Source: Candidatus Brocadia sapporoensis
Lineage (GTDB): Bacteria > Planctomycetota > Brocadiia > Brocadiales > Brocadiaceae
Assembly (NCBI RefSeq): GCF_001753675.2
Contig: NZ_MJUW02000019.1
Coordinates: 1-36,655, forward strand
Length of the DNA: 36,655 bases
Direction: 5' to 3'
Shown here: positions 1-36,655 of the stretch, one piece after another
Numbering within the stretch: position 1 is the stretch's first letter
Layout of the letters: each line of letters begins with the position of its first letter
Program-made: the position numbers and the translations under genes
The notes under the pieces: model-generated
Databases searched by the model: none
Seen by the model: only the letters and a program-made list of their open reading frames with translations
What the model was told of the DNA's origin: nothing

Positions 1-271
1 ATTTAAAACATTTTCGGCAGTAAGGCTGTCTTTTTATCAGATGCAGAGACGTATGACCATACATCTCTACACAAGACCCTTTGCTTTGCGCCCCCTGATC
101 ACTCAGGGTTTGCCTTTATCGCGATGCGTAACAGTCTCATTTATTGAAAAGCGCATAAATATCAAGGTGTGATTGTTTAAAAGCACTTGTCTTTTATCGT
201 CGCATTCACCAGTAGCATTTCAATAAACGACTGATCGCTTCGTTTAATCCATTCTATTCAATCCTTAAAAA
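1..271. repeat. Direct repeat, copy 1 (truncated by window start)
   Basis: Two blocks of this copy recur downstream. Block A (1-32) recurs at 360-391. Block B (73-271) recurs at 461-658 with about a dozen substitutions. The offsets differ (359 and 388), so an indel separates the two copies. Between the blocks, 45-55 and 58-68 form an imperfect hairpin (AGAGACGTATG / CATACATCTCT). On the minus strand block B reads as the C-terminus of a protein, but in this copy the frame has an in-frame TGA and an early TAA, so it is decayed. Confidence 0.85.
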
Positions 272-340
272 ACGCCATGCATAGAAATGTTTTTAAACAT
301 CTTCTTCTCTCCTTTCTAAAAAATATTTGTAAAATAAAAA

Positions 341-395
341 AGCCTCACTGCTAAATATTATTTAAAACATTTTCGGCAGTAAGGCTGTCTTTTTT
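341..395 (+). terminator. Rho-independent terminator-like hairpin
   Basis: AGCCTCACTGC (341-351) pairs with GCAGTAAGGCT (376-386), with one mismatch, around an AT-rich 24-nt loop. The stem is flanked by A6 on the left and a T-rich run (389-395) on the right, so it could work in both directions. The right arm and T-run lie in repeat block A. The large loop lowers confidence. Confidence 0.5.
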
Positions 396-658
396 AAACT
401 ACTTCCCTAATTGCGTCAGGATATTTTCTATATATATCCCCATACTTCCTTGTATGTTGTAAGACCCTTTGCTTTGCGTCCCCTGATCACTCAGGGTTTG
501 CCTTTATCGCGGTGCGTAACAGTCTTATTTATTGAAAAGCGCATAAATATCAAGGTGTGATTGTTTAAAGCGCTTGTCTTTCATCGTCGCATTCACCAGT
601 AGCATTTCAACAAACGACTGATCGCTTCGCTTAATCCATTCTATACAATCCTTAAAAT
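360..658. repeat. Direct repeat, copy 2
   Basis: Second copy of blocks A (360-391) and B (461-658). It is better preserved than copy 1: the minus-strand coding remnant remains open here. Both copies contain a short inverted repeat, CCCTGA/TCAGGG, just past the remnant's stop codon. The arrangement suggests a tandem duplication of the 3' end of a mobile or accessory gene. I could not assign a family. Confidence 0.85.
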
Positions 659-690
659 GACGTGTCTTTAAATTAAATAATGCTTTATTA
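525..690 (-). pseudogene. C-terminal remnant of an unidentified protein
   Basis: On the minus strand the frame is open from just after an in-frame TAG to a TAA at 527-525. It ends in a natural-looking C-terminus rich in K, R, D and F (ending DIYALFNK). No plausible start codon with a ribosome binding site precedes it. The homologous frame in copy 1 has a TGA near its beginning and an early TAA. I read this as the surviving 3' end of a gene, perhaps a transposase, duplicated and decaying. The family is unknown. Confidence 0.4.
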
Positions 691-714
691 TACTATTTAT
701 TTTCATTTTGTCAA
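687..714 (-). promoter_or_regulatory. Consensus sigma-70 promoter
   Basis: On the minus strand a perfect -35 TTGACA (714-709) and a perfect -10 TATAAT (692-687) are separated by 16 bp. Transcription would start near 680 and run into the duplicated remnant at 658-461. No intact gene follows, so it may be the old promoter of the decayed gene. Confidence 0.6.
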
Positions 715-841
715 AAATATTTTTAAATATAATCAAATGTGGGTGTTCATCCTGATGTGGGATATACGTGACAGCCTTCTTTATAAATCTCATTTAAACC
801 ATGGGTTATATATAATTTTTTCATGTAAAATCAGCGCTTTT

Positions 842-2347
842 TTAGAAATGATATATGTCGCCATACTTACTTTTCAGGTAAGCAATGAAATGATCTGTGT
901 GAAGGGATTCGCCGGTAATTTTATTTGCTAATTCTTCCAGTGTAAATTTACGGCCATGGGTATACAGATGGATGCGAAGCCAATCAAGCAGACCACGAAA
1001 TTCACCTTTCTCAAAGTGCCTGTTAAGATCGGGGATGTCTCTTTTGATCGTATCAAATAATTGTGCAGCAAAGATATTGCCGAGCGAATATGTTGGAAAG
1101 TATCCAAAGCTGCCGTGTGACCAATGAACATCCTGCAGGACACCCAATGCATCGTTCGGCGGTGTTATTCCAAGATATTCCTGCATTTTCTTGTTCCATA
1201 ACTCAGGCAGATCGTTCACTGCCAGACGTTCCTCAAGCAGTGCATTCTCCAGCTCGAAACGTATCATGATATGCAGGTTGTAGGTAATCTCATCAGCCTC
1301 TACGCGGATGAAAGAAGGCTGTACCCGGTTTACCCCGCAGTACATCTTTTCATCGGTCACATTTCTGAATTGCCCAGGAAAAACGGTTTGGATGCGTGGC
1401 ATGAAAAATCTCCAAAAAGGCCGGCTGCGGCCAACAAGATTTTCCCATAACCGTGATTGCGATTCATGAACGCCGAGGGATGCGCCTTCCGCAAGAGGTG
1501 TCTGTTCGAGTTCTGAGCGTATTCCCTGGCTGTAGAGCGCATGGCCAGCCTCGTGCAACGTTGCAAAAAAGGCGGCGGGGAAATAATCATGCAGTATGCG
1601 CGTGGTAATACGCACGTCGTTTATGGAAAAAGATGTTGAGAATGGATGAGGTGAACGATCCTGACGTCCGCGTTCGAAATCATAGCCAATCAATCGGGCC
1701 GCTTCGATTCCAATCTCCCACTGTGTCTGTTCATCAAACGTCTGGTGCAAAAAGGCATTGTCTACCAGATGCGATTTGGCTGAAATCGTTTGAACAAGCG
1801 GCACCAGTTCTCGTTTGATTGCCTGAAAAATTCCTTTTACCTGGCTTGTTTTCATACCGGGTTCGTATTCATCAAGCAGTGGATCGTAAATGTGGTCCGT
1901 GTATCCAAGGCACTGGGCGTAGTGTCTTTTCAGGTCAAGATTCCGTTGTAGGTATGGCGAAAAGTCTGAGAATCTTGACTCAGCCCTCGCTTTCTTCCAG
2001 GCATCAAAGGCATGGGCGCTGGCATAGGCAATTTCCGACACAAGAGCTGGCGGCACACGGCGCGCCTTGTCGTAGTCACGTTTTGTTATCCGGACAAGGC
2101 TTGCGTCATCCGATTCGTAGGGTAAGCCCTCAGTGTACTCATGCAATTCTTCCAGGAGATGTCCAATGACATTGTTAATAAATTTTTCATGGGAAATATG
2201 GCTTAAGGTCGCAAGCTGCCTGGCGCGCCCTGCTGCACCACCTGGCGGCATATAAGTTTGCTGATCCCAATCAAGTACAGCTATAGCGTGATTGATATCA
2301 ATTATTTCAGCCAGTCGTTTCTTTAAGTCGTTGAGTTTCTCTTGCAT
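842..2347 (-). CDS. M32-family metallocarboxypeptidase (carboxypeptidase Taq type)
   Basis: A zinc-dependent carboxypeptidase that removes C-terminal residues from peptides, probably in the cytoplasm. The 501 residues match the usual length of peptidase family M32. The zinc motif HEAGH lies at residues 265-269, followed by ALYSQG and then the family-typical HESQSRLWEN stretch that supplies the third metal ligand and substrate-binding residues. No signal peptide is visible. The ATG is preceded by GGAGGA on the minus strand at good spacing, which fixes the start. The gene stands alone and diverges from alr across a 390-bp gap. The product is probably used in peptide turnover; substrate specificity cannot be read from the sequence. 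Confidence 0.93.
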   Translation of the reverse strand: MQEKLNDLKKRLAEIIDINHAIAVLDWDQQTYMPPGGAAGRARQLATLSHISHEKFINNVIGHLLEELHEYTEGLPYESDDASLVRITKRDYDKARRVPPALVSEIAYASAHAFDAWKKARAESRFSDFSPYLQRNLDLKRHYAQCLGYTDHIYDPLLDEYEPGMKTSQVKGIFQAIKRELVPLVQTISAKSHLVDNAFLHQTFDEQTQWEIGIEAARLIGYDFERGRQDRSPHPFSTSFSINDVRITTRILHDYFPAAFFATLHEAGHALYSQGIRSELEQTPLAEGASLGVHESQSRLWENLVGRSRPFWRFFMPRIQTVFPGQFRNVTDEKMYCGVNRVQPSFIRVEADEITYNLHIMIRFELENALLEERLAVNDLPELWNKKMQEYLGITPPNDALGVLQDVHWSHGSFGYFPTYSLGNIFAAQLFDTIKRDIPDLNRHFEKGEFRGLLDWLRIHLYTHGRKFTLEELANKITGESLHTDHFIAYLKSKYGDIYHF

Positions 2348-2423
2348 GTGTCCTCCGGATATGTTACAAGTTCAATCCATAATGATTGCTAATTCAATGT
2401 AAGGAATTTAATCTTTTGTGTCT

Positions 2424-2575
2424 CCTCTAGAAAGAGGGGATATAGGTGTGCAAAATACGGAAACACACCGCCGGCCTATAGGCAGGTTAACCGCCTCAGG
2501 TTGACATCAGCACAACAAGCGGGGACGCTTATCCTACCAATAAAGGATAGCTATGAAATCACTGCCAAAGGCAGT
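2424..2575 (+). ncRNA. Candidate structured RNA upstream of alr
   Basis: Within about 150 nt there is a run of short perfect or near-perfect hairpins: CCTCT/AGAGG (2424-2437), GGTGTG/CACACC (2445-2469) inside a possible TATA/TATA outer pairing (2441-2480), GTTAACC/GGTTGAC (2486-2505, including one G-U pair), AAGCG-GGGA-CGCTT (2517-2530), TATCCT/AGGATA (2530-2549) and ACTGCC/GGCAGT (2561-2575). The GGGA loop is a GNRA tetraloop when read on the plus strand, which favours a plus-strand RNA. It does not resemble RNase P RNA, tmRNA, 6S RNA or a riboswitch that I can recognise. It could be a leader controlling alr or an independent small RNA. No strong promoter was found. Confidence 0.45.
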
Positions 2576-2739
2576 CTAATTTAAAGCATGAGAGTAAATA
2601 GAAATTACTGTCTTATTCAACCATATAAGGACAGATAGTGCAAGGGGATAGCCGTATAGCATATCGCCTCATTCTTGATAGGCACGCCAGATCCCTACTC
2701 ATCTTACACAGTTTTTATCATTTTATTTTTTACAATAGT

Positions 2740-3882
2740 ATGGACATTATGCACAGACCAACGTGGGTTGAAATTGACCTGAATGCCCTACGGCATAATT
2801 TGCTTTCCATACAAAAGAAGATTGGTCAGCAGATCAAAATTATGGGCATTGTCAAGGCTGATGCCTATGGCCATGGCGATTACGAAGTAAGCAGGGTTTT
2901 ATTAAGACACGGAGTTGCGATGCTGGGGATCGCTATCCTTGAAGAGGGCATTCAGTTAAGAGACAAAGGCATTCAAGCGCCGTTATTACTTTTGGGAGGC
3001 ATCTTTGAAGAACAAATCGACACCGTTATTCACCATGACGTGATACCATCCGTTTATGATCTGGGGCTCGCTGAAGTTTTATCAAAACGGGCGCAGTATT
3101 TTCAGAAAACCATGAATGTACATGTGTATGTGGATACCGGCATGGGCAGTATTGGCGTACGGTACGATAAGGCCGTCGAGTTTGTAAGATCTTTACAGGA
3201 GATGAAAAATCTTTCCATTGGCGGAATCTACACCCACTGCTCTGGTTCAGATGAAAGGGAATCAGCATATACCGACTTGCAAATCAGCAGATTCAGGGAT
3301 GTTCTGGCGCACCTGGATGCGATCAAGATACGTATTCCATTAAGACATATGGCGAATAGCGGGGCCATTATCGGGCATCCTAATGCTTATTTTACCATGG
3401 TGAGGCCTGGTCTTTCACTCTACGGGCTCTACCCTTCAGATGAGGTATCGAGGGATATTGGCGTCAGGCCGGTCATGTGTTTCAAGACGCGCATTATTCA
3501 TATCAAGGATATGGAACCCGGCGATGCTGTGGGATATGGCAGAGCACACACGGTTGCAAAACCTACCCGTGTCGCAACCCTTCCCTTCGGATATGATGAC
3601 GGCTATAACCGGCTGCTTTCTGGTTCTGGGCAGGTCATTATACGAGGTGTAAAGGCACCCATTATAGGACGGGTCTGTATGGACCAGTGTTTTGTGGATG
3701 TAACCCACGTGCAAGGAGCAACCGTGGGTGACGAAGTTGTCGTATACGGCAGTCAGGGGCAAGAGTCCATTTCCGTAGAATCCGTAGCAAAACAACTCAA
3801 TACCATCCCGTACGAGATTACGTGCAATATGAGCAAGCGCGTACCCAGGGTCTATGTTAACGGATACAAGGACGAAGCGTGA
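2740..3882 (+). CDS. alr: Alanine racemase
   Basis: A PLP-dependent enzyme that interconverts L- and D-alanine for peptidoglycan. About 380 residues, normal for the family. The N-terminal barrel begins RPTWVEIDLNALRHN, and the PLP lysine is K39 in VKADAYGHG. The C-terminal domain carries the catalytic tyrosine Y266 in GYGRAHTV and the RVCMDQ motif. The frame is open upstream to a GTG at 2638 that has an AAGGA-like site. However, the extra 34 residues are not family-like, so I prefer ATG 2740 (or 2749), although neither has a clear Shine-Dalgarno sequence. A structured segment lies upstream. Alanine racemase implies D-Ala in the cell wall, consistent with peptidoglycan in planctomycetes. Confidence 0.93.
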   Translation: MDIMHRPTWVEIDLNALRHNLLSIQKKIGQQIKIMGIVKADAYGHGDYEVSRVLLRHGVAMLGIAILEEGIQLRDKGIQAPLLLLGGIFEEQIDTVIHHDVIPSVYDLGLAEVLSKRAQYFQKTMNVHVYVDTGMGSIGVRYDKAVEFVRSLQEMKNLSIGGIYTHCSGSDERESAYTDLQISRFRDVLAHLDAIKIRIPLRHMANSGAIIGHPNAYFTMVRPGLSLYGLYPSDEVSRDIGVRPVMCFKTRIIHIKDMEPGDAVGYGRAHTVAKPTRVATLPFGYDDGYNRLLSGSGQVIIRGVKAPIIGRVCMDQCFVDVTHVQGATVGDEVVVYGSQGQESISVESVAKQLNTIPYEITCNMSKRVPRVYVNGYKDEA

Positions 3883-4229
3883 TGCCTGGCCCTCAAGCTG
3901 GGTACTCACTCTACAGAGACAAGCGCCAAACCGGATCTCCTTCGGTCTGTTCCTTGTCAGGATAGTATTGTGTAACCAACGTGTGATGCCCTTTGCTGTG
4001 ATTTTGATGTGGATGTGTGAAGGCCGGAAATAGAAGGTGTGGAGTACAATGCAGTAACAATTATTTCATAACCTCCCCTCCGAAACCGGAATGATTCGTT
4101 CCTTGGAAAAAACAAAAAATTTGTATTCTTTTTCTGTTTGTGTTAATTTCAAAAGCGCTTTCTATAATTTCTCCATTTGTAAAGAGGTTTGACATTGCAA
4201 TACGGTAAATAACGTTGTCTGTTTATCTT
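3883..4229. other. Intergenic stretch, no gene seen
   Basis: Between alr and the integrase relic I see no credible coding frame, RNA gene or strong hairpin. It may contain the eroded N-terminal part of the integrase gene, but I could not recognise integrase residues here. Confidence 0.5.
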
Positions 4230-4579
4230 TACCGAAGGGTGGGGGCGGGTGAAGATGCCCAAAACTTTGGGTCGCAAGCATCCCAACGCGCCTGCCGATT
4301 GGCGCTGGCAATGGCTCTTCCTGCAAGAAGAACCGGTGGAAGAACACGAAAACCACCGAAGCCGGAATTACAAAAAGGGCAAGTTGCCAAACCTTTCGCC
4401 ACTCTTTTACCACGCATCTTTTGGAATCAGGTTATGACATTGGGACTATTTAAGAATTACTGGGACACAAGGATGTTAAAACAACTATGATTTACACGCA
4501 TGTGCTGAATTACGGTCCAAAAGGAGTGCGAAGTCCAATTAATAAACCAAAAGCAGGTGTCTTATACGGATCCGTATAA
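4230..4579 (+). pseudogene. Broken integron-integrase (IntI-type tyrosine recombinase)
   Basis: Integron integrases insert and excise gene cassettes at attI and attC sites. Pieces of one are readable in two frames. Frame 1 (from about 4233) gives the IntI-specific extra-domain pattern, with LGRKHPNAP followed by DWRWQWLF. After a deletion or frameshift near 4350, the other frame gives [16 protein letters not shown], then [13 protein letters not shown], a TAA stop at 4451 where IntI has Q, then [17 protein letters not shown] and GVRSP, ending at TAA 4577. The catalytic Tyr and the Arg of RHSF survive, but the usual His of CHTxRHS is Q. The N-terminal half is missing. The 3' end faces the cassette, the reverse of the class 1 arrangement and like the inverted integrases known in Treponema denticola and Rhodopirellula. 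Confidence 0.85.
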
Positions 4580-4592
4580 GACACCTGCTTTT
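4549..4592. terminator. 44-bp perfect palindrome, likely bidirectional terminator
   Basis: Positions 4549-4570 and 4571-4592 are exact reverse complements with no spacer (centre GGATCC). The arms start with AAAA and end with TTTT, so an RNA from either strand would form a long hairpin followed by U residues. The stop codon of the integrase relic (4577-4579) lies inside it. Perfect symmetry beside a decayed gene suggests that it is recent or under selection. Confidence 0.75.
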
Positions 4593-4727
4593 CATAACAA
4601 TTTTGCGCAACATATAAGGAAGTAAATGAGATAATGAGATTTTTATATCCAAAAAACCGGCGTAATAGACTGACAGCCCAGCATGCCGGGGGACAATTAT
4701 AATGACCAGTCTAATTATTGTTAGGCC
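4593..4727 (+). promoter_or_regulatory. Probable attI region with cassette junction and possible Pc promoter
   Basis: This segment lies between the integrase relic and the first cassette and ends in the core site GTTAGGC (4721-4727), the standard attI/attC crossover sequence. A consensus -10 TATAAT sits at 4699-4704 with no good -35 at 16-18 bp. It could be the promoter for cassette expression. attI sequences are not conserved enough to confirm it by eye. Confidence 0.6.
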
Positions 4728-5174
4728 TATATAGAAGCTTCGAGGTGATCAGTGGAAAATCGAAAAGACAATCACATCAATTTTGTCGAGTTCCCGGCCA
4801 AAGACGTTCTTGGTCTTTCTCAGTCCAAGCGCTTCTTCTCTGAAGCTTTCGGCTGGTCGTACCAAGATTGGGGCGACGACTATGCCGATACAAACAGCGG
4901 TGGCTTGGGCAGCGGGTTCAATGCAGACCCGACACATCGTCCAATTCAGCCGCTGGTAGTCTTGTTTTCTTCCAACCTTGAGGCAACGCGGGACAAAGTG
5001 CTTGGCGCTGGGGGCTTGATCACTCGAGACATATTTTCTTTTCCAGGCGGGCGGCGGTTTCATTTCAAGGAGCCAGGCGGCAACGAGCTTGCCGTTTGGT
5101 CAGACAAGTGAATTGCTGCAGGCCTAACAATTCGTCGCAGCCGACCGCCTACGGCGGCGGCTGAACTCAGGGCG
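4722..5174 (+). mobile_element. Integron gene cassette 1
   Basis: A compact unit bounded by GTTAGGC on the left and the attC core GTTATAC on the right. It contains one ORF (VOC family) that nearly fills it and a terminal attC. The length of about 450 bp is typical of cassettes. It should be mobile in trans if a compatible integrase were supplied, since the local integrase is broken. Confidence 0.85.
4752..5111 (+). CDS. VOC-superfamily (glyoxalase/bleomycin-resistance-like) cassette protein
   Basis: A protein of 119 residues with the vicinal-oxygen-chelate fold signature: an N-terminal strand (NFVEFPAKD), a helix with FFSEAFGW, and a C-terminal block ending in FHFKEPGGNELAVWSDK. Members of this fold bind metal and act as lyases, dioxygenases or drug-binding proteins; the actual substrate cannot be read here. 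The start is GTG, with GAGGTGATCA immediately before it, an excellent ribosome binding site. The gene occupies a cassette whose attC begins 10 bp after the stop codon, so it was acquired horizontally. Related proteins are common passengers in integron cassettes. The frame is intact, so it may still be expressed. Confidence 0.85.
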   Translation: MENRKDNHINFVEFPAKDVLGLSQSKRFFSEAFGWSYQDWGDDYADTNSGGLGSGFNADPTHRPIQPLVVLFSSNLEATRDKVLGAGGLITRDIFSFPGGRRFHFKEPGGNELAVWSDK

Positions 5175-5180
5175 TTATAC
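5122..5180 (+). other. attC site (59-base element)
   Basis: It runs from the R'' core GCCTAAC (5122-5128) to the R' core GTTATAC (5174-5180), exactly 59 nt. The inner arms GCAGCCGACCGCC and GGCGGCGGCTGAA pair imperfectly, giving the folded bottom-strand hairpin recognised by integron integrases. The R' core deviates slightly from GTTRRRY. Confidence 0.9.
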
Positions 5181-5212
5181 GGTTTAATTAAGAATAAAAC
5201 ATGGGAGGTGAT

Positions 5213-5263
5213 GTGAGAACCCTTGAAAAATCAAGGATCGTATGGACTGATTACATGATATAA
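5213..5263 (+). pseudogene. Truncated ORF at start of a second cassette
   Basis: Directly after the attC, GGGAGGTG at 5203-5210 precedes a GTG at 5213 that opens a 16-codon frame reading MRTLEKSRIVWTDYMI before TAA. A strong ribosome binding site on so short a frame suggests the beginning of a cassette gene whose remainder was lost. WTDYM is reminiscent of small DUF4258-type toxin-like proteins, a weak guess. No second attC is seen before nfo. Confidence 0.4.
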
Positions 5264-5334
5264 ACCCGCTACTCCCTCAATATTCCAGTTAAGTGCTTTT
5301 TCTCTTCTCTAACCGTTACCTAATAATACCGTTT

Positions 5335-6240
5335 ATGCTAGGCTGTACTGTTCCCACAATAGGTGGATTATCGAAAGGATTCTTCTGGGCAAGGAAATGG
5401 GGATGTGAATGTATTCAAATCTATGTAACGCTTTCCCGGCGATGGGATGTATCTGCATTGACATCCGAAGAAGTGATTAGATTCAAGGCTGCCTGGCAGG
5501 ACAGCCCGGTCAAAAAAGTCGTTGCCCACGTTCCCTATCTGGTTAATCTCGCATCTTCCGATAAAAATCTCTGGCAAAAATCGCGAGAACGGCTGGAGAC
5601 GGAATTATCAAGGGCGAGACAATTCGGCGTAAATTTCCTGATCCTTCATCCGGGCAGTTGCGGTAATTCAAACAAGGAAGACGGCATGAAGAGAACCATT
5701 GAAGCCCTCCAGGCCATTTTGAGCACGCGCGGCAATTCAAAAACTCAAATACTTCTGGAAACCATGGCTGGCCAGGGAACGTCTATAGGTTCTGCCTTTG
5801 AAGAAATCGCCCGTCTCCTGGACGAAATGAAACATCCGGAAGTCATGGGCGTATGCCTCGACACCGCACACGTTTTTGCAGCCGGATACGATATCAGGGG
5901 ATATGAGGGTTACGAAACCGTTCTCCGTGAATTTGAAAGAATTGTGGGAATCAGGAAAATAAAGGCAATTCACGTGAATGATTCCCGGACAGGACTCGGC
6001 TCCCGCAGTGACCGCCATGCCGGTATTGGGGAAGGAAAATTGGGGTTGGAAACGTTCCATGCCCTCATGAGAGACCCAAGGTTCCTGAACATTCCCAAAA
6101 TCTTAGAAATTCCGGAAATGAATACCAGAAGCGAAGACAATTTAAGGTTACTGCAAAAACTCCGATCAATCCCTGGTCGTATCCCAAAATCTCCGGGATT
6201 GAGAAAGAAGCTTATACGAAAAGAAGGCGATTCCGGATGA
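5335..6240 (+). CDS. nfo: Endonuclease IV (AP endonuclease)
   Basis: Cuts DNA 5' to abasic sites in base excision repair using three metal ions. About 301 residues from ATG 5335. It reads as the AP2EC TIM barrel: GCTVPTIGGLSKGF near the start, then AHVPYLVNLAS, FLILHPGS, LLETMAGQG, CLDTAHVFAAGYD, HVNDSRTGLGSRSDRH and EIPEMN. These contain the family's His, Glu and Asp metal ligands in order. The N-terminus is slightly atypical (MLGC rather than MKIG). A GTG at 5293 is also in frame, but neither start has a clear ribosome binding site. Its upstream flank is the truncated integron cassette, so its original promoter may have been changed. It converges on ubiB. Confidence 0.9.
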   Translation: MLGCTVPTIGGLSKGFFWARKWGCECIQIYVTLSRRWDVSALTSEEVIRFKAAWQDSPVKKVVAHVPYLVNLASSDKNLWQKSRERLETELSRARQFGVNFLILHPGSCGNSNKEDGMKRTIEALQAILSTRGNSKTQILLETMAGQGTSIGSAFEEIARLLDEMKHPEVMGVCLDTAHVFAAGYDIRGYEGYETVLREFERIVGIRKIKAIHVNDSRTGLGSRSDRHAGIGEGKLGLETFHALMRDPRFLNIPKILEIPEMNTRSEDNLRLLQKLRSIPGRIPKSPGLRKKLIRKEGDSG

Positions 6241-6419
6241 GTCCATTTTTTCTCAACGTGACTGGCAACCGAACGCTCCTGTAATGCCACTTGTACACGG
6301 GGGGCTGTTTCCATATGGCCCTTCTTTTCTTTATGGTTTAGTATTTCCTCAAAACTACTTTCTATCATAATTGTAGGGCTTTTTCTTTGGTCAGGTCTTT
6401 TTTGTCTATTCTACTAAGT

Positions 6420-8108
6420 TTACAGACGTCCGGACCTCAAGACCCCAATGGCAAGCCCCAAACCGAGAAAGCCTGCAAAGACAAATCCCACAATGCCCAG
6501 TACCGGGAAGCCATTTATAAGGGGGCCTCGGTTGGTCATAACAATAAGGGAAGACCCGATGATCAGGGCGGAGATGACCAGGCTAAAGGAAATCCGATTA
6601 CTGGATTTGTCCATTTCAGAGATAAATTTTGAGAGTCCCTGATGCTCAAATTCAATTTTGAGCTTACCCCGTTTTATCTTTTTTACTATTTCGTAGGTAT
6701 CTCTCGGAAGTATTCTCAGGATGTCCAGGAGTTCCGATGAATATGATGTTATCTCCTTGATAATGTGCTTCATATCGTATCTATCGTGTACCAGCTTTTC
6801 CACAAAAGGTCTGGTGTGAGCTATGGTATTAAACTCAGGGTCTAGCTGCCTGGCAACGCCGTCTATGGTAGCGAGCGCCTTGTTTAAGATGTGGAATTGC
6901 GGGGATATCTTTAATTTGTGTCTCGTCATGAGATCAATGGTTTGCGGAAGTATAAGAGACAGCTCAATCTGCTTCAGGGGAATATCATAGTATCTTTCCA
7001 AAAAATCCGCTATATCATTCTTGAAATCATGCAGGGTATCCTCCTCAACAAAGGCGCCCAGTCTTTCCAAGGCCTTCAGGATGCCGTTGATGTTTTTCAT
7101 GGATACAGCGATCAGGAGGCTTACAATGACGTCCTTCGTGTCTTCATCGAGCCTGCCTACCATTCCAAAGTCTATGAAAGCGACGACATTATTCGGCAGG
7201 ATGAAGATGTTTCCCGGATGTGGGTCTGCATGGAAGAATCCGTCAATAAATATTTGCTGCAGGACGGCATTGGCACCATTTGCAGCGACAGCCTTTTTTT
7301 CTTCAGCGGTGTGTATCTGATTTAAGTAATCGTTCAGCCGGATACCCTTGATTTCCTCTGTGGTAATAACCCTTGATCTGGTACAGTCCCAAAAGACGGC
7401 GGGAATATGAACCATCGCTGAATCCTTAAAGTTCTTGCGGAATCGATCGATATTATGCGCCTCGCAGGTAAAATCAATCTCCTTTGTGATAACCTTGGAA
7501 AATTCGTCAACGATACCGATAGGATTAAAAAGCCTGACCTCCTGCATATACCGGTTCGCCAGTTGGGCCAGGGTGTAAAGGATGTCAATATCCGTTTCGA
7601 TCGTTTTGCGGATATCGGGACGTTGCACCTTTACGACGACACTCTCACCCGTCTTGAGCTTCGCCCGATGCACCTGCCCGAGAGAGGCTGCAGCCAGGGG
7701 TTCCGGATCAAAGGAAGCGAATAATTCTTCCGGATATTTCCCAAAGGATTCCCTGATCTGCTTTCGCACACATTCATAACCAAAGGGGGGAACATGGTCC
7801 TGGAGCTTGCTCAGTTCATTGCAGAGATCTAAAGGAATCAAGTCCGGCCGAATGCTGAGAATCTGTCCAAATTTTATAAAGGTGGGACCGAGTTCCTCCA
7901 GCGCTTTTCTGAGCCGGACGGCGCGAGACTCCCGAGGTTCGATAAAACGGCGCACTATCCGCATTTTGATAATACCCCTTCCAATAATATGATCTTCCAA
8001 ACGAAGCTGCTGAATGGCAAATCCAAACCCGTGCTTGGTCAATATTCTGAGAATCTGATTGAAACGGCGTATATCCCTGATTTTTTGTCTTATTTTTCTG
8101 AATTGCAT
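6420..8108 (-). CDS. ubiB: UbiB/AarF/ABC1-family atypical kinase
   Basis: A membrane-associated kinase-like ATPase linked in other bacteria to quinone (ubiquinone) synthesis or lipid handling. 562 residues. An N-terminal KxGQ-type motif (FIKFGQILSIRPDL) is followed by LGQVHRAKLKTGE with VVVKVQRP, the catalytic loop HADPHPGN at 293-300, and FIDFGMVGR as the metal-binding motif. Two hydrophobic helices end the protein (SLVISALIIGSSLIV, then GIVGFVFAGFLGLGL). It lies 27 bp downstream of the phasin-like gene and is probably co-transcribed with it. No ubi genes are nearby. The symbol marks the family; the exact role in this organism, where menaquinone may be the quinone, is not shown. Confidence 0.88.
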   Translation of the reverse strand: MQFRKIRQKIRDIRRFNQILRILTKHGFGFAIQQLRLEDHIIGRGIIKMRIVRRFIEPRESRAVRLRKALEELGPTFIKFGQILSIRPDLIPLDLCNELSKLQDHVPPFGYECVRKQIRESFGKYPEELFASFDPEPLAAASLGQVHRAKLKTGESVVVKVQRPDIRKTIETDIDILYTLAQLANRYMQEVRLFNPIGIVDEFSKVITKEIDFTCEAHNIDRFRKNFKDSAMVHIPAVFWDCTRSRVITTEEIKGIRLNDYLNQIHTAEEKKAVAANGANAVLQQIFIDGFFHADPHPGNIFILPNNVVAFIDFGMVGRLDEDTKDVIVSLLIAVSMKNINGILKALERLGAFVEEDTLHDFKNDIADFLERYYDIPLKQIELSLILPQTIDLMTRHKLKISPQFHILNKALATIDGVARQLDPEFNTIAHTRPFVEKLVHDRYDMKHIIKEITSYSSELLDILRILPRDTYEIVKKIKRGKLKIEFEHQGLSKFISEMDKSSNRISFSLVISALIIGSSLIVMTNRGPLINGFPVLGIVGFVFAGFLGLGLAIGVLRSGRL

Positions 8109-8135
8109 GGTTTTTGTGCTTGCCCTGGCGCTTTG

Positions 8136-8453
8136 TTATAACGTCTGGTCTTCTCTGGATTCCAGTCTTTTTATAATTTCATCGAGTTTTTTCTGCATTT
8201 GTTGGAGTTCTTTTCGTGTCGGTATATCCAGTTTGTGGAGCATGTTTTCCACAATCTTTTCGATCCTCGATTCAACCTCCTCTTTGCTTGATAAAACTTT
8301 TTTAAGCAGTTCATTTACCTGAGCCTTTGCTTCATCCTTCTTGATCTCTCCCTTTTTTACCATTTCATCAATGACTTCCTCGATATTTTCTTTCGTGAGA
8401 AGCACTGCCCCCAAACCAAGATTGATTACCTTATTAATGATCTCTGTAACCAC
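8136..8453 (-). CDS. Phasin-like coiled-coil protein
   Basis: 105 residues. Apart from a short hydrophobic N-terminus (INKVINLGLGAVLL) it is highly charged and helical: a long amphipathic region of E/K heptads ending KLDEIIKRLESRED. This is the pattern of the PHA-granule-associated phasin/PhaF-like family. The start is GTG with AAGGAGG 7 bp upstream, a strong ribosome binding site. It precedes the UbiB-kinase gene by 27 bp, an arrangement I recall from other bacteria. Without a PHA synthase nearby, a role in granules is only a possibility; a membrane scaffold for the kinase is equally plausible. Confidence 0.75.
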   Translation of the reverse strand: MVTEIINKVINLGLGAVLLTKENIEEVIDEMVKKGEIKKDEAKAQVNELLKKVLSSKEEVESRIEKIVENMLHKLDIPTRKELQQMQKKLDEIIKRLESREDQTL

Positions 8454-8985
8454 AGCCTTTCCTCCTTACCTTATAAAATGTTCGAGAATTTATATTGCAG
8501 CAGGGACAATTCGTGCTGGCAAGAATTCTCCATTTCTCTATGAATAGAAGCCGCCGGGAGCCGTATCCTTGTTCCACACTTGTATAACATTTCATAAAAC
8601 CTATACGCAAGCAAATGTTCTTGCGAGGAATGGAACAACGAAGCAATCTGTTGTTTACAAAAGACCTAAGATTGCTTCGCTGTCACCCGCAATGACTAAT
8701 ATATGTAGACATCTTTGTAAAACGCTACACTAGATAATTACGCACCAGAATCTTGCCTTTGTGCAAGATTCTGGTAAAAACTCATTCTTGTTTCTAAAAA
8801 ACTATTACTGCCCGATAACGGAATTAATGGTTCATTTGCTCATCAGTAATCAGTCACCCTGCTAACTATCTCTCTGCGGAAACCGATGCGGTAATATTGA
8901 TATGTTAAAAAGGCGTATTCAGGTTCAGGCGATGTGATGATATTTTACTGAATTTTACAAATGATTCCCTCCGCATCCTTGAAAT
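8454..8985. other. Intergenic stretch with repeats
   Basis: No convincing gene in these 530 bp. It holds a short interspersed stretch at about 8636-8697 in which GAAGCAATC and GATTGCTTCG form an inverted pair ending in CGCAATGAC, and the 13-bp hairpin at 8744-8775. Confidence 0.6.
8744..8775. repeat. 13-bp perfect inverted repeat
   Basis: ACCAGAATCTTGC (8744-8756) and GCAAGATTCTGGT (8763-8775) flank a 6-nt loop. No T-run follows on either strand, so it is not a standard terminator. It may be an interspersed palindromic repeat. Confidence 0.7.
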
Positions 8986-9552
8986 TTATTCTAAAAGAAT
9001 TAAGCCGTATATATTAGCTTCCTCATTTTTGTCTTTCAGTGTCTCAATTTTGAAGTTATGATTTCTTGCTGTCTGATAGACGTCGATACCGCATGCCTCC
9101 ATAGAGGGTCTTGCTTCCATCGTGCGAATACAGGAATGTGTGGTATCGCAGTTCTCACATAATTTGCAAGGACCCGCTCCTAGTCCAAAAGCTTTATAAA
9201 ATCCCAGTGCAAAAGCCAACTTTTCGATTTCTGCCGTAATATACCGCATCTGCCAGCTCATGTGTCCGTGAAGAAGCAATGCCCGGTTATATTCCCTGAG
9301 AATCTCTTTCATTTCTTCATACGATGGCGAGTGAGGCGGGCAGGTGAGTTTTTTTCCGTATTCTTCACATCCATATTTACATTTTAACTGAACCCATCGC
9401 CCGGTAATGATGGTATTCGGATGAATGACTGCTGCCTGTGCACAGCCAAGTTCCTTTGCTTTTTCTATTAATACCTTGCATGCGTCTGTAAGATTCTGAC
9501 GTGACGTAATAACGGTCTGAAATTCAGGCAAAGCCGAATCTGGGGGATACAT
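8986..9552 (-). CDS. DUF2284 cysteine-rich putative metal-binding protein
   Basis: 188 residues from ATG 9552, which has AGGAG 8 bp upstream. The frame extends to 9726, but the upstream part is not family-like. Cysteines cluster in LKCKYGCEEYGKKLTCPPHSP near the middle and in GAGPCKLCENCDTTHSC, then EACGIDV, toward the C-terminus. This is the pattern of the DUF2284 family, thought to bind metal or an iron-sulfur cluster. CPPHSP is diagnostic. The function is unknown; relatives occur in anaerobes near corrinoid or redox genes. It diverges from radC and stands alone. No signal peptide is seen. Confidence 0.82.
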   Translation of the reverse strand: MYPPDSALPEFQTVITSRQNLTDACKVLIEKAKELGCAQAAVIHPNTIITGRWVQLKCKYGCEEYGKKLTCPPHSPSYEEMKEILREYNRALLLHGHMSWQMRYITAEIEKLAFALGFYKAFGLGAGPCKLCENCDTTHSCIRTMEARPSMEACGIDVYQTARNHNFKIETLKDKNEEANIYGLILLE

Positions 9553-9654
9553 TGGTAAATCTCCTGAAAAATTATTTATATTCCCTGGTACTATAAACAA
9601 GGCGGAAGGTTTAATCAAATATTTTTTACGGAATGTGTACGCAAAGACATTTTG

Positions 9655-9682
9655 TTGACAGGGAAAATTCCCGAAGTATAAT
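9655..9682 (+). promoter_or_regulatory. Consensus sigma-70 promoter for radC
   Basis: Perfect TTGACA (9655-9660) and TATAAT (9677-9682) with a 16-bp spacer containing GGGAAAATTCCC, a 12-bp palindrome. Transcription should start near 9690, giving an approximately 80-nt leader to ATG 9769 and arguing against the TTG at 9694 as the start. The palindrome inside the spacer could be an operator. Confidence 0.75.
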
Positions 9683-9768
9683 CTGTCGGTGTATTGAGAT
9701 GGCCTGCCAGGAAAGAAACCTTTCATGATCCCGGCATGTCATTTGTGCGGCATTATTATTGCGATTTT

Positions 9769-10467
9769 ATGAAGGAAGAAAAGAAACGTCCTACAATAAA
9801 ACAGCTTCCTACCCATGAGAGACCACGGGAAAGACTAATCCAAAGTGGTGATGAACATCTGACAGATGCAGAACTCTTAGGAATCATCATTCGTGATGGC
9901 ACTACCAATTACAGTGCAGTTGATTTAGCACAAAAGCTTCTTTCCGAGTACGGAGATTTTCGAAGGCTGAGTACGGCTTCTGTTGGCGAATTGTGCAGGA
10001 TAAAGGGGATAGGCCCGGCACGGGCGGCACAGATCAAGGCATCCTTAGCCATCGCAAAACGGTTTTCTACCATTTCAGTAAAACCTCTTCAGCAATTCAA
10101 GTGTAGCAATGACATCTTTGATCATTTCCACGAACGTTTACGCGGAAAGAAACAAGAAGTCTTTTCCGTCGTGCTCCTTGACAATAAAAACCGTGTTATC
10201 AAAGAGTTGCAAATCTCTGCGGGCAGCCTTACCTCAAGTATTGTTCACCCCAGGGAGGTTTTTAATCCGGCAATTAAGGAATCTGCAGCCTCAGTGATCT
10301 TTGTCCATAATCACCCCTCAGGTGATCCCGAACCCAGCAAAGAAGACCTCCAAATAACCAGACGATTAGCAGAGGCAGGAAATATTGTTGGCATAAAAGT
10401 TTTGGATCATATTATCATAGGAAACGAGTGTTTTGTCAGTTTTAAGGACAAAGGGATTATGTCTTGA
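9769..10467 (+). CDS. radC: RadC-family JAB/MPN-domain protein
   Basis: 232 residues from ATG 9769. The N-terminal helix-hairpin-helix region (IKGIGPARAAQIKASLAIA) is followed by a JAB1/MPN metalloprotease-like domain with H180-N-H182 then S190 and D193, the full HxHx7SxxD zinc motif. Once linked to DNA repair, the family's real biochemical role is unsettled. An ATG at 9736 and a TTG at 9694 are also in frame. I chose 9769 because the following sequence (KRPTIKQLPTHERPRERL) is the typical N-terminus and because of the promoter position. No clear Shine-Dalgarno sequence precedes any of them. Divergent from the DUF2284 gene. Confidence 0.9.
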   Translation: MKEEKKRPTIKQLPTHERPRERLIQSGDEHLTDAELLGIIIRDGTTNYSAVDLAQKLLSEYGDFRRLSTASVGELCRIKGIGPARAAQIKASLAIAKRFSTISVKPLQQFKCSNDIFDHFHERLRGKKQEVFSVVLLDNKNRVIKELQISAGSLTSSIVHPREVFNPAIKESAASVIFVHNHPSGDPEPSKEDLQITRRLAEAGNIVGIKVLDHIIIGNECFVSFKDKGIMS

Positions 10468-10612
10468 CAATAACTTTTGATATGCTTATACTTGTTTTCG
10501 TTCGCTTGTCAATGTGCACACCTCCGCCAGGATTAGTAATTCTTTGCTGTTAAATGCAATTTGCTTTAGATCCAGCTATTTTATGAAGATGGGTTTTTAA
10601 TTTAATTGTGTA

Positions 10613-10677
10613 GAAATTTTCATTTTATTTAAGCGGGTTGCAGGGTGGCACTGACAAACTTTGTTTGTCAGTGTGAT
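10613..10677. repeat. Palindromic interspersed repeat, copy 1
   Basis: CACTGACAAAC (10649-10659) and GTTTGTCAGTG (10663-10673) form an 11-bp hairpin preceded by GGGTTGCAGGGTGG. The left flank (GAAATTTTCATTTTATTTAA, then GCGGGTT) is the reverse complement of the right flank of copy 4 at 32591-32622, so these copies lie in opposite orientations. The rest of the 10468-10765 gap shows no gene. Confidence 0.8.
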
Positions 10678-10765
10678 ATATTCCGAAGACATAACTTGAT
10701 GCTTAAAAATATTCAGGTACGGGGAATGGTGTGCTATGCTTTTACAAGCCAGAAAACGATTGTTA

Positions 10766-10839
10766 GCGCCCATAGCTCAATTGGATAGAGTCACGGACTA
10801 CGAATCCGGAGGTTGGAGGTTCAAATCCTCCTGGGCGCG
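10766..10839 (+). tRNA. tRNA-Arg (anticodon ACG)
   Basis: A 74-nt cloverleaf. The acceptor arms GCGCCCA/TGGGCGC pair fully. The D arm is GCTC/GAGT, the anticodon loop CTACGAA has ACG at 34-36, and the T arm is GGAGG-TTCAAAT-CCTCC. The top anticodon-stem pair is an A-G mismatch. CCA is not encoded. A34 is the substrate of TadA, whose gene begins about 30 bp downstream and is probably co-transcribed. Confidence 0.95.
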
Positions 10840-10872
10840 TTTTACATTTCTGCAGCAGCATTTATGGTAATT

Positions 10873-11340
10873 ATGGAAGAGATACAGAAGCATGAGTATT
10901 TCATGAGGCAGGCTATCGCAGAAGCGGAAAAGGCCGTGGAAAAGAACGATGTGCCTGTAGGGGCGATTATTGTTTATGAGGGTCGCATTATTGCCCGTGC
11001 TCATAATCAGCGTGAAATGCTCAATGACCCTACTGCTCATGCAGAAATGATCGCAATAACTCAAGCTGCAGCCTATCTGGAAAACTGGCGTTTACGGGGG
11101 ACAACCCTCTATGTAACGCTGGAGCCCTGTGCAATGTGCGCTGGCGCATTGGTGCAGTCGAGGGTAAATACCCTGGTTTACGGAACTGCGGATAAAAAGG
11201 CAGGTGCATGCGTATCCGTGATGAATATTGTGCAGGAGCCACGGTTTAACCACCGACTGGAAGTTGTGCCGAATGTTCTTGCCAAGGAATGTAAGTGTTT
11301 ATTACAAAAATTTTTTTTGGAAAATTGCCGGACAAAATAA
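10873..11340 (+). CDS. tadA: tRNA-specific adenosine deaminase
   Basis: Converts A34 of tRNA-Arg(ACG) to inosine so that one tRNA reads CGU, CGC and CGA. 155 residues from ATG 10873. The zinc/cytidine-deaminase fold shows H56-A-E58 (H56 ligand, E58 proton shuttle) and P-C86-A-M-C89 (ligands), with family-typical DVPVGAIIV and GTTLYVTLEPC. Another ATG lies at 10864; neither has a good ribosome binding site. It starts 33 bp after its own substrate tRNA, so both may come from one transcript processed by RNases. A tRNA-Ser follows 46 bp downstream. Order and contents parallel the Bacillus yaaJ (tadA)-SRP RNA-dnaX region. Confidence 0.95.
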   Translation: MEEIQKHEYFMRQAIAEAEKAVEKNDVPVGAIIVYEGRIIARAHNQREMLNDPTAHAEMIAITQAAAYLENWRLRGTTLYVTLEPCAMCAGALVQSRVNTLVYGTADKKAGACVSVMNIVQEPRFNHRLEVVPNVLAKECKCLLQKFFLENCRTK

Positions 11341-11386
11341 CCCCTTGTCTGCCGAAACAATCCGGGTGATTTGAGCCGCAAGAGTA

Positions 11387-11478
11387 GGAGAGGTGCCAGA
11401 GTGGTTGATCGGGACGGTCTCGAAAACCGTTTCTCGCATAACAGCGGGACGTGGGTTCGAATCCCACCCTCTCCGCCA
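11387..11478 (+). tRNA. tRNA-Ser (anticodon CGA)
   Basis: Class II tRNA with acceptor GGAGAGG/CCTCTCC, discriminator G and encoded CCA (11476-11478). The anticodon stem ACGGT/ACCGT encloses CTCGAAA (anticodon CGA). The long variable arm is typical of serine tRNAs. The T arm is GTGGG-TTCGAAT-CCCAC. Confidence 0.95.
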
Positions 11479-11595
11479 GCAAAAACAACGAAATTGGGAA
11501 GCTGTGAGATTGAGTATGTGAGAATTTCCCAACACTGCACCTCCAGATCTCTTATTGAACGTTAAAGTCTTTATGAATTTTTAAACACCGGTATT

Positions 11596-11688
11596 GGAGA
11601 GGTGTCAGAGAGGCCGAATGAGCGCGCTTGGAAAGCGCGTATACCGACAAAATCGGTATCGCGGGTTCGACTCCCGCCCTCTCCGCCA
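11596..11688 (+). tRNA. tRNA-Ser (anticodon GGA)
   Basis: Acceptor GGAGAGG/CCTCTCC with discriminator G and encoded CCA (11686-11688). The anticodon stem CGCGC/GCGCG encloses TTGGAAA (anticodon GGA). The long variable arm ATACCGA/TCGGTAT is well paired. The T arm is GCGGG-TTCGACT-CCCGC. It lies 14 bp upstream of the SRP RNA. Confidence 0.95.
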
Positions 11689-11702
11689 GTTTATATAAAA
11701 CA

Positions 11703-11975
11703 GGCCGTGCTAGATGGGGAGCTAGCGGTACCCTGTAACCTGCAACCCGCTACAGCAGGATCAATCGCTTTTTCGAGGATCCAAAGAACATTAGTCTTAT
11801 CGATGTAAGTGGTGATGAGGGCCGGATCTCATGCAATAAGAGATTGTGTGAACCTGGTCAGGTGCGGAAGCAAGCAGCCATAAGCATATATCCTTAATGT
11901 GCAGTGAGCCCGTCTGGCCTGAGCTTACTGCATAGACAAGCTAATGGGAATGGAGACAGAAAAAAGTGCACGGCC
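11703..11975 (+). ncRNA. ffs: Signal recognition particle RNA, large (Alu-domain) type
   Basis: RNA core of SRP, which with Ffh targets nascent membrane and secreted proteins. The apical S domain shows CCTGGTCAGGTGCGGAAGC followed by AAGCAGCC (about 11852-11879), a near match to the universal Ffh-binding loop. The 5' part (GTGCTAGATGGGGAGCTAGC, then GGTACCCTGTA) matches the Alu domain of the approximately 270-nt Bacillus scRNA. The ends GGCCGTGC (11703-11710) and GCACGGCC (11968-11975) pair perfectly, defining a 273-nt molecule. Most Gram-negative bacteria have only the approximately 110-nt 4.5S form. Its position between tRNA-Ser and dnaX matches Bacillus. Confidence 0.93.
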
Positions 11976-12121
11976 CTTGTGTTCAATTTTTATAACAAGG
12001 CGCTTGTCTCATAAGTTTTCATTCCATTCATCATAACAAAAGAAAGTGTATTGCTATGAATTATATGAGGGAGTATAATAGGACAGCGATTTGTTGCGAA
12101 TAATTATCAGGGGAAAGGCTT

Positions 12122-13801
12122 ATGTCATATGTTGTATTAGCCCGTCGATATCGTCCTCAAACTTTTGAGGATCTGGTAGGTCAAGAACCTATAGTACTAA
12201 CACTCCGGAATGCAATCCGCACGAACAGGGTTGCTCATGCATATTTGCTCGCAGGGCCACGAGGGGTGGGAAAAACCTCGATGGCACGGATACTATCAAA
12301 GGCATTGAATTGTAAACATGGACCCACGGATACCCCATGCAACGCCTGCGATATTTGCCGGTGTATTTCTGAAGGTAACGATATCGATGTTTTAGAGATC
12401 GATGGTGCGTCAAACCGGGGAATCGACGAAGTCAGGAATATTCGTCAAAACGTAAGTTACGCCCCGTCACGCGCCCGTTACAAAATTTACATTATCGACG
12501 AGGTACATATGCTCACCCGGGAAGCATTTAATGCCCTCCTGAAAACCCTTGAAGAGCCGCCGTCACACGTTAAGTTTATCTTTGCTACAACAGCAGTTAA
12601 TCGCCTTCCTGAAACGGTGCAATCCCGATGTCAGAGGTTTGATTTCAGGAATATTGCTATTCATGATATTGAAAAACGGCTGTTAGACATTTGCAGGGCT
12701 GAAGGAGTTCAGGTTGAAACTGCTGCCATTCACACAATAGCTCGATATGCGAAGGGCGGATTGCGGGATTCTCAATCAGTTTTAGACCAAATCCTCTCGT
12801 TTTGCAAGGACCGGATATCTCCGGAGGATGTAAATTTTGTCCTTGGCTGTATTGATGAAGACAAGATACTTGTTCTTTTTGATAGTTTTGTCAGGAAAGA
12901 CGCATCTTCAGCCTTGAAGATGGTAAATGAGATTTTAGGTGAGGGAAAGACCGCCGGAGAATGTATTGATCAGTTGTTATCCTGTGTGCGGGAGCTTTTG
13001 ATAGCTTCCTCCTGTGGCCGGGAGGCGAACTGGATTGAGTTCAATGCATCTTTGATACAAAAATATGGGGATTCCTTTTCCCAGGATACCCTGATGTACA
13101 TGGTGCAAATATTTTCCGATGCAAGGATGCGCACAACCGATTCTCTTTTACAGCGTATTTTGCTGGAGATGGCTGTAATCAGGATTTGTCGCATGGAATC
13201 TGTTGAGTCGTTATATGATATTGCTGAAAGGTTGGCAGCTTTAGAAGGCGGCCTTGTACACAGTAACAATGAATCCGTTAAAAAAAATACGGAAATCATA
13301 CCACGTCAAGAATCTGTTTCCCAGCAGATGGTTTTAGAACCAGCAACGGAAGAATATCGCGCACCAGTAACGAACAAAAAAGAGAATTTAGAGAGCGTGC
13401 AAGGCGAAAAACATGTTTGGGAAAAGATTCTTCTGTCCGTCCAGAACAAGAAAAAATCAACCTGGGCGCTTTTAAAAGAAGGACAATTCATTGGGTGCAA
13501 GGATGGAGAAATTACAGTTGAATTTCCCAGCAAGTGTTTCTTTCATAAAGAAAAGCTTGATCAGATTGAAGAAAAAAAGCTTATTGAACAATGTGCCAAA
13601 GAGGTGATACAAGGCAATGTGAGACTAAAGCTGAGGGTGTCAAAAAATGGAAGTCCTGAAAAGAGGGATGCGCCGGTTTTCCCGGACCGGGAATTTTCTG
13701 ATCGACCGGCAGTTGATTTGTCTGTTTCTGAACCAGCGGTAAAAAAGACCCTGGATCTTTTTGGCGGCCATGTTGTTAAGATACATAATAAAGGAGGCTA
13801 A
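12122..13801 (+). CDS. dnaX: DNA polymerase III subunit gamma/tau
   Basis: Motor of the clamp loader that opens and loads the beta clamp at replication forks. 559 residues. AAA+ domain with Walker A GPRGVGKT at 45-52, zinc cysteines at 64, 73, 76 and 79 (NC...PCNACDIC), Walker B region YIIDEVHML, and sensor residues near TTAVNRLPETVQSRC. A collar domain follows, then a low-complexity charged linker (about 380-430) and a short C-terminal domain. The start ATG has AGGGGAAAGG upstream. It heads the dnaX-ybaB-recR-rpoN run; the ybaB ribosome binding site lies in its last codons. No obvious internal frameshift site was noted, so a separate gamma form is not predicted. Confidence 0.95.
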   Translation: MSYVVLARRYRPQTFEDLVGQEPIVLTLRNAIRTNRVAHAYLLAGPRGVGKTSMARILSKALNCKHGPTDTPCNACDICRCISEGNDIDVLEIDGASNRGIDEVRNIRQNVSYAPSRARYKIYIIDEVHMLTREAFNALLKTLEEPPSHVKFIFATTAVNRLPETVQSRCQRFDFRNIAIHDIEKRLLDICRAEGVQVETAAIHTIARYAKGGLRDSQSVLDQILSFCKDRISPEDVNFVLGCIDEDKILVLFDSFVRKDASSALKMVNEILGEGKTAGECIDQLLSCVRELLIASSCGREANWIEFNASLIQKYGDSFSQDTLMYMVQIFSDARMRTTDSLLQRILLEMAVIRICRMESVESLYDIAERLAALEGGLVHSNNESVKKNTEIIPRQESVSQQMVLEPATEEYRAPVTNKKENLESVQGEKHVWEKILLSVQNKKKSTWALLKEGQFIGCKDGEITVEFPSKCFFHKEKLDQIEEKKLIEQCAKEVIQGNVRLKLRVSKNGSPEKRDAPVFPDREFSDRPAVDLSVSEPAVKKTLDLFGGHVVKIHNKGG

Positions 13802-13804
13802 CAC

Positions 13805-14155
13805 ATGAAAGGTTTTGGCAATATTGCGGAAATGATGAAACAGGCGCAGAAGCAGGCCCAAAAGATGCAAAAGCAGATGGAAGAGGTTCAGAATGATTTG
13901 AAAGGACGAGTCATAGAAGCGAGTTCCGGTGGCGGAATGGTCACGGTGCACATGAATGGGAAACAGGAAATTCTCTCTATCAAAATCGATCCTGAGGTTG
14001 TAGATCCGAAAGACGTTCAGATGCTTGAAGATCTTATTCTTTCAGCAGTTTCTCAGGCGTTTAAAAAATCACAGGAGTTGTATCAATCTGAGATGGGAAA
14101 ACTTACCGGTGGGTTAAATATACCGGGAATGCAGGGGCTTTTAGGGGGTATGTAA
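13805..14155 (+). CDS. ybaB: YbaB/EbfC nucleoid-associated protein
   Basis: A small DNA-binding protein that coats the nucleoid. 116 residues. It opens with a K/Q-rich helical segment ([18 protein letters not shown]), followed by the conserved [15 protein letters not shown], then [10 protein letters not shown] and a Gly-rich tail ([10 protein letters not shown]), matching the family in length and order. The ribosome binding site AAAGGAGG overlaps the end of dnaX, with 3 bp between stop and start, so translation is probably coupled. The dnaX-ybaB-recR order is widely conserved. Confidence 0.95.
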
Positions 14156-14186
14156 TTATGAAATCTGTTTTCAGAGGTTTTTCGTT

Positions 14187-14795
14187 TTGAATGCGTATCC
14201 ACAGTCCGTAATAAAACTTATCAGTGAATTTGGCAAGATGCCTGGCATTGGACAAAAAACAGCAGAACGTCTTGCCTGTTATATTCTGAAACAGACAACG
14301 GAGGAGGCCATGCAGCTTGCCTGTGCCATCCGTGATGTAAAAAAACTTGTCAAGACATGTTCGACCTGTTTCAATGTTTCAGAGAATGATCCGTGTCATA
14401 TTTGCAGCGATCTCTCAAGAGACAGATCGACGATTTGTGTGGTTGAACAACTGGCAGACTTTCTGACGATAGAAAAGACGGGAAAATATCGAGGTCTCTA
14501 TCATGTACTCCAGGGACACATTTCTCCTTTGGAAGGCATTCATCCGGAGTCCTTGACCATTGAAAAACTCTTGCACCGGGTGAATGCCGGTCATATTAAG
14601 GAAGTACTTCTTGCCACCAATCTGAATATGGAAGGTGATGCAACTGCGCTGTATATTCACAAACACCTGTCACCATCAGGGGTAAGGGTAACAAGGCTTG
14701 CGCGTGGATTACCGACAGGAAGTTATCTTGAATATGCGAATACAGCGATTGTTGCTGATGCTATCAATGGCAGAAACGAAATGGCAGAAGTTTAA
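14187..14795 (+). CDS. recR: Recombination protein RecR
   Basis: Works with RecO (and RecF) to load RecA at gaps and stalled forks. 202 residues. An N-terminal helix-hairpin-helix (FGKMPGIGQKTAERLA), a four-cysteine zinc finger (CSTCFNVSENDPCHIC), a Toprim domain (ICVVEQLADFLTIE, YHVLQGHISPLEGI) and the C-terminal Walker-like VTRLARGLPTGSYLEYAN are all present. It starts with TTG at 14187 with AGAGGT about 10 bp upstream; no in-frame ATG fits. 31 bp separate it from ybaB. No recO is in the window. Confidence 0.95.
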   Translation: MNAYPQSVIKLISEFGKMPGIGQKTAERLACYILKQTTEEAMQLACAIRDVKKLVKTCSTCFNVSENDPCHICSDLSRDRSTICVVEQLADFLTIEKTGKYRGLYHVLQGHISPLEGIHPESLTIEKLLHRVNAGHIKEVLLATNLNMEGDATALYIHKHLSPSGVRVTRLARGLPTGSYLEYANTAIVADAINGRNEMAEV

Positions 14796-14823
14796 AGACA
14801 ATTTTTATGGAAGGTAATGTTTC

Positions 14824-16263
14824 ATGAAAATGCAATCATCCTTAATGCCGCAACTTCAGCAAAAACTAAAGTTGTCGCCACAAATTATCCAATCAATAGA
14901 AATTCTCCAATTACCCTTACTGGCCCTTGTTGAACATATTCAACAAGAGATGGTTGATAATCCCGTCCTTGAAGAGGTGATCGACGAAAAGAAAGATGAG
15001 AATCTCAAGGAATCAGATGAATCTCCTCCGGCAACCAGAGACGATGAAAAAGGGGATGAAATTGACAAACTGGGTAACATTGCAGAAGATTGGCGTGAGT
15101 TCTATTCACAGACAACGGTGCGGAGAAATGCTGGCTCAGAGGAACGCGATCAGAAGCAAGAGGCGCTAGAGAACACGGCTGCTAAGCCAATGTCGCTTCA
15201 TGATTATTTAATGGGACAGTTATCGTTAATTGATGTTCCTGCCAACCTTACAGAAGCGTGTGAAAATATCATTTATTCAATAGATAAATCCGGATATTTA
15301 GCGAGTCCACTCGAAGAAATTCTGCAATCCCTTGAAAAACCCATACTTTTTGAAGAAATTAAAGAAGCATTGGGAATTGTGCAAACCTTGGAACCGCCTG
15401 GAGTGGGTGCAAGAAATCTGCAAGAGTGTTTAATGTTGCAGCTTGACAAGCGGGATCAAAACTATCAGTTGACAAAGGAATTGCTGCAGAATCATTTAGA
15501 AGACATTGAAATAAAGAAATATCCCCTGATCGCAAAAAAAACCGGATATAGTCTCGAGGTAATAAAGAGGCAGGTGGAATTTATCCGCACGTTAAACCCC
15601 AAGCCCGGCTCTCTCTTTTGTGATGAAACAATTCCGTACGTGGTTCCCGAGGTAAAAGTGGAATGCATTGACGGGAAGTATGAAGTATTATTGATCGATA
15701 ATACCAATGTGCCTCATTTACATATCAGTTCTTTTTACAAAAAATTTCTGAATGAATCCGGCACCGACACTTCAACGCGTCAATATATTCAAAAGAAAAT
15801 TGAATCAGCAAAATGGCTTATTGATGCTATTGAACAGAGACGAAGTACGTTATATAAGGTGGCTTGTAAGATCGTGGAATTACAAAAGGATTTTCTTGAC
15901 GAGGGCATTCACCGGTTGCGGACTCTCAAGATGCAAGATGTCGCAGATATTGTTAAAGTGCACGTTTCTACGGTAAGCCGTGCCATTGCACACAAATATA
16001 TTCAAACACCTCAGGGAATATTTGAAATAAAGTTTTTCTTTACCGGAGGTTTTCAAAATGTAGATGGATCCATGGAATCATGGGAAGCTATACGACAGAA
16101 ACTTGCCGAAATTGTTGCAAAAGAAAATAAAGCGAATCCCCTGAGCGATGAAGAAGTTGCTGAACAATTGCATACATCTGGTATAACTATTGCTAGAAGG
16201 ACTGTTACAAAGTATCGACGTATTATGAAAATACCTTCTTCGAGACAGAGAAAGGAGTATTAA
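14824..16263 (+). CDS. rpoN: RNA polymerase sigma-54 factor
   Basis: Alternative sigma factor that needs AAA+ enhancer-binding activators and reads -24/-12 promoters. 479 residues. The N-terminal Q/L-rich region I (MPQLQQKLKLSPQIIQSIEI) is followed by an acidic region II (about 50-80), the core-binding domain, a helix-turn-helix (LKMQDVADIVKVHVSTVSRA) leading to the typical TPQGIFEIKFFF, and the RpoN box ARRTVTKYR at 457-465. The ATG has GGAAGG 9 bp upstream. It lies 28 bp after recR and probably belongs to the dnaX operon, an unusual place for rpoN, which in proteobacteria is commonly next to lptB and hpf. Confidence 0.95.
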   Translation: MKMQSSLMPQLQQKLKLSPQIIQSIEILQLPLLALVEHIQQEMVDNPVLEEVIDEKKDENLKESDESPPATRDDEKGDEIDKLGNIAEDWREFYSQTTVRRNAGSEERDQKQEALENTAAKPMSLHDYLMGQLSLIDVPANLTEACENIIYSIDKSGYLASPLEEILQSLEKPILFEEIKEALGIVQTLEPPGVGARNLQECLMLQLDKRDQNYQLTKELLQNHLEDIEIKKYPLIAKKTGYSLEVIKRQVEFIRTLNPKPGSLFCDETIPYVVPEVKVECIDGKYEVLLIDNTNVPHLHISSFYKKFLNESGTDTSTRQYIQKKIESAKWLIDAIEQRRSTLYKVACKIVELQKDFLDEGIHRLRTLKMQDVADIVKVHVSTVSRAIAHKYIQTPQGIFEIKFFFTGGFQNVDGSMESWEAIRQKLAEIVAKENKANPLSDEEVAEQLHTSGITIARRTVTKYRRIMKIPSSRQRKEY

Positions 16264-16476
16264 TTGAAAAAACAAAAAACCTGTATGCAAAATATTGTCT
16301 TTTTCATAGTAAGTGTATTCGTGTTTGGATTTTTGGCAAGCTGCTCTTCAACAGACAAATATCATAACAAAAGACATGTAGACAACATAAAAAAGGACCT
16401 TGACACAACGCACAGGGATATCGATCATGTCTTGGGTCTGGACGAGCCTTCCATCCTCAAAGAAGAAGAATGGTAG
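16264..16476 (+). CDS. Small lipoprotein
   Basis: 70 residues. A basic start (MKKQKT), a hydrophobic stretch (IVFFIVSVFVFGF) and a lipobox LASC make a clear type II signal. Cleavage would leave a mature protein of about 44 residues, rich in Lys, Asp and His (KYHNKRHVDNIKKDLDTTHRDIDHVLGLDEP), likely one helix. The start is TTG, one base after the rpoN TAA, with AAAGGAG inside the end of rpoN, so translation is probably coupled. No family recognised. Being in the same transcript as rpoN, it may be an envelope component whose level follows that operon. Confidence 0.75.
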   Translation: MKKQKTCMQNIVFFIVSVFVFGFLASCSSTDKYHNKRHVDNIKKDLDTTHRDIDHVLGLDEPSILKEEEW

Positions 16477-16650
16477 AGTAAAAAAGGTCACTCGTCAACG
16501 CTACTGAAAAATAACCTTCCTAAATAGGACATCAAATTTTAGCAGGTGTCTAAGAATGCAACATGGCAAAAATCAAAAAACAGTGAATTCTTGGACAGTC
16601 TGTTAGCTTGGCATGCAAATCCAATCTTTTCTTAATTCAACCGGACGTCT

Positions 16651-18231
16651 ATGGACATTGATTTGATTATAAAGAATGGTACTGTCGTTGATGGTACGGG
16701 TACACACCGGCGGGTTATCGATATTGCCATCAAGGACGATAAGATTGTCTCCATAGATCAATGCATTCCTCAGAATGGGATACCTATCATAGATGCTCAA
16801 GGGTTGATTGTTGCACCGGGATTTATTGACATCCACTCTCATAGTGATTTTTTATGGCTTGTACGTCCCGAAAGCGATAGCAAGATACTCGACGGCGTAA
16901 CCACGGAGATCTGTGGAAACTGTGGTTTGTCGGCCTTTCCCCTGCGCGGAAAGCTTTTAGAAAGGCGATCTCAGGGATTGGCAAAATATGGCATCGTTCC
17001 CACGTGGCGATCTGCAACAGAGTTTTATAACATCGCAGAAAGAATGAAAAGTTCCATCAACAGGGCGTTTCTCGTTGGCCATGGAAATATCAGGGCATGC
17101 ACACTTGAATATGAAAATAAAGAACCTGGTCCACCTGAATTAGACCAAATGGGCAAAGATCTGGAGGATGCCATGGAGTCTGGGGCATTTGGTATGTCCA
17201 GCGGACTCATTTACCCGCCTGGTTGTTATGCAAACCTTAATGAAATAACAGAGATGTGCAAAACCGTTAAAAAATACGACGGTTTTTATGCAACCCATAT
17301 ACGGAATGAAGGTGATACCCTTGAAGAAGCCCTTGCTGAGGCCATAGAGATCTCAAAACAGTCCGGAGTCAGATTGCAAGTATCGCATCTTAAGACATCG
17401 GGAAGTAAAAATTGGCATAAAATCAACAAGATAAAGATGATTATTGACCGTGCACGGAACGAAGGAGTTGACCTCACATGCGATCGATATCCCTACATTG
17501 CTGCCGCTACCGATCTTGATGTCATATTGCCGCATTGGGTGTATGAAGGCGGCACTGAAAAGCAAATACAGCGGCTAAAAGATGCGAATGCCCGCAGGCG
17601 TATTTCAAAGGAAGTGTCTCAGGTATATGATGACGCGGCCTGGAATGGAATTATGATTTCGTCTGTTTACCATAGCAAAAACAAATGGATAGAGGGGAAG
17701 AGGATCTCAGAAATTGCCGTGCTTCTCAACAAGCCGCCCCTGGAAACGATCTTTGACTTACTTATCGAAGAAGACACGAGGGTGGATATCTTTTTATTTA
17801 GTATGTGTAAAGAAAACCTGGAAAAGATTATGGGTTGGGATTTCGTCTTTGTCGGCTCTGATAGTTCTGTGCGTGCCAATCAGGGAATCCTGCACGACGG
17901 TAAGCCACATCCGCGAAGCTACGGAACCTTTTCACGTGTTTTAAGAGAATTTTGTCTCGACAAACAACTCATGTCCGAAGAGAAGGCTATCCAAAAAATG
18001 ACAGGACTGCCGGCGCAAAAAGTAGGACTGGACAGGAGAGGCTTGCTAAAAGAAGGATATTTTGCGGATATAACTATTCTAAATCCCGGTAAGATTACCG
18101 ATAAAAGCACATTTACCGAACCACACCAATATTCAGAAGGGATAGAATATGTGTTAGTAAATGGAAAGATTACGATTGCTGCAGGCAGGCATAACGGCAG
18201 AACGCATGGGCGGATCTTAAGAAAATCATAG
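16651..18231 (+). CDS. N-acyl-D-amino-acid deacylase (D-aminoacylase-type amidohydrolase)
   Basis: Hydrolyses the acyl group from N-acyl-D-amino acids in characterised relatives. 526 residues, normal for the family. A small beta domain (IIKNGTVVDGTG) is followed by the barrel, with H62-S-H64-S-D binding zinc, the family signature TTEICGNCGLS (Cys metal ligand), GMSSGLIYPPG, YATHIRNEGD, QVSHLKTSG and CDRYPY, then GSDSS near the end and a C-terminal PADITILNP-like segment (FADITILNP). No signal peptide. The ribosome binding site is weak. Together with alanine racemase it would suit D-amino-acid salvage, but other amidohydrolase activities are possible. Confidence 0.87.
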   Translation: MDIDLIIKNGTVVDGTGTHRRVIDIAIKDDKIVSIDQCIPQNGIPIIDAQGLIVAPGFIDIHSHSDFLWLVRPESDSKILDGVTTEICGNCGLSAFPLRGKLLERRSQGLAKYGIVPTWRSATEFYNIAERMKSSINRAFLVGHGNIRACTLEYENKEPGPPELDQMGKDLEDAMESGAFGMSSGLIYPPGCYANLNEITEMCKTVKKYDGFYATHIRNEGDTLEEALAEAIEISKQSGVRLQVSHLKTSGSKNWHKINKIKMIIDRARNEGVDLTCDRYPYIAAATDLDVILPHWVYEGGTEKQIQRLKDANARRRISKEVSQVYDDAAWNGIMISSVYHSKNKWIEGKRISEIAVLLNKPPLETIFDLLIEEDTRVDIFLFSMCKENLEKIMGWDFVFVGSDSSVRANQGILHDGKPHPRSYGTFSRVLREFCLDKQLMSEEKAIQKMTGLPAQKVGLDRRGLLKEGYFADITILNPGKITDKSTFTEPHQYSEGIEYVLVNGKITIAAGRHNGRTHGRILRKS

Positions 18232-18247
18232 AAATTTTTTGGTTAGT

Positions 18248-18925
18248 ATGAACGCTGATTTTTACGAAAAAGATGGAAAGACCGAGATTGAGGCAAAGCT
18301 TATCTGTCCTGATGGGCTTGATTTCGATACACTTCTTGGCAAGGTAAATAGTATGGGTTTCCAGTATCGTACGGCGGAACCTTGCTTTCAAACAGATAAT
18401 TATTTCGATACTCCCCAGTACACACTTCTTCACTCTGATGCCGCTTTGCGCATCCGCCAGAGAGGTGAGAACTATATTGGAGCCTATAAAGAAGCATCAG
18501 AGAAACAACAAGGGACGATTTTTCAACGCAGGGAATTTGAATGGAGACTTTCAGATAACGAAATAAAGGACTGGAACGAAGAGAAAAGAGCAATAATTCC
18601 ACCAATCCTTATGGATAAATTCTCTTTTCAAAGACAGACCTTAAGAAAAGTCCTGGTTGTTGAGACCCACCGCCATGCAGCAATTCTGAGAGGCAATGAT
18701 GGATTTGAGGCAGAACTATCTCTCGACGAGGTGGTTTTTCGGGGTCACAAGGGGCAAAAGCATTTCAGAGAAATAGAAATAGAGTTGTTACATGGACGGC
18801 TTGAGCAACTCAAGCAGGTTGCTGATGAATTGCAAAGTCATTTTACCTTACGACCCGCCATTGATTCAAAGTACAGACAAGGTATGATGTACGTGGGAAA
18901 GCACGGCATTATCGCATCCTCTTAA
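18248..18925 (+). CDS. CYTH-domain protein (triphosphate tunnel metalloenzyme family)
   Basis: 225 residues from ATG 18248. The diagnostic ExExK motif is E13-I-E15-A-K17; further charged tunnel residues appear in FDTPQYTLLHSDAALRIRQR, in the FEAELSLDEV stretch, and in FREIEIELLHG, all in the CYTH order. Members hydrolyse inorganic triphosphate or thiamine triphosphate, or make cAMP (class IV); which applies here cannot be told. It starts 16 bp after the deacylase gene and is likely co-transcribed with it. No CHAD domain is attached. Confidence 0.85.
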   Translation: MNADFYEKDGKTEIEAKLICPDGLDFDTLLGKVNSMGFQYRTAEPCFQTDNYFDTPQYTLLHSDAALRIRQRGENYIGAYKEASEKQQGTIFQRREFEWRLSDNEIKDWNEEKRAIIPPILMDKFSFQRQTLRKVLVVETHRHAAILRGNDGFEAELSLDEVVFRGHKGQKHFREIEIELLHGRLEQLKQVADELQSHFTLRPAIDSKYRQGMMYVGKHGIIASS

Positions 18926-19173
18926 ACCGGTGTTTAAAAAACAAGCTTTTATTCTCATATCCTTAATACAGCGTTTCCTGCTGCAGCAAAACCGATACAT
19001 AGACCAAGATATTCATTTTCTCATGGATTGATGATATCTCAAGGATGCGATATCATTACAATGCCGGACCTGTTGGTCGCATGTATTCATATCACCCTCC
19101 TTAATGCATGGGAAACAAATTTAACAACGTGATAATCCAAATACGCGGTGACATAAACCTTGTATAAAATCAA

Positions 19174-19247
19174 CGCCCCCAGCAGGATTCAAACCTGCAA
19201 CCTTTGGCTCCGGAGGCCAACGCTCTATTCAATTGAGCTATAGGGGC
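19174..19247 (-). tRNA. tRNA-Arg (anticodon CCG)
   Basis: On the minus strand GCCCCTA/TGGGGGC acceptor arms (one G-U pair), D arm GCTC/GAGC, anticodon stem TTGGC/GCCAA around CTCCGGA (anticodon CCG), and T arm GCAGG-TTTGAAT-CCTGC. The discriminator is G; CCA is not encoded. The 248-bp gap before it (18926-19173) shows no gene. Confidence 0.95.
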
Positions 19248-19293
19248 TGTACGTTGATTTTAAGCAGATTTTACAGCAAAGAACACATAAGGA

Positions 19294-20310
19294 TCAAGGT
19301 TTTTCATAAATGAGAAATTTTTTAGCTAAAATACAAGGATGATAAGACATCTTTGCTCTTCTCAAGCCTTCTATACCCCAATCCTCACCGGCATTGACAT
19401 AAGCTATTTCGGAAAAGTCACGGGAACAAAATTGCTGATAGATGAATTGTGGCATGCCACAAAATTTGTTGTTGGTTTTTTCTATAAGAACGGATGCCGT
19501 ATGAGATGCAATTGGTTCACCCAACGTAATACCCTCAATACGACCATCAATGGTAATGACTGCCCCACGCAATCCTAATTCTTCAGAAAAGATAATTGCA
19601 CATTTCGCTGCCTCGGCTTCGTGGATAAGGCTGTACTGATAGTGAGATTCATCATGGCTTGACAGATTTGACTCCTGGATCTTTTCTTTTTTCCATAGAT
19701 CAATCATCAGGAGGGCGTCTGCAATATGCCGGGGGTAGAATTTTTCAAAAGAGACGGTGTAATGCCTTTTAAAATAGTTTATCTCGTTTCTCTTCTTTTC
19801 GTATTTCCTACCGGCAAGTTTTATGAGGTCAGATGTGTTGTAAAGATAATCGGGATACCCTTCAACAATGCGGAAGGAACTCTTGTCAAAAAGGCTAAGG
19901 AAGTCTTCGTAAACGTAATTGATGTAAGATTCGAAACCGCGGGAGTCATTCATTTCACGCATCAGAGAAAAACATTCATGCAGGGTGTTTTGAATATTGT
20001 TTTTCCCTAAGGGGGGGAGCATCATACACATGCCTTTGGAAGTAACTCCAAAAAGGCAAAAATTATTATGAATCAGCTTCCATAATAATTCTATGGAGCC
20101 TTTCCATATAAAATTGTTTGCAAAAGAATAATCACATAAATTTACCTCTTCTTTCTTTACATAATCGTCAAAAAGACTTTTATCCTCAATTTTTAACCGT
20201 TTTAAACCATACAGTTTGCATTTTTCCTCAATACTAATACTACATTCTGTTACTTCCGGGAAACTCGTTTCAATGAGTTGTAAAATGGTTTCTCTCCTAA
20301 TTGTGGTATA
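19294..20310 (-). CDS. DUF2156 (phosphatidylglycerol lysyltransferase C-terminal-like) protein
   Basis: About 338 residues, GNAT-like twin-domain fold. Motifs include LKIEDKSLFDDYVKK, CDYSFANNFIW, LLPPLG-like MLPPLGK, YLYNTSDLIKLAGRKYEKKRNEINYF and, near the end, AYVNAGEDWGIEGLRRAKMSYHP, all characteristic of DUF2156. Relatives transfer aminoacyl groups to lipids or are uncharacterised; no membrane helices are present, so it is not the full MprF enzyme. The start is uncertain: GTG 20310 is my compromise, an ATT at 20286 has the best Shine-Dalgarno (AGGAG, 7-bp spacing), and the frame is open to TTG 20400, though that N-terminus looks unnatural. The promoter at 20533-20506 would transcribe it after a long leader that also holds an overlapping ORF. 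Confidence 0.8.
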   Translation of the reverse strand, partial: YTTIRRETILQLIETSFPEVTECSISIEEKCKLYGLKRLKIEDKSLFDDYVKKEEVNLCDYSFANNFIWKGSIELLWKLIHNNFCLFGVTSKGMCMMLPPLGKNNIQNTLHECFSLMREMNDSRGFESYINYVYEDFLSLFDKSSFRIVEGYPDYLYNTSDLIKLAGRKYEKKRNEINYFKRHYTVSFEKFYPRHIADALLMIDLWKKEKIQESNLSSHDESHYQYSLIHEAEAAKCAIIFSEELGLRGAVITIDGRIEGITLGEPIASHTASVLIEKTNNKFCGMPQFIYQQFCSRDFSEIAYVNAGEDWGIEGLRRAKMSYHPCILAKKFLIYEKP

Positions 20311-20468
20311 CACTGAACTCGTCCGCACGACGGAGGTTCGAGGCCAAGTGCAAACCATTGTAGAGCAGTGGCAGACATCCCCTGTAGATGCCTGAACCAA
20401 CCGTTGTTCATGTGCATAAAGTTAATCTTTACTTTTAAAGGTCCGATTTTTCTTGCAAAAATTTTCAT
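20250..20468 (-). CDS. Overlapping leader ORF before the DUF2156 gene
   Basis: 72 codons starting ATG 20468 with GGGAGTG upstream, about 30 nt from the predicted transcription start. It begins MKIFARKIGPLKVKINF, plausible as a protein, then becomes rich in W, C and P and overlaps the beginning of the DUF2156 frame in another register. It could be a small regulatory leader peptide, or the true N-terminus of the downstream gene separated by a frameshift. I do not recognise it. Confidence 0.35.
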   Translation of the reverse strand: MKIFARKIGPLKVKINFMHMNNGWFRHLQGMSATALQWFALGLEPPSCGRVQCIPQLGEKPFYNSLKRVSRK

Positions 20469-20488
20469 ATCTTATCACTCCCGACACG

Positions 20489-20533
20489 TTGTATAATTTT
20501 GCTGAATTATACAATACCCAAATAGATTTTCAA
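20489..20533 (-). promoter_or_regulatory. Promoter overlapped by a palindromic operator-like site
   Basis: On the minus strand, -35 TTGAAA (20533-20528), 16-bp spacer, -10 TATAAT (20511-20506). A perfect inverted repeat TTGTATAATT-6 nt-AATTATACAA (20489-20514) covers the -10 and the transcription start, as a repressor operator would. No regulator gene is adjacent. Confidence 0.6.
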
Positions 20534-20617
20534 GAGAGAATTACCATCCATTTGGGAATTTTTCGTATAGGTAAAAACTCAGAATTATTCTGAGGCAGCC
20601 AGGAAAAGGCATACTGA

Positions 20618-21898
20618 TTATATTGTTGTGTATGATGGCAAAATACTGCCTTTGGGTATAATGACAATAGAATCGCGAATCATGTAATTTTCTGCATCAA
20701 GCTGCTCAATTTTCCTTGCGTTTTCTATATTCACATGGTCTCCGATATGTACATTTTTGTCGACGATTGCACCCACGATACGGGAATTATTACCGATGCC
20801 CATATCCGGTATTTTTTTTGCCTGATTCGTCCGAATATTAGCTCTTGTTTCATAGTAATCAGCGCCCATGATGATTGAATTTTGAATCAGGGTATTTTTT
20901 CCAAGAATGCTCCGGATTCCAATTATCGAATTACGTATTTCAGCGTTATTGATCATGCAACCGTCTGAGATAATAGATTCTGTGATCCTGCAATCGTTAA
21001 TAATCGATCCGGGTAAAAAAAGTGGATTCGTGTAGATTGGCGCCTTTTCGCTGTACAGGTTAAAACTCGGAGCGAGAGATGCCAGGTTCAGATTCGCCTC
21101 ATAAAATGATTTGATGGTGCCGATATCCTCCCAATAACCGTCAAAGAAATAAGCAAATACCCGTCTTGTTTTTATAATTTCCGGGATAATATCCTTACCA
21201 AAGTCTGACTTGTTAGTTTCCTTCAGGATTCCGTTCAATACCTCAAGATTAAATAGATAAATTCCCATTGATGCAAGAAGGGTGCGCCCTTTGGCGCTAA
21301 CACCCCGCCGTTCGAAATCATTTGCATTGAGCGATAGAGAATCAACAACCTTCTCGTCTTTTGGTTTTTCGAAAAAATCAATAATACGGCCTTGCTCATC
21401 TATCTTTAAGATTCCTAAATTGGGCGCCTCTTTTCTTTCTACGGGAATTGCTGAGATGGATACCTCGGCTCCGTTCTTAATATGCTCTTTAATAAGATGT
21501 TCATAATTCATCCGGTAAAGCTGATCGCCGGAGAGTATCAGGACTAAATCGATATTGGGTTGGTTAAAAAAGCGCAGATTCTGCCGGACAGCATCTGCAG
21601 TACCTTGATACCAATGCATACTCTCAATGGTTTGGGAGGCTGCCAGAATTTCAATAAAACCCCTGGAGAAGTTATCAAATTTATATGCCCGTGTTATATG
21701 TCTGTGAAGAGATGCTGAGTTAAATTGCGTAAGTACATATATTTTATTGAGTTTCGAATTAAGACAATTACTAATAGGGATGTCAATAAGCCTGTACTTT
21801 CCGGCAAGGGGGACGGCTGGTTTGGACCTTTCCTTTGTTAAAGGATAAAGCCTTGTTCCTCGTCCGCCGCCTAAGATTACTGAGATTATATTGTCCAT
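20618..21898 (-). CDS. glgC: Glucose-1-phosphate adenylyltransferase
   Basis: Makes ADP-glucose, the committed step of glycogen synthesis. 426 residues. The N-terminal nucleotidyltransferase domain has GGGRGTRLYPLTKERSKPAVP, with KYRLIDIPISNCLNS next, then WYQGTADAVRQNL, LSGDQLYRMNY, and the glucose-1-phosphate region FFEKPKD and GIYLF, followed by YWEDIGTI. The C-terminal left-handed beta-helix shows hexapeptide repeats ending IVIIPKGSILP. ATG 21898 has AAGGAG 5 bp upstream, better than the GTG at 21904. The rest of the glg pathway is not in the window. Allosterically regulated in known relatives. Confidence 0.95.
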   Translation of the reverse strand: MDNIISVILGGGRGTRLYPLTKERSKPAVPLAGKYRLIDIPISNCLNSKLNKIYVLTQFNSASLHRHITRAYKFDNFSRGFIEILAASQTIESMHWYQGTADAVRQNLRFFNQPNIDLVLILSGDQLYRMNYEHLIKEHIKNGAEVSISAIPVERKEAPNLGILKIDEQGRIIDFFEKPKDEKVVDSLSLNANDFERRGVSAKGRTLLASMGIYLFNLEVLNGILKETNKSDFGKDIIPEIIKTRRVFAYFFDGYWEDIGTIKSFYEANLNLASLAPSFNLYSEKAPIYTNPLFLPGSIINDCRITESIISDGCMINNAEIRNSIIGIRSILGKNTLIQNSIIMGADYYETRANIRTNQAKKIPDMGIGNNSRIVGAIVDKNVHIGDHVNIENARKIEQLDAENYMIRDSIVIIPKGSILPSYTTI

Positions 21899-21998
21899 TT
21901 TCACTCCTTGCGTTTAAGACTTTTTGTCATAAACCTATCAAATTGTATGCCAATTCAGACAGTAAAGCTTGTGTATTCCACCTTGAAATTCGTTCAAG

Positions 21999-22077
21999 CT
22001 ATGTCTTCGGTTGCAAGGGTGGCATGGACAAACTTGTTTGTCCATGGTGTTTGAATATACACACGGATTTGGAATGT
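21999..22077. repeat. Palindromic interspersed repeat, copy 2
   Basis: CATGGACAAAC (22023-22033), TT, GTTTGTCCATG (22036-22046). Left flank CTATGTCTTCGGTTGC resembles that of copy 4; right flank TTGAATATAC-C-CACGGATTTGG-like sequence is shared with copy 3. A second, partly related stretch (GACAAATAAAGTTCG...GTGCCACC) follows to about 22110. Confidence 0.85.
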
Positions 22078-22497
22078 GTCACACTGACAAATAAAGTTCG
22101 CCGGTGCCACCTTATCACCGAAGTGATGAATTGTAGTTTAACAAAAAACCTTGCTTATGCAAGTCATATGCAAGAAAGTTTGGATTGCATCGCTTCTCTC
22201 ACAATGCCAACTTTCTTTTTGCGGATACGCTCATCGGCTGGGTCTGTCTTCTTGCAATCGGATATTCCATCGTTGGTAAGTGCAAGATCGCTCCGGTTAC
22301 ATGTCCGAAAGGCATGATGTTGGTTGGATAATGCGCGTTCCAACCTTTTTGCTTTGCTTAGTTCAGGCAATTTTGTTATTTTTAGTTTTGAAGATATCTT
22401 GACTGTCTCCGATGACTATAAGATTCAGGAAGGGACGTTCCTGCTGTTGTTGGCAGCAGCAAGGACATTGAATCCTTTGAAAAACCCATGAAATAAT
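22078..22497. other. Intergenic stretch upstream of parA
   Basis: No convincing gene. It contains scattered short inverted repeats, for example CTTGCTTATGCAAG near 22151-22164 and CTGCTG/CAGCAG near 22442-22460 just before parA, plus remnants that resemble interspersed repeats. No clear promoter for parA was found; a TTGACT at about 22399 lacks a -10 at proper spacing. Confidence 0.5.
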
Positions 22498-23289
22498 ATG
22501 CGAAGCATTGCCCTAACAAATCAAAAAGGAGGAGTAGCAAAGACAACAACTACCGTGAATCTTGGTGCCTGCCTTGCCCAGATGGGTAAGAAGGTTCTTT
22601 TGGTGGATCTGGACCCACAGGGGAACCTCAGTTCGTGGCTCGGCCTGGATATCCATAATCTTGAACGGTCCATGTACAATGTGTTTTTGGAAGAGGTTTA
22701 TTTTGAAGAGATTCTTACGAAGACATGTGTTGAGAACTTGACTCTTGCGCCTTCCAATGTGGCATTGGCAGGTGTCGAACGAATTCTTGCCCATGAAAAA
22801 GGGAGAGACCTTATTTTGCGCAAACGCTTGTCACCCGTTTTGGGTAAGTACGATTATATCATGTTGGATTGTCCTCCTTCTCTGGGGCTAATTACGGTCA
22901 ATGCATTAACCTTTGTCAAAGAGGTTTTTGTTCCATTGGAAACAAAGGTATTGGCGTTAAATGGTCTTGTAACCCTTATGAATACGGTACAGGTGGTTAA
23001 AGAACGGCTGAATCAAAATCTTGAAGTAACAGGAATTATTGCCTGTCGGTTTGATGGCCGGACGAATCTTAGCAACGAGGTGTATAACCAGATCAAGGAG
23101 CGATTCAAAGAGAAGGTGTTTAATTCTATAATCAGAGAAAATACCCGCCTGGCAGAATGCCCTATCTCCGGCAAGCCGATTACCCTGTATGCACCGGACA
23201 GTCCGGGTGCAGTAGATTACATGAATTTAGCGAAAGAGGTGCTGGAAAGGGAAAAAAACAGAGTTTCGCTGAATCCAATCCCTGCTTAA
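22498..23289 (+). CDS. parA: ParA/Soj-family ATPase
   Basis: Deviant Walker-A ATPase that positions DNA or protein cargo by cycling on the nucleoid. 263 residues. Deviant Walker A KGGVAKTT at 10-17 (both signature lysines), Walker A' VDLDPQGNLS, Walker B YIMLDCPPSLG. The length and the C-terminal pattern (RENTRLAECPISGKPI with VDYMNLAKEVL) match chromosomal Soj/ParA. No parB follows; instead an exported glycoside hydrolase starts 29 bp downstream. It could be an orphan ParA for cargo other than the chromosome, or its parB may lie elsewhere. The symbol denotes the family. Confidence 0.88.
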   Translation: MRSIALTNQKGGVAKTTTTVNLGACLAQMGKKVLLVDLDPQGNLSSWLGLDIHNLERSMYNVFLEEVYFEEILTKTCVENLTLAPSNVALAGVERILAHEKGRDLILRKRLSPVLGKYDYIMLDCPPSLGLITVNALTFVKEVFVPLETKVLALNGLVTLMNTVQVVKERLNQNLEVTGIIACRFDGRTNLSNEVYNQIKERFKEKVFNSIIRENTRLAECPISGKPITLYAPDSPGAVDYMNLAKEVLEREKNRVSLNPIPA

Positions 23290-23318
23290 TAAATTATGTT
23301 TACTGAAGAATTCACGAC

Positions 23319-26201
23319 ATGTTTTCAAAGATGAATCTTCGAACATCGTTTCACAAAGGCATTACGTTGTTTCTCACCCTTTTCCTGCTGGCAGTATTTC
23401 TTCCGTTTGCCGACAGCGAAGTCTCTGTATACGCTCAACAGCAGCATCTGAGATATCGCGACTTTAAAGATGCTCCGGTTGATGCCCTGCTTGTTATTGA
23501 TGTAACACGTGATAGAAAACCGATCAGTAAATATCTCTACGGGGTAAATATAGCAAACTGGTGTCCATGGTATTACCTGAACCTGTGTGCACCAAAACTG
23601 AAAGATGCAAAGATTTCTGTTGTGCGTTTGGGCGCAACGAACATGGAGCGTTATAATTATAAAAACAACCGCATCTTTAACGTCATTGCGCGTGAAAATC
23701 AGTATATCCCCATGAGCTGGCAGAGTTTTGTTCGATGGTGCAGACAGAACGTGAAGGCAGAGCCCTTGCTGCAGGTATCGGGATATGGCCACGTGGCTGG
23801 CAATGGAAAAACAATCAACGATCCAGACTATGATCATGTGCAGACAGCGGATGAAGTTGAACATTGGATTGCACGGGCTGGAGAACGTGTGAATTTCTGG
23901 GAAATCGGAAACGAACCGTGGATTGCATGGAAACGAAGTGATTATCCTGAACCGTATCATGATGCTGCTCATGGCGATCAGGTTCTTAATAAAGACACCT
24001 CGTATGATAATTATTTTGAGCGCTTTTTGTTTCTGGCGCATAGAATAAAAAAAACAAATCCAAAAGCAAAAGTTTTTGGGCCCACATCAGCAAACTGGTG
24101 GTTATACTGGTCGAACGATTATTCGTTGATTTGTCCTGTTACGGAAGCAAATGGTGATGCAAAGGTTGATGATCAGAGATGGAAGACGATGTCTGTCGTT
24201 GAGAATCAATGGGATCAGAACATATTTCCGGATCGTGGCAACGATCCGGAAATAACAGGTTGGGAAACGGATCAGAATCGTGTCCTGAGCCAGTATCTGA
24301 TTCGGGCAAAAGAATACGAGGAAAGGCACGGAATGCGGGTAGTTGATTTTATGGATGTGCATCGCTACATCAGGGCACCGGCGGATAGGGATGCTATCCA
24401 GGAACCAAGAGGATTGTGGCAGGATGGTTTTCAGAGCTGGGATATGGAAACAGGTTCTTACGGGATTGAAACAAAATTGTTGAAGCGGTTCCAGAATATG
24501 GTTAACACATATTATCCGGATACACAGTTGTCGTTTTCTGAGTACGACTATTTCTACTGGGACGGACATCCGTCACTGCCGCAGATTGCTGCGGTGGGGC
24601 AAATGGATTTTTTAGGTTTTTTTGCAAAGATGGGTGTAAAAATGGCGTGCAACTGGTATGTGGGAGAGCCCAATCAATCGGGTAATAACGGTAAAAAAGG
24701 GGTCGATAGCGCCGGGCAGGCTATGTTTAATGAAAGAGGTGAGCCGAATCCGAAGTATTGGGCATTCTGGCTAATGAGTCGGTATTTCAGGGGTGAGGTT
24801 GTCTCTGCGGAATCAGACAACTGGGACACTTTTTCCGTCCATGCCTGCCAATCAAAAGACATCGTGGTTTTTGTTGCAAATAAAGGAGACTATGCGACAG
24901 ACTCAGGAAGTTTTATCCCGGATCAACCGCCAAAGATTGCGCAAATTCAGATACGTGGATTGAGCGACCAGGAGAGGCAAAAATTGCAGATAAAAAAAGT
25001 GCTTCGGTTTGGTATAAATGACCCACAGGTAATACAGATGGAGCCCTATGGTATAAATCTCAGGAACGGCACGTTTAGTTACGAATTTCAGCCGCTGGCA
25101 ATTTATGCTTTTATCCTTTCGAAAGAAAGCTCTCCGGAAGAACCGGGTAAATACCTGCAGATAAATCCGAAGCGGATCGATTTTGGTCCCTACGAGACAG
25201 GCATTCTTGAAGAAGATGGAGGGAAAAAATACACCGTGCCCATACATATTACCAATGGAAGACAGGGGACTACAGCCTGGTTTGTTAGCAAAGAGGCTGA
25301 CTGGATTGACATCGTTGGAAATATCCAAGGTGAAGCAAAGGTTACTGATAGGGTGTATTTAACCGTAGACCGCACAAACTTACCGTATGGAAAGCATAGG
25401 TCTCAGGTGGCCGTTGCTACGTCAGAGGGGACGGTGGTCGTGCCGGTAACCGTTGAGGTGTTGCCGGGCGAATCGGATGGGGTGAAGAGGATCTGCGATT
25501 TTGAAACCGGGTCGCTGGCTCATAGCTGGAACGAGACTGAGCCGTATTCTGTTGGATGGTGGGACGGACACGGCACTCCCGATGACCGTAATAGTCCTTA
25601 CATTTACCGGTTTTTTTTGGATACGCGGGAAAAGCCTGATACGGGCGGCCGGCTATCCATGAGGGTTGAATTTTGCAGGGCGCATGGCGATACAAAAAAC
25701 GGGAAGACTTCCATGTCATTTGGTACCTACGGCCACAAAACAGTGATTTCAGGGGAGAATGGACAAGGGAGTGTCACATATGATGCAACGGCAAACTGGA
25801 GCAACTATTCGAGCCTTCAATTTGATATCAAGACAGATACAAAGAACCGTCTGGTAACAAGACTTTTGATGGTGATTACCGATGAACTGGGCAATAAGGG
25901 CAAGCCTGCTGTTGGCAATAAGCCCTGGAATGCCCGGAAAGGACAAAATCTTCTGAAAATCACCGATGGAAAATGGCAGACGATTCGTATACCGCTTGAC
26001 GGGATCTTTTACGATTGGCGTTATCCCGAAGGACAGAATGGAGCGAAAACGCAGCTTGATTTCAGCCGTATTTCACAAATCGAATTTGTTCCCTGGCCCG
26101 GGAAGGTAAATATGACTGGCACGATATATTTTGACAATTTTTGTGTGATCAAGACTGGAAGTAGTGGAAGTCAGAAGCAGAAAGCACATCTTCTGCCGTA
26201 A
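23319..26201 (+). CDS. Exported GH44-like glycoside hydrolase with BACON-like and carbohydrate-binding domains
   Basis: 960 residues. A basic N-terminus and hydrophobic stretch (LFLTLFLLAVFLPF) ending near VYAQQQ are a signal peptide. The catalytic barrel begins ISKYLYGVNIANW, continues VVRLGATNMERYNY, and carries WEIGNEP with E199 as likely acid/base and SFSEYDYF with E408 as likely nucleophile; this order fits family GH44 (endoglucanase/xyloglucanase), though the match is distant. Around 620-720 a BACON-like Ig domain (WFVSKEADWIDI, LPYGKHRSQVAV) follows, then a jelly-roll domain from about 725 (ICDFETGSLAHSW to the end) resembling CBM11/CIA30. An organism not expected to live on plant polymers may use it on its own exopolysaccharide. 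Close linkage to parA suggests one operon. Confidence 0.78.
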   Translation: MFSKMNLRTSFHKGITLFLTLFLLAVFLPFADSEVSVYAQQQHLRYRDFKDAPVDALLVIDVTRDRKPISKYLYGVNIANWCPWYYLNLCAPKLKDAKISVVRLGATNMERYNYKNNRIFNVIARENQYIPMSWQSFVRWCRQNVKAEPLLQVSGYGHVAGNGKTINDPDYDHVQTADEVEHWIARAGERVNFWEIGNEPWIAWKRSDYPEPYHDAAHGDQVLNKDTSYDNYFERFLFLAHRIKKTNPKAKVFGPTSANWWLYWSNDYSLICPVTEANGDAKVDDQRWKTMSVVENQWDQNIFPDRGNDPEITGWETDQNRVLSQYLIRAKEYEERHGMRVVDFMDVHRYIRAPADRDAIQEPRGLWQDGFQSWDMETGSYGIETKLLKRFQNMVNTYYPDTQLSFSEYDYFYWDGHPSLPQIAAVGQMDFLGFFAKMGVKMACNWYVGEPNQSGNNGKKGVDSAGQAMFNERGEPNPKYWAFWLMSRYFRGEVVSAESDNWDTFSVHACQSKDIVVFVANKGDYATDSGSFIPDQPPKIAQIQIRGLSDQERQKLQIKKVLRFGINDPQVIQMEPYGINLRNGTFSYEFQPLAIYAFILSKESSPEEPGKYLQINPKRIDFGPYETGILEEDGGKKYTVPIHITNGRQGTTAWFVSKEADWIDIVGNIQGEAKVTDRVYLTVDRTNLPYGKHRSQVAVATSEGTVVVPVTVEVLPGESDGVKRICDFETGSLAHSWNETEPYSVGWWDGHGTPDDRNSPYIYRFFLDTREKPDTGGRLSMRVEFCRAHGDTKNGKTSMSFGTYGHKTVISGENGQGSVTYDATANWSNYSSLQFDIKTDTKNRLVTRLLMVITDELGNKGKPAVGNKPWNARKGQNLLKITDGKWQTIRIPLDGIFYDWRYPEGQNGAKTQLDFSRISQIEFVPWPGKVNMTGTIYFDNFCVIKTGSSGSQKQKAHLLP

Positions 26202-26787
26202 GAACCGATAGCTTATCTCATGCTTTTTTGCCAATTAGACGAGTGCATTCTTCAAATGAAATTACGGGTGAGTTCAGAAGTTGTGAAGGCGTGTTGACAC
26301 ATTTGAGAATTACTGTGCAGAGCCGATCTGCCCTTGCATACATAAACGTAACAATTTTGTTTTCTGAAAATTTCCAATAAAAACTGGCTATTACATGCAG
26401 TGTAGGGGCAAAGCATTTGCTGTAATTGGCACAACACGTCCATGTCTATACGAGCAGATGCTTCGTCCCTGCTGAAATGTTGTCCTTTTGTAAATTTTCC
26501 TCCATACCCTTCGTGGTTCGTGATGACAAAAAGAGAGACGGGATAAATTGTCTTGAAAGCCTTGAAAATACTGATAAAATCAAGTTATATCTTCCGTTAC
26601 AGGGTGGCATGGACAAACTTGTTTGTCCATGTGGTTTGAATATACGCACGGATTTGGAATCTATCACAAAGAAAGATTTTACACGGTAAGACTATAAAAA
26701 ACCCCTGAATATTCATAAAAACCCATTAACGTGCAAAAGTATTTTTTTTCCAGAGTTTGATTGAATAAGCCCCGAGGTTATTTTCCC
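26202..26787. other. Intergenic stretch between hydrolase gene and mutS
   Basis: Apart from palindromic repeat copy 3 I see no gene. Short open frames here lack ribosome binding sites and natural composition. A strong terminator after the hydrolase gene is not evident. Confidence 0.5.
26582..26666. repeat. Palindromic interspersed repeat, copy 3
   Basis: CATGGACAAAC (26608-26618), TT, GTTTGTCCATG (26621-26631) inside GTTACAGGGTGG...TTTGAATATACGCACGG followed by ATTTGGAAT. The right flank matches copy 2 almost exactly. Confidence 0.88.
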
Positions 26788-29406
26788 ATGATCACTGAGA
26801 CGCCCATGATGCGGCAATACAACGAAATAAAGCGACAACATAAGGACTCTTTGCTTTTTTTCCGGATGGGTGATTTTTACGAATTGTTTTTTGAGGATGC
26901 AAAACTCGCCTCAAAGGTGCTGGGGATTACCCTTACCGCCCGGTCTAAGGGTGAGAGCGCGGTCCCCATGGCAGGTGTGCCACACCATGCGGCTGAAACA
27001 TATATCCGGAGACTGATTAAAGCCGGACTGAAGGTGGCTATCTGCGATCAGCTGCAAGATCCTGATGAAGCAAAAGGAATTGTTGATCGCGGCGTTACCA
27101 GGATTATTACGCCCGGAACGGTAACCGAGGATACCCTGTTAGAGGACAAAAGCAATAACTACCTTATGGCAATCTTAAATACCAGCAATCCGGTAGGATT
27201 GTCCTGGATCGATCTGTCTACCGGACAATTTGAAGTTGAAGATATTCTGCAGGAAAGGCTTTTTGACGAATTTGCACGACTGAATCCATCGGAGGTCTTA
27301 TTGCCGGAGGAAACGGTAAGAAATAATACAGTCTTTATGGAAAAACTTCGGGCAGAAGGGAAGACGATGATTACCTCCAGGCCTGATTGGGAGTTTTCCG
27401 AGGACACCGCTTATAGGACCCTGACGGAACACTTTGGAACCACATCCCTGGAGGGATTTGGCTGTGAAACGATTGGCCCAGCCCTGGGCGCTGCCGGCGC
27501 GGTGATCCACTATCTAAAGGAGACACAAAAGACGTCACTCAGTCATATCATCAAAATTCGCCCATATCAAATAAACAATCGGCTGCTCATGGACAGGGCA
27601 ACGCAGCAAAGCCTGGAGCTGACACAAACCATCAGGAACGGTGACCGTGAGGGCTCTTTGCTGGGCGTGATCGACCAGACAAGGACTCCTATGGGAGGGC
27701 GGTTGCTCAGGGATTGGGTCATCAGCCCCCTGCGGGTATCCGCGGATATCAAATACCGGCAGCTTGGCGTAAGGGAGTTATTTGAAAATGCTGCCCTACG
27801 GCGGGAGATCCGTGATATGTTAAGCAACATCTACGATATTGAACGGATTTCCACGAAGATAAGTTGTGGCCGCGCCAATGCCCGTGATTTAATCAGTCTG
27901 AAGCAATCCCTCTCAAAACTTCCTGCGCTAAAAGAAAAATTAGCGTTTTGTATTGCTGACATTTTGATTTTCCTGGAACAACAGATGGACGTCCTTGAAG
28001 AAGTGAGAATCCTGATTGGCACCTCGATTGTCTCCGACCCTCCGTCGACGATTAAAGAAGGGGGGCTTATCAGAGAGGGCTATGATGCTTCCCTTGATGA
28101 ACTGAGATATCTCAGCAAAAACGGAAAGAACTGGATTGCCAATTTTCAGGCGGAAGAGATCGCCAGGACGGGAATTAATTCCCTCAAAGTAGGGTATAAC
28201 AAGGTATTTGGGTATTATATCGAGATCACCAATGTGCACAAGGATAGTATTCCGCAGGACTATATCCGAAAGCAGACCATTAAGAATGCCGAACGTTTCA
28301 TTACTCCGGAACTCAAGGAGTATGAAACCAGGGTGCTCACAGCGGATGAGCGTGCAAGGGACCTGGAGTACGATCTCTTCTTTCAGATTCGTGAACAGGT
28401 CAGCACCTTCACAGCGCGGCTTCAAAAGACGTCTGAGTCAATTGCAGTCATCGATGCGTTATCAACACTTGCGAATCTTGCCGCGGAAAACCGGTATGTC
28501 ATGCCGGAGATTACCGACGATCTGGAATTAAAAATCACGGACGGACGCCACCCCGTGCTGGATCGCAGACTGGGAGTAGAAAGCTTTGTCCCCAATGATA
28601 TTCATCTGGATGGAATCCGGGACACCATCATGGTAATTACAGGCCCGAATATGGCCGGGAAAAGCACCTACATTCGTCAGATAGCGCTCCTTGTGCTGAT
28701 GGCGCAGATAGGGAGTTTTATCCCCGCAAAAGAAGCGGTCATCGGAACGGTCGACAGGATCTTCACCCGGGTGGGCGCATCGGATGAGCTTTCAAGAGGG
28801 CAGAGCACCTTTATGGTGGAAATGAATGAGACGGCAAATATTCTTAATAACGCCACAGAGCGTAGTTTGATCATCCTGGATGAAGTGGGACGAGGCACGA
28901 GTACCTTTGACGGCGTCAGCATCGCATGGGCGATTACGGAATACCTCTACCAGCACATCCGCGCCAGGACGCTTTTTGCTACCCACTATCACGAACTGAC
29001 CGAACTGGCGCTGCTCTTTCCGGGAATTAAAAATTTTAACATTGCGGTCAGGGAATGGGGAGAAGAGATTGTTTTTCTGCGAAAAATTGTGGAAGGCGGC
29101 ACGGACAAAAGCTACGGAATTCACGTTGCGCGACTTGCGGGAATCCCGAAGGAAATTATCCAGCGAGCCCGCACAATACTCAACAACCTTGAAGCGGCAA
29201 CGCTGGATGTCAACGGAAAGCCTAAATTTGCGCCGCTGAAAACCATTCAAGACAAAAAACAACCGACACAATTAAAGCTCTTTGTGTCCCTACAAGATAA
29301 AATACTAGAAGAGATCAGGAAGCTTGATATTTCCATCATGTCACCCCTTGATGCCCTCAACAAACTCGATGAATTAAAGAAAAAATTGGAACGTGAAGAA
29401 ACATAA
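26788..29406 (+). CDS. mutS: DNA mismatch repair protein MutS
   Basis: Recognises mismatches and small loops and recruits MutL. 872 residues from ATG 26788, preceded by GAGG; a TTG at 26761 is in frame without a clear ribosome binding site. The mismatch-binding Phe-x-Glu lies in FFRMGDFYELF; the clamp and lever domains follow. The ATPase has Walker A GPNMAGKST at 619-627, the signature DELSRGQSTFMVEM, Walker B LIILDEVGRGTSTFDG and FATHYHELTEL, then a C-terminal dimerisation helix (MSPLDALNKLDELKKKL). All catalytic residues are intact, so this is MutS1, not MutS2. mutL is not in the window. Confidence 0.97.
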   Translation: MITETPMMRQYNEIKRQHKDSLLFFRMGDFYELFFEDAKLASKVLGITLTARSKGESAVPMAGVPHHAAETYIRRLIKAGLKVAICDQLQDPDEAKGIVDRGVTRIITPGTVTEDTLLEDKSNNYLMAILNTSNPVGLSWIDLSTGQFEVEDILQERLFDEFARLNPSEVLLPEETVRNNTVFMEKLRAEGKTMITSRPDWEFSEDTAYRTLTEHFGTTSLEGFGCETIGPALGAAGAVIHYLKETQKTSLSHIIKIRPYQINNRLLMDRATQQSLELTQTIRNGDREGSLLGVIDQTRTPMGGRLLRDWVISPLRVSADIKYRQLGVRELFENAALRREIRDMLSNIYDIERISTKISCGRANARDLISLKQSLSKLPALKEKLAFCIADILIFLEQQMDVLEEVRILIGTSIVSDPPSTIKEGGLIREGYDASLDELRYLSKNGKNWIANFQAEEIARTGINSLKVGYNKVFGYYIEITNVHKDSIPQDYIRKQTIKNAERFITPELKEYETRVLTADERARDLEYDLFFQIREQVSTFTARLQKTSESIAVIDALSTLANLAAENRYVMPEITDDLELKITDGRHPVLDRRLGVESFVPNDIHLDGIRDTIMVITGPNMAGKSTYIRQIALLVLMAQIGSFIPAKEAVIGTVDRIFTRVGASDELSRGQSTFMVEMNETANILNNATERSLIILDEVGRGTSTFDGVSIAWAITEYLYQHIRARTLFATHYHELTELALLFPGIKNFNIAVREWGEEIVFLRKIVEGGTDKSYGIHVARLAGIPKEIIQRARTILNNLEAATLDVNGKPKFAPLKTIQDKKQPTQLKLFVSLQDKILEEIRKLDISIMSPLDALNKLDELKKKLEREET

Positions 29407-29571
29407 TGCACCCGCCGGCACTGTTTGCTACTGCCGTGTTTCCTGTCGGAGTGCTTTTTTTATTTGCCGTTGACTTTAGTTTTTAAAATGTTTAGCATAT
29501 TTTTATTGTTGGCTTTGCGCGGTCAGGTGCGTTGAAATTGTTACGCGGTTATGATGATAAGGAGTTTTCGT

Positions 29572-30135
29572 TTGGTAGATAAAAAAAAGATTGCTGAGGC
29601 TATTCGCCTGTTTCTTGAAGGTATAGGAGACGATCCGAACCGGGAAGGTCTTATAGAGACTCCGGAAAGGGTTGCCGACATGTGTGAAGAAATTTTTGCG
29701 GGGATTGGACGGGACTCACACACAGAAATCAAGGTGTTGAAATCAGAAAAGTATGATGAGATCGTACTCATAAAAGACATTCCCTTTTATTCCATGTGCG
29801 AGCATCATCTACTCCCATTCAGCGGTGTAGCCCATGTGGCATATATTCCGCAAGGGAATCGGGTGACGGGGATTAGTAAGCTGGCAAGGGTTGTGGAAAT
29901 AGAGGCAAAGCGCCCGCAAGTCCAGGAACGGCTTACCACGGATATTGCAGAATCCATCATGAAGGCGTTACACCCCAAAGGAGTACTTGTCATCATCGAA
30001 GCCGAGCATCTCTGCATGACGATGCGAGGCATCAAAAAACCAGGCGCCAGGGTTAAAACCTCTGTTGTGCGTGGTATATTTCGTGAAAATCCCGCTACCC
30101 GCGCAGAGGCATTGATGTTAATCAAAGGGCATTGA
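29572..30135 (+). CDS. folE: GTP cyclohydrolase I
   Basis: Converts GTP to 7,8-dihydroneopterin triphosphate for folate and other pterins or queuosine precursors. 187 residues from TTG 29572, chosen because AAGGAG lies 7 bp upstream; an ATG at 29551 is in frame but overlaps that site. [18 protein letters not shown], then the zinc motif [32 protein letters not shown], and [14 protein letters not shown] with the second zinc Cys give the complete family signature. 165 bp after mutS and 106 bp before the TolC-type gene. Confidence 0.95.
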
Positions 30136-30241
30136 TCACTGCGCAAAAGTATGTAAAACAACAAGGTTGTTCTTTCCCCTACGTACGGGTACAACCGGAA
30201 AACCGGTAATATTCAATCAGTTATCGGGACCCTTTTTTATC

Positions 30242-31855
30242 ATGATAATTATGAAAAAATTTACCAAGATGACAGGAATGTTTGAAAGAAAAATCATCCT
30301 GTTCCTTATGACGGTAGTGGTTACTCTGGGCAGCGGGAAACCCTCCTCTGGCAGCGAAGAGTTGTCCGCAAAGCAGTCGGCGGGCATCGAAATAGACTCA
30401 AATCTGAAATTTGTTAGCCTGAGTTTGAAGGAAAGCATTGTTTACGCTTTGCGTAATAATTTCGATATTGAGGTGTCGAAGTTAAATTCAAAAATAAGCG
30501 ATTATGATATTACGAAGGAAAAATCAAGGTTTGACCCTGTTTTCAAAGTAACAGGGAATATCCAAAATAATGAAACACCCAGCACCAATCTATTGCAGCT
30601 TGGCAGTTCTACAGCAACCGCTATCCGCCCGTATGTTATGGATCAGAATTCTGGCTCAGCCGTGTTACAGTCCCTCGTTCCTACCGGCGCAACCTTGTAC
30701 CTAAGTTACAATGTAGCCAGAAGTTTCTATGATCCCAGTCCCTTTCAATTACTAAATCCGGTATATACAAATTATATCGAGGCAGGGCTTACGCAGCCTT
30801 TGCTGAAAGGAGGCGGCTGGTTCTATAACAGGAGTCTCATTTATATAGCCAGAAACAACAAAAAGATTTCTCTGGCCCAATTCAAAAGCAGGGCAATAAC
30901 CGTGTCAGGCACTGTTCAGGAATCGTACTGGAATTATATAAGGGCCACGGAGAATTTAAAGGTAGCAAAAAAATCCTTGGAACGTGCAGAAGACTTGTTG
31001 AGGAAGAACAGGACGCAGGTGGAGGTTGGCACCCTTGCGCCCGTTGACGTTATCGATGCCGAATCCGGCGTAGCATCGAGGGTTGAGTTCGTAATTTCCG
31101 CAGAAAATGCAATTAAGGATCAGGAGGACGAACTCAAAAGGATTATAAACTTCGCAGACAATGAGATTATCTCCGATGCCACAATCGTCCCCACCGATAA
31201 GCCTATATTCGAGCCGAAAAAAGTGGAATTGAAGGATACGATTAAAACAGCCATGGAAAACCGCCCTGAATTGACAGAACTACAACTGGCGACGGAAAAT
31301 GCTGGTATGCAAACCAGGAGACGAAAAAACGAATTGTATCCACAGTTGGATTTTACCGGTGGTATTCGTTACACGGGTATCGGTAAAGAAGTGTCAAATG
31401 CCAATGACCTTGTTTTTTCAGAGTCATACCAGGGAGAATTTCTTGGGCTTACCTTCTCCATTCCTATCGGGAATCGGCCGGCGAGGTCTGAATATAATAA
31501 ATCCAAGCTCAATGAGCGGCAGGCCACGATAAACTTCAAAAAGAAGGAGCTTGATGTTGTAGTAGAGGTAAGAGAGGCTGTTCGGCAGGTAATGACAAAC
31601 ATAGAAAGGGTCAAAGCCACAAGAAAAGCGAGAGAACTGGCAATAAAAAGATTGGAAAATGAGGAAAACAAATTCAGTGTGGGCAGATCCACGAGTTTGG
31701 AAATCCTGCGCGCACAGGAGAATCTTGCCCTTGCGGAGTTTGAAGAGACAAGGGCGATTATTGATTACGAAATCTCATTAGGAAATTTGGAGAGGGCAAA
31801 AGGTACGATCCTCGATGTCTATGATATCAAGCTGGAAGAAGAGACGGCAACGTGA
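30242..31855 (+). CDS. TolC-family outer membrane efflux protein
   Basis: About 537 residues from ATG 30242 (ATG 30251 also possible; weak ribosome binding sites). A basic start and hydrophobic stretch (KIILFLMTVVVTLGSG) form a signal peptide. The OEP domain shows LSLKESIVYALRNNFDIEV, then two related halves with long coiled helices (KKSLERAEDLLRKNRTQVEVG and KKKELDVVVEVREAVRQV), and NRPARSEYNKSKLNE. Such proteins form the outer-membrane duct of type I secretion or RND efflux. No membrane-fusion protein or pump gene is adjacent, so the partner is unknown. It implies a true outer membrane. Confidence 0.88.
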   Translation: MIIMKKFTKMTGMFERKIILFLMTVVVTLGSGKPSSGSEELSAKQSAGIEIDSNLKFVSLSLKESIVYALRNNFDIEVSKLNSKISDYDITKEKSRFDPVFKVTGNIQNNETPSTNLLQLGSSTATAIRPYVMDQNSGSAVLQSLVPTGATLYLSYNVARSFYDPSPFQLLNPVYTNYIEAGLTQPLLKGGGWFYNRSLIYIARNNKKISLAQFKSRAITVSGTVQESYWNYIRATENLKVAKKSLERAEDLLRKNRTQVEVGTLAPVDVIDAESGVASRVEFVISAENAIKDQEDELKRIINFADNEIISDATIVPTDKPIFEPKKVELKDTIKTAMENRPELTELQLATENAGMQTRRRKNELYPQLDFTGGIRYTGIGKEVSNANDLVFSESYQGEFLGLTFSIPIGNRPARSEYNKSKLNERQATINFKKKELDVVVEVREAVRQVMTNIERVKATRKARELAIKRLENEENKFSVGRSTSLEILRAQENLALAEFEETRAIIDYEISLGNLERAKGTILDVYDIKLEEETAT

Positions 31856-32276
31856 CCCGCCGAATATAGCCCTGTTTTTTACAGAAAAAAATCCTTTTGG
31901 TCTTTGTGTTTCTATCTCTTTCACTCCCCGCATACGGCGCAGTTTTCTTTGTTCTGCCACATCCCATAGTCTTTTCCCGTCATTGATTCCTGGTTTAATG
32001 GATAGAAGAGGACGGGGTTTACCTTTTTTGCCTAGCTTGACGCCGGTTGAATGGGTCGAGCAGGCGAAGAAGTTATTTTTCATAACAGAGTGCCCGGGAG
32101 GTGGTACGTAAGGAGCGGGGATTGTTTCCTATACCAGAGTATGGGTATTTCCGTTACGTTACGACAGAACGATGAAGTCCGATGTGCGGCGCCGGCAGTT
32201 GACCTTAAAGTTACCGGAGAAGTTTCTCTGTCAGGAAGAAGGGCTGGTGTGGGAAGGAATGTCGCCGGACGTAGCA

Positions 32277-32395
32277 TTCGGCTAAAAAGTAATTTTTGTC
32301 TTTGTCTCCGGAGTTTTGGCGTTAAGAATGCAGAACGGCAGGGCAGTATATCTCCACCCCGGTTCTTTTTGCCTGCCATGCCACCAGATAACTCC
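32277..32395 (+). repeat. Approximately 117-bp dispersed repeat, copy 1
   Basis: From TTCGGCTAAAAAGTAATTTT to CACCAGATAAC it matches 36491-36606 in the same orientation with few differences. It contains an internal inverted repeat, GGCAGGGCA/TGCCTGCC (about 32337-32376). No protein is apparent. Confidence 0.9.
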
Positions 32396-32533
32396 GCAAG
32401 CCGTCAGGGATTGAAGTTTCCTGCCGATTTTTACTACACTAAAATCATTTGCAAAATTTATGTTGCACAACATCATGAATTTTCATATAATGCGCCTGTT
32501 TCATTGTCTCTACACTAAATTTAAGAGACAACT

Positions 32534-32633
32534 ACAAGTTATGTCTTCGGTTACCGGGTGGCATGGACAAACTTGTTTGTCCATGCCACCCGGTAACCCG
32601 CTTAAATAAAATGAAAATTCTTATACCGTCGAG
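32534..32633. repeat. Palindromic interspersed repeat, copy 4 (most complete)
   Basis: The best-preserved copy: a perfect 24-bp inverted repeat (32549-32572 and 32575-32598) with a 2-nt TT loop, core CATGGACAAAC. The left flank CAAGTTATGTCTTCGGTTAC is shared with copy 2 and the right flank with copy 1 in reverse. Confidence 0.92.
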
Positions 32634-32858
32634 GTAAGAATTAATGTGGCGATTTGATTTTTCAAAAATTCCCGGGAAATAACAAGGACGTTTACGTATC
32701 GTATAGAAAAGAAGCATATGTGACAATCGTCGTAAATATACTCAATAATCGAATGGGTAAACGCTTTGTTCCCGTCTTTCAAAAAAGCTAAATGCTACGA
32801 ATATCTCAGGCTATCAGCTATTATTTACATGGTTATTTTTAGAAAGGAGAAGAAGTAT

Positions 32859-34355
32859 ATGCGGAAGAAACAGATGGGGGTTATGATATGTGCCATATTT
32901 TTTAGTCTTGCTGTCATGATATCCCAAGCCAGCGCTTGGAATATTCTCACGCTTGACGAAACGGGCGATGTGGGTCAGTTTGGGGCCATAACAACAGGAA
33001 CGTCCGGCGCCTCTTATATCAGTTATTATGACAACACAAACGAAGACCTCAAATACGCTACAAACATCTCCGGTACTTGGACGACCCAAACCCTGGATAA
33101 CACCGGTAATGTCGGGCGGTTTACCTCTATAGATGTGGGTACATCGGGGGCATTGTATATCAGTTACTACGATGTTACCAGTGAAGACCTCAAATATGCA
33201 ACAAATGTCTCCGGTACCTGGACATACGCTATTGTAAACAGTAATAACCAAGTCGGCAGGTTTTCCGGAATAAAGGTAGGGACGAGCGGCGCTGCCTATA
33301 TCAGTTTTTATTACGATACCGCCTTCGACCTTAGATACGCCACGAACGTCTCCGGTTTATGGGTGGTTACTACTAACGTGGATACAGCCGGCTCGGTAGG
33401 CCAGTATACCTCTATAGTTGTGGGTACATCGGGCGCATCGTATATCAGTTATTATGACGACACCAATACCGACCTCAAGTATGCCACAGACGCCACCGGT
33501 ACTTGGACAACTGAGACATTAGACAGTACTGGAAAAGTAGGCCAGTATACCTCCATAGCTATGGGTACGTCGGGCGCATTGTATATTAGTTATTACGACG
33601 AGACAAATGGAAATCTAAAACTCGCTACAAACATCGCTGGTACTTGGACAACTGGAACGGTGGACAGCACCGGCAATGTAGGCCAGTATACCTCCATCGC
33701 TGTGGGCACATCGGGCGCATTGTATATCAGTTATTATGATTTTGACAACAAAGACCTCAGGTATGCCACAAACGCCTCCGGTACCTGGACGACCGAGACA
33801 GTGGATAGTGACGACGATGTTGGACAGTTTAGCTCCATTTCTGTTGGATTGTCGGGAGATGTGAATATCAGTTATTACGATGATACCAATAAAAATCTCA
33901 AATACGCATTTAAATCCGAGACCGGTGTACCACCAACACCAACGCCAACTGCTACACCAACGCCAGGCACACCGACGCCAACACCAACGTCGACTGCTAC
34001 ACCAACGCCAGGCACGCCGACACCAACGCCATCGCCAACTCCGGTGCCTTGTAATGCGAAAAAACTTAACGTAAAACCAAAATCTCTGAAGCTTTCGCAG
34101 GGAGAAGACACAGAAAAAACCGTAATCTTAACCTGCAAAGATGGTTTCCCGTCGGTAAATCAACCAGTGAAGGCTAAGATCGTGAGTGGTAAAAAATTCG
34201 TGACTGTTTCACCGGCAGAGGCTTACACTGACGAAGATGGTCAGGCAACGTTTACCATTACTGCTACAGAAAAGAAGGGCACTGCAGTAGTACGATTCAA
34301 ACATAAAAATCTGGTAGGCGACGTAACGGTAAAGGTAAAAAAAGCAACAGAATAA
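32859..34355 (+). CDS. Secreted seven-repeat (probable beta-propeller) protein with Ig-like C-terminus
   Basis: 498 residues from ATG 32859, which has AAAGGAG upstream. The signal peptide ends in SQASA before WNILTL. Seven repeats of about 47 residues follow, each with VGQYTSI.VGTSGA.YISYYD and DLKYATN.SGTW; seven such units suggest a seven-bladed propeller. A Thr-Pro linker (PTPTPTATPTPGTPTP-type) leads to a C-terminal Ig-like/BIG-type domain with KKLNVKPKSLKLSQGE, TVILTCKDGFPS and GTAVVRFKHKNL. Likely an exported binding or adhesive surface protein; the ligand is unknown. Its paralogue follows directly, and a strong terminator lies after the stop. Confidence 0.8.
   Translation: MRKKQMGVMICAIFFSLAVMISQASAWNILTLDETGDVGQFGAITTGTSGASYISYYDNTNEDLKYATNISGTWTTQTLDNTGNVGRFTSIDVGTSGALYISYYDVTSEDLKYATNVSGTWTYAIVNSNNQVGRFSGIKVGTSGAAYISFYYDTAFDLRYATNVSGLWVVTTNVDTAGSVGQYTSIVVGTSGASYISYYDDTNTDLKYATDATGTWTTETLDSTGKVGQYTSIAMGTSGALYISYYDETNGNLKLATNIAGTWTTGTVDSTGNVGQYTSIAVGTSGALYISYYDFDNKDLRYATNASGTWTTETVDSDDDVGQFSSISVGLSGDVNISYYDDTNKNLKYAFKSETGVPPTPTPTATPTPGTPTPTPTSTATPTPGTPTPTPSPTPVPCNAKKLNVKPKSLKLSQGEDTEKTVILTCKDGFPSVNQPVKAKIVSGKKFVTVSPAEAYTDEDGQATFTITATEKKGTAVVRFKHKNLVGDVTVKVKKATE
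33948..34037 (+). repeat. 45-bp tandem repeat encoding the Thr-Pro linker
   Basis: Two 45-bp units (ACTGCTACACCAACGCCAGG at 33948 and again at 33993) encode a 15-residue TATPTPGTPTPTPTS-type block. In-frame slippage here would lengthen or shorten the linker. The paralogue at 34651 has only a short PPPPP instead. Confidence 0.8.
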
Positions 34356-34417
34356 AAAATATTTCTGACCGTTCTTTGCTTGGGAATAAGTCAAATTGTT
34401 GTAAAAGTTTTCAAAAA

Positions 34418-34457
34418 GGGGATGTCATGTTGAAAGGCATGACATCCCTTTCTTTTT
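34418..34457 (+). terminator. Rho-independent terminator
   Basis: GGGATGTCATG (34419-34429) pairs perfectly with CATGACATCCC (34438-34448), with an 8-nt loop, followed by TTTCTTTTT. It ends the first propeller gene. Confidence 0.9.
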
Positions 34458-34650
34458 AATTTATTAAAGATACCTTTATTGCTGTCTCAATGTGCTGATC
34501 TGTTCTTGCATACATCTCAAATTCATCGATAGTTTGGACAAGTTCTCGCCGTTTTTTAAAATTGGGCGACCATGGATGCGATATGAATTAATAAATATTT
34601 GAACGGAAGCATCAGTTACATTATTGTATTCTAAAATGGAGAATAAACAT

Positions 34651-36132
34651 ATGCAAAAGAAGCGGCTAGGAGTCGCAGTATTACGGCGCAAAAACCTTCT
34701 TTTTTCACATCTCCCTTCGACCCCATCGACCGGGGAGATTGGGATACGGTTTTGCTGCGCTATGATATGTGCGATATTTTTTAGTCTCATTGTTATGATA
34801 TCCCAAGCCGGTGCGTGGGATATTCTCACCCTTGACAGCAATGGTGATCCGGGTGAGTTTGCGGCCATAACAACGGGAACATCCGGTGCTTCCTATATCA
34901 GTCATTATGACGACGCATATGGTACCCTTAAGTACACCACAAACGTTTCCGGCACATGGACGACCATCACATTGGATAGTAACGGAAATGTAGGCAGATA
35001 CACCTCTATAGATGTGGGTACATCGGGCGCATCGTATATCAGTTATTACGACTTTACCAATGAAGATCTCAAATACGCGACAAATGTCTCCGGTACCTGG
35101 AAATACACTTTGGTGAACAGCCACAACAAAGTCGGCAGGTTTTCCGGAATAAAGGTGGGGACAAGCGGTGCTGCCTACATCAGTTATTATTACGATACCG
35201 CAGGTGATCTCAGGTACGCTACGAACGTCTCCGGTTCATGGGAGATTACTACTGATGTAGACACAGCCGGTAATGTAGGCCAGTATGCCTCCATCGTTGT
35301 GGGTACATCGGGCGCATCGCATATCAGTTATTATGACGTTACCAATGGCAACCTCAAGTGTGCCACAAACGTCTCCGGTGCCTGGACAACCGAGACATTG
35401 GATAGTGACGGCGATGTAGGCCAGTATACCTCGATCGCCATGGGTACATCGGGTGCATTGTATATTAGCTACTATGATGTTACCCATGGCGATCTCAAGT
35501 ATGCCACAAACGTCTCCGGTACCTGGACAACCGAGACATTGGATAGTGACGGCGATGTAGGTCAGTATACCTCCATTGCTATGGGTACATCGGGTGCATC
35601 GTACATCAGTTATTATGATGTTACCCATGGCGACCTAAAGTGTGCTACGAATATCTCCGGTACCTGGACATTCGAAGCGGTGGACTCTGATAACAAAGTA
35701 GGCATTAATAGCTCCATTTCTGTTGGATTGTCAGGAGATGTGCATATCTGCTGTCACGATGATACCGACCACACCCTCAAATACGCATCCAATTTCGAAG
35801 CCTACGAAGCACCGCCCCCACCGCCTTGTAAAGTAAAAAAACTTAACGTAAAACCAAAATCTCTGAAGCTTTCGCAGGGAGAAGATGCGGGAAAAACCGT
35901 AACCTTAACCTGCAAAGATGGTTTCCCGTCGGTAAATCAACCAGTGAAGGCTAAGGTAATGAGTGGTAAAAAATGCGTGTCTGTTTCACCGGCAGAGGTT
36001 TCTACTAACGAAGATGGTCAGGCAACGTTTACCATTACTGCCACAAATAAGACGGGCACTGCGGTAGTACGATTCAAACATAAAAATCTGGTAGGCGATG
36101 TAACGGTAAAGGTAAAAAAAGTATCGGGCTAA
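34651..36132 (+). CDS. Paralogous secreted seven-repeat protein with interrupted signal peptide
   Basis: 493 residues from ATG 34651 (GGAG upstream). It again has seven repeats of about 47 residues (VGQYTSIAMGTSGA.YISYYD, DLKYATNVSGTW) and a C-terminal Ig-like domain almost identical at DNA level to that of the upstream gene, joined by a short APPPPPP-type linker instead of a Thr-Pro one. Its N-terminus matches the paralogue as MQKKRLGV, then 29 extra residues (34675-34761), then MICAIFFSLIVMISQAGAW. The hydrophobic core is intact, so translation could also start at ATG 34762 and still give a signal peptide. The last repeat is divergent (HICCHDD). Role as for the paralogue. Confidence 0.78.
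   Translation: MQKKRLGVAVLRRKNLLFSHLPSTPSTGEIGIRFCCAMICAIFFSLIVMISQAGAWDILTLDSNGDPGEFAAITTGTSGASYISHYDDAYGTLKYTTNVSGTWTTITLDSNGNVGRYTSIDVGTSGASYISYYDFTNEDLKYATNVSGTWKYTLVNSHNKVGRFSGIKVGTSGAAYISYYYDTAGDLRYATNVSGSWEITTDVDTAGNVGQYASIVVGTSGASHISYYDVTNGNLKCATNVSGAWTTETLDSDGDVGQYTSIAMGTSGALYISYYDVTHGDLKYATNVSGTWTTETLDSDGDVGQYTSIAMGTSGASYISYYDVTHGDLKCATNISGTWTFEAVDSDNKVGINSSISVGLSGDVHICCHDDTDHTLKYASNFEAYEAPPPPPCKVKKLNVKPKSLKLSQGEDAGKTVTLTCKDGFPSVNQPVKAKVMSGKKCVSVSPAEVSTNEDGQATFTITATNKTGTAVVRFKHKNLVGDVTVKVKKVSG
34675..34761 (+). repeat. 87-bp in-frame palindromic insertion in the signal-peptide coding region
   Basis: Compared with the paralogue at 32859, these 87 bp (29 codons) are inserted exactly between the codons for V and M of GV|MICAIFF, and the frame is preserved. 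The insert contains nested inverted repeats: GCGCAAAAACC (34686-34696) with GGTTTTGCTGCGC (34748-34760), and ATCTCCC (34709-34715) with GGGAGAT (34733-34739). The coded residues resemble neither copy of the protein. Confidence 0.75.
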
Positions 36133-36190
36133 AAAACATTTCTGACCGTTCTTGTTCGGGAACAGGTCTTATTGTTGTAAAAGTTTTCGG

Positions 36191-36236
36191 AAAGGGGATG
36201 TTATGTTGGGAGACATGGCATCCCCTTTTCTTTTTA
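36191..36236 (+). terminator. Rho-independent terminator
   Basis: AAAGGGGATG (36191-36200) pairs with CATCCCCTTT (36219-36228), with an inner ATG/CAT pairing, followed by a T-rich tail (TTTCTTTTTAATTTTT). It ends the second propeller gene and resembles the terminator after the first, consistent with a tandem duplication. Confidence 0.88.
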
Positions 36237-36333
36237 ATTTTTAGATAAATACGAAAAATCAACCTGAATCTTTCTACATGAAAAAGAAAGGAATAATTTT
36301 TTTCGTAGATATTTGCATTTTACTTCTTGTACA

Positions 36334-36490
36334 ATGGAAGCAAATGCCCTAGGGGATTTTATAGAAATGTTTGTAAACTACCTCCTTGTTAAATGCGATT
36401 TGTCCAGAAACAGTATCGTCAGTTACAACCGCGACCTTCAGATATTCACCGCCTTTCTGATATCGAAAAATATATCAGACTATAGCAACG
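36334..36490 (+). pseudogene. 5' fragment of a XerC/XerD-type tyrosine recombinase, interrupted
   Basis: From ATG 36334 the frame reads MEANALGDFIEMFVNYL, then VKCDLSRNSIVSYNRDLQ and FTAFLISKNISDYSNV. This is the N-terminal SAM-like core-binding domain of XerD-type recombinases (family start: FL.YL..E.GLS.NTI.AY..DL..F). At about 36491 the sequence switches into the 117-bp dispersed repeat and the frame ends at 36540. No catalytic domain is seen before the window ends at 36655, so it appears to be a disrupted gene. No ribosome binding site is evident. Confidence 0.7.
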
Positions 36491-36606
36491 TTCGGCTAAA
36501 AAGTAATTTTTGTCTTTGTCTCCGGATATTTTGGCGCTAAGAATGCAGAACGGCAGTGCAGTATACTCCATCCCGGTTCTTCTGCCTGCCATGCCACCAG
36601 ATAACC
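36491..36606 (+). repeat. Approximately 117-bp dispersed repeat, copy 2
   Basis: Matches 32277-32395 in the same orientation and ends in ATGCCACCAGATAAC. It begins inside the xerD-like frame, either by insertion or as a deletion junction. Different bases follow the two copies, which marks the repeat's right edge. Confidence 0.9.
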
Positions 36607-36655
36607 CGACTTTCGCAATTCGAGCTGAAAAAAGGTTATTTTTAGGCATGAATCG

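Follow-up and report, generated by a model that had tools for sequence, protein, structure and literature searches.

REP/BIME elements are mobilised by RAYT (Y1) transposases, and REPs measure 20-40 bp. Bacterial MITEs such as Correia/NEMIS, RUP and ERIC are non-autonomous, imperfect inverted repeats of ~100 bp, which are present in tens to hundreds of copies and are mostly intergenic (PMC2229807). Where MITEs are fused to ORFs in enterobacteria, as with Yersinia RU-2/YPAL, it is the repeat that makes up the beginning of a predicted new signal sequence (Delihas 2007, PMC2759123). The Rickettsia palindromic elements (RPEs; Ogata et al. 2000, as reviewed in PMC2229807 and PMC10969869) are short dispersed hairpin repeats, located between genes as well as in frame within unrelated conserved genes; they are tolerated by the proteins, are common to several species, and nearly half of the copies in R. 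conorii lie inside genes (PMC10969869). In-frame palindromic elements had been described as typical of Rickettsia (and Wolbachia), apart from a scattering of MITE fusions elsewhere, and can now be extended to a new phylum.

Here we analysed a window of 36,655 nt from Candidatus Brocadia sapporoensis (contig NZ_MJUW02000019.1), in which an 87-nt segment interrupts the signal peptide of one gene. This segment very probably represents a single copy of a dispersed palindromic element, which is specific to the lineage, non-autonomous and mostly a selfish passenger. Like the RPEs, it is a many-copy dispersed palindromic repeat that occurs intergenically and in frame in several unrelated conserved genes, is apparently tolerated by the proteins and is shared by several species. 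By this analogy the element would work as RPEs do, and the best description for it is that of a new family of protein-coding palindromic elements, restricted to one lineage. The initial annotation had pointed to the coding-region elements of Rickettsia; the occurrence of the family in frame in unrelated genes bears out this likeness. Because the element resides in another phylum and has a far lower in-gene share (3 of 99 copies, two of these three in signal peptides, versus nearly half in R. conorii), we do not file it among the RPEs, with which it was compared by description.

With Correia/NEMIS, RUP and ERIC the element has in common a length of ~100 bp, a presumably non-autonomous nature, a mostly intergenic location and a similar copy number, but it differs from them in its weak terminal inverted repeats and in having no detected target-site duplication or parent insertion sequence. 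It resembles REP/BIME elements in being a palindromic dispersed repeat in a genome with Y1 transposase genes, yet it is much longer than a REP and no full copies surround the Y1 genes. Unlike the repeat in the Yersinia RU-2/YPAL fusions, it splits an existing signal peptide, whose empty state can be seen in paralogues and sister-species homologues. The open-access literature searched yielded no earlier description from anammox bacteria, though one may exist elsewhere. Since a free-living planctomycete family has an element of its own, the in-frame habit is not tied to intracellular life or genome reduction.

The insert and its empty counterparts

The gene that carries the insert (34651..36132, + strand; hereafter gene 34651) encodes a putative secreted repeat protein of 493 aa, as judged from its ORF, a C-terminal match to NF052345 and its dN/dS. 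It shares 72% identity overall with a tandem paralogue of 498 aa (32859..34355, + strand), and the two align from the first codon onwards except for 29 codons that are present only in gene 34651. As the initial annotation had proposed, these codons form an 87-nt insert at 34675..34761 (+ strand; 34673-34759 is an equivalent placement), which keeps the frame and is located between the basic n-region and the hydrophobic core of the signal peptide. It is delimited by the paralogue comparison, by its fold and by a match to the family model R1 described below, and its conserved core, GTATTACGG...GCTGCG, spans 34678-34759 (+ strand). The N-terminus of gene 34651 reads MQKKRLGV, followed by the 29 residues AVLRRKNLLFSHLPSTPSTGEIGIRFCCA and by MICAIFFSLIVMISQAGAW; that of the paralogue reads MRKKQMGV, directly followed by MICAIFFSLAVMISQASAW, with MICAIFFSL as the continuation in both. 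At the nucleotide level, the empty site of the paralogue is GGGGGTTATGATATG, and an example of a predicted insert-encoded peptide is NLLFSHLPSTPSTGEIGIR. The open frame 3' of the insert is intact. The palindromic structure that had been claimed for the segment is also recovered: the RNA of 34665-34770 folds at -35.7 kcal/mol (z -3.2), with 1 of 200 shuffles equally good.

The insert is equally absent from a third paralogue, which lies on contig C120 shortly after the window ends (~37.3 kb; N-terminus MWKRQIGVMICAIFL / MWKRQIGVMICAIFLS) and from two sister-species homologues, with N-termini MRKRQIGILVCAMFL and MLKRQIGILVCAMFL (starting MRKRQIGILVCAMFLG and MLKRQIGILVCAMFLG). Such a comparison with insert-free relatives had been suggested from the outset, and it leaves one filled site against four homologues that are empty at the same point. 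We therefore see next to no room for the segment being an ancient part of the gene that was lost from the paralogues, even though there is no insert-bearing orthologue of the window gene to date it by. An ancient segment had been expected to show no other copies and to be carried by all orthologues; instead, by its sequence it is a member of a dispersed family with ~99 copies, and orthologues of the GDPD and RACo-like genes discussed below differ in carrying it. The third paralogue (L084, ~7290-7776, ~0.6 kb past the window end) is also without the whole repeat region, its signal peptide leading directly into a Pro-Thr linker and then the C-terminal domain. Immediately past the window end there is a stretch of 10 N.

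Does the insert provide the gene with a second start? The initial annotation had suggested that the ATG directly after the element (34762..34764, + strand) gives rise to a second product with different targeting. Such an in-frame ATG is indeed present, the TTATG end of the element could in principle supply start codons, and in two other genes, one glyQ-like and one M50-like, likely starts overlap copies. However, ATG 34762 has no Shine-Dalgarno-like motif upstream, is already present in the element-free paralogues as an ordinary internal Met, and would yield a shorter product that begins in the hydrophobic core and has no basic residue, hence no basic n-region. ATG 34651, on the other hand, is still preceded by the Shine-Dalgarno-like motif GGAG (34638..34641, + strand), identical in sequence and spacing to that of the paralogue. 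We consider a second start with differently targeted products very unlikely.

A further possibility is that gene 34651 is a decaying copy, in which export is disturbed and the ORF has stayed open simply because little time has passed since the insertion. The insertion is present in a single member of a redundant tandem family, where it extends the n-region to ~37 residues. Nevertheless, the element copy has diverged and lost ~11 nt of the consensus with the frame unbroken, and the other two coding insertions have stayed in frame through speciation. Furthermore, the dN/dS of ~0.26 between gene 34651 and its paralogue, a value that averages the time before and after the insertion, points to purifying selection on the pair, so that we consider decay improbable.

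A dispersed, lineage-restricted family

A BLASTN search with the insert against its own genome returned further weak copies with a strongly conserved right end, and a pattern made from this right end occurs at 43 sites in the genome versus none for a reversed-pattern control. From an alignment of 13 genomic copies, leaving out the window copy, we built a sequence-only model (R1), which scores the window insert (34675-34767) at 45.4 bits (E=2e-13); membership of the family is thereby independent of the window copy itself. At E<=0.001, R1 gives at least 108 matches in its own genome, or at least 99 distinct copies after merging, including in-frame copies within other coding genes. The genome search that the initial annotation had called for thus uncovered many more copies, and these counts, obtained from searches and from the stretches around copies, are lower bounds. 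Within the window, a degenerate left-end fragment, TTATAGTCTTACCGTGTAAAATCTTTCTTT, lies upstream of a mutS-like gene (26666..26697, - strand; R1 17.2 bits, E=1.2e-4).

The consensus of ~95 nt has the form TTATAGTATTACCGTGTAAAATC...CCCC-loop-GGGG...GGTTGCGGCTTTGCTGCGTTATGA, or more fully TTATAGTATTACCGTGTAAAATCTTTCTTTTTTGCAAGTTTTTTACA-CCCC-loop-GGGGATTTGGTTGCGGCTTTGCTGCGTTATGA, and folds into three hairpins (z -3.7). When the 13 copies are folded jointly with RNAalifold, support is confined to the central and right hairpins; the long palindrome belongs to the window copy and does not extend to the family as a whole. The consensus is open in one antisense frame and nearly open in one sense frame, and the two sense frames are open in 17-18 of 42 copies compared with 8-10 in shuffles, a modest excess. 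Some copies reach ~170 nt, and some have an extended centre in which a second repeat is nested. This second dispersed repeat, CTTGACTTCGTCGTGATGGTTCGACAGGCTCACCATGCACGGCGCAACATCCTGAG...GATCAGTCGAACGATAG, was seen in the loop of copies L056, L057, L066 and L072, which suggests that the element itself serves as a landing site. The half-matches to R1 were considered as traces of a longer parent element, which was rejected: they are longer-centre copies or decayed copies.

Could the hairpin instead be a regulatory RNA early in the mRNA, such as a translation attenuator, an RNase site or a known riboswitch? Both the window transcript and the consensus fold strongly, the central stem shows modest covariation, and many copies are found within a few hundred bases of gene starts. 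Against this, a search of Rfam with the element gave no match up to E=1, the window hairpin is located 3' of the start codon, and copies are found in either orientation and whatever the gene context, the one in the RACo-like gene being read from the opposite strand. We regard a regulatory function as unlikely, and return to the reading of the segment as a dispersed, mostly selfish element.

The distribution across genomes is that of a lineage-restricted family. At E<=0.001, each of 11 genomes of the genus has 43-126 R1 matches, and all 33 genomes of the family have at least one. In a sample of 199 genomes from the phylum, matches at E<=1e-6 were present in seven, all of the same family, and three genomes of another family in the same order gave no match at this threshold.

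Mobility of the element is suggested by its dispersal and by the empty sites, with no target-site duplication or cognate transposase found. Over 42 copies and 504 offsets there was no correlation between left and right flanks (best z 2.3). TTAT is present at both element ends and the empty paralogues have TTATGA at the insertion point, with which a fixed TTAT target would be compatible. The ends are only loosely complementary (TTATAGTATTACCG / TCATAACGCAGC; the terminal sequences are also given as TTATAGTATTACCG / GCTGCGTTATGA). No parent element was seen among the copies examined, and the search of the own genome tied no cognate transposase to the element. Five Y1 (RAYT) loci exist in this genome, none with full copies beside it; weak partial matches of 11-19 bits lie near two of the five.

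Within the own genome, 84 of the 99 copies are intergenic, 12 overlap a gene end and three are wholly inside genes, with genes called around the copies by a simple home-made hexamer coding score rather than a gene finder. Given a coding density of 81% in a related anammox genome (PMC5854607), genes are strongly under-represented among the insertion sites, a pattern to be anticipated where most insertions into genes are purged. The complete genome G004 has 38 of 47 copies in intergenic regions, and one copy there forms the start of a lipoprotein signal region. We also observed that the right-end TTATG overlaps the likely start codon of the glyQ-like gene (L269, G004:3010163-3010255) and of the M50-like gene (L184, G000 C15:5406-5469); by such overlaps, element copies may reshape gene starts.

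Coding copies and the proteins that carry them

The three in-gene copies are those in the window gene, in the signal peptide of a GDPD-HEAT protein and in a loop of a RACo-like corrinoid activase. The GDPD-HEAT signal peptide is split like that of the window gene, with the element read in the same frame; it is filled in G000, G003, G004 and G006, and empty (plain) in six other genomes. The RACo-like activase (Pfam RACo_C_ter, Raco_middle) reads the element from the opposite strand, and its inserts, always a multiple of three in length, amount to +117 nt in G000, +168 in both G005 and G010, +309 in G006, +189 in G003 and +48 (a remnant) in G004, with none in G007 and G008. The insertion site corresponds to a short linker between aligned blocks of the RACo structure 3zyy (residues 474-500). 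As the GDPD and RACo-like inserts are present in several species and absent from others, in-frame copies persist through speciation. The insert in G006 (L231) has grown to 103 codons with repeated Ser-rich units (LSSSN/LPSSSN), which suggests in-frame expansion after insertion.

The element was inserted in frame into one member of the tandem gene family, between n-region and h-region. We propose that it is a mostly selfish and non-autonomous passenger, and that insertions in genes would survive only where the frame is kept, no stops are introduced and the extra residues are tolerated at the site. A signal peptide would tolerate the insert since the added residues are cleaved off. In the frame used by both the window and GDPD signal peptides, the right end of the element encodes Arg/Gln and then a hydrophobic run (I-W-L-R-L-C-C-V-M in the consensus, I-G-I-R-F-C-C-A-M in the window copy). 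Judged by hydropathy and charge, the net charge before the core amounts to +6 in gene 34651 and +3 in the paralogue, with no change in the h-region. The n-region thus becomes longer and more positive, with a smooth passage into the h-region; export would be expected to continue and to yield the same mature protein. A bolder idea would be that the element is more than a tolerated passenger and that its right end (I-W-L-R-L-C-C-V-M) is a portable n/h-region module that repeatedly lengthens or remodels signal peptides in this bacterial family and alters the targeting of surface proteins, which we think quite improbable. If it were true, the change in targeting would concern cells with an additional internal compartment, provided that they are anammox bacteria. 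Across a dozen genomes, orthologues with and without the insert make it feasible to measure how proteins absorb 16-103 extra residues over speciation, both in an enzyme, the RACo-like activase, and in signal peptides.

Finally, the C-terminal 105-115 residues of both window proteins partially match NCBIfam NF052345 (Kustd1514 anammox S-layer glycoprotein), for gene 34651 with E=9.6e-18, which is under the full-length cut-off, and may constitute a surface-sorting or anchoring domain. From this match, an anammox planctomycete is the probable host. This domain of ~105-115 aa (33950-34352 and 35815-36129 in the window) recurs in other proteins of G000, on contigs C113, C10 and C2.
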